57,814 bases of DNA. It comes from Sedimenticola sp. GTDB taxonomy: Bacteria; Pseudomonadota; Gammaproteobacteria; Chromatiales; Chromatiaceae. The translations under genes were made by a program, and so were the position numbers. The DNA lies in NCBI GenBank assembly GCA_011051655.1, contig DRKS01000076.1, forward strand, positions 1-57,814, given 5' to 3'. The notes beneath the pieces are model-generated. The model was not told the origin of the DNA, searched no databases, and saw only the letters and a list, made by a program, of their open reading frames with translations. Shown here piece by piece: positions 1-57,814 of this stretch; the stretch's first letter is position 1, and the number at the start of each line of letters is the position of its first letter.

Positions 1-35
1 CAATTTTATAAATTAGGATTGGTAAAAGATAAATA

Positions 36-137
36 TTAACCGCAGAGGACGCAGAGATTCGCAGAGGTTTTTATTTATTATCAATAAGCTGGCTAGCATT
101 TCATTTCTCTGCGCACCTCTGCGTCCTCTGCGGTTAA
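36..137. repeat. Large inverted repeat (21-bp perfect arms) at left edge
   Basis: Positions 36-56 and 117-137 are perfect 21-bp inverted arms built on the core CCGCAGAGGACGCAGAG. A further GCAGAGG motif (61-67) sits inside the left arm region. Outer AT-rich flanks (about 9-20 and 148-159) also pair with one mismatch, so the whole structure may run from about 9 to 159 and ends exactly where the neighbouring gene stops. It could act as a transcription terminator hairpin or be a short non-autonomous mobile repeat. I recall similar CGCAGAGG palindromes in intergenic regions of other proteobacteria, but could not search. Confidence 0.8.
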
Positions 138-158
138 ATGTTTTTATATCCTAAATTA

Positions 159-860
159 TCAGGTTGACGGAGTATTAGCGGCGCAGATATCCGCCAGGCA
201 GCAGGCCCCGCAGTCAGGCTTTTTGCCGCAGGCCTCCTTGGCGTGACGCACGATCAGTGCATGGTACTCATTGAACAGGTCCACGTCCGGCCCCAAGGCC
301 GACTCGAACCCCTGGCGCAGCGCCTCGTAGGATTCGCTCCCCCGCGCCAATCCCAGGCGGTAAAAAATCCGGCGGGTATAGGCATCGATCACGAACACCG
401 GGCGCTGGAAGGCATAAAGCAGCATGTCATCCGCCGTTTCCGGCCCGACGCCGTGCACCTCCAGCAGGGCCTTGCGCAGGACGGCGGTTTCCTCCCGGCG
501 CAGCGCCTCCTCTCCTCCTTTCTCCAGCAGGAATACACAAAAACACCGGAGCCGCCCGGCCTTGATGTTGAAATAACCGGATGGCCGGATCAGCCCGGCC
601 ACCTGGTCAGGGGGGGCGGCCGCCAATCCGCCCGGTGATAACAGCCCGGCCCGCTTGAGATTGGCTATCGCCTTTTCCACATTGGGCCAGGCGGTATTCT
701 GGGTCAGGATGGCCCCGACCATGACCTCGAAGGGAGAATCGCCAGGCCACCAGTGCTGCGGACCATAGGCCGCCAGCATGCGCCGGAAGATCCTTTGCAA
801 TTCGCTCTTGCGGGGTTTGAAATCAGAAGGGGGCACTGGGCCCCGGTGCCGGGCGATCAC
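159..860 (-). CDS. EndoIII-superfamily (HhH-GPD) DNA glycosylase, MagIII-like
   Basis: A base-excision-repair glycosylase of 233 residues. The helix-hairpin-helix is at residues 135-144 (HGVGPETAD) and the catalytic aspartate is D159 in a VIDAY motif. Cysteines C211, C217, C220 and C226 at the C-terminus are spaced like the endonuclease III [4Fe-4S] loop (C-x5-C-x2-C-x5-C; the usual first gap is six). The catalytic lysine of true EndoIII (GVGRKTA) is replaced by E141 (GVGPETA), as in the MagIII 3-methyladenine glycosylase branch. A monofunctional alkyl-base glycosylase is therefore more likely than an AP lyase; this is inference. It lies 50 bp downstream of rluB on the same strand and may be cotranscribed with it. 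Confidence 0.88.
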   Translation of the reverse strand: MIARHRGPVPPSDFKPRKSELQRIFRRMLAAYGPQHWWPGDSPFEVMVGAILTQNTAWPNVEKAIANLKRAGLLSPGGLAAAPPDQVAGLIRPSGYFNIKAGRLRCFCVFLLEKGGEEALRREETAVLRKALLEVHGVGPETADDMLLYAFQRPVFVIDAYTRRIFYRLGLARGSESYEALRQGFESALGPDVDLFNEYHALIVRHAKEACGKKPDCGACCLADICAANTPST

Positions 861-910
861 TCAATATCACCATCGCAATCAAGCATACAAACCGTCTCCT
901 GGGAATCCCT

Positions 911-1744
911 TCAGCAGTTCCTCCGGCGCCGGGCGTTCCCTCGGGCCCGGCCGGCCTTTGGCCGGGCCCCGCCACGCCTTTGCCGGGGGCGGCTCCCGTC
1001 CATCCCGGCCGTTTTCAGGAGCCGTTCGAGCTCGTCGGGCTCCAGCTCCCGCCAGTGGCCGGCAAACAGCCGGCTGCCGAGGAGGATGGGACCAAAGCGC
1101 ACCCGGATCAACCGGTTGACCCTGACCCCGACGGCCTCCCACAGGCGGCGCACCTCACGGTTACGGCCCTCCATGATCACGACATGGAACCATCTGTTGG
1201 CGCCGCTGCCGCCGGATTCGACGATATCCTCGAAGCGGGCGGGGCCGTCTTCCAGCTCGATGCCGCCGGTCAGGCTTTTCAGCATCCCCTCGTCGACCTC
1301 GCCCAGCACCCGCACGGCGTATTCGCGTTCAATGAGCTGGGAGGGGTGCATGAGCCGGTTGGCCAGTTCACCATCGGTGGTGAACAGCAGCAGGCCCGCG
1401 CTGTTGATGTCCAGGCGGCCCACTGCAATCCAGCGTCCGCTCTTGAGGCGGGGCAGGCGGGAGAACACGGTGGGCCGCCCCTGGGGATCGGAGCGGGTCA
1501 CCACCTCCCCTTCCGGTTTGTTGTAGATGATGACCCGGCGCCTGGCCGGCGCCAGCCTGCCGGCCTGCACCACCCGGCCATCCAGCTTGAGGCGGTCATC
1601 CGGGCCGGCCCGGTCTCCCAACCGGGCCTTCCGGCCGTTGATCTCTATCCGCCCTTCCCTGATCCAGTTCTCTATCTCCCGGCGGGAGCCGAATCCGGCG
1701 TTGGCCAGGATTTTCTGAAGGCGTTCGCCCTGCTGTTCAGACAT
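911..1744 (-). CDS. rluB: 23S rRNA pseudouridine synthase RluB
   Basis: Makes pseudouridine in the 23S rRNA peptidyl-transferase region (U2605 in E. coli). The 277-residue protein starts with an S4 RNA-binding domain (RLQKILANAGFGSRREIE), followed by the RsuA/RluB catalytic domain with GRLDINSAGLLLFTTDG, whose Asp is the nucleophile. A basic Arg/Gly/Pro tail follows, as in E. coli RluB (about 291 residues). The frame is open upstream, but the conserved N-terminus (MSEQQGERLQ) begins at the ATG at 1744. This start overlaps the scpB stop by 8 bp, indicating translational coupling. The scpA-scpB-rluB order is typical of gammaproteobacteria. Confidence 0.95.
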   Translation of the reverse strand: MSEQQGERLQKILANAGFGSRREIENWIREGRIEINGRKARLGDRAGPDDRLKLDGRVVQAGRLAPARRRVIIYNKPEGEVVTRSDPQGRPTVFSRLPRLKSGRWIAVGRLDINSAGLLLFTTDGELANRLMHPSQLIEREYAVRVLGEVDEGMLKSLTGGIELEDGPARFEDIVESGGSGANRWFHVVIMEGRNREVRRLWEAVGVRVNRLIRVRFGPILLGSRLFAGHWRELEPDELERLLKTAGMDGSRPRQRRGGARPKAGRARGNARRRRNC

Positions 1745-2450
1745 GATCCGGGGATTCCTCCCCGCTGTTGCAGGCGTCTTCGGCCAGCAGCGCCTCCGGG
1801 GGTGCTTCGTCCTCATCCGCCTGGGTGGGGTCCGTTGCCTCATCGGCCATGGCGCCGGTGGCATCCCCGGCGGCAGCGGGAATGCCCGGGAGTTCGAGAT
1901 CCAGCTCGCGGTTGATGGAATCCAGATCCCTGATTTCCGCCAGCGTCGGCAGCTCGCTGAGCGACTTCAGGCCGAAGTAGTCCAGGAAGGCCTTGGTGGT
2001 GGCATACAGGGAGGGTCTGCCCGGCACGTCCCGCTGGCCCACCACCCGGACCCACTCCCGCTCCATCAGGGTCTTGATGATATTGCTGCTGACGCTGACC
2101 CCGCGGATCTCCTCGATCTCTCCCCGGGTGATGGGCTGGCGATAGGCGATCAGCGCCAGGGTCTCCATCAGGGCGCGGGAATAGCGGGGGGGGCGCTCCG
2201 CCCACAGGCGCGAAACCCAGGGTGCGAACTCGGACCGCACCTGAATGCGAAAGCCGGAGGCGACCTCCCGCAGCTCGATACTGCGCCCCTCGTAATCGGC
2301 GCTCAGGGCCTCCAGCGCCTGGCGCACGGCCTTGCGGTCCTGCTGCTCCGTCACGTCGAAAAGGGCCAGCAGTTCATCCAGGGTCAGGGGCCTGCCCGCC
2401 GCCAGCAGGGCGGCCTCGATGATTTGTTTCAGCTTCAGTTCGGATGACAT
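1737..2450 (-). CDS. scpB: Segregation and condensation protein ScpB
   Basis: The winged-helix kite subunit of the SMC-ScpA-ScpB condensin, which dimerises and binds ScpA. The 237-residue protein has the two winged-helix modules of the family: an N-terminal LKQIIEAALLAAGRPL helix region, then the conserved TLALIAYRQPITRGEIEEIRG segment and a DVPGRPSLYATTKAFLDYFGL motif. The last 45 or so residues form an acidic Asp/Glu/Ala-rich tail, common in gammaproteobacterial ScpB. It follows scpA after about 50 bp and overlaps rluB by 8 bp. Its partner smc lies about 18 kb away in this window. Confidence 0.95.
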   Translation of the reverse strand: MSSELKLKQIIEAALLAAGRPLTLDELLALFDVTEQQDRKAVRQALEALSADYEGRSIELREVASGFRIQVRSEFAPWVSRLWAERPPRYSRALMETLALIAYRQPITRGEIEEIRGVSVSSNIIKTLMEREWVRVVGQRDVPGRPSLYATTKAFLDYFGLKSLSELPTLAEIRDLDSINRELDLELPGIPAAAGDATGAMADEATDPTQADEDEAPPEALLAEDACNSGEESPDHV

Positions 2451-2501
2451 GTTCGGGACCCTTGGTTTTTCAAAATTGGCTGCGGGGGCAACACCGATGC
2501 C

Positions 2502-3326
2502 TCAGGACACCGCCGCCTTGACGTGAATGGGGCCGAAAGGCCCGGCCTGCACTATCTCCAGCAAAGAGGACTTCAACAGCTCCAGGATGGCCAGGAAGGT
2601 GACCACCACCCCCGAACGGCCCTCCTTGCAGTCGAACAGGCTGGTGAATTCGACAAAGGTGTCGCTGTTGACCGCCGCCAGCACCCTGGACATGCGCTCC
2701 CGCACCGACAGCGGCTCCATCCTGACGTGGAGATTGGAAAACATGTCCGCCCGCTCGAGCACCTCTTTGAAGGCGGCCAGGATTTCATGCAGGGCGACCT
2801 CCGGCTGGCGCTTTTCCACCACCCGGTCCGGCACGATCACCTCCGGCTGGAAGGTGTCGCGGCCCTGCCGGGGCAGGGCATCGATATCCTGCGCCGCCTG
2901 CTTGTAGCGCTCGTACTCCTGCAGGCGCCGCACCAGTTCGGCCCGCGGGTCCTGCCCTTCCTCGGTCTCTTCCTCCACCCGCGGCAGCAGCATGCGGGAC
3001 TTGATCTCGGCCAGCATGGCGGCCATCAGCAGATACTCCCCGGCCAGTTCCAGGCGCAGTTCCTTCATCATGTCCACGTACTCCATGTACTGGGCAGTGA
3101 TCTGGGCGATGGGGATGTCCAGGATATCGAGGTTCTGGCGCTTGATGAGATAGAGCAGCAGGTCCAGGGGTCCCTCAAAGGCGTCCAGGAAGACCTCCAG
3201 CGCATCGGGGGGGATATAGAGATCCTTCGGCAGCGTGACCACGGGTTCGCCCTGGACCACGGCAAAGGGCATCTCCTGCTGTTCGGGATGCGGGGGGTTG
3301 TCCCGCACCAGCTCGGTTTGTTCCAT
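2502..3326 (-). CDS. scpA: Segregation and condensation protein ScpA
   Basis: The kleisin that bridges the heads of the SMC dimer and binds ScpB. The N-terminal kleisin signature is visible (FEGPLDLLLYLIKRQNLDI around residue 50), followed by IAQITAQYMEYV and LELAGEYLLMAAMLAEIKSRMLLP. The C-terminal winged helix ends in FLAILELLKSSLLEIVQ. I chose the ATG at 3326, because GAGG lies five bases upstream. A GTG directly before it (3329) is possible and would add one residue. At 274 residues the length is normal. It is transcribed toward scpB and rluB. Confidence 0.94.
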   Translation of the reverse strand: MEQTELVRDNPPHPEQQEMPFAVVQGEPVVTLPKDLYIPPDALEVFLDAFEGPLDLLLYLIKRQNLDILDIPIAQITAQYMEYVDMMKELRLELAGEYLLMAAMLAEIKSRMLLPRVEEETEEGQDPRAELVRRLQEYERYKQAAQDIDALPRQGRDTFQPEVIVPDRVVEKRQPEVALHEILAAFKEVLERADMFSNLHVRMEPLSVRERMSRVLAAVNSDTFVEFTSLFDCKEGRSGVVVTFLAILELLKSSLLEIVQAGPFGPIHVKAAVS

Positions 3327-3370
3327 CACGGCCTCTTTGTACTGATCATCCAGAAACGGTGCTTTTGTCT

Positions 3371-3396
3371 TCGCGGCTAAAGCCGCTTCTCCTACA
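3371..3396. repeat. REP-like palindrome between trpS and scpA
   Basis: The segment carries the palindrome GCGGCTAAAGCCGC (3373-3386) followed by TTCTCCTACA. It resembles the abundant proteobacterial REP-type repeat whose core is a GCGGCT...AGCCGC hairpin next to a CTCCTACA tail. It sits in the 106-bp gap between trpS and scpA, where it could form a hairpin in the polycistronic transcript and attenuate or protect it. Only one copy was noticed in this window. Confidence 0.65.
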
Positions 3397-3432
3397 GCAA
3401 ACTGAATTTACAGCTTATTTTGCGGGGAGCGA

Positions 3433-4650
3433 CTAGCGGTAGACCAGCGACATGACATGCCGCACCTCGTCCAGGGTCTCCCGGGCCAGGTCGCGGGCCG
3501 CCTCACAGCCTTCGGCAACGATATTGCGCACCAGCTCCGGCTGCTCCACATACTCCCGGGCCCGCTCCTGGATGGGCATCAGCTCGCGCAGCACCGCATC
3601 GATCACCGGTTGCTTGCATTCGATGCAGCCTATGCCGGCCGAGCGGCAGCCCTCCCGCGCCCAGTTTTTCACATCATCGCCGGAATAGACCTGGTGCCAC
3701 TGCCACACCGGGCATTTTTCCGGATCACCCGGGTCATTGCGCCGCACCCGGGCCGGGTCCGTCTGCATGGTGCGCAGGGCCTTTTCGATGTCGGCCGGAT
3801 CATCCCGCAGGGCAATGGTATTGCCGTAGGATTTGGACATCTTCTGGCCATCCAGCCCCGGCATCCTGGAGGCCTTGGTCAGCAGCGGCTGGGGCTCCGG
3901 CAGGATGATGCGTCCACCCCCCTCCAGGTAGCCGAACAGGCGCTCCCGGTCCCCCACGTTGATATTCTGCTGGCTTTCCAGCAGGGCCCGGGCCGCCTCC
4001 AGCGCCCCCTGATCCCCCTGCTCCTGGTAGGCCTTGCGGTACTGTCCATACAGGCGGGCCGCCTTCTTGCCCATCTTCTTCATGGCCCCGGCGGCCTTCT
4101 CCTCAAAGCCCGGCTCCCGGCCGTAGAGGTGGTTGAAGCGCCGCGCCACCTCGCGGGTCAGCTCCACATGGGCCACCTGATCCTCCCCCACCGGCACCAT
4201 GCCGGCCTTGTAGATCAGGATGTCCGCGCTCTGCAGCAGGGGATAACCCAGAAAGCCGTAGGTGGCGAGATCCTTCTCCTTCAGCTTCTCCTGCTGGTCC
4301 TTGTAGCTGGGCACCCGTTCCAGCCAGCCCAGCGGCGTGATCATGGACAGCAGCAGGTGCAGCTCCGCGTGCTCCGGCACCCGCGACTGGATGAACAGCT
4401 TTGCCTCGCCGGGATTGATTCCCGCCGCCAGCCAGTCGATCACCATGTCCCAGACGCTGTCGGGGATGATGCCCGGATCATCGTAGTGGGTGGTCAGGGC
4501 ATGCCAGTCCGCCACGAAGAAATAACATTCATATTCATGCTGAAGCTCGGCCCAGTTTTCCAGCACCCCATGGTAGTGACCGAGATGCAGGCGGCCGGTG
4601 GGGCGCATGCCGGAAAGCACACGGGAATGCTGGGCGGGGATCGAATTCAA
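3433..4650 (-). CDS. trpS: Tryptophanyl-tRNA synthetase, probable Fe-S type
   Basis: Charges tRNA-Trp in the cytoplasm; a class I aminoacyl-tRNA synthetase of 405 residues. The HIGH box is HLGH (22-25) after GMRPTGR, and KMSKS is at 270-274. Residues of about 180-258 form the insert that makes some gammaproteobacterial TrpRS longer than the usual 330 or so. Four cysteines, C313, C335, C342 and C345 (C-x21-C-x6-C-x2-C), nearly match the C-x22-C-x6-C-x2-C cluster ligands of Thermotoga maritima TrpRS near the anticodon-binding region. No ATG fits the conserved N-terminus. I chose TTG at 4650, preceded by GAGGAA seven bases upstream. The open frame continues upstream only as a shadow of the M50 gene. 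Confidence 0.95.
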   Translation of the reverse strand: MNSIPAQHSRVLSGMRPTGRLHLGHYHGVLENWAELQHEYECYFFVADWHALTTHYDDPGIIPDSVWDMVIDWLAAGINPGEAKLFIQSRVPEHAELHLLLSMITPLGWLERVPSYKDQQEKLKEKDLATYGFLGYPLLQSADILIYKAGMVPVGEDQVAHVELTREVARRFNHLYGREPGFEEKAAGAMKKMGKKAARLYGQYRKAYQEQGDQGALEAARALLESQQNINVGDRERLFGYLEGGGRIILPEPQPLLTKASRMPGLDGQKMSKSYGNTIALRDDPADIEKALRTMQTDPARVRRNDPGDPEKCPVWQWHQVYSGDDVKNWAREGCRSAGIGCIECKQPVIDAVLRELMPIQERAREYVEQPELVRNIVAEGCEAARDLARETLDEVRHVMSLVYR

Positions 4651-4664
4651 AATCTGTTCCTCGG

Positions 4665-5348
4665 TTATCGGTTGAAAAATTGAGCGACGATTTGAGAGCC
4701 GGGCAGCAGATCGATCAGCGCCCAGACGACGGGCCACAGGAGCCGGCCCAGCACGCCGGTGACCAGCAGCCCCAGCACGATGAACAGGCCATAGGGTTCC
4801 AGCCGGGAAAAGGCCAGAGCCAGTTTCGGCGGCAGCAGGGCGGCCAGCACCCTGCCCCCGTCGAGGGGCGGGATAGGGGTCAGGTTGAGCACCATCAGGA
4901 TGCAGTTGATGAAGACCCCGGCGGCACCCATGGCGATCAGCGGCATGGCGAACCATTCCGAGACAGGCGCCAATGCCAGCCCGAACTTGATCAGGATGCC
5001 CCAGAACAGGGCCATGATCAGATTGGCGCCGGGACCCGCCAGTGCCACCAGCCCCATATCCCGGCGTTGATTATGCAGGTTTCTCCAGTCCACCGGCACC
5101 GGCTTGGCCCAGCCGAACAGAAAGCCGGTCATGAGCAGGGTCGCCAGCGGCACGAGGACCGTGCCCACCGGATCGATATGCTTCAGGGGGTTGAAGGTGA
5201 CCCGCCCCAGCATCATGGCGGTGGAATCCCCCAGCCTGTAGGCCACCCAGCCATGGGCCGCCTCGTGGACCGTTATGGCGAACAGCACCGGAATGGCCAG
5301 TATCGAAACCCGCTGAAGGAAGAGCTGTATGACGGAGACTTCGTCCAT
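4665..5348 (-). CDS. Site-2 protease family (M50) membrane metalloprotease
   Basis: A small polytopic zinc protease of the YwhC/SREBPS2P type. The zinc motif HEAAHGW lies in the first transmembrane segment. The second metal-ligand region is LNLTPIPPLDGGRVLAALLP (an N-x-x-P-x-P-x-LDGG motif), and NPLKHIDPVGT is the family fingerprint. Hydrophobic segments surround both active-site motifs. The start is uncertain: ATG at 5348 matches where family members usually begin, with AGAAGGG twelve bases upstream; a GTG at 5372 would add eight residues. It lies between yciO and trpS, an arrangement conserved in many gammaproteobacteria. The substrate is unknown. Confidence 0.9.
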   Translation of the reverse strand: MDEVSVIQLFLQRVSILAIPVLFAITVHEAAHGWVAYRLGDSTAMMLGRVTFNPLKHIDPVGTVLVPLATLLMTGFLFGWAKPVPVDWRNLHNQRRDMGLVALAGPGANLIMALFWGILIKFGLALAPVSEWFAMPLIAMGAAGVFINCILMVLNLTPIPPLDGGRVLAALLPPKLALAFSRLEPYGLFIVLGLLVTGVLGRLLWPVVWALIDLLPGSQIVAQFFNR

Positions 5349-5375
5349 CAGGCGATTATACCCTTCTGACACCCA

Positions 5376-6005
5376 TTAGTCCGGCGCCTTGAACAGGGAC
5401 GTATCGCCCTTGCCTTCGCGGACCACGACCGGGGGGTCCTCCACCATGTCCACCACGGTGGTGGGCTCGAAGCCGCAATAGCCACCGTCGATGATCAGAT
5501 CGACCTCGTGGCCCAGCAGATCCCGCATTTCATAGGGGTCGGTCAGGGGCATTTCGTCATCCGGGAGGATCAGGGTGGAGCTCATCAGCGGCTCCCCCAG
5601 CTCATCCAATAAGGCATGGACGATGCGGTTGTCCGGAATGCGGATGCCGATGGTCTTGCGCTTGCCGCACAGCAGGCGCCTGGGCACCTGCTTGGTGGCC
5701 TGGTGGATGAAGGTATAGGGTCCCGGCGTCAGGTTTTTCAGCAGCCGGTATTGCTGGTTTCCCACCTTGGCGTAGATGGAGATCTCGGCCAGGTCCCGGC
5801 ATATCAGGGTGAAATTGTGCTTGTCGTCCAGCCGCCGGATGCGCCGGATGCGCTCCATGGCCCCCTTGTCGCCGATGTGACAACCCAGGGCATAGCTGGA
5901 ATCGGTGGGATAGATCACCAGGCCGCCCCCGCGGATAATATCCACCGCCCGGTGGATCAGGCGCAACTGGGGATTGTCCGGGTGTATCTGGAAAAACTGC
6001 GCCAC
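5376..6005 (-). CDS. YciO-type Sua5/YciO/YrdC family protein
   Basis: A 209-residue YrdC-fold protein. The family is best known for TsaC/Sua5, which makes threonylcarbamoyl-AMP for tRNA t6A. This protein groups by its motifs (GGLVIYPTDSSYALGCHIGDKGAMERIRRIRRL, KRKTIGIRIPDNRI, LMSSTLILP) with the YciO branch, whose role in t6A synthesis is doubtful. It lacks the C-terminal Sua5 domain. The start is a GTG at 6005 without a clear ribosome-binding site. It follows the PHP phosphoesterase gene, as in E. coli yciV-yciO, and precedes the M50 gene. Confidence 0.9.
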   Translation of the reverse strand: MAQFFQIHPDNPQLRLIHRAVDIIRGGGLVIYPTDSSYALGCHIGDKGAMERIRRIRRLDDKHNFTLICRDLAEISIYAKVGNQQYRLLKNLTPGPYTFIHQATKQVPRRLLCGKRKTIGIRIPDNRIVHALLDELGEPLMSSTLILPDDEMPLTDPYEMRDLLGHEVDLIIDGGYCGFEPTTVVDMVEDPPVVVREGKGDTSLFKAPD

Positions 6006-6032
6006 GGGTGGATCTGTTATGCCGACCGCGAA

Positions 6033-6896
6033 TCAGGCGTTGATGGCGTCGGAAAATGCCGGCAGGACCCAATCGCGCCAGATGGGGGTGCAGCCCTCGG
6101 GCAGCGCGGGGAAACGGCCCAGTTCACGCCAGGGGTTGTCGGGACCGTGATAGTCGGAGCCCGAGGACGCCAGCAGCCCGAAATCCCGGGCATGCCGGGC
6201 CATGGTGAAATTGTCATCCCGGCTGTGACTGGTGGAGACCACCTCCAGCCCTTCCCCGCCGGCCGCCACGAACGCCGTCAACAGACGGCGCAATTTGGTG
6301 CGGCTGAAAGGGTAGCGGGCCGGATGCGCCAGCACCGCCTGGCCGCCGGCGGCCCGTATCCAGGACAGCGCGTTCTCCAGCGAGGCCCACTGCCCCGGCA
6401 CGTATCCCGGCTTGCCCCGGGTCAGGAAGCGCCGGAAGACCTTGCGCCCGTCGGCCGCATGGCCGTTGTTCACCAGGAAGCGGGCGAAGTGGCTGCGGCC
6501 GACCAGGTGCCCGCTGGAGAGCGCCATGGCCCCCTCGAAGGCGCCGGCTATTCCCGCCCCCTCCAGCCGCCGTCCCATCTCCCGGGCCCGCCAGTCGCGG
6601 AAGCGGCGCAGCTCCAGCAGGCCGTCCTGCAACAGCCGGCAACCGGGATCGATGCCGAGCCCCAGCACGTGTACCACATGGGCGTTCCAGCTCACCGAGA
6701 TCTCCACCCCGGGGACGAATCCCAGCCCGGCGGCAAAGGCCTCGTCGGCGGCCTCCGCCAACCCGGCGGTGGTGTCATGGTCCGTCAGGGCCAGCGCCTC
6801 CAGACCCGCCCTGGCGGCGTGGCGCACCAGTTCCCGCGGGCTCAGGGTCCCGTCGGAGGCGGTGGAGTGGGCGTGCAAATCATAAATCCCGGGCAT
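6033..6896 (-). CDS. PHP-domain phosphoesterase, RNase AM (YciV) type
   Basis: A PHP-fold metal-dependent phosphoesterase. The N-terminal motif DLHAHSTASDGTLSP supplies the first metal ligands, ALTDHDTTAGL the next, and further histidines lie in VLAHPARYP and SSGSDYHGPDNPW. This matches YciV/TrpH of E. coli, shown to be a 5'-3' exoribonuclease that trims 5S and other rRNA 5' ends (RNase AM) and to hydrolyse 3',5'-bisphosphonucleotides. I chose the ATG at 6896, close to the conserved DLHAHS; an ATG at 6920 would add eight residues. It is divergent from the moxR gene across about 117 bp in which I recognise no confident promoter. Confidence 0.88.
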   Translation of the reverse strand: MPGIYDLHAHSTASDGTLSPRELVRHAARAGLEALALTDHDTTAGLAEAADEAFAAGLGFVPGVEISVSWNAHVVHVLGLGIDPGCRLLQDGLLELRRFRDWRAREMGRRLEGAGIAGAFEGAMALSSGHLVGRSHFARFLVNNGHAADGRKVFRRFLTRGKPGYVPGQWASLENALSWIRAAGGQAVLAHPARYPFSRTKLRRLLTAFVAAGGEGLEVVSTSHSRDDNFTMARHARDFGLLASSGSDYHGPDNPWRELGRFPALPEGCTPIWRDWVLPAFSDAINA

Positions 6897-7013
6897 GGGG
6901 CCATTGTAACCTATGGGCATGGATACAGGCTAAACTTACTAACCCTGACCATAAGGAACTGTAACCGGCAAGCAAGGTCTCACAGACCGGAATCAGCCCA
7001 GGGGAGGCAAGAC

Positions 7014-8015
7014 TTGGACGCAGAAAATCAGCTCAATCCAATAAAATCAACAACCCATCAGGACGAGATCCGCCGGCTCCAGGAATACGTCAGCGGGCAG
7101 ATCATCGGCCAGGAGACCCTGATCAACCGGCTTCTCATCGCCCTGCTGGCCGACGGCCACCTGCTGGTGGAGGGGGCGCCGGGACTGGCCAAGACCCGCG
7201 CCATCAAGGTGCTGGCCGACGGCATCGAAGGGGATTTTCACCGCATCCAGTTCACCCCCGACCTGCTGCCGGCCGACCTTACCGGCACCGAGATCTTCCG
7301 CCCCCAGGACGGCTCCTTCAAGTTTCAGCAGGGGCCCCTGTTCCACAACCTGATCCTCGCCGACGAAATCAACCGCGCCCCGGCCAAGGTCCAGTCGGCC
7401 CTGCTGGAGGCCATGGCGGAGCGCCAGATCACGGTGGGCTCGGAGACCTACCCCCTGCCCCGGCTGTTCCTGGTGATGGCCACCCAGAACCCCATTGAAC
7501 AGGAGGGCACCTATCCCCTGCCCGAGGCCCAGCTCGATCGCTTTCTGCTGCACGTGCGCATCGATTATCCGGACGGCGCCGCCGAGAAGGCCATCCTGCA
7601 ACTGGCGCGGCGGGAGGCGCGGCAGGGGGCGGCGATCCCCCCGCCGCCGGCCCGGCTGAGCCAGCGGGTTCTGTTCGAGGCCCGGGACGAGGTGCTGGAC
7701 CTCCACCTGGCGGAAAACCTGGAGGAATATCTGCTCCAGATCGTGCTCGCCACCCGCGCCCCGGAGCGCTACGGCGACGACCTCGCCCGCTGGGTGGACT
7801 ACGGTGCCAGCCCCCGCGCCAGCATCACCCTGGACCGCTGCGCCCGCGCCCACGCCTGGCTGGCCGGACGGGACTACGTGGCCCCCGAGGACATCCAGAC
7901 CATGGCCCACGATGTCCTGCGCCACCGGGTGCTGCTCAGCTACGAGGCCGAGGCCGAAGGCATCACCCCGGACCGGCTGATCGGGGAGCTCATCGACCGC
8001 ATCGCCGTGCCCTGA
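7014..8015 (+). CDS. MoxR-family AAA+ ATPase
   Basis: An AAA+ chaperone of 333 residues, the ATPase partner of vWA proteins in MoxR-Bat operons. Walker A is GAPGLAKT (about 54-61) and Walker B is LILADEINRAP. The MoxR signature LEAMAERQITVG and the sensor ATQNPIEQEGTYPLPEAQLDRF follow. The C-terminal lid contains GASPRASITLDRCARAHAWLAGRDYV. The start is TTG at 7014, placed six bases after GGGGAGG; upstream frame extension would be a shadow of the PHP gene. It is the first gene of a seven-kilobase operon with DUF58, DUF4381, two vWA proteins and BatD. Confidence 0.94.
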   Translation: MDAENQLNPIKSTTHQDEIRRLQEYVSGQIIGQETLINRLLIALLADGHLLVEGAPGLAKTRAIKVLADGIEGDFHRIQFTPDLLPADLTGTEIFRPQDGSFKFQQGPLFHNLILADEINRAPAKVQSALLEAMAERQITVGSETYPLPRLFLVMATQNPIEQEGTYPLPEAQLDRFLLHVRIDYPDGAAEKAILQLARREARQGAAIPPPPARLSQRVLFEARDEVLDLHLAENLEEYLLQIVLATRAPERYGDDLARWVDYGASPRASITLDRCARAHAWLAGRDYVAPEDIQTMAHDVLRHRVLLSYEAEAEGITPDRLIGELIDRIAVP

Positions 8016-8078
8016 ACCGGCCCTCACAAGTTCAAGTTGCAAGCGAAAAAAATCATCACCGAAGATTGCACCAGGGGC

Positions 8079-8993
8079 ATGGACCCTGTCCGGGTCGACG
8101 GCCGGGAGCTGATCCGGCTGCGCCAGGCGGGCGCCGCCCTGCCCTTGCGGGCCGTGAAGATTTCGGGACCCATGGCCGGGAACTATCTCTCCCGCTTCAA
8201 GGGCCGGGGCATGGAGTTCGACGAGGCCCGCCCCTACCAGCCGGGGGATGACGTGCGCAGCCTGGACTGGAAGGTCACCGCCCGCACCGGCAGGCCCTTC
8301 ACCAAGCTGTTCCGGGAGGAGCGGGAGCGCTCAGTGCTGCTGTGGGTGGACTACCGCGCCCCCATGCACTTCGCCACCCGCGGGGCCTTCAAGGCCGTGC
8401 TGGCGGCCCGGGCCGCCGCCCTGCTGGCCTGGAGCGCGGTTCACCACGGGGACCGCCTGGGTGGCCTGATCTTTTCCGAATCGGACCACCTGGAGCTGCG
8501 GCCACAGCGGGGAAAACGGGCCGTGCTGGATTTCATCCGGCGCCTCGGCGACGGCTTTCCCGGCCAGCCGGCCATGGCGGACGCCGGGGCCCGGCGCACC
8601 GCCGCCCGCCACGCCCTGGCCCGCCTGCGCCGGGTGGCCCGCCCCGGCGGCCTGCTGTTTCTGTTGAGCGATTTCCGCGCCCTGGACGAGACCGCCGAGG
8701 CCCACCTGATACACCTGGCGCGGCATAACGATCTGGTGCTGCTGTTCATTCACGACCGGCTGGAAAAGGAGCTGCCGCCTCCCGGCCGGTATCGCCTGAG
8801 TAACGGCCAGCGCACCATCAGCATCGACACCACCAGCCATGCCGCCCGGACCGCCCACGCCCGGCGCTTCCTGAATCACGAGGGACAACTCCGGGAGCTT
8901 TGCCAGCGCACCGGCATTCACATGCTGGCCTGCGCCACGGACCAGGACCCGCTGGCCGTCCTGCAGGACGGCCTGGGCAAGAGGCCCCTGTGA
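8079..8993 (+). CDS. DUF58 domain protein (MoxR-associated)
   Basis: DUF58 proteins are vWA-like partners of MoxR ATPases. The family core is visible as GRGMEFDEARPYQPGDDVRSLDWKV near residue 50, followed by TKLFREERERSVLLWVD, which resembles a degenerate metal-ion-dependent adhesion site. No transmembrane segment or signal peptide is apparent, so it is probably cytosolic. The start is unclear: I take the ATG at 8079, but a TTG at 8037 in frame would add 14 residues, and neither has a well-spaced ribosome-binding site. The stop overlaps the next gene by four bases (GTGA). Confidence 0.9.
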   Translation: MDPVRVDGRELIRLRQAGAALPLRAVKISGPMAGNYLSRFKGRGMEFDEARPYQPGDDVRSLDWKVTARTGRPFTKLFREERERSVLLWVDYRAPMHFATRGAFKAVLAARAAALLAWSAVHHGDRLGGLIFSESDHLELRPQRGKRAVLDFIRRLGDGFPGQPAMADAGARRTAARHALARLRRVARPGGLLFLLSDFRALDETAEAHLIHLARHNDLVLLFIHDRLEKELPPPGRYRLSNGQRTISIDTTSHAARTAHARRFLNHEGQLRELCQRTGIHMLACATDQDPLAVLQDGLGKRPL

Positions 8994-9496
8994 CCCCCCA
9001 GGCCCAGCCGCTGCCCCTGCGGGACATTCACCTGCCGGAGCCCGTCTCCTGGTGGCCGCCCGCGCCCGGCTGGTGGGGGTTGTTGGCCCTCATCCTGCTG
9101 CTGGCCGGCCTGCTCTTTCTTGGCCGCCGCCTCTACCGCCGCGGGCGGCTGCGCCGGGCCGCCCGCAAGGCCCTGGCCCGGCTGCAGGCCCAATACCGGG
9201 AGCACAAGGACAACCGCCGGCTGGCGGCGGACCTCTCCATACTGCTGCGCCGCATCGCCCTCAGCCAGTTTCCCCGTGAGGATGTGGCCGGCCTCACGGG
9301 CGCCGACTGGCTCGGCTTCCTGGATCAGGGCCTGGCGAAAACCCATCGGCAGGGGGGCTTTTCAAACGGCCCCGGCCGGGTGCTGGCACAGGCCCCCTAC
9401 CGGCCGGGGACCGCCGTCGACGCCGGCGCCCTGCTCGAACTCTGCGCGGCCTGGATCGAAGCCCTGCCCCCCCGCGCGGCAGGGGTGAAGCGATGA
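8990..9496 (+). CDS. DUF4381 membrane protein
   Basis: A 168-residue protein with one strong transmembrane segment near residues 25-45 (WWGLLALILLLAGLLFLG), then a basic cytoplasmic region rich in Arg. The N-terminus (LPLRDIHLPEPVSWWPPAPGWW) is the DUF4381 signature. It is almost always found between DUF58 and the vWA genes of MoxR-Bat operons. The start is the GTG at 8990, whose GTGA overlaps the DUF58 stop; the stop overlaps the next gene by ATGA. This tight coupling supports a stoichiometric complex. Molecular function is not known. Confidence 0.88.
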   Translation: MTPQAQPLPLRDIHLPEPVSWWPPAPGWWGLLALILLLAGLLFLGRRLYRRGRLRRAARKALARLQAQYREHKDNRRLAADLSILLRRIALSQFPREDVAGLTGADWLGFLDQGLAKTHRQGGFSNGPGRVLAQAPYRPGTAVDAGALLELCAAWIEALPPRAAGVKR

Positions 9497-10482
9497 TCAG
9501 CCTCCACTGGCCCTGGCTGCTCGCCGCCCTGCCGCTGCCCCTGCTGGTCCGGCTGCTGCTGCCACCGGTCCCCCCCCACCGGGAGGCCGCCCTGCTGGTG
9601 CCTTTCCTGGAGGACTTCGAATCCCGGGAGGACAGCCCGCGCAGGCGCCCCCGCCGCCGGATATCCCTGTGGCTGGCCGCCCTGGCCTGGGTCCTGCTGG
9701 TCATCGCCGCCGCCCGACCCCAATGGCTGGGGGAGCCCCTGGATCTGCCCATGAGCGGCCGCGACCTGATGCTGGCGGTGGATCTCTCCGGCAGCATGCA
9801 GGAGGAGGATTTTCAACTGGGAAACCAGTGGGTGGACCGCCTGACCGCCACCAAGCGGGTGGCCGGAAAGTTCATCAAGCGGCGGGAGGGAGACCGCATC
9901 GGCCTCATCCTGTTCGGCGAGCAGGCCTATCTGCAGGCGCCCCTGACCTTCGACCGGCAGACTGTCAACACCCTGCTGTACGAAGCGGCCATCGGCCTGG
10001 CCGGCAAGAAGACCGCCATCGGCGACGCCATCGGCCTGGGGGTCAAGCGGCTGCAAGACCGGCCGGTGGAGGACCGGGTGCTGATCCTGCTCACCGACGG
10101 CGCCAACACGGCGGGCAGGATAGGGCCCCTGCGCGCCGCCGAGCTGGCCGCCCGCAAGCAGGTCAGGATCTACACCATCGGCATCGGCGCCGACGAAATG
10201 CTGGTCCGCTCCTTCTTCGGCACCCGCCGGGTCAACCCCTCCAGGGATCTGGATGAAAAGACCCTCAAGGCCATTGCGGAAAAGACCGGCGGCCGCTATT
10301 TCCGGGCGCGGGACACCAACGAGCTCCGGCAAATCTACAAGATCCTGGATGAGCTGGAGCCGGTGGAACAGGAAAGGCAGCGCTTTCGCCCGGTGCGCGC
10401 CCTCTACCCCTGGCCGCTCGGGGGGGCGCTGATCATCGCCGGGGTCCTGGTTTACAGTTTACGGTTGACAGTTGACGGTTAA
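9493..10482 (+). CDS. vWA-domain membrane protein, BatA type
   Basis: A membrane-anchored von Willebrand A protein of 329 residues. Hydrophobic segments lie at about 5-25 and 58-75. The MIDAS motif DLSGS is at 97-101, with LLTDGANTAG completing the metal site. A last hydrophobic segment near the C-terminus (WPLGGALIIAGVLVYSL) should anchor it. The final residues SLRLTVDG are encoded by the left arm of a 30-bp perfect inverted repeat (10449-10478), so the natural C-terminus has probably been replaced or extended. It is coupled to the upstream gene by a four-base overlap. BatA proteins work with MoxR in envelope stress or aerotolerance; exact role unknown. Confidence 0.92.
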   Translation: MISLHWPWLLAALPLPLLVRLLLPPVPPHREAALLVPFLEDFESREDSPRRRPRRRISLWLAALAWVLLVIAAARPQWLGEPLDLPMSGRDLMLAVDLSGSMQEEDFQLGNQWVDRLTATKRVAGKFIKRREGDRIGLILFGEQAYLQAPLTFDRQTVNTLLYEAAIGLAGKKTAIGDAIGLGVKRLQDRPVEDRVLILLTDGANTAGRIGPLRAAELAARKQVRIYTIGIGADEMLVRSFFGTRRVNPSRDLDEKTLKAIAEKTGGRYFRARDTNELRQIYKILDELEPVEQERQRFRPVRALYPWPLGGALIIAGVLVYSLRLTVDG

Positions 10483-10605
10483 AGGCGGTGTATCGATGAA
10501 CAGTATCCTTATTTTCATCCGGCAGGCATTCGGGCGGCGGGGGCATGCAAAAGGCGTCAAAATCCAATCGAGGCGCCGTCAACTGTCAACCGTAAACTGT
10601 AAACC
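10449..10605. repeat. 30-bp perfect inverted repeat bracketing the batA-batB gap
   Basis: Positions 10449-10478 and 10576-10605 are perfect reverse complements (30 of 30), made of GTTTACGGTTGACAGTTGACGG-like short subrepeats, with a 97-bp spacer. A partial extra unit (GTAAACC) follows at 10606-10612. The left arm lies inside the end of batA and provides its stop region; the right arm ends ten bases before the batB ATG and leaves no ribosome-binding site. The spacer holds only a doubtful 36-codon frame. It could be a mobile repeat insertion or a hairpin that tunes batB expression. Confidence 0.88.
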
Positions 10606-10614
10606 GTAAACCGA

Positions 10615-12435
10615 ATGGATATTCATTTTCTGCGCCCCGCCTGGTTCCTGGCCCTTCCCCTCCTGGGGCTGTTGCTGTGGCTGCTGTGGCGGCGAACCAT
10701 CTCCAGCCGGGCCTGGGGGGCGGTATGCGACCCGGAGCTGTTGCCCCATCTGCTGGTGGGCGAACAGGGCGCCGTGCGCCGCTGGCCTGTCCTGGCCGTG
10801 GGAATGGCCGGCCTGCTCGCTATCCTGGCCCTGGCCGGCCCGGCCTGGGAGAAACGGGAGCAGCCGGTGTTCCGGGAACAGTCCGCCCTGGTGCTGGCCC
10901 TGGATCTGTCCCGCTCCATGGACGCGGCCGATATCAAGCCCAGCCGGCTGGCCCGCGCCCGGCACAAGATCATGGATATCCTGCAGCAGCGCCGGGAGGG
11001 CCAGACCGCGCTGATCGTGTACGCCGCCGCACCCTTCACCGTCACCCCCCTGACGGATGACCGGGCAACCATTGCCGCCCAGGTCAACAGCCTGAAAACC
11101 GGCCTGATGCCATCCCAGGGCAGCCGCCCCGACCTGGCCGTCGCCAAGGCGGCCCAGCTGCTGCAACAGGCCGGCCATGCAAGGGGCGACATCCTGCTGC
11201 TCACCGACGGCCTGGAGCCGGTGGCGGTGGCGGTGGAAAAGATCCTGGCCGCCAGGGACGGGCAAAACCACCGCATCAGCGTCCTGGCCATCGGCACCGA
11301 AGAGGGCGCGCCCATTCCTCTGGCGGGCGGTGGCTTCCTGAAAAACGCCACCGGAGAGATCGTGCTCCCCCGCCTGGAGCCCCGGGGGCTGCGCCGCCTG
11401 GCCCACAGCAGCGGGGGCCGTTTCCATGCCCTCAGCGCGGACGACAGCGACATCCAATATCTGCTGGCCCCGCTGAAGGGCCGGCGCAGCGCCGACATGG
11501 ACAAGGAGCGCGGACTCACCACGGATCAATGGCGGGAGGAAGGCCCCTGGCTCCTGTTGCTCGTCCTGCCCCTGGCCGCCCTGGCCTTCCGGCGGGGCTG
11601 CCTGGCCATCGCCCTGCTGTTTCTGTTGCCGCCGCCTCCCGCCGCCCAGGCGCTGGACTGGCAGGGGCTCTGGGCCCGCCCGGACCAGCGGGCCTCCCGC
11701 GCCCTGGAGCAGGGAGACGCCAGGGCGGCGGCGCAACTGTTCGAGAACAGGGAGTGGAAGGCCGCCGCCCTTTACCGGGCCGGCGAGTACCAGCAGGCCG
11801 CCGAGGCGCTGGAAGGCATCCAGTCACCCGACGCCCTTTACAACAAGGGCAATGCCCTGGCCCGGGCCGGACGCCTGCCGGAGGCCATACAGGCCTATGA
11901 CGCGGCCCTGGAAATGGCCCCCGATCACGCGGACGCCCGCTACAACCGGGACCTGGTGCGCCAGCAGATGCACCAACAGCAGCAATCCTCCGGCCAGGAG
12001 CAAAAAAAGTCCGGCCAGGAAGAGGACCGGCAGGACCGGCCGGGCCAGCAGGACAACCCCGGGGAACAGGACCGACAGCAAGAAGGAGAACAGACGGGCC
12101 AGTCCGGAGAACAAGGGGAAGAGTCCCGGCCCGGCCAGCAAGAGCACTCCCCCTCCCCCGGCGCAGATGAAGAGCAACAGGCCCATTCCCGGCAGGAACA
12201 GGAAGAAGAAGCCGCTGGGGCCGGACAGAAACCCGGGGACAGCGGCGATGAGCAACAGGAAGAGTCCCAGACGGCCTCCGCCGATGAGCTCCCCCAGCAG
12301 AACAGCAAAAGCGACCCGGTCACCGAGCAGTGGCTGCGGCGCATCCCGGATGACCCCGGCGGACTGTTGAGACGCAAGTTCCGCTACCAGTACCAGCAAC
12401 AACGCCAGCCCCCGCGCGAGGCGCAACAGTGGTAG
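10615..12435 (+). CDS. vWA-TPR fusion protein, BatB-BatC type
   Basis: A 606-residue fusion. N-terminal transmembrane helices (about 10-25 and 60-75) precede a vWA domain with MIDAS DLSRS at 97-101 and LLTDGLEPV. A central hydrophobic segment (WLLLLVLPLAALAF, near 310) is followed by TPR-like repeats (residues about 375-450, ALYNKGNALARAGRLPEAIQAYDAAL). The last 150 residues are low complexity, very rich in Gln, Glu, Gly and Ser. In Bacteroides, BatB and BatC are separate; here they are one chain, as in many proteobacteria. The ATG at 10615 has no ribosome-binding site, because an inverted-repeat arm occupies that position. Confidence 0.92.
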   Translation: MDIHFLRPAWFLALPLLGLLLWLLWRRTISSRAWGAVCDPELLPHLLVGEQGAVRRWPVLAVGMAGLLAILALAGPAWEKREQPVFREQSALVLALDLSRSMDAADIKPSRLARARHKIMDILQQRREGQTALIVYAAAPFTVTPLTDDRATIAAQVNSLKTGLMPSQGSRPDLAVAKAAQLLQQAGHARGDILLLTDGLEPVAVAVEKILAARDGQNHRISVLAIGTEEGAPIPLAGGGFLKNATGEIVLPRLEPRGLRRLAHSSGGRFHALSADDSDIQYLLAPLKGRRSADMDKERGLTTDQWREEGPWLLLLVLPLAALAFRRGCLAIALLFLLPPPPAAQALDWQGLWARPDQRASRALEQGDARAAAQLFENREWKAAALYRAGEYQQAAEALEGIQSPDALYNKGNALARAGRLPEAIQAYDAALEMAPDHADARYNRDLVRQQMHQQQQSSGQEQKKSGQEEDRQDRPGQQDNPGEQDRQQEGEQTGQSGEQGEESRPGQQEHSPSPGADEEQQAHSRQEQEEEAAGAGQKPGDSGDEQQEESQTASADELPQQNSKSDPVTEQWLRRIPDDPGGLLRRKFRYQYQQQRQPPREAQQW

Positions 12436-12440
12436 AAACC

Positions 12441-14183
12441 ATGACCAGAGCCTTTCCCTTTATCCTGATCCTGGCGGCCAGCCTGCTGCTGCCGCCGCCC
12501 GCCCATGCGGCCGGCGCAACCATCGAGGCGCGGGTCTCCCGCAACCCGGTCACCATGGATGAAACCTTCAGGCTGACATTCGAGGCCGAGGGCGACCTGG
12601 ATGGCGATCCGGACTTCAGCCCCCTGGAAAAGGACTTCGACATCCTGCAACGCAGCCAGAGCCAGAACATCCAGATGATCAACGGCCGATACAGCCGCAC
12701 CACCAGATGGACCCTCTCCCTCATGGCCAAAGCCCCGGGCAAACTGGAGATCCCCCCCATCTCCTTCGGCGGTGACCGGAGCAACGGCATATCCATCCAG
12801 GTGTGGGAATCGGCCAGGCCACAGGCCGCCGACACCGGCCGGGATCTCTTCCTGGAGGTCTCGGTGGAGCCCGAGACCGCCTACGTGGGGCAGCAGCTCA
12901 TCTACCGGGTGCGCCTTTACCGGGCGGTGAACATCACCGATCCCAGCCTGACGCCGCCCAAGTTCAACGACCCGGACGCCCTGGTGGAGCAATTGGGAGA
13001 GGAGCAGGCCTTCGAGGCCCGGCGGCACGGCCGAAACTACCTGGTGAGCCAGATCGACTATGCGGTCTTTCCCCAGACCAGCGGCACCCTGACCCTGGAG
13101 CCCATGGTGTTCCAGGCCCGCATCCTGCGCCAGGCCCACGGCGGGGGGCGGTTCGGCTCGCCTTTCGACATGCTCGAACGGGCCGGGCCGGTAAAGCGCA
13201 TCCGCTCCAGGCCCCTGAGCATCGAGGTCCTGCCGATTCCCAAGGACGCCCCCAGGCCCTGGCTGCCCGCCTCCAGCCTGCAACTGAGCGCCGGTTGGCC
13301 CGAGAGCCAGCCCCGGTTCCGGGTGGGTGAACCCGTCACCCGCACCCTGATCCTGGTGGCGGACGGCCTCATGTCGGCCCAACTGCCCCGGATTGCCCCC
13401 GCCATCCCGGCGGGCTTCAAGCAATACCCGGATCAGCCGCTGCTGGAGGACCGGGAAGACAATGGCACCATCACCGGCATCCGCCAGGAAAAGATCGCCC
13501 TGGTCCCCACCGAACCCGGCCTGCACACCTTGCCGGCGGTGGAGATCGCCTGGTGGAACACGGCCACGAACCGGCGGGAAGTGGCGCGGGTGCCGGAGCA
13601 GCGGATACAGGTGCTCCCCGCGGCTGGATCCGCCCCCGAACCCCCGCCGGAACCATCCCCCGCGAAGAGAGAAACCAAAGGCCTTGAGAGGCCACCAACC
13701 CCGGCGGGGACCGGCATGCCCACCCGGGCGGAGGCCGGAGAGGGATTCTTCCGCTGGCTGTCCCTGTTCCTGGCGCTGGGCTGGGTGGCCACCGCATTGG
13801 CCTGGTGGCGGCTGGGAGGCCGCCGGAAACCGGGGCGGACCACAGCCGGAAACACCGCCCCGGCGGAAAAAGGCCGGAAGCAATGCCTGGCCGAGCTCAA
13901 ACGGGCCTGCATCGCCAACGATGCAGAGGCGGCCCGTTCCGCCCTGGCGGCCTGGGGCGCGACCCAATGGCCCGCCGCTCCCCCCCGTGGATTGACGGAT
14001 ATGGCCGCCCGCCTCGATGGCGAGGCGGCGCGCCAGGCAAGCATCCTGGAGCAGGCCCTTTACGGCCGGGATGGCGGCGGCTGGGAGGGGGCGGCCCTGT
14101 GGGAGGCCATCCGGCACATACAGCCGCCACGGACCCCAAGGGAAAGCACCGGTGATGCCCTTGCACCGCTGTATCCCTCATAA
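12441..14183 (+). CDS. BatD family protein
   Basis: A BatD/DUF with Ig-like repeats: 580 residues starting with a clear signal peptide (FPFILILAASLLLPPPAHAAG). The ectodomain begins with the family pattern ATIEARVSRNPVTMDETFRL. A C-terminal transmembrane segment (GEGFFRWLSLFLALGWVATALAWW) leaves a short cytoplasmic tail of about 120 residues. BatD is thought to be the periplasmic part of the Bat complex. I start at the ATG at 12441, just before the signal peptide; a GTG at 12429 overlaps the preceding stop and would add four residues. It is the last gene of the operon. Confidence 0.9.
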   Translation: MTRAFPFILILAASLLLPPPAHAAGATIEARVSRNPVTMDETFRLTFEAEGDLDGDPDFSPLEKDFDILQRSQSQNIQMINGRYSRTTRWTLSLMAKAPGKLEIPPISFGGDRSNGISIQVWESARPQAADTGRDLFLEVSVEPETAYVGQQLIYRVRLYRAVNITDPSLTPPKFNDPDALVEQLGEEQAFEARRHGRNYLVSQIDYAVFPQTSGTLTLEPMVFQARILRQAHGGGRFGSPFDMLERAGPVKRIRSRPLSIEVLPIPKDAPRPWLPASSLQLSAGWPESQPRFRVGEPVTRTLILVADGLMSAQLPRIAPAIPAGFKQYPDQPLLEDREDNGTITGIRQEKIALVPTEPGLHTLPAVEIAWWNTATNRREVARVPEQRIQVLPAAGSAPEPPPEPSPAKRETKGLERPPTPAGTGMPTRAEAGEGFFRWLSLFLALGWVATALAWWRLGGRRKPGRTTAGNTAPAEKGRKQCLAELKRACIANDAEAARSALAAWGATQWPAAPPRGLTDMAARLDGEAARQASILEQALYGRDGGGWEGAALWEAIRHIQPPRTPRESTGDALAPLYPS

Positions 14184-14331
14184 GGCTCAATTTTCATCTG
14201 CGGGTGCCGCTATTGCTGATAACCGATGCCCCCGCCAAGACGGGGACCATAAAAAAACGGCTTTCACCCGACAGATGTAAAATCAAAATGATCCAGACCC
14301 AATCCCATACACCAGATGCGCGGGGTACTGT

Positions 14332-16095
14332 ATGAACATGCCGGCCTCCGACCTGAATGCTGACAAGAAGCCGGCCACGGCGGTCTCCAGGAGGCTGGCC
14401 CTGGTGGCGGACGATGACCTGTCCAACCGTCTTGTCCTCGGGGCCCTGCTGAAAAAGATGGGCTATTCCGTCGTCGAGGCGGAAAACGGGGCCCAGGCCA
14501 TTGACCGGTTTCTCGAAGCGCGGCCGGACATCATCTTCATGGATATCATGATGCCGGTGATGGACGGCTTCGATGCGACCGCGCACATCAAGGATCTCTG
14601 CGGCGACAAATTCGTGCCGGTCATCTTTCTCACGGCCATGACGGATGAAAAGGCCCTGGCCCATTGCATCGAGGTCGGCGGCGACGACTTTCTCACCAAG
14701 CCCTTCAGCCATACCCTGCTGAAATCGAAAATCCACGCCATAGAGCGCATGCGCGATTTGCATCGCGAGGTCAGCATGCTCCTGGAGCACCGGCAGCGGG
14801 AGGAGGAGATTGCGGAGAAGGTCTTCAGCGGCGCGGTAATGGCCGGCAACGTGGCCCTGGAAAACCTCGACAGCCTGATGCGGCCCGCCGCCCTGTTCAG
14901 CGGCGATGTCCTGTTGACGGCCTATGCGCCCAGCGGTGATCTTCACGTCCTGCTTGGCGACTTCACCGGCCACGGGCTGTCCGCCGCGCTGGGCGCGCTG
15001 CCCGTCTCCGAGCTCTTTCGCACCATGACCGCCAAGGGCTTTTCCGTCGATCAGATCCTGAACGAGATCAACCGCAAGCTCTTTAACCTGCTGCCCACCG
15101 GCATATTCATGGCCGCCCAGTTTGTCCGGGTGAATCACCTCATGGACGCCGCCACCGTCTGCTGCTGCGGCATGCCGGACATCCTGATTACCGACGAGGC
15201 GGGCACGGCAATCAAGGCCACCGTGACGTCGGCGGGGCTCCCGCTGGGCATTGTTCCGGACATCAATTATCTCGATACCGTGGAGAATCTCCCCCTTGAT
15301 CCCGGCGACCGGCTGCTGCTCGCCAGCGACGGCGTAACCGAGGCCCGCAGCCGGGATGGGGAGCTGTTCGGCCAAGGCCGCCTGAAACAGGCAATCCTGG
15401 AGCGGGAAGGCGGCAGATCCATCGTGGAAAGCATCACCCGTGCCCTCGATTGCTTCTGCGGGGACGCCCCCCAGGACGACGACATCAGCCTGGTGGAGGT
15501 CCCCTTCCTGCCAGGCGTGCTCCGGCCATTCGAGCTGGAGTCCCCCGCCAGGGCGAAGGCGCACCCGGCCAAACCCTCCGCCCCGGCGGTCAACCACGAT
15601 ATGCTGAGGTTCGCCGTTACGCTGGAGGGCCCCCGTTTGTTGCGGGTGGACCCGGTGCCGCTTCTGATAAATCAAATCCAGGACCTCGAGGGCCTGAAAG
15701 AGCACCGCCGCGCATTGTTCACCATCCTGAGCGAGCTGTATGTCAATGCGCTGGACCATGGGGTGCTGCTTCTGGACTCCAGCCTCAAGGCCCGGCCGGG
15801 AGGGTTCACGGAATATTTCACCGAACGGGAAAAGCGGCTTCAAAACCTGACCAGCGGCTATGTGAAAATCGCCATTCAAAGCCGCCTGTTCCCGAACGGC
15901 GGGGACATCACCATTCGGGTGCATGACAGCGGCCCCGGCTTCGATTTCAAATCCCTGGATATGAATGGAAATGCCACCGACATCCTGACCCCCAGCGGGC
16001 GTGGCCTCGTGCTGGTCAGGGAACTGTGTGAATCCCTCAGTTTCGAGGAGCCCGGCAACAGGGCGACGGCGGTGTATTCCTGGACGGATGATTAG
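14332..16095 (+). CDS. Response regulator: REC - PP2C phosphatase - HATPase
   Basis: A 587-residue three-domain regulator. The receiver domain (about 22-140) has the phosphorylation site D71 (FMDIMMPVMDG) and the acidic pocket DDD 27-29. Then comes a SpoIIE/RsbU-type PP2C phosphatase (about 170-390) with LLGDFTGHGLSAAL and LLASDGVTEAR. The C-terminal domain is an RsbW-like serine kinase (ELYVNALDHGVLLL, HDSGPGFDF, GRGLVLVREL). The same architecture occurs in Pseudomonas HsbR, which controls the anti-sigma-factor antagonist HsbA in partner switching; HsbR identity is an inference. No antagonist (STAS) gene lies beside it. It stands alone after the bat operon, separated by 148 bp with no clear terminator. 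Confidence 0.92.
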   Translation: MNMPASDLNADKKPATAVSRRLALVADDDLSNRLVLGALLKKMGYSVVEAENGAQAIDRFLEARPDIIFMDIMMPVMDGFDATAHIKDLCGDKFVPVIFLTAMTDEKALAHCIEVGGDDFLTKPFSHTLLKSKIHAIERMRDLHREVSMLLEHRQREEEIAEKVFSGAVMAGNVALENLDSLMRPAALFSGDVLLTAYAPSGDLHVLLGDFTGHGLSAALGALPVSELFRTMTAKGFSVDQILNEINRKLFNLLPTGIFMAAQFVRVNHLMDAATVCCCGMPDILITDEAGTAIKATVTSAGLPLGIVPDINYLDTVENLPLDPGDRLLLASDGVTEARSRDGELFGQGRLKQAILEREGGRSIVESITRALDCFCGDAPQDDDISLVEVPFLPGVLRPFELESPARAKAHPAKPSAPAVNHDMLRFAVTLEGPRLLRVDPVPLLINQIQDLEGLKEHRRALFTILSELYVNALDHGVLLLDSSLKARPGGFTEYFTEREKRLQNLTSGYVKIAIQSRLFPNGGDITIRVHDSGPGFDFKSLDMNGNATDILTPSGRGLVLVRELCESLSFEEPGNRATAVYSWTDD

Positions 16096-16154
16096 CGCCC
16101 CAATGGCCTTGGCTGCTAGAATCTCCGGCGCATAGAGGCCGCCGGAGAGATTTC

Positions 16155-16454
16155 ATGTACTACGCCATTATCGGGACCGACCAGGAAGACAGCCTGGATG
16201 CGCGCATGCAGGCGCGCCCGGATCACCTCCGGCGCCTGGAGGCGCTGAAGAATGAAGGCCGGCTGCTCCTTGCGGGCCCCTTTCCGGCAATCGACAGCGA
16301 AGATCCCGGCCCGGCCGGATTTTCCGGCAGCCTGATCGTGGCTGAGTTTCCCGACCAGGAGGCCGCGAAGGCCTGGGCGGACGAGGACCCCTATACACTC
16401 ACCGGTGTCTACGCCAGCGTCCGCATAACCCCCTTCAAGAAAGTGCTGCCCTGA
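16155..16454 (+). CDS. yciI: YciI family protein
   Basis: A 99-residue YciI/YCII fold protein with the ferredoxin-like fold. The conserved histidine (PDHLRRLE) and the DPY motif (EDPYTLTGVY) match the proposed His/Asp active site. Its reaction is not established. GGAGAG is five bases before the ATG. It is followed after 41 bp by a PPIase gene on the same strand and is probably cotranscribed with it. In E. coli the gene belongs to the yciABC-tonB-yciI region. Confidence 0.92.
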   Translation: MYYAIIGTDQEDSLDARMQARPDHLRRLEALKNEGRLLLAGPFPAIDSEDPGPAGFSGSLIVAEFPDQEAAKAWADEDPYTLTGVYASVRITPFKKVLP

Positions 16455-16495
16455 CCCGCCCTTCCACCTCCCGGAATATTTTGAGGAAATAACCC

Positions 16496-17422
16496 ATGCG
16501 ATTGCCGCCGATGTTGCCACTGCTGTTGACCCTGGGGCTGTTTCTGTCCGCCTGCGGCGAAGCGCCTTCGACCGCCAAGCCCGCCGCCGGCGAAGGGCCG
16601 GAGCCGAAACCGGGGCCGGCAAAACAGGTCAGCCTGGATGATCCCGATGTGGTGGTCCTGGTGAACGGGGCGCCCGTCACCAAGGCCATGTACAGCGCCT
16701 TCTATCAGCAATGGCTCCGGGCCAGGCAGCGAAGAGGCGCCGACAGCGACTCCCCCCAGGAACAGCTGGCCGTCCTCAACGAACTGGTGAACGCCATGCT
16801 GATCGTACAGGACGCCGAGGCGCAGGGGTTCGACAAGAAGCCCGAGGTGTCGGTCATGCTGGAGCTGCTGCGCACCCGCGCACTGGCGGAGATGTCCATG
16901 GCCGAGCGCCTCCAAAAAGCCGGCCTGTCCGACCAGGATCTGAAAAAACTCTATGACGAGCGCTACGGCGGGCAGACCCAGAAAGAGTTCAAGGCCCGGC
17001 ATATCCTGCTGGATACGGAGGAGGAGGCCAAGGCCGTCATTGCCGAGCTGCAGGGCGGCGCGGATTTCATCGGGCTGGCAAGGCAGCGTTCCGTCGGCCC
17101 TTCCGCCTCCCAGGGCGGCGATCTCGGCTGGTTCGGCCCGGCCCAGATGGTCAAGCCCTTCGCCGATGCCGTGGCCGCCCTGGACAACGGGAGCTATTCC
17201 AAGACCCCGGTTCACACCGACTTCGGCTGGCACGTCATTCTGCGGGAACAGAGCCGCGAAACGCCTCCCCCCTCATTCAACGATGTCCGCAGGGAGCTGC
17301 TGGAAGAGAAACGCCGGGAGCTATTCTCGGAATACATCGGCGGCCTGCGGGACAAGGCCGACATCCAGATCAAGACGCCGGAGCCTTCGGCCGGCCTGCA
17401 TGGCGGCGTACCGGCGAAATAA
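16496..17422 (+). CDS. PpiC-type peptidyl-prolyl isomerase lipoprotein
   Basis: A 308-residue exported protein. The N-terminus is a lipoprotein signal (MLPLLLTLGLFLSAC), with lipobox cysteine C20. A SurA-like helical region follows (about 50-150), then a parvulin domain (about 155-250) with ARHILLDTEEEAKAVIAEL, GGDLGWFGPAQMVKPF and TDFGWHVILRE. It should help fold outer-membrane or periplasmic proteins while anchored to a membrane. GAGGAA sits seven bases before the ATG. It converges with ligA across only 15 bp. Confidence 0.92.
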   Translation: MRLPPMLPLLLTLGLFLSACGEAPSTAKPAAGEGPEPKPGPAKQVSLDDPDVVVLVNGAPVTKAMYSAFYQQWLRARQRRGADSDSPQEQLAVLNELVNAMLIVQDAEAQGFDKKPEVSVMLELLRTRALAEMSMAERLQKAGLSDQDLKKLYDERYGGQTQKEFKARHILLDTEEEAKAVIAELQGGADFIGLARQRSVGPSASQGGDLGWFGPAQMVKPFADAVAALDNGSYSKTPVHTDFGWHVILREQSRETPPPSFNDVRRELLEEKRRELFSEYIGGLRDKADIQIKTPEPSAGLHGGVPAK

Positions 17423-17437
17423 GGCCGGGGGAGGCGG

Positions 17438-20463
<3,026 letters not shown>

Positions 20464-20478
20464 CTGTAAATCACCGGA

Positions 20479-23400
20479 TTAAACGGCGGCAACCTGGACC
20501 GCTTCTTCCACATCCACTGAAACCAGCCGGGAGACCCCGGGCTCGTTCATGGTGACGCCGGTCAGTTGATGGGCGATCTCCATGGTCAGCTTGTTGTGGG
20601 TGATGAAAATAAACTGCACCCGCTCCGACATGGCCTTCAGCAATTCACAGAAGCGCCCGACGTTGGCGTCGTCCAGCGGCGCATCCACCTCGTCCAGCAT
20701 GCAGAAAGGGGCCGGGTTCAGCTCGAAGATGGCGAACACCAGGGCCACCGCCGTCAGCGCCTTTTCCCCGCCCGAAAGCAGATGAATGCTGGTGTTGCGC
20801 TTGCCCGGCGGGCGCGCCATGACGGTGACCCCGGTATCCAGCAGGTCATCGCCGGTCAGTTCCAGGTAGGCATGGCCGCCGCCGAACAGCTTGGGGAACA
20901 TGCTCTGGATGCCGGCGTTGACCTTGTCGAAGGTCTCCTTGAAACGGGTGCGGGTCTCTTTGTCGATTTTGCGAATGGCCCGCTCCAGGGTCTCCAGGGA
21001 TTCGGTGACGTCCGCGTGCTGGGCATCCAGGTATTCCATGCGCTCGGACTGTTCCTTGAATTCGTCGATGGCCGCCAGGTTGATGGGGCCCAGGCGCCGG
21101 ATGCGCAGATCCATGCGCTCCACTTGCTCCTGCCATTGCTCCTGGGTGGCGTCTCCGGGCATTTCCTGCAGCAACCGGGTGCGGTCGAACCCGCTCTCGT
21201 GCAGTTGCTCTTCCAGGGTCTTGCTCCGGACCAGCACTTCCTGGCGTTGCATCCGGGCCCGCTCCAGGGTACTGCGCTCCTTTTGCACCGCCTCCTCCGA
21301 GCGGTTCCGCTCCTGCTCCAGGCCGCGCAGGCGGTGCTCGATAGTTTCCACGGCCTTGCGCGCCTCGGCCAGTTGGGCCTCCACTTCCACCCGCTGCGCC
21401 AGTTGCCGCTCCAGCTCCCCGGTCTGCGCCTTCAGCGGCGCCTCCCCTTCCCGCAGCCCGGCCTGCAGCCCTTCGCGCCGCCGGGCAAGCTGTTCAAGCT
21501 GGCCCCGCATGCGCTCCAGTCCCTCGCTGAGGGACTGCCTGGAGGAGCGCATGGCCTCTATCCTGAGGGCCAGTTCATGGGCCTGATTGCGGCTGTGGCC
21601 CGCCGCTTCCCGCGCCTCGGTCAACTGGGCGCGCAGTCTGTCCCGCTGCTCCACCAGGGCGTGGCGTTGTCCGGCCAGCGTCTCCATCTCTTCCAGCGCC
21701 GCATGCAGACGGGCATGGGCCGCCTCCAGTTCCTCCTTGTCCCGCGCCGTCTGGCCCCGCAATTCGTCCGCCTCATGGCCGATGGCCTCGCGGCGGTTGC
21801 AAAGATGTTCCGCCTTTGCGCGTTTGCTGCTCAGGCCGGCGCGGATGTCCGCCTGCCGGCGGTTGGCCTCGTTCAGCCGGGCCTGGATGTTTTCCCGGGA
21901 CTGCTCCGTCTCCTTGAGACGCTGCCGGCCCTGCTCCAGCTCCGCCGCCAGCCGGTCGGCCTGCCCGCACAGGCGGGCCATGTCATCGGCAAGCCGGCGC
22001 AGTTCCTCCTCACGGGCCAGGACGCCGGATGTTTCGTCCTTCTCCCGGGTCAGGCGCAGCCAGCCGCGGCCCAGCCAGATACCATCCGGGGTGATGACGG
22101 ATTCATGGGCGGACAGCTTGTCCCGCATGCCCAGGGCCTGGGTCAGATCAGCGGCCAGGTGAACCGCCCCCAGCAGGTCCTGGAGGGACCAGGGGGCGCG
22201 CACCTTGGAAACCAGCAGCCCCGGACCGGATGCGGATGGCCCTGCCTGTTTCGAGGTGTCGAACAGGCTGAGGGTGCCGTTTTCCAGGGCCTGGATGCCG
22301 TCGGCCGGGCCGTCCAGGCCCGCCACGCATACGGCCTGAAGATGAAACCCGAGCACTGTCTCCACCGCATGCCGCCACCGGGGCTCCACTTCCAGCTTTT
22401 CGGCCAGGCGGGTGGCATTGGCCAGCCCCCGCTGCTCCAGCCATTCCACGGCGGCGTTCTCCTGCTTGCCCAGCGCCGCCTGCTGCAGCGCTTCGAGGGA
22501 GGCCTGACGGCCTTTTGCGGCCTGCTGCCGGGCGCGCGCCTGGTCGAGCTCATTGCCGATCCGCGTGTTGTTCTCCCGGATGTCGCTGAGTTGCCGGGAT
22601 ACCTCGGTCAGCCGCCGCTGCAGATCGGATACCAGGTCCTGCCCTTCGGCCTCCTGGCGCTCCAGTTGCGTGATCTCTTCCAGCAGTTGGGCATCATCCA
22701 GCCGCGCCAGCTCTTCGGTCAGGCGCTCCAGGCGTTGCAGCAGGTTGCGCTCCTGCTGTTCCAGATGGTTGATGCGGGTGCGTTCGACCTGGGCGCTCTG
22801 GGCCGGCTCCGTGGCCTTCTGGTTGAAGGCGTCCCAGTCGGCCTGCCAGTTCTGCATGGCCTGCTCGGCCTGGGCCAGCCTTTGCCCTGCCGATTGCTCG
22901 GCGGCGCGGGCCTGCTGCAACCTGGGCTCTTCCTCCGCCAGGGCCCTGTCCAGCTCCTCCAGCCTCCGCTCATCCTGCCGGCAGTGATCCCGGGCCTCCG
23001 CCAGGGCCTGCCCGGCCTGCTCCAGGTCCTGCTCGTGCTGGCGGCGCGCATCCCTGGCGTACTGAATGGCCTGCTCCAGGCGGGCGATCTCGGCACCCAC
23101 GGCATAAAAGCGGCCTTGCACTTCGTTGAACCGCTCGTTGGCCGCCACCTGGGCCTCCCTTTGGCCCTCGATTTCCGCCTCCTGGCGGCGCTGCCTGGTG
23201 ATGGCCGCCTCGAGGGCGGTTTCCTGCCCGGCGATGGCCTTGTCCTGTTGCTTCAGGTCATTGTCCAAGGCGCGCCAGCGCAACAGAAGCAGCTCGGCCT
23301 TGAGGCGCCGCTCCTCCTGCTTCAGGGTCTTGTACTTTTCGGCGATGGCCGCCTGCCGCTTCAGGCGTTGCAGTTGTTTCGATACCTCTTCGCGCAGATC

Positions 23401-23985
23401 ATCGAGCCGCGCCAGGTTCTCCCGCGTGTGCCGGATGCGGTTTTCCGTCTCCCGCCGGCGCTCCTTGTATTTTGAAATGCCCGCCGCCTCTTCCAGAAAA
23501 TGGCGCAGCTCCTCGGGCTTCGCTTCGATAAGCCGGGAAATGGTCCCCTGCTCGATAATGGAGTAACTGCGCGGCCCCAGGCCCGTGCCAAGAAACAGGT
23601 CGGTGATATCGCGCCTGCGGCAACGCACACCGTTGAGGGAATAGCTGGAGTGCCCGTCCCGCGAGACCTGGCGCTTGACCGAAATCTGGCTGTACTGGGC
23701 GTATTGCCCCCCCGCGCTGCCATCACTGTTGTCGAACAGCAGTTCGATACTGGCGGTGCCCACGGGTTTGCGGGAGCTGGAGCCGTTGAAAATCACGTCG
23801 GCCATGGATTCTCCGCGCAGATGCTTGGCGGAGCTTTCCCCCATGACCCAGCGCACGGCATCGATGACGTTGGACTTGCCGCAGCCGTTCGGCCCGACGA
23901 TCCCCACCAGGTTGCTGGGTATCGGAACACTGGTCGGGTCGACAAAGGATTTAAAGCCTGCGAGTTTTATTTTTTCCAGCCGCAT
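20479..23985 (-). CDS. smc: Chromosome segregation ATPase SMC
   Basis: The 1168-residue condensin ATPase. Walker A is GPNGCGKS (31-38) in the N-terminal head. Two long coiled coils (roughly 165-500 and 650-1010, rich in Gln, Glu, Arg) flank a hinge around 505-650. The C-terminal head holds the ABC signature LLSGGEKALTAVAL and the Walker B region FCMLDEVDAPLDDANV. With ScpA and ScpB it organises and segregates the chromosome. In this genus-level background smc replaces mukB, which argues against an enterobacterial host. It is the first gene of smc-zipA-ligA and diverges from queF. Confidence 0.97.
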   Translation of the reverse strand: MRLEKIKLAGFKSFVDPTSVPIPSNLVGIVGPNGCGKSNVIDAVRWVMGESSAKHLRGESMADVIFNGSSSRKPVGTASIELLFDNSDGSAGGQYAQYSQISVKRQVSRDGHSSYSLNGVRCRRRDITDLFLGTGLGPRSYSIIEQGTISRLIEAKPEELRHFLEEAAGISKYKERRRETENRIRHTRENLARLDDLREEVSKQLQRLKRQAAIAEKYKTLKQEERRLKAELLLLRWRALDNDLKQQDKAIAGQETALEAAITRQRRQEAEIEGQREAQVAANERFNEVQGRFYAVGAEIARLEQAIQYARDARRQHEQDLEQAGQALAEARDHCRQDERRLEELDRALAEEEPRLQQARAAEQSAGQRLAQAEQAMQNWQADWDAFNQKATEPAQSAQVERTRINHLEQQERNLLQRLERLTEELARLDDAQLLEEITQLERQEAEGQDLVSDLQRRLTEVSRQLSDIRENNTRIGNELDQARARQQAAKGRQASLEALQQAALGKQENAAVEWLEQRGLANATRLAEKLEVEPRWRHAVETVLGFHLQAVCVAGLDGPADGIQALENGTLSLFDTSKQAGPSASGPGLLVSKVRAPWSLQDLLGAVHLAADLTQALGMRDKLSAHESVITPDGIWLGRGWLRLTREKDETSGVLAREEELRRLADDMARLCGQADRLAAELEQGRQRLKETEQSRENIQARLNEANRRQADIRAGLSSKRAKAEHLCNRREAIGHEADELRGQTARDKEELEAAHARLHAALEEMETLAGQRHALVEQRDRLRAQLTEAREAAGHSRNQAHELALRIEAMRSSRQSLSEGLERMRGQLEQLARRREGLQAGLREGEAPLKAQTGELERQLAQRVEVEAQLAEARKAVETIEHRLRGLEQERNRSEEAVQKERSTLERARMQRQEVLVRSKTLEEQLHESGFDRTRLLQEMPGDATQEQWQEQVERMDLRIRRLGPINLAAIDEFKEQSERMEYLDAQHADVTESLETLERAIRKIDKETRTRFKETFDKVNAGIQSMFPKLFGGGHAYLELTGDDLLDTGVTVMARPPGKRNTSIHLLSGGEKALTAVALVFAIFELNPAPFCMLDEVDAPLDDANVGRFCELLKAMSERVQFIFITHNKLTMEIAHQLTGVTMNEPGVSRLVSVDVEEAVQVAAV

Positions 23986-24173
23986 GGTGCGCTAAGATAC
24001 AACCTGGAGGATCGGGACACAAGCCGCCCGACCACTTCATCCATAATCTGTGTTTCGCTAGCAATACACTGATTTAAAAGATTTTTTGTAGAGTTACTCA
24101 GCAGAATACGATGTTCTTGCGATAAACGGGCGCCGGTCGCCCCTTATCCTGCACCCCGAGCTTTTGTCAGACC

Positions 24174-24563
24174 ATGCCATCCCGCCCCAGCAAATCCCTT
24201 GAAACCTTCGATAATCCCCAGCCGGAGCGCGACTACACCATTCGCATCCAGGTACCGGAATTCACCTGCCTGTGCCCCAAAACCGGCCAGCCGGATTTTG
24301 CCGAGCTTACGGTGGAATACATCCCGGACCGGCTGTGCGTCGAGCTGAAGTCACTGAAACTCTATGTCTGGTCGTTCCGGGACGAAGGGGCCTTCCATGA
24401 AGCGGTCACCAACCGCATCCTCCAAGACCTGGTGGCGGCCACCCGCCCCCGCTTCATGCGCCTGACCGCGGAATTCAACGTGCGCGGCGGCATCTATACC
24501 ACCGTGGTGGCGGAACACCGGGCCGAGGGCTGGCAGCCGCCGGCTCCCGTGTCCCTGCCTTAG
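24174..24563 (+). CDS. queF: NADPH-dependent preQ0 reductase QueF (short type)
   Basis: Reduces 7-cyano-7-deazaguanine to preQ1 in queuosine synthesis. At 129 residues this is the unimodular YkvM-type QueF, not the 280-residue bimodular form of E. coli. The catalytic cysteine is C34 in [16 protein letters not shown], with D41 as the acid. The family motif ELKSLKLY (57-64) binds NADPH. It is divergent from smc over 188 bp and runs into idi after eight bases, so the two probably share a transcript. Confidence 0.95.
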
Positions 24564-24571
24564 AGATCCCG

Positions 24572-25081
24572 ATGGAATTTGTCACCCTGGCCAGCCCGGA
24601 CGGGAAAAGCATCGGCGCTGCGGAGAAGCTGGAGGCGCACAGCAACGGCGGCCTGCTGCACCTGGCGTTTTCCATTTTCGTGTTCAATGCCAGCGACGAG
24701 CTCCTTCTGCAGAAACGGGCCCTGGGCAAATACCATTTCGCCGGCCTCTGGTCCAACACCTGCTGCGGCCATCCCCGGCCGCACGAGGGGCTGGCGCAGG
24801 CCGCCCGGCGGCGGCTCAAAGAGGAATTTGGATTTTCCACGGCGCTTCACCCCAGCTTTACGCTGACATACGAGGCGCACGACGACAAAACGGAGCTCAC
24901 GGAAAAAGAGTTCCTGCACGTCATGACCGGCCGCTATGACGAAACCCCAACCCCCGATCCCTCCGAGATCGCGGACTGGCATTGGAAATCACTGGATGAG
25001 GTCGCGGCGGGGCTCGACGAGGCGCCTGAAAACTACACGCCCTGGTTCCAGTTGCTGGCCCAGAGGATGCTCTCCCTGTAG
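24572..25081 (+). CDS. idi: Isopentenyl-diphosphate isomerase, type I
   Basis: Interconverts isopentenyl and dimethylallyl diphosphate for isoprenoid synthesis. The 169-residue Nudix protein has the type I motifs: NTCCGHPRPHE with the catalytic cysteine at about C65, the Nudix box region AARRRLKEEFGF, and LTEKEFLHV, whose glutamates (E111, E113) align with the catalytic and metal-binding glutamates of E. coli Idi. Tryptophan in the IADWHWKSLDEV segment is also conserved. It converges with prsT across ten bases. Type I Idi is patchy among gammaproteobacteria. Confidence 0.94.
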   Translation: MEFVTLASPDGKSIGAAEKLEAHSNGGLLHLAFSIFVFNASDELLLQKRALGKYHFAGLWSNTCCGHPRPHEGLAQAARRRLKEEFGFSTALHPSFTLTYEAHDDKTELTEKEFLHVMTGRYDETPTPDPSEIADWHWKSLDEVAAGLDEAPENYTPWFQLLAQRMLSL

Positions 25082-25091
25082 CAAGCAGGCG

Positions 25092-27875
25092 CTATTTCAA
25101 CTGCTCGAGCAGCCCCCGCACCTTGGCGGCGACCGCGGACTTGGGATAGTCGCGGATGTTTCTTTTCAGCAGCTTTTTGGCTTCTTCGTTACGCCCGGCC
25201 TTGTGCATGGCATAAGCGACATGGTAGGCGATCTCGGGATTCGTCGGTGCGCTGACCATCGCCTGTTGCAGTATCGGCAGCCCTTTTTGCACCTTACCGG
25301 CCTGCACCAGTATCCAGCCGTAGGTGTCCACGATTTCCGGCCGTTCCGGCGCCAGCTCGTAGACCTTCCTGCCCAGCACCAGGGCCCGTTCGTCGCCTTT
25401 CGTCTGATACAGCCAGGCCAGGTTGTTCAGCACCACCAGGTTTTCCGGTTCTGACTCAAGGGCCTTCTCATATGCCGACATGGCCTTGGCATCCCGGCCC
25501 ATTGCCTGTAGCTGCATTCCCAGCAGGGTGAGGGCCACGGCGTCCTCCGGGTGGCCGGCGAGCCAGTCCTCCAGGATGGCCACGGCCTGGGCCTGCTTCC
25601 CCAGGGAGGCGTACTGACCGGCCAGGATGCGCGCCAGCCGGGATGAGGGCTGCGCCTGGTAGCCCTTGCGATAAAGGAGCAGGGCCTTCTCGGGTTGTTT
25701 CCGGGCCAACAGCACTGCGGCGTCCAGCTCGTATCCCGCGGCCAGTTCGGGATGGTTTTGCTGTAATTCGCCGGCCAGGCGGGCCGCCGAATCATGGTTG
25801 CCCGCCTGCAGCTCCAGGCCCGCCAGCATGATCCGGGCCTGGGTGAAACCGGGCGCCAGTTCCAATGCCCGTTGCAGGCTGCTCCGCGCCTTGTCCAGCT
25901 CTTTCGCCGCCAGCTGCGCCCGGCCCAGCAGGTACCAGCCGCCGGGGGAGTCTTTTTGCTGCCGGGTCAGCATCTCAAAGGTGCGAATGGCATTATGGGT
26001 TTCACCCGCCGCCGCCTGGGCCTCCCCAAGGATTCTCAGAACATTGGGATGGGAGGGGAACCGCCCGAAAACTTCGTTGGCGGCCTGCAGGGCCTTCAGG
26101 GGCTCTTTGCGGTTGAGGTAGAAGCGGGTCAGCAATATCCCCGGCTGGGGGAGCTTGGGATTGAGTTCCTGGGCCTGGCGCAACCATTGCTCGGTCGCCG
26201 CCGCGTCACCCCGTCTCTCCGACAGGGCCGCCAGCCCCATGAGGGCGCCGGCATGCTGCCGGGACTTGGCGAGAATCCCCTTGTAGCGCTTCTCCAGGGC
26301 ATCCTCGTTCCCTTCCATGAGGTCGATCCGCGCCAGGTTCATTTCCGCCGTCAAAAAGTCCGGGTCGGTTTCAAGCGCTTTATTGAATTTCTCCCGGGCG
26401 CGCTCTTTGTCCCCTTTGGCCAGGTAGGCGAGCCCGGTCAGGTTGAACGGAATGGGGCTGTCCGGCATGCGTTTTTCCAGGGCGGCGCTTGCCTCGAGGG
26501 CCTGCCCGTACGCCTTCTTCTGGAGATGGGAGAGGACCAGGAGGATATCCGCCTGCAACAGGCCCTGCCCGAGATCCACGGCGGATTTCAGCTCGGTGAT
26601 GGCGTCATCGGTTTTGCCCTTGGCCAGCAGCCCCAGGGCCAGCTCGGTGCGCAATATGGCCAGATCCGGCTCGAGTTCAACCGCCCTGGCCAGCAGATCG
26701 GCCCCCTTTGCCTGGTCGCCGCCGTGCAGATAGGCGCTGCCCAGCATGGCCATCAGTTGGGGATCGTCCGGGTGGCCCTCCAGCGCCGGCTCGAGCACTT
26801 CGATGGCCTGCCTGGTCTGCTTCAGTTTCATCCGGGTGGCGGCCAGCAATTTGATAACCTGCAGATTCCCCGGCATGGCGCCCGCCACCCGGGAAAGGTA
26901 CTCTTCGGCAATCTCCAGGTCGCCCTTGGCATAGCTGACCATGCCATAGAGCCACTGGCTCTGCATATGCATGGGATTGACCCGGAGCGCCACCTGGAGC
27001 GCCTCGACGGCCTTGTCGTAATCCTTCTTCTGAAAGGCCAGCAGGGCGCGCATGTAGAGGATGGCGGGGTTTTTCGGTTGCCGCTTCCCGGCGACATCCA
27101 GGTCCTCGGCGGCCCGGTCAAACTCCCCCTTGGCCAGGCGGACGGAGGCCCTCAGCACGCGGGCCTGCAAATGCCCCGGATTCAGCTCGAGTATTCGGCC
27201 GAAATCCTTTTCCGCCTCATCGAAGCGACGCGCCACGCGCGCCAGATTGCCGCGAATGATCAGGGCCTCGAGGTCATCGGGGTTTGTCTCCAAGGCCCGG
27301 TTGACCAGGTCCTGGGCCTTTTCCCCCTCATCTTGGGCAACCGCCAGCCTCGCCATCGCCACCAGGGCCGCCGGGTTGCCGGGTTGCAATTGCATGGACT
27401 CCTGGTAGGCCTCCCCGGCCTGGGACAGCTCACCGCGGCCATGATGGGCCAGTCCCCGCAGCACCAGCAAGCCGGCCTTCAGCTTGTCGGCGTCGGCGGG
27501 ATCTGCGGTGATTTCGTCCAGCACCCGGTTGAAGTCGCCCTGCAACAGGTAGGCGCGCCCCAGGCCGGGCAGCCACCGGTCCCTGGCCACATCGAGCCTG
27601 GCCGCGCGCTGGAACTCCTTTTCCGCCGAGGGGGCGTCGCCCAGGCGCAGGTAGAGGTCCCCCAGAAGAATGCGCGCATCGGCATGGGCCGGGTCCCGCT
27701 GCAATGCATTCTTCAGCTCGATGATTGCCGATTTCGCCTCCCCGCTTTCCAGGAATCTCTCGGCCTGCCTGACATACTCGTCCGCCGTGCCCGCCGCCAG
27801 GGCCAAGCCGGGCGCCAGCACCAGGATCGCTGCTCTTAGCGTGTTCCATGGCCATTTCGTGTTTTGCTTGATCAT
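25092..27875 (-). CDS. prsT: PEP-CTERM system TPR-repeat protein PrsT
   Basis: A 927-residue exported protein that is almost wholly tetratricopeptide repeats. The signal peptide is about residues 10-28 (LRAAILVLAPGLALAAG). Family members are often annotated as lipoproteins, but no lipobox cysteine is seen here. The TPR units (for example AYEKALESEPENLVVLNNLAWLY) fill the rest. PrsT belongs to exosortase/PEP-CTERM exopolysaccharide loci, where it probably scaffolds polymer export or protein sorting in the periplasm; this role is inferred from loci. AAAGGA is eight bases before the ATG. It follows prsR after 22 bp. Confidence 0.9.
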   Translation of the reverse strand: MIKQNTKWPWNTLRAAILVLAPGLALAAGTADEYVRQAERFLESGEAKSAIIELKNALQRDPAHADARILLGDLYLRLGDAPSAEKEFQRAARLDVARDRWLPGLGRAYLLQGDFNRVLDEITADPADADKLKAGLLVLRGLAHHGRGELSQAGEAYQESMQLQPGNPAALVAMARLAVAQDEGEKAQDLVNRALETNPDDLEALIIRGNLARVARRFDEAEKDFGRILELNPGHLQARVLRASVRLAKGEFDRAAEDLDVAGKRQPKNPAILYMRALLAFQKKDYDKAVEALQVALRVNPMHMQSQWLYGMVSYAKGDLEIAEEYLSRVAGAMPGNLQVIKLLAATRMKLKQTRQAIEVLEPALEGHPDDPQLMAMLGSAYLHGGDQAKGADLLARAVELEPDLAILRTELALGLLAKGKTDDAITELKSAVDLGQGLLQADILLVLSHLQKKAYGQALEASAALEKRMPDSPIPFNLTGLAYLAKGDKERAREKFNKALETDPDFLTAEMNLARIDLMEGNEDALEKRYKGILAKSRQHAGALMGLAALSERRGDAAATEQWLRQAQELNPKLPQPGILLTRFYLNRKEPLKALQAANEVFGRFPSHPNVLRILGEAQAAAGETHNAIRTFEMLTRQQKDSPGGWYLLGRAQLAAKELDKARSSLQRALELAPGFTQARIMLAGLELQAGNHDSAARLAGELQQNHPELAAGYELDAAVLLARKQPEKALLLYRKGYQAQPSSRLARILAGQYASLGKQAQAVAILEDWLAGHPEDAVALTLLGMQLQAMGRDAKAMSAYEKALESEPENLVVLNNLAWLYQTKGDERALVLGRKVYELAPERPEIVDTYGWILVQAGKVQKGLPILQQAMVSAPTNPEIAYHVAYAMHKAGRNEEAKKLLKRNIRDYPKSAVAAKVRGLLEQLK

Positions 27876-27897
27876 CGAGGTCGTCCTTTGTTGCGGG

Positions 27898-29253
27898 TTA
27901 GATTTCTATGCCGAACTTGCGCACCAGGTTATACAGCGTCGGCCTGGTGACCCCCAGCATCTCGGCCGTGCGAGAGACATTGTTGCCGGTGAAGCTGAGC
28001 GCCCGCACAACCGCCCTGCGCTCGGCCTCTTCGCGCACGATACGCAGATTGAAAGGTTCCGCCTCAACCTCCGGCGCACTGAGTTCCAGGTCCTCGACGG
28101 TTATTTGGGGCCCATCGGCCATGACGATGGCGCGCTTCACCCGGTTCTCCAGCTCGCGTACATTGCCCGGCCAGCCGTAATGTTCAATGGCCTCCAGCGC
28201 CTCTCTGGAGAACTCCCGCGCCGCCTGCCCCATTTCGTTCGCGAAGCGCTGCAGAAAGGCGCGGGCCAGCATGACGGCGTCGTCTCTTCTTTCCCGCAGG
28301 GGCGGCACCAGGATCGTGGCCTCGTTGATGCGGTAGTAGAGATCCTCCCTGAACCGGCCTTCTTTGATCTGCTTGACGAGATCCTGGTGGGTCGCGCATA
28401 CGACCCGCACATCCACGGCGATCTCCTGCCGGCCGCCGACGCGCTCTATCACCCGCTCCTGCAGAAACCGCAGCAGCTTGGCTTGCAGCGCCGCCGGCAG
28501 GTCCCCGACTTCGTCGAGAAAGAGCATGCCGCCATCCGCCAGTTCTATTTTGCCCGGGGTGGTCTTTACCGCCCCCGTGAAGGCGCCCTTCTCATAGCCG
28601 AAGAGCTCGCTCTCCAGCAGGGTCTCGGGAATCGCCGCACAGTTGATGGCGACCAGGCGCTTATCGGAGCGGTCACTCAGCTGATGCAGCGCCTTTACCA
28701 GCACCTCCTTGCCCGTGCCGCTTTCCCCCAGTACCAGGGTCGAAACATTGGTGGGCGCCAGTTTTTCAACCGACCGGCAGACCTTCAGCATCTCAGGATT
28801 GACGGCTATGACGCCTTCCAGCGGCGAAGCCGCCTGGCGTGACATCAGCAGGCGGTTTTGTTGCTCCAGGTGATGCAGGCGGGCGGCCCGCTCGACGACC
28901 AGGTTCAGCAGGTCCGGATCAATGGGTTTTTCATAGAAATCATAGGCCCCCAGCCCGATGGCTCGCACCGCGTTGCTGCGGTCATCGTGCCCCGTCACCA
29001 CGATGACCTTGGTGTCCGGCGCCAGGGCGAGAATCTCTTCCAGGGCGGCGAATCCCTCGCTGACGCCCCCCGGATCCGGGGGCAGCCCGAGATCCAATGT
29101 CACGACATTGGGTTCAAACCGGCGCAATTGCGCAAGCGCGGCGCTGCGGTCATCCGCCACCTCTACTTCAAAGTTCTCGAAACTCCAACGCAACTGGCCT
29201 TGCAGGCCCGGGTCATCCTCGACCACCAGCAGTTTTTTCGGGTATTCGGTCAA
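27898..29253 (-). CDS. prsR: PEP-CTERM-box response regulator PrsR (sigma-54 activator)
   Basis: An NtrC-type regulator of 451 residues. The receiver domain has D54 (VTLDLGLPPD). The AAA+ domain has Walker A GESGTGKE (176-183), the sigma-54 contact loop GAFTGA (223-228) and Walker B LFLDE (244-248). A Fis-type helix-turn-helix ends the protein (NNVSRTAEMLGVTRPTLYNLVRKFGI). It should activate sigma-54 promoters of PEP-CTERM and polysaccharide genes in response to PrsK. The start is TTG at 29253, whose TTGA overlaps the prsK stop by four bases, with AAGGAA five bases upstream. Confidence 0.93.
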   Translation of the reverse strand: MTEYPKKLLVVEDDPGLQGQLRWSFENFEVEVADDRSAALAQLRRFEPNVVTLDLGLPPDPGGVSEGFAALEEILALAPDTKVIVVTGHDDRSNAVRAIGLGAYDFYEKPIDPDLLNLVVERAARLHHLEQQNRLLMSRQAASPLEGVIAVNPEMLKVCRSVEKLAPTNVSTLVLGESGTGKEVLVKALHQLSDRSDKRLVAINCAAIPETLLESELFGYEKGAFTGAVKTTPGKIELADGGMLFLDEVGDLPAALQAKLLRFLQERVIERVGGRQEIAVDVRVVCATHQDLVKQIKEGRFREDLYYRINEATILVPPLRERRDDAVMLARAFLQRFANEMGQAAREFSREALEAIEHYGWPGNVRELENRVKRAIVMADGPQITVEDLELSAPEVEAEPFNLRIVREEAERRAVVRALSFTGNNVSRTAEMLGVTRPTLYNLVRKFGIEI

Positions 29254-31346
29254 TGGATTTCCTTCTGTTCATCAATAGTGGTCCGAAACGCCAGCGGCAA
29301 CAGTATGGTGAAGACCGTTCCCGCCCCAGGGGTGCTGGAGACGCTTACCCGGCCTCCAATGGAGTGGACGAAATCACGGCACTCATAGGCGCCGATCCCC
29401 ATTCCCGTCAATCCCTTGGTGGAATCAAAGGGACGAAACAGCCGTTCCCGGATAAAGGTCTCGTCCATTCCGGAGCCGGTATCCCGCACCTCCACTATAG
29501 CCTGCTCCGCCTCGGCGCGCAGCCCGACTTCCACGCTGCCGCCGGCCGGGGTGGCGTCCTGGGCGTTTTGGATAATATGCCCGAACACGGCACCCATGCG
29601 ATCACGGTCCGCATATATCAGGATCTCATCGGACGCCGGGCGGAAAGTCGGCGCCGGCTTTTGCCCGGATCTTTCCGCAACCAGGCTGCGCAGCATGCCG
29701 TTGAGCTCGATCCGGGAGCGGTTTTCTCCCGGCATGGCACTGCGCATCTGCATCATGAGGCGATTCATCTTGGCCACCGAATTCTCGATGGTGCGCATGG
29801 CGTCATCGATGAACTCCGGATTGTGCTTGTGGCGCGCGGCGTTTTTCGTCACCAGCGACAACTGGGCGATGAGATTTTTCAGGTCGTGAATGACAAAGGC
29901 CGAAAGACGGTTGAAGCCTTCGAATTGCCTGGCCTCGGCCAGGGCCTGGGCTGCCTGGTTGAGGGCCAGGTAACTGGCCGCCTGGCAGCCGGCGGTCTTC
30001 AGCAGATCCATATTTTCCCAGTTGAGGGTCTGGCGGACGCGCGGCGTGGCCAGCACCACGAATCCCTGCAGCTCCATGTCATGTATCAGCGGCACCACCA
30101 GCCAGGCATGCTCGATATTCAGCAGCCACCCGGGCAGCTCCAATCCCTCATAAAAATCCGGATCCTCTGCATACTCTTCGAGATTCACCACCCACTGCTG
30201 CCGCTTAAGAAACGCCAGCAACGACTCCAGGCCGGTGTTGGCTTCAAGCCCCACCTCGGGCAGGTTCCAATGGGCGGTATTATCATATGCCCCCTTTTCG
30301 TCGCGCAGCCACAGCAGGCCCCCAGGACTCTCGACAATGCCGGCCAGGGCCGATATCACCCGCTCTTGCAGCGGCATATCCATTTCCCGGCCTGACAGAA
30401 TGCCTATCAGCCGTAACCATTCCTCCCGGTAGTCATACCTGTAACTGAAAAAATGCTTGCTCAGGAAAACCTTGATCCTGGAGCGCAGATAGCCCGAGAA
30501 GAAAATCGAGACCAGCAGCAGCCCGGCGGCGAACAGAAAGGTGACCTGAAGCACCGTGCCCCACTGACCGCCGTACAGTTTGATGTAATAGCCGGCCAGG
30601 GCCATCAGCAGCATGTAGATGCCGGCGGCGAAAAACGACGCGGTATGAAACACCATGCGGCGCGACACGAAGAGATCCAGCGACCACTGGGGGTTTCTCG
30701 CGGCCGCCACCGCAACCATGGGAACGATCAGCATATTCACCGCGCCGCGGGCATGCCAGAGATCGCCATCGATACGCCGGAACAGCAGGGCGTCGGAAAA
30801 CAGATAGAAGTCGTACGCGAACATCCCGCCCAGGCCAAGGCAAAGATATTTGATCCCCCACTTATGCTCCGGCGGCGCATTACGATACAACTGTTCGAGC
30901 AGGGCCACACCGCACAGGGCCAGCAGCACCTGCCCCAGAAACCTCAAATCCAGTCCCACATCCAGAGATGACCATGCGGCCTGAAACAGCAACAAGTCAT
31001 CGAAGGGGACAAGCAACAGGATACAGACCAGGATGATCAGCAGGCGCACAAAGCGCAGGACCTTTACAAAGGCGCCATCCTGTCCCGCGGGCGGACCCGC
31101 CAACTTGACCAGGAAGATCAGCCAGGTGAAATTACGCAAGACCTCCGCCATCCAGATCAGGCTGACGGGTATGGCGTGATAGGCTGCCTGGGCCGCCAGG
31201 GCCGCGGCCCACAGCACCGTGGTGGAGGTGGCGAGCAGCAGCAACCCTCCCTGCAACCTTCCCCGCCAGCTGGTGAGCAAAAGTATGCTCAGGACCAAAA
31301 AGGCCAGCGCCGCCGCTGAATAGCCCAGAACTCCAAACTCAGACAT
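29250..31346 (-). CDS. prsK: PEP-CTERM system histidine kinase PrsK
   Basis: A 698-residue membrane sensor kinase. The N-terminal 300 or so residues hold about nine hydrophobic segments. A GAF-like domain follows (about 310-450), then the phosphoacceptor region FVIHDLKNLIAQLSLVTKNA, whose histidine is the likely phosphorylation site. The ATP-binding domain carries GHIIQNAQDATPAGG, VRDTGSGMDE and TGMGIGAYECRDFV. It is the partner of the adjacent PrsR, with which it overlaps by four bases. Signals sensed are unknown. Confidence 0.92.
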   Translation of the reverse strand: MSEFGVLGYSAAALAFLVLSILLLTSWRGRLQGGLLLLATSTTVLWAAALAAQAAYHAIPVSLIWMAEVLRNFTWLIFLVKLAGPPAGQDGAFVKVLRFVRLLIILVCILLLVPFDDLLLFQAAWSSLDVGLDLRFLGQVLLALCGVALLEQLYRNAPPEHKWGIKYLCLGLGGMFAYDFYLFSDALLFRRIDGDLWHARGAVNMLIVPMVAVAAARNPQWSLDLFVSRRMVFHTASFFAAGIYMLLMALAGYYIKLYGGQWGTVLQVTFLFAAGLLLVSIFFSGYLRSRIKVFLSKHFFSYRYDYREEWLRLIGILSGREMDMPLQERVISALAGIVESPGGLLWLRDEKGAYDNTAHWNLPEVGLEANTGLESLLAFLKRQQWVVNLEEYAEDPDFYEGLELPGWLLNIEHAWLVVPLIHDMELQGFVVLATPRVRQTLNWENMDLLKTAGCQAASYLALNQAAQALAEARQFEGFNRLSAFVIHDLKNLIAQLSLVTKNAARHKHNPEFIDDAMRTIENSVAKMNRLMMQMRSAMPGENRSRIELNGMLRSLVAERSGQKPAPTFRPASDEILIYADRDRMGAVFGHIIQNAQDATPAGGSVEVGLRAEAEQAIVEVRDTGSGMDETFIRERLFRPFDSTKGLTGMGIGAYECRDFVHSIGGRVSVSSTPGAGTVFTILLPLAFRTTIDEQKEIH

Positions 31347-31361
31347 TCGAAGACAAATTTC

Positions 31362-32750
31362 CTAATGTGCGCCTTTGCCCAAGAGGACGACCTCCACCGT
31401 CTGCAACAGGATATTCAAATCCAGAAACAGGCTCGCGTTTTTCACATAATAGAGATCATATTCCAGCTTCCGCCTGGCGTCTTCACTGGTGGAGCCATAT
31501 TGATAGCGCAACTGGGCCCAGCCGGTGACGCCCGGCTTCATCCGGTGGCGCTCATGGTAATAAGGGATTTTTTTCGTCAACTCGGTTACGAATTCCGGCC
31601 GCTCCGGCCGCGGTCCCACCAGGCTCATTTCACCTTTCAGGACATTCAGCAATTGGGGCAGCTCGTCCAGCCGGACCTTGCGCAGAAAGCGCCCCAGGGA
31701 CGTCACCCGCTCATCGTTTGCCGTCGCCCAGCGGGCCACGCCGTCCGCCTCCGCATCCGTCCGCATGCTGCGAAACTTATAGACGTTGAACGGTTTGCCA
31801 TTCTGCCCCACCCGGACCTGGCTGAAAAAAATCGGATCACGAAAGCGTGACTCCACCTTGCTGGCTATACAAACCAACAGCATGACCGGGGACAGGGTTA
31901 TCAGCATCAGCAGGCTCACCAGGATATCCAGCACCCGCTTGCCGTACTGGGTGAATATGCCCATGTGGAAGCCGTCGGAAAAAAGAATCCAGCTGGGGGA
32001 CAGCAGATCGATATTGACCCGCGCCGTCTCCTTTTCGAAAAAGCTCTGCAAATCGAAGACGCGGATGCCGCTCATTTTACAATCGATGATATCGTCCACC
32101 GGCAGGCGCTTGCGGCGGTCATCGACGGCCACCACGAGCTCATCGATGCCTTCCCTGAAGGCCAGCGACAGCAGGCTGTCACGGATCTTCACTTGCCTGG
32201 CTTTCGAGACCTTGTCGACCTTGTCATGAAGGGCGACGAACTTGACGATGTTGAAACCTCCCTCCGTCCTTTCCAGGTCCTCTATCAGCTTGGCGTATTT
32301 GCCGGTACCCAGAACGAGCACCCGGTGTCTGAACGATTCATCCCCCACCCAGCGGAAAAACGCCTCTCTCGACAGCAGTATCATGATGAACGAGAACAAC
32401 AAGGCGTAACCGAATACGCCGCGTCCCAAAGAGAAATGGGGAAAGGCATAGAAGGCGAGGCTGATGGCCATGGATGCAAACAGAAACGCCAGCCCGGTGC
32501 GCAGGATGAGGTCCGCCCTGTCCTGGGGCCGGCGCTGGTACAAACCCATTGAAATCATCGCGACGGACATCAGGGCGGCATACAGAACCGCCAGCCGCGC
32601 CAACTGGTCATTTCCCAGGGCCCGCTGGAAGCCATCCTGTGGAAAGCGGGCGAGGTAGCCGGTATTCAGGGCAGTGAAGAACAGAAAAAAATCCAGCACA
32701 CCAAGCAGCAAGAAATGCCTTGATATATAATGCCCGAATAATCTGACCAT
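31362..32750 (-). CDS. PEP-CTERM-associated undecaprenyl-phosphate sugar transferase, EpsB type
   Basis: A 462-residue polyprenyl-phosphate sugar-phosphate transferase that starts exopolysaccharide repeat-unit assembly. The N-terminus has about four transmembrane segments and a Rossmann-like domain ([20 protein letters not shown]). A fifth membrane segment ([21 protein letters not shown]) leads into the catalytic region with [44 protein letters not shown] and [13 protein letters not shown]. This matches the TIGR03013 group tied to PEP-CTERM loci. It is upstream of and codirectional with prsK (15 bp), and divergent from tviB over 235 bp. Confidence 0.91.
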
Positions 32751-32985
32751 CGATCCGCGGGTTCCTCATACATGGAAGTGCTTACCTGAATAGCGCCCAT
32801 CTTGCACGCAACTTGAGCGTGCGAGACGATAACACATGGAGCGACGGCATGGGAGGTGAAGCGCATCGCGGCGGCTCAGTGGCCTCGTTTTTTCGAAGCT
32901 CCGGACAACATGTGCTGGCGCTGCCTGAATAAACAAAAACACTCAACTGGGATAAACTTCGATACCGGCAACCACAGGATCCCCC

Positions 32986-34263
32986 ATGTTTGACTTGAAC
33001 AACATCAAAATCGGCGTGATCGGACTCGGCTACGTGGGCCTGCCCCTGGCCGTCGAATTTGGAAAGCAGCTTCCGACCGTCGGGCTCGACAACAATGAAA
33101 CCCGGATCCGGGAACTCCAGAAGGGACATGACAGTACCCTGGAGGTCGAGCCGGAAGAGCTCCGGCAGGCGACGCAACTGCGTTGCACCGACCGGCCTTC
33201 CGAGCTGCGAGACTGCAACCTGTACATCGTCACCGTACCAACGCCCATCGACGAGCACAAAAGACCGGACCTGACCCCCCTCGTCAACGCCAGCCGGACC
33301 CTCGGCGAACTCCTCGGGCCCGGGGACGTGGCGGTGTTCGAATCCACGGTCTACCCGGGCGCCACCGAGGAGGTGTGCGTGCCCATCCTCGAGGAGGGCT
33401 CCGGCCTCGAATTCAACCGGGACTTCTTTGTCGGCTACAGCCCCGAACGCATCAACCCCGGCGACAAGGAGCACCGGCTGACCAACATCATGAAAATCAC
33501 CTCCGGCTCGACCCCGGAGGCGGCGGACTTCATCGACGCCGTCTATCGCCGCATCATCACCGCCGGCACCCACAAGGCCAGCAGCATCCGGGTGGCCGAG
33601 GCCGCCAAGGTCATCGAAAACACCCAGCGCGACGTCAACATCGCCCTGATCAACGAGCTGGCGATCATCTTCAACCGGCTGGGCATCGACACGGAGGAGG
33701 TCCTCGAGGCCGCCGGCACCAAGTGGAATTTCCTGCCCTTCCGGCCCGGCCTGGTGGGAGGGCACTGCATCGGCGTGGACCCCTACTACCTGACCCACAA
33801 GGCCCAGGCCATCGGCTATCACCCCGAGATCATCCTCGCCGGGCGCCGCATCAACGACGAGATGGGGGCCTATGTCACCAATTGCGTCGTCAAGCTCATG
33901 ATCCGGCGCGGCATGGCGGTCAGAGACAGCAGGGTGCTGGTGCTGGGCCTGAGCTTCAAGGAAAACTGCCCGGACCTGCGCAACACCCGCGCCGTGGACA
34001 TCATTGAAGAACTGCGCGATTACGGGGCGGATGTGGATGTCTACGACCCCTGGGTCGATGCCGCCGAAGCCCGGGAGGAATGCGGCGTCGAGCTCATCAC
34101 GGAGCTCGGGAACGGCCGCTATGACGCCGTTATCCTGGCCGTCGCGCACCGCCAGTTCGAGGCCATGGGCAGCGACAGGATCCGCGCGCTGTGCAAGCCC
34201 GGCGCCGTGCTCTACGATGTCAAGAACACACTCCCGGCCGCCGATGTGGACGGCCGCCTCTGA
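32986..34263 (+). CDS. tviB: UDP-N-acetyl-D-glucosamine 6-dehydrogenase, TviB/WbpO type
   Basis: A 425-residue NAD-dependent UDP-sugar 6-dehydrogenase. The N-terminal Rossmann motif is GLGYVGLP (13-20). The catalytic cysteine is C261 in [14 protein letters not shown]. The C-terminal UDP-binding domain has [21 protein letters not shown]. The sequence resembles Vi-antigen TviB and WbpO, which make UDP-GlcNAc or UDP-GalNAc uronic acids, better than UDP-glucose dehydrogenase; the substrate is inferred. It precedes an epimerase gene by 13 bases, and the pair supplies an acidic sugar to the exopolysaccharide made with the EpsB-type enzyme. Confidence 0.92.
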
Positions 34264-34276
34264 TACGGGAAACCCA

Positions 34277-35284
34277 ATGAAAGTATTAGTCACCGGCAGC
34301 GCCGGCTTCATCGGCTCCGCCCTCTCCCTGCGGCTGCTGGAGCGGGGCGACGAGGTCATCGGCATCGACAACCTCAACGACTATTACGACGTCGGCCTGA
34401 AAAAGGCGCGTCTGGCCCGCACCGCCTCCCACCCCGGCTTCACCGACCTGCGGATATCGCTGGAACAGCGCGACGCCATGGCCGACGCCTTTGCGCGGCA
34501 CAGGCCGGAGCGGGTGGTCAACCTGGCCGCCCAGGCCGGTGTCCGCTACTCCCTGGAGAACCCCCTGGCCTACGTGGACAGCAACCTGGTGGGCTTCGCC
34601 AATATCCTGGAGGGCTGCCGGCACAACGGCGTGGAGCATCTGGTCTATGCCTCCAGCAGTTCCGTCTACGGCGCCAACACCAACATGCCGTTCTCGGTGC
34701 ACCACAACGTGGACCACCCTCTCAGCCTCTATGCGGCCAGCAAAAAGGCCAACGAACTCATGGCCCATACCTACAGCCATCTGTATGGGCTGCCCACCAC
34801 GGGCCTGCGCTTCTTCACGGTCTATGGCCCCTGGGGCCGGCCCGACATGGCCCTGTTCATGTTCACCCGCAACATCCTCACGGACCAGCCCATCGATGTC
34901 TTCAACTACGGCAACCACCGCCGCGACTTCACCTACATCGACGATATCGTGGAAGGCATCATCCGGGTGCTGGACCGGCCCGCACCACCCAACCCGGACT
35001 GGAGCGGCGGCGCCCCCGACTCCGCCACCAGCTCCGCCCCCTACCGCCTCTACAACATCGGCAACAACAGCCCGGTGGAGTTGATGCGCTATATCGAGGT
35101 GCTGGAGGATTGCCTGGGCAAAAAAGCGCAAAAGAACCTGCTGCCGCTGCAGCCCGGGGACGTGCCTGACACCTACGCAGACGTCAGCGACCTGATACGG
35201 GATACCGGCTACAAGCCCGACACGCCGGTGGAAGAAGGGGTGGCCCGATTCGTGGCCTGGTATCGGGAGTACTATAAGGTTTAA
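34277..35284 (+). CDS. NAD-dependent sugar epimerase, UDP-glucuronate 4-epimerase type
   Basis: An extended short-chain dehydrogenase of 335 residues. The NAD motif is GSAGFIGS (7-14). The catalytic pair is Y152 and K156 in [21 protein letters not shown]. Motifs [37 protein letters not shown] and [19 protein letters not shown] place it with UDP-glucuronate 4-epimerases (LpsL/WcaG-like), giving UDP-galacturonate. A broader substrate is possible because the neighbour TviB handles N-acetyl sugars. The frame is open further upstream inside tviB; the ATG at 34277 fits the family. Confidence 0.9.
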
Positions 35285-35353
35285 GCACCGACCACTGACA
35301 ACTGACAACTGATAACTGATAACCGACCACTGACAACCAACAACCGAGCACCG
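35285..35353. repeat. Short tandem repeat array (CTGACAA/CTGATAA units)
   Basis: The 74-bp gap between the epimerase stop and gloA is filled with iterated units. ACTGACA occurs four times and ACTGATAA-like units twice, bracketed by GACCACTGACAA repeated at both ends and GCACCG at the borders. It resembles the GTTGACAGTTGACGG units at the batA/batB inverted repeat in base composition and motif. It leaves gloA without a recognisable ribosome-binding site. Replication slippage or a mobile repeat are both possible origins. Confidence 0.8.
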
Positions 35354-35358
35354 AAATC

Positions 35359-35748
35359 ATGCGCATTCTTCATACCATGCTGCGGGTGGGCGACCTTGAC
35401 AGATCCATCAGGTTTTATACGGAAGTGCTGGGCATGAAGGAATTACGCCGCCAGGACTACCCGGCCGGCAAATTCACCCTGGCCTTTCTTGGTTATGGGG
35501 ATGAGTCGGCAAACACCGTTCTCGAACTGACCTATAACTGGGGGCAAGAGGCGTACGAAATCGGAACGGGGTTTGGTCATATCGCCATCGAAGTGGACGA
35601 TGTCTATGAGGCCTGCGAGGCCATGAAAAAACAAGGTGGCAAAATCATCCGGGATGCCGGCCCCATGAATGCGGGGACCACCATCATCGCCTTCCTGGAA
35701 GACCCGGACGGCTATCCCATCGAACTCATTGGCAAAAAAACCTACTGA
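35359..35748 (+). CDS. gloA: Lactoylglutathione lyase (glyoxalase I)
   Basis: Converts the methylglyoxal-glutathione hemithioacetal to S-lactoylglutathione. The 129-residue protein has the four metal ligands of E. coli GlxI at the same positions: H5, E56, H74 and E122. E. coli-type (nickel-preferring) length, without the long N-terminal extension of zinc-type enzymes. The last seven bases overlap the convergent amrS-type gene. It starts immediately after a tandem repeat array. Confidence 0.96.
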
Positions 35749-36818
35749 CCGGCCATGTGCACCGGCATGCGCCTGGAGCCCCAGGTCCCCGGTTTGGCTT
35801 CGAATACCCCGGCGCAGCGGGTGTTACAGTTCTTGCAGCGGCCATCCGGCCCGAGGTTCCAGGCGCCCAGTTCATACCAGTCCCGCTGAATCAGCAGCTC
35901 CCCGCACCCCGGGCACCAGGTGCTGTCCCCCTTCCAGTCATGGACGTTTCCGATATAGGCATAATGCACCCCGTTGTTCATCGCCGTTTCGCGGGCCTGG
36001 ATCAGGGTCTGTAGCGGCGTGGGCGGCTTGTCCTGCATCTTCCAGTCCGGATGGAAGGCGGTGAAATGCATGGGCACATCGGGACCGAGATGCTCCACGA
36101 CCCATTGGGTCATTTCAGTGATTTCCTTTTCCGAGTCGTTCTCTCCCGGAATCAGCAAGGTCGTCAACTCGACCCAGACATCGGTTTCCTGTTTCAAATA
36201 AATCAGCGTATCCAGCACCGGCTGGAGATGCCCGCCGGTCAGCTTGTGATAGAAATCCTCCGTGAAGGCCTTCAGGTCCACGTTGGCGGCATCGATATGA
36301 CTGAAAAACTGCTCCCGGGGTCCTCCCGGCGAGATATAGCCGGCGGTCACGGCCACCGTCTTGATCCCCTGCTCATGGCAGGCAATGGCCGTATCGTCCG
36401 CGTATTCAAGAAAAATAACCGGATCGTTATAGGTAAAGGCCACGCTGCGGCAACCCAGTTCCCTGGCGCGCCGGGCAATCAGTTCCGGCGAGGCCGCATC
36501 CGCCAGGATGTCGATCTCCCGGGATTTGCTCATATCCCAGTTCTGGCAAAACTTGCAGGCCAGATTGCAACCCGCCGTGCCAAAGGACAAGACCGGTGTG
36601 CCCGGCAGAAAATGGTTCAGCGGCTTTTTCTCGATGGGGTCGATGCAGAAACCACTGGAGCGGCCGTAGGTGGTCAGGACGATCTGTTCCCCCTCGCAGG
36701 CACGGACGAAACAAAGGCCCTGCTGGCCCTCTTTCAGTTTGCATGCGCGGGGACAGACATCGCACTGAATCCTGCCATCCTCCAGGCGATGCCAATAGCG
36801 GGTGGGAAACGAGCTCAT
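35742..36818 (-). CDS. amrS: AmmeMemoRadiSam system radical SAM enzyme
   Basis: A 358-residue radical SAM protein. The SAM cluster cysteines are in [13 protein letters not shown] (CxxxCxxC) near residue 85. An N-terminal cysteine region ([18 protein letters not shown]) and C-terminal cysteine pairs ([13 protein letters not shown]) suggest a further metal site. The family always occurs with Memo-like and AMMECR1-like proteins, here encoded divergently next to it. The reaction is not known. GGGGAG is six bases before the ATG. The 3' end overlaps gloA convergently by seven bases. Confidence 0.93.
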
Positions 36819-36850
36819 GAAAATCTCCCCGGGTCAGCCTATACCTTTGA

Positions 36851-36856
36851 ATTATA
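36851..36856 (-). promoter_or_regulatory. Candidate -10 (TATAAT) of the amrS-type gene
   Basis: On the minus strand a perfect TATAAT lies 33 bases before the amrS-type start codon, in the 120-bp divergent gap toward the Memo gene. No good -35 box was found at 16-18 bp (AAGGTT is at 17 bp), so this is weak evidence. Confidence 0.3.
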
Positions 36857-36938
36857 GTCAGCCGCCAAAACAAACCTTGATTTTTTTCCCGCTTATTGCA
36901 TTGTTATAGGCATGAGCCGTGATCCTGGGGTGACTGCC

Positions 36939-37727
36939 ATGAAAAACATCCAATATCCCGCCGTAGCGGGCCTTTTCTACCCGGCGGATCCGATGGAGCT
37001 GCGCAAACAGGTGCAGACCTTCCTCACCGAGGGCCATGGCGGGCGGGTCAAGGCGCCCAAGGCGCTCATTGCCCCCCACGCCGGTTACATCTATTCCGGC
37101 CCCGTGGCCGGCCACGCCTACGCCCAGCTCGAATCCGCGGCGAATCGCATCCGCCGCGTTGTCATATTGGCGCCCTCTCACCGCATGGCCTTTTCGGGGC
37201 TGTGCTACAGCAGCGCTGAGGTGTTCCGCACCCCCCTGGGCGATCTGGATGTGGATCAGGCCGCGCTGGCCCAGATCACCTCCCTGCCCCAGGTACGGCT
37301 GTCAAACGAGGCCTTTGAGGGCGAGCACAGCCTGGAAGTGCACCTGCCCTTTTTACAAATGACCCTGGAGCAGTTCCGCATCGTGCCCCTGCTGGTGGGC
37401 GACGCCTCCGCGGAGGAAGTGGCGGAGGTATTGGAACGGCTGTGGGATGGCGATGAGACCCTGATCGTCATCAGCTCCGATCTGAGCCACTACCTGGAGT
37501 ATGAAAAGGCCCGCCGCATGGATGCGGAAACCACCCGCGCCATCGAAAGCCTGGAGCCGGAGGCCATCTCCTATCACCACGCCTGCGGGCGCACGCCGGT
37601 CAGCGGCCTCCTGGTGGCGGCCCGCAGGCATCACCTCAGCGCCACCACCCTGGATCTGCGCAACTCCGGCGACACCGCCGGCCCCCGCGACCAGGTCGTG
37701 GGGTATGGGGCCTATGCCTTCGCCTGA
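36939..37727 (+). CDS. AmmeMemoRadiSam system protein B (Memo family)
   Basis: A 262-residue Memo-like protein, related to the extradiol dioxygenase fold. Family motifs are PAVAGLFYPADP at the N-terminus, APHAGYIYSGPVAGHAYAQL, LAPSHRMAFSGLC and SSDLSHYLEYEKA. The metal-binding histidines of human Memo correspond to those in APHAGY and APSHR. I start at the ATG at 36939, where the family begins, with GGGGTG about eight bases upstream; an ATG at 36912 would add nine residues. The next gene starts 14 bases inside its end. Confidence 0.92.
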   Translation: MKNIQYPAVAGLFYPADPMELRKQVQTFLTEGHGGRVKAPKALIAPHAGYIYSGPVAGHAYAQLESAANRIRRVVILAPSHRMAFSGLCYSSAEVFRTPLGDLDVDQAALAQITSLPQVRLSNEAFEGEHSLEVHLPFLQMTLEQFRIVPLLVGDASAEEVAEVLERLWDGDETLIVISSDLSHYLEYEKARRMDAETTRAIESLEPEAISYHHACGRTPVSGLLVAARRHHLSATTLDLRNSGDTAGPRDQVVGYGAYAFA

Positions 37728-38295
37728 GGCGCCGCAGCGCCCCCTGGATGAGCAGGCCCGGGAGACCCTGCTGCGGATTGCCGGCGACTCTCTGCGCCAC
37801 GGCCTGAAACATGGATGCGCCCTTCCCGTCGACGCCGGCGCCTACTCCGCCGATCTCCAGGCCAGGCGCGCCAGCTTCGTCACCCTGCAGCGGCATGGGG
37901 ATCTACGCGGCTGCATCGGGCATCTGGAGGCCACCCAGCCCCTGGTGAAGGATGTGGCGGAAAACGCCTTCGCAGCCGCCTTCCGTGATCCCCGCTTTCC
38001 GCCGCTCACAGAAGACGAACTGGAGGGACTGGAGACACACATCTCGGTGCTCACCCCGGCCAGGCCCATCACATTCTCGTCGGAACAGGACCTGATCGCC
38101 CAGCTGCGTCCGGGACGGGACGGCCTGATTCTGAAAGACGGCCTCAACCAGGGCACCTTTCTGCCCTCCGTGTGGGAATCCCTGCCCGACCCCGCCGAGT
38201 TCTTCCGCCACCTCAAGCTCAAGGCCGGGCTGCCGCCCTCCCATTGGTCGGACAGCCTGGAGGTCTACCGCTACGAGACGGAATCCTTTCCCTAA
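37714..38295 (+). CDS. AmmeMemoRadiSam system protein A (AMMECR1 family)
   Basis: A 193-residue AMMECR1-domain protein with the signatures FVTLQRHGDLRGCIGHLEATQPL, AAAFRDPRFPPL, EDELEGLETHISVLTPARPI and GLILKDGLNQGTFLPSVWE. The LRGCIG motif is the most conserved part of the family. Its function is unknown, but co-occurrence with the radical SAM and Memo proteins is near universal. I use the ATG at 37714; an ATG at 37705 would add three residues. It overlaps Memo by 14 bases and the convergent pentapeptide gene by four. Confidence 0.92.
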   Translation: MPSPEAPQRPLDEQARETLLRIAGDSLRHGLKHGCALPVDAGAYSADLQARRASFVTLQRHGDLRGCIGHLEATQPLVKDVAENAFAAAFRDPRFPPLTEDELEGLETHISVLTPARPITFSSEQDLIAQLRPGRDGLILKDGLNQGTFLPSVWESLPDPAEFFRHLKLKAGLPPSHWSDSLEVYRYETESFP

Positions 38296-39059
38296 GGCGC
38301 GGATTTGACGCAGGTGCCAACGGATCCGGGCAGGCACTTGCCGCCGTCGAACCAGATGGCGTGATCGAGCCTGGCGCCCCCGACCACCACCCCCCCCGGC
38401 GCGGCGCCTCGCAAATCAGCGAAACTGAGATCGGCGGCGGACAGATCGGCATTGGTCAAATCGGCGTTTTGCAGATTGGCCCCCTTCATCTTGGCGCCGC
38501 CCAGCAGGGCGTAACTCAAATCGGCCCCGCTCAGATCCGCATATTCCAGGTTTGCATCCGTAAGGATTGCCCCGCTCAGCCCGGCCCCGCGCAGCAGGGC
38601 GCTGTACATGTCCGCCCGGCGCAGGTCCGCCGAGGGCACCCGGATGCCTTCCAGGCGGCAATTCCGCCAGTTGACGTCCGGCCCCGGGGGGGCCGCGCAA
38701 TCGGGGGCCGCGGACTCGGGAGAGGGACCCCGGTACAGCCCGTAACCGATGAGCGCCACCATCAGCACAATACTCAGCAGCAGGGAGAGAAACGGCCTTT
38801 TCTCCTTGGCCGGCGCCGCCGGGGTATGCCCCTGGGCGGCGTCACCATGTCCCGCCCTTCTCAACTGGGGAGGCACGACCTCCGCCACCGAAACGAGGGG
38901 CCGCCAGCTTTCGGCATCGGTGCTTATCATGTCATTCAGGCCAACCTGGCCAAGCAGCAGGGAGCGGCGCACCGCGCTGCTGGAGAAGGGCCCGAGCAGC
39001 TTCCCCTCCTGTTTCACATACCAGCGGATCGGCTCTTCTTTTCCGTTGTCTTCTTGCAT
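38292..39059 (-). CDS. GYF_2-like domain plus pentapeptide-repeat membrane protein
   Basis: A 255-residue protein with an unusual layout. Residues 10-65 resemble a GYF_2-like domain (IRWYVKQEGKLLGPFSSSAVRRSLLLGQVG). A transmembrane segment follows near residue 105 (LSLLLSIVLMVALIGYGLY). The rest is pentapeptide repeats of the A(D/N)LXX type, including ADLSGADLSYALLGGAKMKGANLQNADLTNADLSAADLSFADL. These should form a right-handed quadrilateral beta helix in the periplasm or at the membrane. A longer open frame would begin at 39134, but it would overlap the divergent fliK-like gene. I chose the ATG at 39059. Function unknown. Confidence 0.82.
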   Translation of the reverse strand: MQEDNGKEEPIRWYVKQEGKLLGPFSSSAVRRSLLLGQVGLNDMISTDAESWRPLVSVAEVVPPQLRRAGHGDAAQGHTPAAPAKEKRPFLSLLLSIVLMVALIGYGLYRGPSPESAAPDCAAPPGPDVNWRNCRLEGIRVPSADLRRADMYSALLRGAGLSGAILTDANLEYADLSGADLSYALLGGAKMKGANLQNADLTNADLSAADLSFADLRGAAPGGVVVGGARLDHAIWFDGGKCLPGSVGTCVKSAP

Positions 39060-39126
39060 CTGATCAGGCGTACAATCATGGGTCCCAAATATAGTTATCG
39101 ACAACCGGGCCGATAAGCTTACCAGT

Positions 39127-40446
39127 ATGCTCATTTCCGACCGAACTTCCCAGATCCTTCTGGCCCCGAGGCCGGAGTTGAAGAAGCTCCTGCAGAAGCT
39201 TCAGCCCGGGCAGTTGTTGAAGGCGGAGGTCCTCGGCCAGGTAAAGCAGGACAGGGTCAGGCTGCGCCTGGGCGCACTCGAGGTGGAGGCCTATACCAGG
39301 CTCCGCCTCGACAGGGGCCAGCGGCTTATGCTGGAGGTCGGGAAAGCCGGGGACATTCCACAACTGCGGCTCCTGCACGAACTCTCCGGCCGGGAGATCC
39401 AGGCGAGGAGCCTGCGCCAGATCCTGCCGCGGCAGATGCCCCCCGCAAAGCTGTTCGAAACCCTTGGCGTGCTGGAGCGCGCCGCTTCCGCCGATATCAA
39501 GGCGGCCCTTCAGACCCTGGCGTCCAGCCTCCCCGCCGGGGGCAAAGTAGCGCTTCAAACCCTGGCCCGTGCCGGCTCGACACCGGCCCAGGCCAGGGAG
39601 GCGATCCGCATCCTGGAGCCGCTCACCCCGGCCGGGGGCAAGGCAGCCCTGCAGACCCTGGAGCTGGCCCTGGCGGGCAAAACCATCACGCCTGAGCTGC
39701 GAGAGGCCATGCAAAACGTACTCAGCCGCGCCCTGCCCCGGGAAAGCGGCACCGGCCCATCACACCTGCGCCGCGCCCTGGCGGAATCCGGCCTGTTCCT
39801 GGAGGCCAGGCTCGCCTCCGGCGGTCCCGTCGGACCGGCCAATGACCTGAAGGCCGGCCTGTTCCGCCTGCTGTTCCTTCTGCGCGCCCAACTGGGGCAT
39901 GAGCCGACGCAGCGGGACAGGCTCTCCACACCGCAGAAACCGGAGGCATCGGCCCCGGCCGCCGACGGCGGCGCGCCAAGGCTGCTGGGTGAGCTGTTGC
40001 GCCTCACCGAGGGGGGGCTGGCCCGGGTGCAGGCCCATCAGCTCAGCGCCCTGCCCGCCGAAGAGAGCCCCGGGCAAATCTGGCAGTTTGAATTGCCCAT
40101 ACAGCAACCCGGCCGGGTCGACAGCTTTCTTATCCGCCTGGAGCAGGAGCAGGGCCCCAAAGGAGACCCCGCCGATGCCGCCTGGAGGGTCCATCTGAAT
40201 TTCGATTTCGCCCCTCTCGGCCCGGTGGCGGCCAGACTGACCCTGCGCGGCGAGGAGATATCATCCCTGTTCCAGGCGGAACGGCCGGACAGCGCCGCAC
40301 TGTTGGAACGGCATCTGCCAAGGCTTAACGATGCCTTTGTCCGGGCCGGTCTCAAGGTCGGCCGGCTGCATGCCTGCCAGGGCGTTACGGAAGCACCGGG
40401 CCCCACCCCCCCGGCGCCGGCCCCCCTGCTGGATGAGAAGGCATGA
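39127..40446 (+). CDS. FliK-like hook-length control domain protein
   Basis: A 439-residue protein. The N-terminal third has repeated ALQTLA-type segments (KAALQTLASSLPAGGKVALQTLARAG and GGKAALQTLELA). The C-terminal 100 residues match the flagellar hook-length control (Flg_hook/FliK C) domain: WRVHLNFDFAPLGPVAARLTLRGEEISSLF and LERHLPRLNDAFVRAGLKVG. It is not in a flagellar operon here. The gene pair with the downstream FlhB-like orf matches a conserved gammaproteobacterial fliK-like/flhB-like module. The ATGA overlap at 40443 couples both. Confidence 0.82.
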   Translation: MLISDRTSQILLAPRPELKKLLQKLQPGQLLKAEVLGQVKQDRVRLRLGALEVEAYTRLRLDRGQRLMLEVGKAGDIPQLRLLHELSGREIQARSLRQILPRQMPPAKLFETLGVLERAASADIKAALQTLASSLPAGGKVALQTLARAGSTPAQAREAIRILEPLTPAGGKAALQTLELALAGKTITPELREAMQNVLSRALPRESGTGPSHLRRALAESGLFLEARLASGGPVGPANDLKAGLFRLLFLLRAQLGHEPTQRDRLSTPQKPEASAPAADGGAPRLLGELLRLTEGGLARVQAHQLSALPAEESPGQIWQFELPIQQPGRVDSFLIRLEQEQGPKGDPADAAWRVHLNFDFAPLGPVAARLTLRGEEISSLFQAERPDSAALLERHLPRLNDAFVRAGLKVGRLHACQGVTEAPGPTPPAPAPLLDEKA

Positions 40447-40730
40447 CCGATTCAACCGGGGAAAAAGAGCTGGCCGTCGCCCTCTTCTATGATGAGGAAA
40501 ATGCGCCCCGGGTTACGGCCAAGGGGCATGGCGAAATCGCGCGCCGGATCCTGGCCGCGGCGGAGGAGAACGGCATACCCCTGGAGGAGGACCCGGAACT
40601 CGCCGCCCTGCTGGCACAGATTCCGCTGGGCGATGAGATCCCGGAGGCCCTCTACCGCGCCGTGGCCGAGGTCATCGCCTTCGCCTATATCGTCGCCGGC
40701 AGGTTTCCGCCGGGCTATACCCCGGAGTAG
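40443..40730 (+). CDS. FlhB C-terminal (EscU/YscU) domain protein
   Basis: A 95-residue protein equal to the cytoplasmic C-terminal part of FlhB (AVALFYDEENAPRVTAKGHGEIARRILAAAEENGIPLEEDPELAALLAQIPLGDEIPEALYRAVAEVIAFAYIV). It lacks the transmembrane domain and the NPTH autocleavage motif of FlhB. In the export switch, FlhB and FliK interact, so the pair may keep this contact in a non-flagellar or regulatory role. Both are coupled by a four-base overlap. Confidence 0.88.
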   Translation: MTDSTGEKELAVALFYDEENAPRVTAKGHGEIARRILAAAEENGIPLEEDPELAALLAQIPLGDEIPEALYRAVAEVIAFAYIVAGRFPPGYTPE

Positions 40731-40815
40731 GTCCCCGCTGATATCATTGCCTTCCCTTGTTTGCGCCGGGCAGGGCCGGCGGGCGCTCACCCCAGGAGCA
40801 GGATTCAAATCGGCA

Positions 40816-41148
40816 ATGTTTCTCAAATCACGAATTACCCGGGAAGTCAGAACTATCGGGGCCATGCTCCGGATTTACTGCGAAGCCCATCATGGGGCCG
40901 GGGGAGAGCTGTGCGGGGATTGTGACGCACTCCGCCAATATGCGGAAAAACGCCTGGAGAAGTGCCCGTACGGTGAGGAAAAGCCGGCCTGCAACTACTG
41001 CCCCATCCACTGTTATCACAAAGCGCGGCGGGAGGAGATCCGGACGGTCATGCGCTTTGCCGGCCCCAGGATGTTCCGCCGTCATCCAATCCTGTCGGTT
41101 TTTCGCCTCATCGACAAGAAGAAGACGCCGCCAAAACGGCCGGAATAG
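40816..41148 (+). CDS. YgbA family / nitrous oxide-stimulated promoter family protein
   Basis: A 110-residue cysteine-rich protein (RITREVRTIGAMLRIYCEAHHG, CGDCDALRQYAEKRLEKCPYGEEKPACNYCPIHCYHKARREEIRTVMRFAGPRML-like). The cysteine spacing C-x2-C and CPYG...C-x2-C-x3-C suggests an iron-sulfur or zinc site. E. coli YgbA is induced through NsrR by nitrosative stress. The start at 40816 has no ideal ribosome-binding site; CAGGAG lies about 16 bases upstream. No NsrR-like operator was recognised. It converges with the GGDEF gene across eight bases. Confidence 0.85.
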   Translation: MFLKSRITREVRTIGAMLRIYCEAHHGAGGELCGDCDALRQYAEKRLEKCPYGEEKPACNYCPIHCYHKARREEIRTVMRFAGPRMFRRHPILSVFRLIDKKKTPPKRPE

Positions 41149-41156
41149 GCCCGCCT

Positions 41157-42269
41157 TCAGGGGCTTTGGGCCATATCGCCGAAATAGACCACCTTGTTCT
41201 TGCCGCTGTTTTTGGCCTGATAGAGCGCCTGATCCGCCTGGTCGATGAGGCATTCCCCCAGTTCGAGCAGGCCCTGGCCGGGCGCGTCGCCGCCGAACAC
41301 GGCCACGCCGATGGATACCGTCACCCGCAACACCTGTTCGTTTTCGACCTGCACGGGGTGCTCGGCGATTGCGCTGCGTATGCGCTCTGCAATCTCCTGG
41401 GCAACGGATGCATCGCTGTCGATCAGCAAGACCGAGAACTCTTCCCCTCCGAAGCGGGCCAGCACATCAGGCCCCCGCAACTGCTGCCTGACCAGCGCCG
41501 AAATCCCTTTCAGCACCTGATCGCCGGCGCGGTGGCCATAGGTGTCGTTGACGCCCTTGAAGTTATCGATGTCCAGCAGCAGGCAGCCCAGCGAGCCCCC
41601 CTGGCGCTGGGTGCGCATCAGCTCTTCGCTCAGCCGCTGGTCGAAAAAGCGCCTGTTGTTGATGCCGGTGAGAAAGTCCGTCAACCCAACCCGCTTGAGG
41701 CGCTCATGGTTGGCGGCATTCTCCAGGCAAATGGCGACCACGGCCGACAAGCGCTGAAGAAAATCGGTGGCGGAGCCCTCGACGAAACGCTCCGGCTTGG
41801 AACTGCCCAGATTGAGGCTTCCGATCAGTTCGTCATACCGGATCAGGGGCATTAACGCCATGCTGGCGGGTTTGTGCTTTACGCCGGCGAACAGAAAACC
41901 ATGCACCTCCGGCTGATAGGGGCCCAGCCTGGGGCCGCCACTAACCCCGTAAAAGGCATCCAACTCATCCCCGGTGGCGGTGAATATCAGCTCCGGATGA
42001 TCCTCGAGCACGACGCCTTCGTCTTCCATGATGTGCTGGATCTCATAGGAGGGATCGATCAGGGTCAGGGTAACTGTATCCAGCCCAAACGCCGTGCGAT
42101 AATCGTAGATAATCGTGTTGATGAGCTGAACCAACGAACTCAATCTGATGAGTTGCAATTCCTGCTCCTGAAAGCGGCGCATTTTCTGTTCATTGCTGCG
42201 CGCCTGGCTCACAAAGGCCCTGAGTTGGCGGCGAAGTTGCTGATTTTCAGAATAAAGGTCGTTGTCCAT
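41157..42269 (-). CDS. Diguanylate cyclase (sensor domain + GGDEF)
   Basis: A 370-residue protein. A coiled-coil N-terminus (about 5-45) leads to a GAF-like/DUF484 sensor domain (about 45-195), then a GGDEF domain with GGEEF as the active-site loop. The inhibitory I-site RxxD (RGPD) lies five residues before GGEEF, so product feedback by c-di-GMP is expected. TDFLTGINNRRFFDQRL and DIDNFKGVNDTYGHRAGD are intact. It should make c-di-GMP. No transmembrane segment seen. Confidence 0.92.
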   Translation of the reverse strand: MDNDLYSENQQLRRQLRAFVSQARSNEQKMRRFQEQELQLIRLSSLVQLINTIIYDYRTAFGLDTVTLTLIDPSYEIQHIMEDEGVVLEDHPELIFTATGDELDAFYGVSGGPRLGPYQPEVHGFLFAGVKHKPASMALMPLIRYDELIGSLNLGSSKPERFVEGSATDFLQRLSAVVAICLENAANHERLKRVGLTDFLTGINNRRFFDQRLSEELMRTQRQGGSLGCLLLDIDNFKGVNDTYGHRAGDQVLKGISALVRQQLRGPDVLARFGGEEFSVLLIDSDASVAQEIAERIRSAIAEHPVQVENEQVLRVTVSIGVAVFGGDAPGQGLLELGECLIDQADQALYQAKNSGKNKVVYFGDMAQSP

Positions 42270-42377
42270 TGTTTGCGATGCCGAATATTTTTGCAGGCCG
42301 CCGGAGGCTGGCGATCAGCCCCTTAGCGACCGGGTAGCGGTTTTCCTGACCATGAGATCCTGAAAAATTAGCCACTT

Positions 42378-42932
42378 ATGCCAAAGAAGTTTATCAAGCG
42401 CTATACGCCAGACAAAGAGACCATTCGCAATCACAAATACCTGCGGATATTCGGCAAGCTCCTGCAGGACCCCAATCTGTGGCACCTGAACCGGCGTTCC
42501 GTATCGGGGGCCTTTGCAGTGGGGCTGTTTTGGGCCTTCATTCCCATCCCGTTTCAGATGGTCACCGCCGCCGCCACCGCCATTCCGGCGCGGGTAAACC
42601 TGCCCATCTCGGTCGCCCTGGTCTGGATCACCAACCCGGTAACCATGCCGCCCATGTTCTATTTCACCTATCTCGTGGGCACCTGGATTTTGAATGAGCC
42701 GGCCCAAGAGGTTGAATTCGAGCTGACCGTGGACTGGCTCATGCACAGCATCAACGGCATCTGGCTGCCCCTCTATCTCGGCAGCCTGATCTGCGCCATT
42801 GTTGCGGCGGCGCTGGGTTATGCGCTCATACGCGGGTATTGGCGCTGGCATGTCGTAAGCCACATGAAGCGGCGGCGCGCAAAATGGGCGCGGACTCATG
42901 CAAAGGAGGATTCGCGGCCGGACGGCCAATGA
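42378..42932 (+). CDS. DUF2062 family membrane protein
   Basis: A 184-residue membrane protein of the DUF2062 family (FAVGLFWAFIPIPFQMVTAAATAIPARVNLPISVAL, TNPVTMPPMFYFTYLVG). Two to three transmembrane helices are visible, and the C-terminus is basic. Function not known. It stops ten bases before a 242-bp mobile element whose other end lies within the convergent lolD gene. Confidence 0.9.
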   Translation: MPKKFIKRYTPDKETIRNHKYLRIFGKLLQDPNLWHLNRRSVSGAFAVGLFWAFIPIPFQMVTAAATAIPARVNLPISVALVWITNPVTMPPMFYFTYLVGTWILNEPAQEVEFELTVDWLMHSINGIWLPLYLGSLICAIVAAALGYALIRGYWRWHVVSHMKRRRAKWARTHAKEDSRPDGQ

Positions 42933-42944
42933 GCCATCAGGTTA

Positions 42945-43186
42945 ACCCGCATTTCTCACCAGGATTTGGATTTTTGGGGCAAGCTGGCGAAGCAGGTTGG
43001 ACGATCGGCCGCCGAAGCATAGCCGTAGCTATGCTTCAAGGCTGATCGTTCAAGATGCGAAGCCAGATTATTCCAAAAACCAAATAGGACAGAGTATAAA
43101 TTAACCGCCATCACCTTATGAGGCTAACTACATTGAATTTCATAAATTTCTCAATTAACCGGGTCCGCCTGGTGAGAAATGCGGGT
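42945..43186. mobile_element. MITE-like element, copy 1
   Basis: A 242-bp element with perfect 19-bp terminal inverted repeats (ACCCGCATTTCTCACCAGG at 42945-42963, reverse complement at 43168-43186), flanked by TA at 42943-42944 and 43187-43188. About 98% identical to copy 2 at 48285-48526 (five internal differences and one at the left end). It has no coding capacity of its own. The centre (43002-43048) folds as a long hairpin with a perfect 10-bp stem (43014-43023 with 43028-43037) and loop CGTA. Its right end supplies the last codons of lolD. TA flanks fit IS630/Tc1-type target duplication. Confidence 0.92.
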
Positions 43187-43858
43187 TAAAACCCCATCGT
43201 CAAGATGCAGCACCCGGTCCATGCGACCGGCCAGCGCCGGGTCATGGGTGACCACCACGAAGCTGGTGCCCTCCTGCCGGTTCAGCTCCAGCATCAGCTC
43301 ATAGACCTGCTGGGCGGTATGGCGGTCCAGATTGCCGGTGGGCTCATCCGCCAGCACACAGCGGGGATGATTCACCAGGGCGCGGGCGATGGCGGCGCGC
43401 TGTCTCTCACCGCCGGAGAGTTCGCCGGGCTTGTGCCCCAGGCGTGCGGCCAGGCCCACCCGCCCCAGCATGTTTGCGGCCCTTTCCCGCGCCGTTGAAA
43501 CCCCGGCCCCGCCGATAAGCAGCGGCATGGCGACATTTTCAAGGGCGCTAAATTCCGGCAGCAGGTGATGAAACTGGTAGACGAAACCGAGGGTGCGGTT
43601 GCGCAGCACCCCCCTTTCCGCCTCACCCAGGCGGATCATATCGGCCCCGTCGATCAACACGGCGCCGGAATCCGCCTTGTCCAGCCCGCCAAGACAATGC
43701 AGCAGCGTGCTCTTGCCCGACCCCGAGGCGCCGACCACGGCGATACACTCACCCGCCCCCACGCTGAGATCCACCCCCTTGAGCACCTCCACCCGCAGGT
43801 CCCCGTCGGCAAAGGTGCGGACCAGGGCCCGGCATTCCAGCACGGCCGGCTCACTCAT
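43151..43858 (-). CDS. lolD: Lipoprotein-releasing ABC transporter ATPase LolD
   Basis: ATPase of the lipoprotein release complex that hands outer-membrane lipoproteins to LolA. Walker A is GASGSGKST (43-51), the LolD-specific segment [12 protein letters not shown] is intact, and [15 protein letters not shown] and [11 protein letters not shown] follow. The 235-residue chain ends in [10 protein letters not shown], ten residues and a stop that lie inside the MITE-like element; removing the element would end the protein at T225. The tail is far from the active site, so function is probably kept. It overlaps lolC by eight bases. Confidence 0.96.
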
Positions 43859-45098
43859 AACGCAGGGCCTCCGCCGGCTGGGTTCGCGCCGCCCGCCAGG
43901 CCGGATAAAGGGTGGCCAGAACGGTCATGATGAAGGCGCCCATGCTGATGATGCCCACATCGCTCCAATGCAGGTCCGAGGGCAGTTCACTGATGTAATA
44001 GATGTTGGCGTCCAGGAAATCGATACCGAAGGTCTTCTCGACCCACTTGACGATTACCTCGAGATTCAATGCCAGCGCGATCCCTCCGGCGATGCCCAGC
44101 AGGGTGCCGATGAGGCCGATGGTGGTCCCCTGCACCATGAAGATGGCCATGATGCTGCGCGGAGAGGCGCCCAGCGTGCGCAGGATGGCGATATCCGCCT
44201 GCTTGTCGGTCACCACCATCACCAGGGTGGAGACGATATTGAACGCCGCCACGGCCACGATCAGGGAGAGGATGATGCCCATCATGCGCTTTTCCATGGC
44301 CAGGGCGCTGAAGAAATTCCGGTGCTGATAGGTCCAGTCGCTGATGCGGTAGCGGCCGGGCAGCCGGTTCGCCAGCTCCCGCGAAACCCGGGGGGCCAGG
44401 TAGAGGTCATCCAGCTTCAGGCGCACCCCGGTCACCGCATCGCCCAGCCGCTGCAGCTTGCGCGCATCCCGCAGATGCACCAGGGCCATGCCCCGGTCAT
44501 ATTCCCCCATGCCGACCTCGAAAATACCCGCCACCGTGAAGCGCTTGAACCGCGGCATGGCGCCGGCGGGGGTGATGGTGGTCTGGGGCGTCACCACCGT
44601 CACCTTGTCTCCGGGCATGACATTCAGGAGATTCGCCAGCTCCCTGCCGATGATGATGCGGTATTTGCCGGGCTCCAGATCCGTCATGGCGCCATACACC
44701 ATGTGTTCCCCCACATCCGACACCCGGGGCTCCAATTCCGGCAGAACGCCCCGCAACACCGCCCCGCTGACATTGGGCCCGTTGGCCAGCATCACCTGCC
44801 CCTCCGCGAAGGGGGCCTCTCCGACCACATGGGGGTGCCCCTTTGCCAGCTCCATCACCTGTTCCCAATTTTTCAATCCGCCGCGCGCGGCCGTAATCGT
44901 GGCGTGAGACGCCATTCCGAGAATCCGTTCACGGACTTCCTTGTGAAAACCGTTCATAACAGAGAGTACGGTGATCAACGCCACCACACCGAGCATAATC
45001 CCCATCATAGAGGTGAGGGAAATGAAGGAGATAAAATGATTACGCCGCTTGGCCCGGGTATAGCGCAATCCGATAAAAAGTTCGAGGGGCTTATACAT
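43851..45098 (-). CDS. Lipoprotein-releasing permease LolC/LolE family
   Basis: A 415-residue MacB-type permease. An N-terminal transmembrane segment ([32 protein letters not shown]), a large periplasmic domain, and three C-terminal transmembrane segments give the LolC/E layout. [17 protein letters not shown] is the family N-terminus. Only one such gene is seen before lolD, and none follows it; E. coli has lolC-lolD-lolE. It may be a single LolF-type permease, or a second copy exists elsewhere. It overlaps lolD by eight bases (ATGAGTGA). Confidence 0.92.
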
Positions 45099-45238
45099 AG
45101 CCGTGCATTAAACCACATTATGGCCGTGCACGTCCTTGGCAGGCTTCAGAAATAGGTAGAAAAACACTTGCCAGTTCCTATAGTTAGGACAAGATGCTAT
45201 ATTTATTTCAAACTTTTACGAGCTGGAGTCCAGCCGCT

Positions 45239-45529
45239 ATGAAAAAGATCGCCCCCTTCACCCTGGCCGCCGCCATATCAGCAGCGGCGCCCCCGGCCCT
45301 TGCCGACACCCTGTTGCTGGACGCCATTACCCAGGCCCCCGAGAACAGCCAGCGCGGCGTGCCCCGCCCCGTCCGTGGCCAGACCATGGATGAGGTGTAC
45401 AATAACTTCGGCCAGCCCCAAACCGAATACCCCCCGGTGGGCGACCCACCCATCACCCGATGGGTCTATGACAAGTTCACGGTCTACTTCGAGTACAAAC
45501 GGGTTATCGATACCGTGGTCCACCGTTAA
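45239..45529 (+). CDS. Small exported protein of unknown function
   Basis: A 96-residue protein with a typical signal peptide (MKKIAPFTLAAAISAAAPPALA, cleavage probably after residue 22). The mature part has RGVPRPVRGQTMDEVYNNFGQPQTEYPPVGDPPITRWVY, which looks like the lipoprotein BamE/SmpA-like GQTMDEV...G.P layout, an inference only. There is no lipobox. It is divergent from lolC, 140 bp away, and 17 bp before the PNPOx gene. I do not recognise a named family with certainty. Confidence 0.75.
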   Translation: MKKIAPFTLAAAISAAAPPALADTLLLDAITQAPENSQRGVPRPVRGQTMDEVYNNFGQPQTEYPPVGDPPITRWVYDKFTVYFEYKRVIDTVVHR

Positions 45530-45546
45530 CCCGCAGGAAAACCGGC

Positions 45547-46092
45547 ATGGGAAAAAAATATCCCGAAATAGACGAAAAACAGCAGGCATTCATCGAGCGG
45601 CAAAAGATTTTCTTCGTGGCAACGGCCCCCAGCGGCGGCCGGATCAACCTCTCACCCAAGGATACGGCCAGCCTTCGCGTACTCGGCAAAAACCGCGTGT
45701 TATGGCTGAACCTGACCGGCAGCGGCAATGAAACCGCGGCTCATCTGCTGGAGGATGACCGCATGACCCTCATGTTCTGCGCCTTCGAAGGCCCCCCCAA
45801 AATCCTGCGCCTTTACGGCCATGCCCGCTCCATCCATCCCAGGGACGATGCCTGGAATGAACTGCTCTCCCACTTCAGCGCCACCGCCGGCGCCCGGCAA
45901 CTCATCGAAATGGATGTGGACCTGGTACATACCTCCTGCGGTTTCGGCGTTCCACTGTTCGATTTTGCGGGAGAGCGGGATGAGTTGAGAAACTGGATAG
46001 AGAAGAAGGGAGAAGCCGGCATCGCCCGATACTGGGAAGAGCGGAACGCCGTCAGCCTGGATGGCAAACCCACGGGGATATTTGACCAGTAA
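45547..46092 (+). CDS. Pyridoxamine 5'-phosphate oxidase family protein
   Basis: A 181-residue flavin-binding split-barrel (PNPOx-like) protein. KIFFVATAPSGGRINLSPKDTASLRVL and NRVLWLNLTGSGNETAAHLLEDDRMTLMFCAFEGPPKILRLYGHAR are typical of the family. Its substrate is not known; these proteins bind FMN, F420 or heme. AGGA is about nine bases before the ATG. It is followed by a broken IS630 transposase fragment on the other strand. Confidence 0.88.
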   Translation: MGKKYPEIDEKQQAFIERQKIFFVATAPSGGRINLSPKDTASLRVLGKNRVLWLNLTGSGNETAAHLLEDDRMTLMFCAFEGPPKILRLYGHARSIHPRDDAWNELLSHFSATAGARQLIEMDVDLVHTSCGFGVPLFDFAGERDELRNWIEKKGEAGIARYWEERNAVSLDGKPTGIFDQ

Positions 46093-46096
46093 TCCT

Positions 46097-46230
46097 TACG
46101 CTGAACTCGCATTCCGCCATGTTGAGCCAGTTGCCGTGCTTCGGCGTATGGACAAACCCCGGTTTATCCAGCAGGGCTCTCGCCTTCTCTGGCGCAAAGG
46201 CTTTGTATAAGGAAGCCCCCGTGTAGGTGT
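46097..46230 (-). pseudogene. IS630-family transposase fragment
   Basis: On the minus strand this stretch encodes GASLYKAFAPEKARALLDKPGFVHTPKHGNWLNMAECEFSV. This is the C-terminal DDE region of IS630-family transposases, whose hallmark is HTPKHGSWLNMAE(I/C)E. It lacks the rest of the transposase: upstream sequence shifts to unrelated or frameshifted codons and downstream it runs into other sequence. It is a relic about 44 codons long between the PNPOx gene and era. It is not itself active. Confidence 0.85.
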
Positions 46231-46306
46231 ACCAGGCGGTGCACCCCTTGTGCCCATTCACAGGCAGCATGGTTGTCCGCCACCTGTATCCTGCGCCAAT
46301 TCTCAA

Positions 46307-47206
46307 TTAGTCGCCATAGCCGAGCCGGACAAGGGCGCCCTCGTCGCTGGACCAGCTTTTTTTCACCTTGACCCAGACGTTGAGGTGCACCTTTTTGTCG
46401 AAGAGTTTTTCCATCTCGATGCGCGCCTGGGTGGCCGCCGCCTTGAGGGCCTCACCCTTCCTGCCAATGATGATGTTTTTCTGGCCCTCGCGCTCCACCC
46501 AGACGATGGCGCTGATGCGGTACAGGTTGCCGGCTTCCTCGAAAAGTTCGATCTCCACTGTCAGGGCATAGGGGATCTCCTTGGCATAGCGGCGGGTGAG
46601 CTGCTCCCGGATCAGCTCCGCTGCGAAAAAACGCTCCGGGCGGTCGGTGAGCTGATCGTCCGGAAAGATATTTTCCCCCACCGGCATGAGGGCCCATACC
46701 CGGTCTTCCAGCCGGTCCAGGTTTTTTCCCGTTTTTGCCGACAGGGGGATCACGTCCTGAAATTCGTGTTTCTGTGAAAGATCCCTGATGAAAGGCAGCA
46801 GTTCCTCTTTGCGTTCAATCCGGTCCAGTTTGTTTATTACCAGAACCACCGGCGCCTTGACCCGGCGGATCAGATCCAGGACGGCCGCATCTTCGGTGGT
46901 CCAGCGCAAGGCCTCCACCACGAACAGAATGAGATCCACATCACTCAGGGCTGACTTGGCTGTGCGGTTCAGGTAGCGGTTCATGGCCTGCTTGCCCCGC
47001 TGGTGAATGCCCGGGGTGTCCACGTAGATGGCCTGCCCGGCGGTATCCGTTTTCACCCCCAGGATGCTGTGGCGGGTGGTCTGGGGCTTGCGCGAGGTGA
47101 TCGCCAGCTTCTGCCCCACCAGACGGTTCAGCAGGGTCGATTTGCCGGCATTGGGGCGCCCCACAATGGCCACGAAGCCGCAGCGGTTTTCGGCTTCGTC
47201 AGTCAT
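46307..47206 (-). CDS. era: GTPase Era
   Basis: An essential GTPase that binds 16S rRNA and helps mature the 30S subunit. The 299-residue protein has G1 GRPNAGKS (16-23), G3 DTPG, G4 NKLD and a C-terminal KH domain (REGQKNIIIGRKGEALKAAATQARIEME). It overlaps rnc by eight bases, the standard gammaproteobacterial lepB-rnc-era order. Confidence 0.97.
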   Translation of the reverse strand: MTDEAENRCGFVAIVGRPNAGKSTLLNRLVGQKLAITSRKPQTTRHSILGVKTDTAGQAIYVDTPGIHQRGKQAMNRYLNRTAKSALSDVDLILFVVEALRWTTEDAAVLDLIRRVKAPVVLVINKLDRIERKEELLPFIRDLSQKHEFQDVIPLSAKTGKNLDRLEDRVWALMPVGENIFPDDQLTDRPERFFAAELIREQLTRRYAKEIPYALTVEIELFEEAGNLYRISAIVWVEREGQKNIIIGRKGEALKAAATQARIEMEKLFDKKVHLNVWVKVKKSWSSDEGALVRLGYGD

Positions 47207-47876
47207 GTCCGTCCGCCCGGGTGAGGCGGGCCAGCAGCCGCTCCGCCGCGGCCTGCTCCGCCTTGCGGCGGCTGCTGCCCGTTCCTTCGCTTTCCTGTTC
47301 GAGATGGGGGGCGATGCATTTCACGCGGAAAAGCTGATCATGCTGTTCCCCGGCGATGCTCACGACGCTGTAGGTGGGAAGGCCCAGCCTCCGGGCCTGG
47401 AGATATTCCTGGAGGCGGGTTTTGGGGTCTTTCTGCTGTGCATCCAAAGACAATGTCTTCAGCCTGGGCTGGAACAGATTCAAAACGACCCGGCGCGCCG
47501 CCTCGTAGCCGCCGTCCAGGTAGACGGCCGCGAACAGGGCCTCCAATGCGTCCGCGAGAATGGAGTCCCGGCCTTGTCCTCCACTGCGCAGCTCGCCCGC
47601 TCCCAGCGCCAGGTAGTCGCCAAGCTTCAGCTCGCGCGCCAGGGCGGCCAGGGATTCGCCCTTGACCAACCGTGCCCGCAGGCGGCTCAACTGGCCTTCG
47701 TCCGCCCCCTCGAAATGCCGGCACAGCTCATCCGCGATCACAAAACCGAGTATGGCGTCTCCCAGGAATTCCAGGCGCTCATTGTTTTGAGCGCCGGCGC
47801 TACGGTGCGTGAGGGCGGTTTCAACCAGGCGGTGGTCGCTGAAGGTGTAATCAATCGCCTTTAGAAGGCGTTCCAC
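47199..47876 (-). CDS. rnc: Ribonuclease III
   Basis: Double-stranded RNA endonuclease that processes rRNA precursors. RNase III signature NERLEFLGDAILGFVI and DALEALFAAVYLDGG are intact; a dsRNA-binding domain follows (DPKTRLQEYLQARRLGLPTYSVV, KAEQAAAERLL). I chose GTG at 47876 because GAGG lies six bases upstream. This gives 225 residues, close to E. coli (226). A TTG at 47888 would add four residues. Confidence 0.96.
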   Translation of the reverse strand: MERLLKAIDYTFSDHRLVETALTHRSAGAQNNERLEFLGDAILGFVIADELCRHFEGADEGQLSRLRARLVKGESLAALARELKLGDYLALGAGELRSGGQGRDSILADALEALFAAVYLDGGYEAARRVVLNLFQPRLKTLSLDAQQKDPKTRLQEYLQARRLGLPTYSVVSIAGEQHDQLFRVKCIAPHLEQESEGTGSSRRKAEQAAAERLLARLTRADGHD

Positions 47877-47884
47877 GGGTTGCC

Positions 47885-48262
47885 TCAATTGGACACCAGT
47901 TCGACCTTATCGCTGAAGGAGACTACGACAAAAATATTGCTCAACATGGGCTTGCGCACCTCGTATGCGATTTCCACCGTCAACAGGCCACCGGATTTTT
48001 TGATCTTGATGTTCTCTTTTTTCAGATCGTACACGCTGTTTATCTTCAGCCGCTTCTTTATGAGCTTGCGGATCTCCCCCACAGTCTTCTTGGTGATCAT
48101 GGGCTCCTGTTTCAGGGATTTGACCACGCTTTTCACCTGGTAGTTTTCCAGGTATATGGGAATGATCTTGACGCCGAGAAACGCAAAAAAACCAATCAGG
48201 AACAGTATGGTCAGCCATCCGAGCCCCGTCATTCCCTGCTGTTTTTTCAGGCCATGCAACAT
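47885..48262 (-). CDS. DUF4845 family membrane protein
   Basis: A 125-residue protein with one N-terminal transmembrane segment (GLGWLTILFLIGFFAFLGVKIIPIYLENY) and a small soluble domain. DUF4845 proteins sit between lepB and rnc in many gammaproteobacteria. The start is the ATG at 48262, with GGAGG seven bases upstream; an ATG at 48292 would lie inside the mobile element. The MITE-like element lies 22 bases upstream of this start. Confidence 0.9.
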   Translation of the reverse strand: MLHGLKKQQGMTGLGWLTILFLIGFFAFLGVKIIPIYLENYQVKSVVKSLKQEPMITKKTVGEIRKLIKKRLKINSVYDLKKENIKIKKSGGLLTVEIAYEVRKPMLSNIFVVVSFSDKVELVSN

Positions 48263-48284
48263 GTTTCGATCCTCCGGGAATTTA

Positions 48285-48526
48285 GCCCGCATTTCTCACC
48301 AGGATTTGGATTTTTGGGGCAAGCTGGCGAAGCAGGTTGGACGATCGGCCGCCGAAGCATAGCCATAGCTATGATTCAAGGCTGATCGTTCAAGATGCGA
48401 AGCCAGATTGTTCCAAAAACCAAATAGGACAGAGTATAAATTAACTGCCATCACCTTATGAGGCTAAGTACATTGAATTTCATAAATTTCTCAATTAACC
48501 GGGTCCGCCTGGTGAGAAATGCGGGT
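48285..48526. mobile_element. MITE-like element, copy 2
   Basis: The second 242-bp copy, in the same orientation as copy 1 on the + strand. Its 19-bp ends match except for the first base, G instead of A. TA flanks are at 48283-48284 and 48527-48528. It lies between lepB and DUF4845 in a minus-strand operon, so transcription from lepB must pass through it. Five internal base differences separate it from copy 1, and one of them breaks one pair of the internal hairpin stem (48357-48380). The lepB stop codon uses the last base of the element plus the TA flank. Confidence 0.92.
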
Positions 48527-49377
48527 TAGTCTATGCCTTCGCCAAGCCGCTCCCAGGCAACAGGAAAGCCGGGGCGCTTCGTATCCCAACTCATCCAGAT
48601 TCCAAAGGCCTTGCCCACCAGGTTTTCCTCCGGCACAAACCCCCAGCAACGGCTGTCATTGCTGTTGTCCCGATTATCACCCATGGCGAAATATTTGCCC
48701 TCGGGAACCGTTACGGGGCCCCGCAGCAGTACCTGGCAGCCGGGGGCGAAATCCGGCACCGCGGCCCGCACCAGGATAGCGTGCTCCACGCCATCGAGGG
48801 TCTCCATGCTATACAGTGAGCCGGTTTCACTGGCGCCGGTGCCAATACCGGTATATCGCCCTATCGGCGTCTGGGGCATGGGCCTGCCGTTGATATAGAG
48901 CACCTTGTTCCGATATGAGATCTGATCGCCGGGAATGCCGACCACCCGTTTAATATAGTCAATGGAGGGATTCAGCGGGTACCGGAATACCACGACATCG
49001 CCGCGTTTCGGCTCGCCTATTTCGATGATTTTTTTATTGAGCACCGGCAGGCGGATGCCATAGGCAAATTTGTTGACCAGGATGAAGTCGCCCACCAGCA
49101 GCGTCGGCATCATGGAACTGGAGGGGATGCGGAAGGGCTCGACGAGAAAAGACCGCAACAGCAGCACAATCAGGATGACGGGGAAAAACGACCGGGCGTA
49201 CTCCACCAACACCGGCTCCCGGGTATGCCGCATGATATCTTCCTGGCAGACGCCGTTCTCGGCCTCCTGCGCCGCCAGGGCGCGCCTGCGGGGTGCGAAC
49301 ATCACCGCATCGATCAGCCAGATGCCGCCGGTTATAAAGACAGCCAATACCAGTATTGCAGGGAAATTCAGATCCAT
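48526..49377 (-). CDS. lepB: Signal peptidase I LepB
   Basis: Removes signal peptides of exported proteins at the periplasmic face. Of its 283 residues, the N-terminus has two transmembrane segments (about 5-25 and 63-78). The catalytic serine is S88 in PSSSMMPT, and the catalytic lysine is K143 in IDYIKRVVGIPGD, the same as in E. coli (S90, K145). GDNRDNSNDSRCWGFV is the conserved box E. It follows lepA after 52 bases. The stop codon lies at the edge of the MITE-like element. Confidence 0.96.
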   Translation of the reverse strand: MDLNFPAILVLAVFITGGIWLIDAVMFAPRRRALAAQEAENGVCQEDIMRHTREPVLVEYARSFFPVILIVLLLRSFLVEPFRIPSSSMMPTLLVGDFILVNKFAYGIRLPVLNKKIIEIGEPKRGDVVVFRYPLNPSIDYIKRVVGIPGDQISYRNKVLYINGRPMPQTPIGRYTGIGTGASETGSLYSMETLDGVEHAILVRAAVPDFAPGCQVLLRGPVTVPEGKYFAMGDNRDNSNDSRCWGFVPEENLVGKAFGIWMSWDTKRPGFPVAWERLGEGID

Positions 49378-49429
49378 AAGTCGTCTTCAATAAAAATTAT
49401 CATTATTTATAGAGGGATAAGATATCCCG

Positions 49430-51235
<1,806 letters not shown>

Positions 51236-51308
51236 CTAGGCATTAAACATTGGTCAGCATGCAGCCAAATCTTGGCATCATACATTAATAATAATAAGCA
51301 ACATATTG

Positions 51309-51343
51309 AAAAAACGGAACTTTTCTTCATGAAAAGTTCCGTT
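51309..51343 (-). terminator. Rho-independent terminator downstream of mucD
   Basis: A perfect 13-bp stem (51313-51325 with 51331-51343, loop TTCAT on the + strand) carries AACGGAACTTTTC. Read on the minus strand, the stem is followed by a run of T's (51309-51316). It lies about 100 bases past the mucD stop and before lepA, so it should separate the rpoE/mucD and lepA operons. Confidence 0.8.
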
Positions 51344-51445
51344 CTGGAAGCGGGTGCGGCCACCGGGTTCGTGCCGCGTATCATACCTCAGTCAGGCCTT
51401 CACTAAAACAACGCAACCCCCTCCTGCCAAGCGGGAAGAGAGCCG

Positions 51446-52903
51446 TCACTTGTCATCCGGCAGCCGGAGGGCGAGGAATATGGGGCCGTTGCGGCGATAG
51501 ACCAGCACGGCCACCGATTTCCCGCTCGGCAGCTCTTTCATCTGCTGCTTGAAGTCATCGATATCCTTCAGCCAGACGTTGTTGATCATCTGGATCACGT
51601 CGCCCTTGCGGATGCCGGCTTCCCGCGCCGGCCCTTCCTTCACCTCTTCGACCAGTACGCCGCCATCGTCCTTCTCCAGTCCAAGCTGGCTCTTTTCCTC
51701 GGGGCTGATTTCCCGCACTATCATGCCGATCCGGTTGCCGCGCGCGGAGCCCGGCTTCGCAGAGCCCAAGCTCACACCGCCATCTTCCGGAAGCTCTCCG
51801 ATAACGACCTCGACGGTTTGCCGCTCGCCTTTGCGCAAAATCTCAACCTTTGCGGGCTTGTCCACCGGGCTGGCCCCCACCATGGGAGGCAGGGCGGCCG
51901 AACTGGCCACTTCGGTTCCGTTGAAGGCCAAAATGACGTCACCGGCCTTCAGGCCCGCTTTTTCGGCCGGACTGTCCGGCTGGACCTGGGCGACCAGGGC
52001 GCCATAGGGCCTGGAAAGGCCAAAGGACTCCGCCAGTTCACGGGTAACGTCCTGGATCAGGACGCCGAGCCAGCCGCGGGTCACATAACCCTTGGTTTTC
52101 AACTGGTTCGCGACATTCATGGCGATCTCGATGGGCACGGCAAAGGACAGACCCATGAAGCCACCCGTGCGGCTGTAAATCTGGGAATTGATCCCCACAA
52201 CCTCCCCATCCAGATTGAATAAGGGCCCGCCGGAGTTGCCCGGGTTGATGGCCACATCCGTCTGAATGAAGGGCACGTAATTCTCACTGGGCAGGCTGCG
52301 CCCCTTGGCGCTGACGATACCCGCCGTGGCCGAATGATCGAAGCCAAAGGGCGAACCGATGGCCAAGACCCATTCCCCCACCTTCAGTTCCCGGCTCTGG
52401 TTGATTTTCACCACCGGGAGGTTCTCCGCCTTGATCTTCAGCACGGCGATATCACTGCGCGGGTCCGAACCCACCAGGTCGGCCACGAATTCACGATGAT
52501 CGCTGAGGCGCACCACAATCTCATCCGCACCGTCTATCACATGGTGGTTTGTCAGCAGATAACCGTCTTCGGAAACGATGAAGCCGGAGCCCAGCGATTG
52601 GCCTTCAAAGCCGTGCGGATCACCGTGGGGGCCGCCACGAGGATCCCCAAAGAAGCGCCTGAATAAATCATTGAGGGGGCTGTCTTCCGGCAGATCCGGA
52701 ATCTGGTATTGGGGCGGGAGGCGCTCCAGGATGGATTTCTTCGCCTTCTGCTTGGTGCTGATATTCACCACCGCCGGGCTGTATTTTTCTACCATCTCGG
52801 TAAAATCCGGCAATGAGCGGGCATGCAGATCCGTAATGAAAAACAGCAACAGGGTGAAGGCCGTCAGTAAAGCCATGCGGCCTTTCAACAACGATGTGCT
52901 CAT
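51446..52903 (-). CDS. mucD: Periplasmic serine protease MucD/DegP family
   Basis: A 485-residue HtrA protease. The signal peptide is residues 1-28 (FTLLLFFITDLHARS). The catalytic triad is H121 (TNHHV), D151 (RSDIAVLKI) and S224 (GNSGGP). Two PDZ domains follow, the first near 270-360 (GWLGVLIQDVTRELAESFGL) and the second near 395-475. It degrades or refolds damaged envelope proteins. AGGAG is seven bases before the ATG. Its place after rseC in the rpoE cluster matches mucD of Pseudomonas. Confidence 0.95.
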   Translation of the reverse strand: MSTSLLKGRMALLTAFTLLLFFITDLHARSLPDFTEMVEKYSPAVVNISTKQKAKKSILERLPPQYQIPDLPEDSPLNDLFRRFFGDPRGGPHGDPHGFEGQSLGSGFIVSEDGYLLTNHHVIDGADEIVVRLSDHREFVADLVGSDPRSDIAVLKIKAENLPVVKINQSRELKVGEWVLAIGSPFGFDHSATAGIVSAKGRSLPSENYVPFIQTDVAINPGNSGGPLFNLDGEVVGINSQIYSRTGGFMGLSFAVPIEIAMNVANQLKTKGYVTRGWLGVLIQDVTRELAESFGLSRPYGALVAQVQPDSPAEKAGLKAGDVILAFNGTEVASSAALPPMVGASPVDKPAKVEILRKGERQTVEVVIGELPEDGGVSLGSAKPGSARGNRIGMIVREISPEEKSQLGLEKDDGGVLVEEVKEGPAREAGIRKGDVIQMINNVWLKDIDDFKQQMKELPSGKSVAVLVYRRNGPIFLALRLPDDK

Positions 52904-52933
52904 GAAAAACTCCTGAAAAAAATGATTAGTCGG

Positions 52934-53419
52934 TCAAGCGGCTGAATTACAGTCAATGGTTATCTTGGATTCACCGGCACGGCGTAAAACGACCGCCTGA
53001 TACTTTTCGTCATAGCCCGCCTTGGCTGCAAAACGCCGCAGCCACAAAAAACCGAGGGACAATCCCAGTACGCCCCCAAGGACAGCGGCGGGCTCCGGTG
53101 AGATTCCCAACCATTGCCCAATCCCTTGCCCCAGCAGCGCAAACAGAATGAAGCCCGCCAGTGGCGCCACGTAAATGGCCAGCGACGCCTTTGTCACCGC
53201 CGTCTCTTCGAATCCGATCACAACCCGTTCGCCCGGTTGGGCCCCGATGGGATTCAGTGCGCGAAGCACAGCCTCCCGGCCATCGGCCGCCTCCTCTTTC
53301 AAAGCGGCCGTGTCACAGGCCGATTTGACCGAACATGAATTGCATGCGGACGACCTCTCTGTCTTGACCCGGGCATGGCCCCCCTCACAAGCAATGATTA
53401 CCGCCGTTTCCTCAATCAT
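52934..53419 (-). CDS. rseC: SoxR-reducing/RseC family protein
   Basis: A 161-residue inner-membrane protein. The N-terminal cysteine cluster (SSACNSCSVKSACDTA) is typical of RseC. Two transmembrane segments are near 85-105 (LAIYVAPLAGFILFALLGQ) and 110-130 (LGGVLGLSLGFLWL). RseC is part of the RseC/Rsx system that reduces SoxR in E. coli. It overlaps rseB by ATGA (53416-53419). Confidence 0.93.
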   Translation of the reverse strand: MIEETAVIIACEGGHARVKTERSSACNSCSVKSACDTAALKEEAADGREAVLRALNPIGAQPGERVVIGFEETAVTKASLAIYVAPLAGFILFALLGQGIGQWLGISPEPAAVLGGVLGLSLGFLWLRRFAAKAGYDEKYQAVVLRRAGESKITIDCNSAA

Positions 53420-54399
53420 TGTCCGGCGCCGTTTGCTGCTGCATATTCAATGGAGTTTACAACATACCGCACCGTCAGCGCCGGGACCTCCCCCACCACG
53501 GTTACCTGGTGGCCGGATATCTGAGTGCCAAATGCGTTGACCGCTCCCATGTGGGATTCCTCGTTCAACCCCCCTTCCTCCAGGGCCTTCTCAATATACA
53601 CGGACAAAGTGGCCAGGCCATCGGAAAAGACAAAGTGCTCGACATCCGTATCGCCCGAGAACCCGGAGCGCAGCGCCCGGACTTTCAGTTTGAATCCCGC
53701 GGGGAGCTGTTTGAATTTCCAGTCCATCCGTTCCGTTATGGGTATCTCCCTGGCCGGTTCCGGCTGGATCCAGGTATAGCTTTCATAGTCGTCCTGCTTC
53801 TTGTGCGCATGAGCGCGGATCGATGGATCAACCCGCAAGGTGGTAAACATGAGCTGGGTGACCGGCTCACCCAATTCATTGAGCGTGTCGGTCTTCAGGG
53901 GCAGCCCGTGCTCCGTATCGACGAATATCCGGTAGCCGTAGCGGTATTTGTCTTTTGGAATAACGGCTATCTCCTTTGCCGGCCGGCCGGCCATCCGGCC
54001 GTCGCCCACCAGGCGAAACTCGTAGTAGGCCGATAATTCATCCATGTTCATGGGCAAGACGGCGGGAAAGGTGCGATCGTTTGCGCGCCTGGAAACGGAT
54101 ACGGCCTTTGCATCAGGCAGGATGCAGATAACGGAATCGGTGTTACGAATCACCTCCCGGGGGGCGCCATTCAGGGAAAGCAGGCGTTCCTGATCTTCAC
54201 CATTCTCCATTGAATGGGTGATATGCATCGACTCCAGCTGATTGTCGTGCAGATAGACGAAGGTTCCTTCATAGGCAAGGCCGTGCACCGCTTGGGCCAT
54301 TTGCTCTATCCAGGCATCGACGCCCTTTTCATCCGCCCCCGCCACGGCTCCCGAGGCCAGGCCAAGCAACAGCACCAGGCAGTGGCGGTGATTCAGCAT
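53416..54399 (-). CDS. rseB: Sigma-E regulatory protein RseB (MucB)
   Basis: Periplasmic binding partner of RseA that blocks its cleavage. A signal peptide (CLVLLLGLASGAVAGADE) opens a MucB/RseB lipoprotein-localisation-like N-domain (GLAYEGTFVYLHDNQLESMHI) and a C-terminal domain (GFKLKVRALRSGFSGDTDVEHFVFSDGLATLSVYIE). I chose ATG at 54399, preceded by AGGCGG; an upstream start at 54423 would add eight residues and overlap rseA by 17. Confidence 0.94.
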   Translation of the reverse strand: MLNHRHCLVLLLGLASGAVAGADEKGVDAWIEQMAQAVHGLAYEGTFVYLHDNQLESMHITHSMENGEDQERLLSLNGAPREVIRNTDSVICILPDAKAVSVSRRANDRTFPAVLPMNMDELSAYYEFRLVGDGRMAGRPAKEIAVIPKDKYRYGYRIFVDTEHGLPLKTDTLNELGEPVTQLMFTTLRVDPSIRAHAHKKQDDYESYTWIQPEPAREIPITERMDWKFKQLPAGFKLKVRALRSGFSGDTDVEHFVFSDGLATLSVYIEKALEEGGLNEESHMGAVNAFGTQISGHQVTVVGEVPALTVRYVVNSIEYAAANGAGQ

Positions 54400-54406
54400 G
54401 GTCCGC

Positions 54407-55069
54407 CTAGCGTTCGGCGTCATAGCCGACGAAGGTGGCGTAAGGCAATACGGACTTCATGCCGCCTTGCACCGCATACTCGCCATGCTCCAAAAGATAT
54501 TTGTTGAGCTTGGAGGCGACAGCCGGTTTGGGAAGATTCTTCCAGCGGGTGGTGGAGCGGCGCAGATACAAGGTGGTGGCAGAAGGCATTACAGTGCCGG
54601 GGGCGGGCCGCGTAACATGGGATTTGGCGGTTACAAAGCGGTGCGGCGCGGGAGACGGCGTGCTCAGCGTCCGATTGAGTGAGGGCAATGTCTTGGCCGT
54701 GACCTGGGGTGCGGCATCCCCTCCCTTGTTCAATATCTGGGGCGCCACCAGAATCGCCACTGCGGCCACGGAGGCGGCAAGCGCCGTCCCGGCGACCGGC
54801 CGCACCCAGTTGGTTGGGATCTTCCCCGGCTTCGGCGCCGCCAGGATGGCCGGCTCCGATTCCAACTGGGCGCGCACCCGGTCGGCGACGCTGGGGCGCG
54901 CCCTGTCCGCCGCCTCGCCACGGATCACGTCACTGATGAGATTATAGCGGTCCCAGGTCCCTCTGAGTTCTTCCCGGCTGTATAGCTGATCGACGGTATG
55001 GTTCAATTCCCCTCTGGAAAGTTCGCTATCCAGCAGGGCTGAGATTTGTTCACGAATCGCATTAGTCAT
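54407..55069 (-). CDS. rseA: Anti-sigma-E factor RseA (MucA)
   Basis: A 220-residue inner-membrane anti-sigma factor. The N-terminal cytoplasmic domain (REQISALLDSELSRGELNHTVDQLYSREELRGTWDRYNLISDVIRG) is the RseA/MucA fold that holds sigma-E. A transmembrane segment (VRPVAGTALAASVAAVAILVA) is near residues 88-108. The periplasmic tail binds RseB and is cut by DegS-type proteases under stress. It lies 20 bases after rpoE. Confidence 0.94.
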   Translation of the reverse strand: MTNAIREQISALLDSELSRGELNHTVDQLYSREELRGTWDRYNLISDVIRGEAADRARPSVADRVRAQLESEPAILAAPKPGKIPTNWVRPVAGTALAASVAAVAILVAPQILNKGGDAAPQVTAKTLPSLNRTLSTPSPAPHRFVTAKSHVTRPAPGTVMPSATTLYLRRSTTRWKNLPKPAVASKLNKYLLEHGEYAVQGGMKSVLPYATFVGYDAER

Positions 55070-55089
55070 CGTTCTGCTCGACTTTCATG

Positions 55090-55668
55090 TTATGGACCAA
55101 GCAAGGGTTTGAGTTTGGCGTCAATGGCCTCACGGGCCCGGAAAATCCGCGATCGCACCGTGCCTACCGGGCAGGACATGGCGCGTGCAATTTCCTCATA
55201 ACTCAGCCCTTCAAGCTCCCGCAGGGTTATCGCTGTCCGCAGGTCGTCTGGAAGATCGTCGATTGCCCGCCGCACCGTATCGGCAATCTCCTCTTCCAGT
55301 AGAAAATGCTCCGGTGTTGCATACTCTTTCAGACGCGTCCCCGCGTCCAATTGTTCCGCGACTTCCGCATCCACCCCCGTATTGGGGGGCCTGCGGCCCT
55401 GGGCTACGATGTAATTCTTCGCCGTATTGATGGCGATCCGGTACAACCAGGTATAGAAGGCGCTTTCACCCCTGAATTTCGGCAAGGCCCGGTAAGCCTT
55501 GATAAAGGCCTCCTGTGTCACATCCAGGGCCTCGCTGGGGTCGCGGATATAGCGCGATACGAGGTTGATTACCTTTTGCTGATACTTGAGAACCAGCAGG
55601 TCAAAGGCCTTTTTGTCTCCACGCTGTACCCGGGTGATCAGCTCTTGATCAACTTGGCGCTCACTCAT
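55090..55668 (-). CDS. rpoE: RNA polymerase sigma-E factor RpoE (AlgU)
   Basis: A 192-residue ECF sigma factor with the sigma-E regions DQELITRVQRGDKKAFDLLVLKYQQKVINLVSRYI (region 2), ALDVTQEAFIKAYRALPKFRGESAFYTWLYRIAINTAKNYI, and ELEGLSYEEIARAMSCPVGTVRSRIFRAREAI (region 4). It controls envelope-stress genes and is likely autoregulated. It is divergent from nadB over 213 bp. Confidence 0.97.
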   Translation of the reverse strand: MSERQVDQELITRVQRGDKKAFDLLVLKYQQKVINLVSRYIRDPSEALDVTQEAFIKAYRALPKFRGESAFYTWLYRIAINTAKNYIVAQGRRPPNTGVDAEVAEQLDAGTRLKEYATPEHFLLEEEIADTVRRAIDDLPDDLRTAITLRELEGLSYEEIARAMSCPVGTVRSRIFRAREAIDAKLKPLLGP

Positions 55669-55716
55669 AAAGGCCGTCTCCCCGGCCCCCGTAAGCGCTT
55701 GCTGTCAATCAGAATA

Positions 55717-55744
55717 AATTGACAGTCTGCAGGTAAATTAGTTC
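55717..55744 (-). promoter_or_regulatory. Candidate sigma-E-type promoter of rpoE
   Basis: On the minus strand GAACTA (55739-55744) and TCAATT (55717-55722) are separated by 16 bases, close to the GAACT-N16-TCnAA pattern of sigma-E promoters, and lie about 50 bases before the rpoE start. The same stretch contains an 8-bp dyad, CTGTCAAT at 55702-55709 and ATTGACAG at 55718-55725. Sequence match is imperfect. Confidence 0.4.
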
Positions 55745-55881
55745 GCAGTCGTTCCAAATCTTGGCACCCAGTCGAATACGCGGTTCTCGAACATTCAGAA
55801 TTACGTTAGGATTCAGAATAGATTCCTGTTCTCCAGCTGTGGATTATGACTTTAATGTAACCCTGCGGCAAACATGCCCTC

Positions 55882-57510
<1,629 letters not shown>

Positions 57511-57584
57511 TGGCCTGGGCTTTACGGCCGGCGCCCCCATCGATTGCCATGCCCCCCTTCTTTTCTCCAGGATATCAATCGCAA

Positions 57585-57814
57585 GTAAGCGATCATTAAA
57601 CCGCACATTGCAGCAAAGCTAAGCCGCTTTCAGGCTATCAGCATTCAAGTTCCATGGAAGCAGCGCCTCGATTTCCACCAGGGTCTGCGCAGTGGGGAGT
57701 TCTTTAAAAACCTGGCGTAGATAAACGTATGGATCAAGCCCATTGGCCTTGGCGGTTTCAATCAGGCTGTACAGGGCCGCACTGGCCCTGGCGCCCTTCG
57801 GGGTGTCGCTGAAC
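57585..57814. mobile_element. IS66-family element, right-hand part, runs out of window
   Basis: The minus-strand frame (57619-57813) encodes the IS66 transposase C-terminus, and GTAAGCG at 57585-57591 matches the start typical of IS66 terminal inverted repeats. The element therefore begins at about 57585 and extends beyond the window. The flank between nadB and the element is only about 75 bp. Confidence 0.75.
57619..57813 (-). CDS. IS66-family transposase (TnpC), C-terminal part, truncated by window edge
   Basis: Sixty-four codons plus stop read FSDTPKGARASAALYSLIE... and ...NGLDPYVYLRQVFKELPTAQTLVEIEALLPWNL, the hallmark C-terminal end of the IS66 transposase TnpC. The protein starts outside the window. 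It is on the opposite strand to nadB. Confidence 0.88.
   Translation of the reverse strand, partial: FSDTPKGARASAALYSLIETAKANGLDPYVYLRQVFKELPTAQTLVEIEALLPWNLNADSLKAA

Follow-up and report, generated by a model that had tools for sequence, protein, structure and literature searches.

A 240-bp MITE in a Sedimenticola genome supplies the last ten codons and the stop codon of lolD

The last ten codons of lolD in Sedimenticola sp. (GCA_011051655.1), together with the stop codon, lie within a 240-bp MITE, which very probably inserted at a TTAA site in the end of the gene and turned a 225-aa LolD into one of 235 aa. LolD, the ATPase of the lipoprotein-releasing ABC transporter, is essential. Coordinates below refer to the window, i.e., the whole stretch of 57,814 nt that was analyzed (positions 1 to 57,814 of contig DRKS01000076.1), in which the relevant features are as follows.

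42378 to 42932, plus strand: DUF2062 gene (PF09835), convergent with lolD, its stop ending 9 nt before the left TTAA
42942 to 42945, no strand: target-site duplication TTAA on the DUF2062 side
42946 to 43185, no strand: MITE, 240 bp, with near-full-length copies 96 to 98% identical in the same genome; IS1380-family mobilization probable
42946 to 42963, plus strand: left terminal inverted repeat (TIR)
43151 to 43858, minus strand: lolD, an ORF of 235 aa, lipoprotein-releasing ABC transporter ATPase, TIGR02211 above cut-off
43151 to 43153, minus strand: lolD stop codon TGA, supplied by the element
43154 to 43183, minus strand: ten lolD codons wholly in the element, missing from 109/109 relatives
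43168 to 43185, minus strand: right TIR, which lolD reads as the end of codon 225 followed by RISHQ
43186 to 43189, no strand: target-site duplication TTAA on the lolD side, which covers codon L224 plus base 1 of codon 225
43851 to 45098, minus strand: lolC/E permease gene, the immediate upstream neighbor of lolD (TIGR02212 lolCE, 520.8 bits; cut-off, 362.45)

The junction between lolD and the element

The gene was recognized as lolD by its TIGR02211 score (324.6 bits versus a cut-off of 307.75) and by the adjacent lolC/E gene. The match takes in residues 6 to 225 and 220 of the 221 model positions, ending at residue 225, and a second LolD model, NF008639, gave 301.3, below its cut-off of 360. 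Elsewhere in this genome, the best match to LolD reaches 44% identity, and the assembled sequence thus holds one lolD. The DUF2062 protein encoded on the other side of the element has a weak NCBIfam match (28.5 bits versus a cut-off of 300), which we disregarded.

A preliminary description of this DNA had placed the last ten LolD codons and the stop inside the element, and the codon map agrees: R226 to N235 (43183 to 43154) and the stop codon TGA (43153 to 43151) are entirely element sequence. L224 (TTA) lies outside the element, within the duplicated site, and T225 (ACC, 43186 to 43184) straddles the junction, taking its A from TTAA and its CC from the element. When the flanks are rejoined, they read GTT TTA ACC TGA, which gives a 225-aa LolD ending in ...DDGVLT-stop, 4 nt from the convergent DUF2062 stop. 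The stop thus falls right after T225, as had been proposed, and the empty site is the same whether the duplication is counted as TTAA (4 bp) or as TA only. T225 itself is unchanged by the insertion, since by coincidence the far flank, too, starts with CC.

With the first, site-dependent codon set to ACC, the same ten-residue peptide is encoded in the same frame by 26 of 84 element ends examined from this genome, and 34 of the 84 encode RISHQDLDFWGKLAKQVGRSAAEA in the same frame, this being the other end of the element. The tail peptide therefore belongs to the element, not to lolD.

We propose that the MITE, probably moved in trans by an IS1380-family transposase, would have inserted where the last leucine and threonine codons of lolD create a TTAA (YTAR) site, and would have duplicated that TTAA. 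Translation would then continue from the TTA through the TIR, in a frame open by chance for eleven codons, until it meets the TGA, and the added tail would project beyond the ATPase fold, in a region where the length and sequence of LolD vary freely. The extension is probably tolerated and near-neutral, because the tail would sit in just that region. As the preliminary description had it, the insertion appears not to have broken LolD, the ATPase domain being whole by sequence. The alignment to the solved LolD chain 7v8l_D (233 aa) stops at chain residue 225 and leaves 8 chain residues unaligned, which means that a short unaligned tail is present in that chain too. In the AlphaFold model, the last strand spans residues 223 to 226, and residues 230 to 235 have a pLDDT below 50, a low value that is partly built in since the aligned relatives were trimmed to the matched region.

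The element family and its mobilization

The element has the makings of a MITE. It is too short for a transposase, has perfect 18-nt TIRs, and is bordered by TTAA on either side at lolD, so that TIR and TTAA together form perfect 22-nt inverted repeats (42942 to 42963 and 43168 to 43189). A search of the 3.12-Mb, 103-contig genome for the 18-nt end, allowing up to 2 mismatches, returned 93 matches (45 + 48), and the reversed-pattern control returned 0. Together with the near-full-length copies that are 96 to 98% identical, these counts indicate that the element is not a chance resemblance, and the closeness of the copies makes the element look recent. At least one of the 93 matches (C73:22506) has no YTAR after it and lies inside a called gene, so it probably does not represent an element end. 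Of 369 genomes in the class, 29, this one included, carry the end with YTAR next to it, with 109 ends in one of them (G226) and 114 in another (G291).

Paired ends in this genome are 158, 174, 240 to 241, or 312 bp apart. The flanks of the element ends are almost always YTAR, mostly TTAA in this genome, with CTAG the commonest in G226 and G291. The 4-mers on the two sides are identical in 12 of 17 paired copies here and in 23 of 36 across the three genomes. Of the five nonidentical pairs here, four show a single-base difference and one has no left flank; some of the remaining 13 of the 36 have no YTAR on one side. At the pairs C3:79187, C3:87186, C53:54599, and C6:27142, the outer base of the 4-bp site differs and the central TA agrees, a hint that this base can be contributed by the donor or changed by repair. 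If only TA, the target that the preliminary description had named, were duplicated, the four one-base mismatches would be accounted for but not the agreement of the outer bases where the site is CTAG or TTAG, and the target is better described as a 4-bp YTAR, here TTAA.

The element is likely mobilized by an IS1380-family transposase, as suggested by transposase fragments; no complete IS was seen. Fragments of the IS1380 type (PF13701) lie just inside ends that read TATGGTGAGAAATGCGGG (TATGG...), at C43 and C14, and two positions distinguish this IS end from that of the MITE. Two of the four PF13701 matches pass the Pfam cut-off, and NF033539 matches two of the transposase fragments (1.6e-22 and 3.7e-36), both below the NCBIfam cut-off.

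The TIR contains an ATG (GAGAAATGCGGG), and a few crude gene calls begin inside an element end, e.g., at C44:129. The element may also donate start codons.

LolD relatives and alternative explanations

The LolD relatives (n = 109) comprised 29 found by searching 37 relative genomes, which gave 30 loci including the window's own, and the best 80 of 587 candidate loci. The two sets may share organisms, the relatives belong to other genera, and records nearest to the window's genome may be missing from them. Within this sample, the element-derived ten-residue tail occurs in 0 of 109; the same ten residues in element-free relatives had been named as the finding that would speak against an insertion. 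The proposal that an insertion lengthened LolD by ten residues is thus supported, and we infer the ancestral 225-aa allele from the rejoined flanks and the synteny with these other genera.

That relatives would end at about residue 225 was true in part. The closest relative among those listed, L052 (79% identical over residues 1 to 224), ends in ...LEDGLFV, approximately where the rejoined gene would stop, but others reach as far as 18 residues past L224. The number of residues after the L224 position ranges from 1 to 18 in the relatives, with a median of 3 (110 sequences, the window's included); it is exactly one in 13/109 and at least 11 in 6/109. These tails share no sequence by eye and are unconserved. 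Because the relatives' tails vary in this way, ten extra residues are unremarkable, and the earlier wording that the MITE end "rewrites" the LolD C terminus, correct in that the tail is element sequence, was too strong for a length within natural variation.

The neighborhood is shared as well. A DUF2062-like ORF is present in the lolD locus of 44/109 relatives (weakest, 29 bits) and is convergent with lolD in all 44. The stop-to-stop distance is −59 to +153 nt in 32 of these and 1118 to 2116 nt in the other 12. It is 14 nt in L052 and 218 nt in the window, and the 4 nt of the rejoined locus fits the closer group.

These observations also bear on the possibility that LolD originally ended in a longer tail of different sequence, which the insertion, or an accompanying deletion, replaced. 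Tails of up to 18 residues in relatives, and a lolD overlapping its convergent gene by up to 59 nt in some of them, would allow for it, but TTAA stands on both sides of the element, as a simple insertion without a deletion predicts, and the rejoined flanks yield a clean stop with a 4-nt gap of the kind found in relatives. We therefore regard such a replacement as very unlikely.

Comparably improbable is that the tail was selected, with the element residues improving LolD or a 3′ RNA hairpin protecting the lolD message. Stable 3′ hairpins can protect mRNAs, and the element RNA, folded as the minus (lolD) strand, is a single long and very stable hairpin at the lolD 3′ end (−113.6 kcal/mol; z, −9.04). 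Against selection stand the 96 to 98% identity of the copies, which suggests a recent insertion, the lack of conservation in the LolD tail region, and a scan of positions 42850 to 43300 that found neither terminator-like nor promoter-like sites. On the same scan, we rejected a terminator function for the convergent lolD/DUF2062 pair.

An assembly artifact, in which contigs were misjoined through the repeat to give a chimeric lolD tail, is hardly credible: many contigs of this 103-contig assembly do end within the repeat, but both flanks carry an identical TTAA, lolD and the DUF2062 gene are convergent neighbors in relatives, and a misjoined lolD would still enter an element end, of which 26 in 84 encode the same peptide.

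Stop codons, other host genes, and known systems

An exact landing on the stop codon of a gene reading toward the element was found at 27 of the 90 flanked ends in this genome. When only exact ends were counted against a wider background, landings made up 24/83 ends here (G000), 24/60 in G226, and 15/58 in G291. Pooled over the three genomes, 62 of 188 ends were stop landings versus 31.1 expected (Mantel-Haenszel odds ratio, 4.22; z, 7.55), where both ends of one copy are not independent and the ends examined were 60 of about 109 in G226 and 58 of about 114 in G291. The background consisted of unoccupied YTAR sites with the same four letters, coding sites being excluded; coding YTAR sites are rare, amounting to 15 of the 55 sites outside elements in the window. 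Genes were called by a simple codon-usage script applied alike to ends and background, and the odds ratio stayed at 4.0 to 4.3 with stricter calls from which the weaker ones had been removed.

The idea that the YTAR target alone fully explains the stop landings holds only partly, given the pooled odds ratio of 4.2 against same-letter unoccupied sites. YTAR holds TAA or TAG, insertions elsewhere are likely selected against, and selection alone may be enough to produce the pattern. There was no excess in G226 at CTAG sites facing a gene 3′ end within 150 nt (21:17 versus 37:13), and three of eight strata were not significant on their own, namely, CTAG in G000 (3/11 versus 16/115; p, 0.22), CTAA in G000 (p, 0.17), and CTAA in G291 (p, 0.26). 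For these reasons, we do not claim active stop-codon targeting as shown. We suggest tentatively, and with rather less than even confidence, that the MITE family prefers stop codons via YTAR, that the duplication regenerates the stop, and that the LolD tail represents a landing just before a stop.

A second 240-bp copy at 48286 to 48525, within 48282 to 48529, has TTAG on both sides and lies exactly on the stop of the signal peptidase I gene (48526 to 49377, minus strand), which leaves the signal peptidase I protein unchanged.

Genes that read into an element copy are few: lolD was the one case among 83 flanked ends here, and there were 0 among 60 in G226 and 3 among 58 in G291. Two of the G291 cases are an APP1-type phosphatase gene and a DsrE-like gene running into the element. 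The third is an M90 (MtfA-like) peptidase gene (L326, 2726 to 3670), in which the reading frame runs uninterrupted across a 176-bp copy (180 nt with the CTAG duplication). About 60 residues are added inside the domain, with Pfam positions 2 to 140 before the copy and 150 to 243 after it. Further tail candidates (among them C59:2843, C21:229, C71:52328, C11:130, C40:130, and C92:187) were dropped as antisense frames: when genes were called on the two strands, each of these places proved to have a gene with its start close to the element and its direction of reading outward.

Several bacterial elements described in print, as far as the available extracts of the reports go, invite comparison. In Coxiella burnetii, QMITE1 and QMITE2, with about 50 copies, overlap functional genes at their 3′ ends (pntAA, mutT, nagZ, and others), and in strain Dugway the C-terminal 33 residues of EnhC presumably come from a QMITE2 that lies in frame (PMC5896051). 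The lolD element likewise lies over a gene 3′ end, here with a ten-residue tail that ends inside the element, but it targets YTAR, whereas the direct repeats in that report are 2 to 3 nt for QMITE1 and 7 to 11 nt for QMITE2 and variable in sequence (PMC5896051). Through insertions of the Acinetobacter MITEAba12, as many as 19 residues encoded by the element could become joined to host proteins, and the 3′ end of one gene is fused to 31 bases of the element; MITEAba12 is compared with ISAba12, and the fused gene described lost 398 residues (PMC6382973), whereas LolD stays whole. Rickettsia palindromic elements (RPE) and other bacterial MITEs are described as small mobile repeats whose frames join host proteins, with just under half of 44 RPE insertions in one species lying within genes as in-frame fusions (PMC10969869, PMC2229807). 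The lolD element, by contrast, supplies a tail and a stop; the copy inside the G291 M90 peptidase gene resembles an RPE.

With regard to the target, ISPsp10 (IS5 family) inserted at a TA just before a TAA, and its authors suggest a preference for stop-supplying sites (PMC4133298). In that case the transposase gene gets its stop from the target, whereas here the element supplies the host stop or sits on one. Brucella IS711 shares the consensus target YTAR and is reported to duplicate TA (PMC2266754), whereas 23 of 36 pairs in the present family have the same 4-mer on either side and the neighboring transposase fragment is of the IS1380 type. Among the literature matches listed, we recognized no description of stop-codon landing by IS1380-type MITEs.

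The conclusion of the preliminary description, that elements of this kind can contribute coding sequence, is supported here, and in the extracts available tail donation by bacterial MITEs is already in print (QMITE2/EnhC, MITEAba12, and RPE), lolD being a well-resolved further instance. Here the gain of coding sequence from a mobile element by an essential gene can be followed cleanly, down to the single base at the junction. The stop-codon pattern may be worth more than the LolD case itself, and it makes target choice versus selection testable. If a preference for stop codons is true of this family, it would give the elements a built-in way of spreading through compact genomes without breaking genes.
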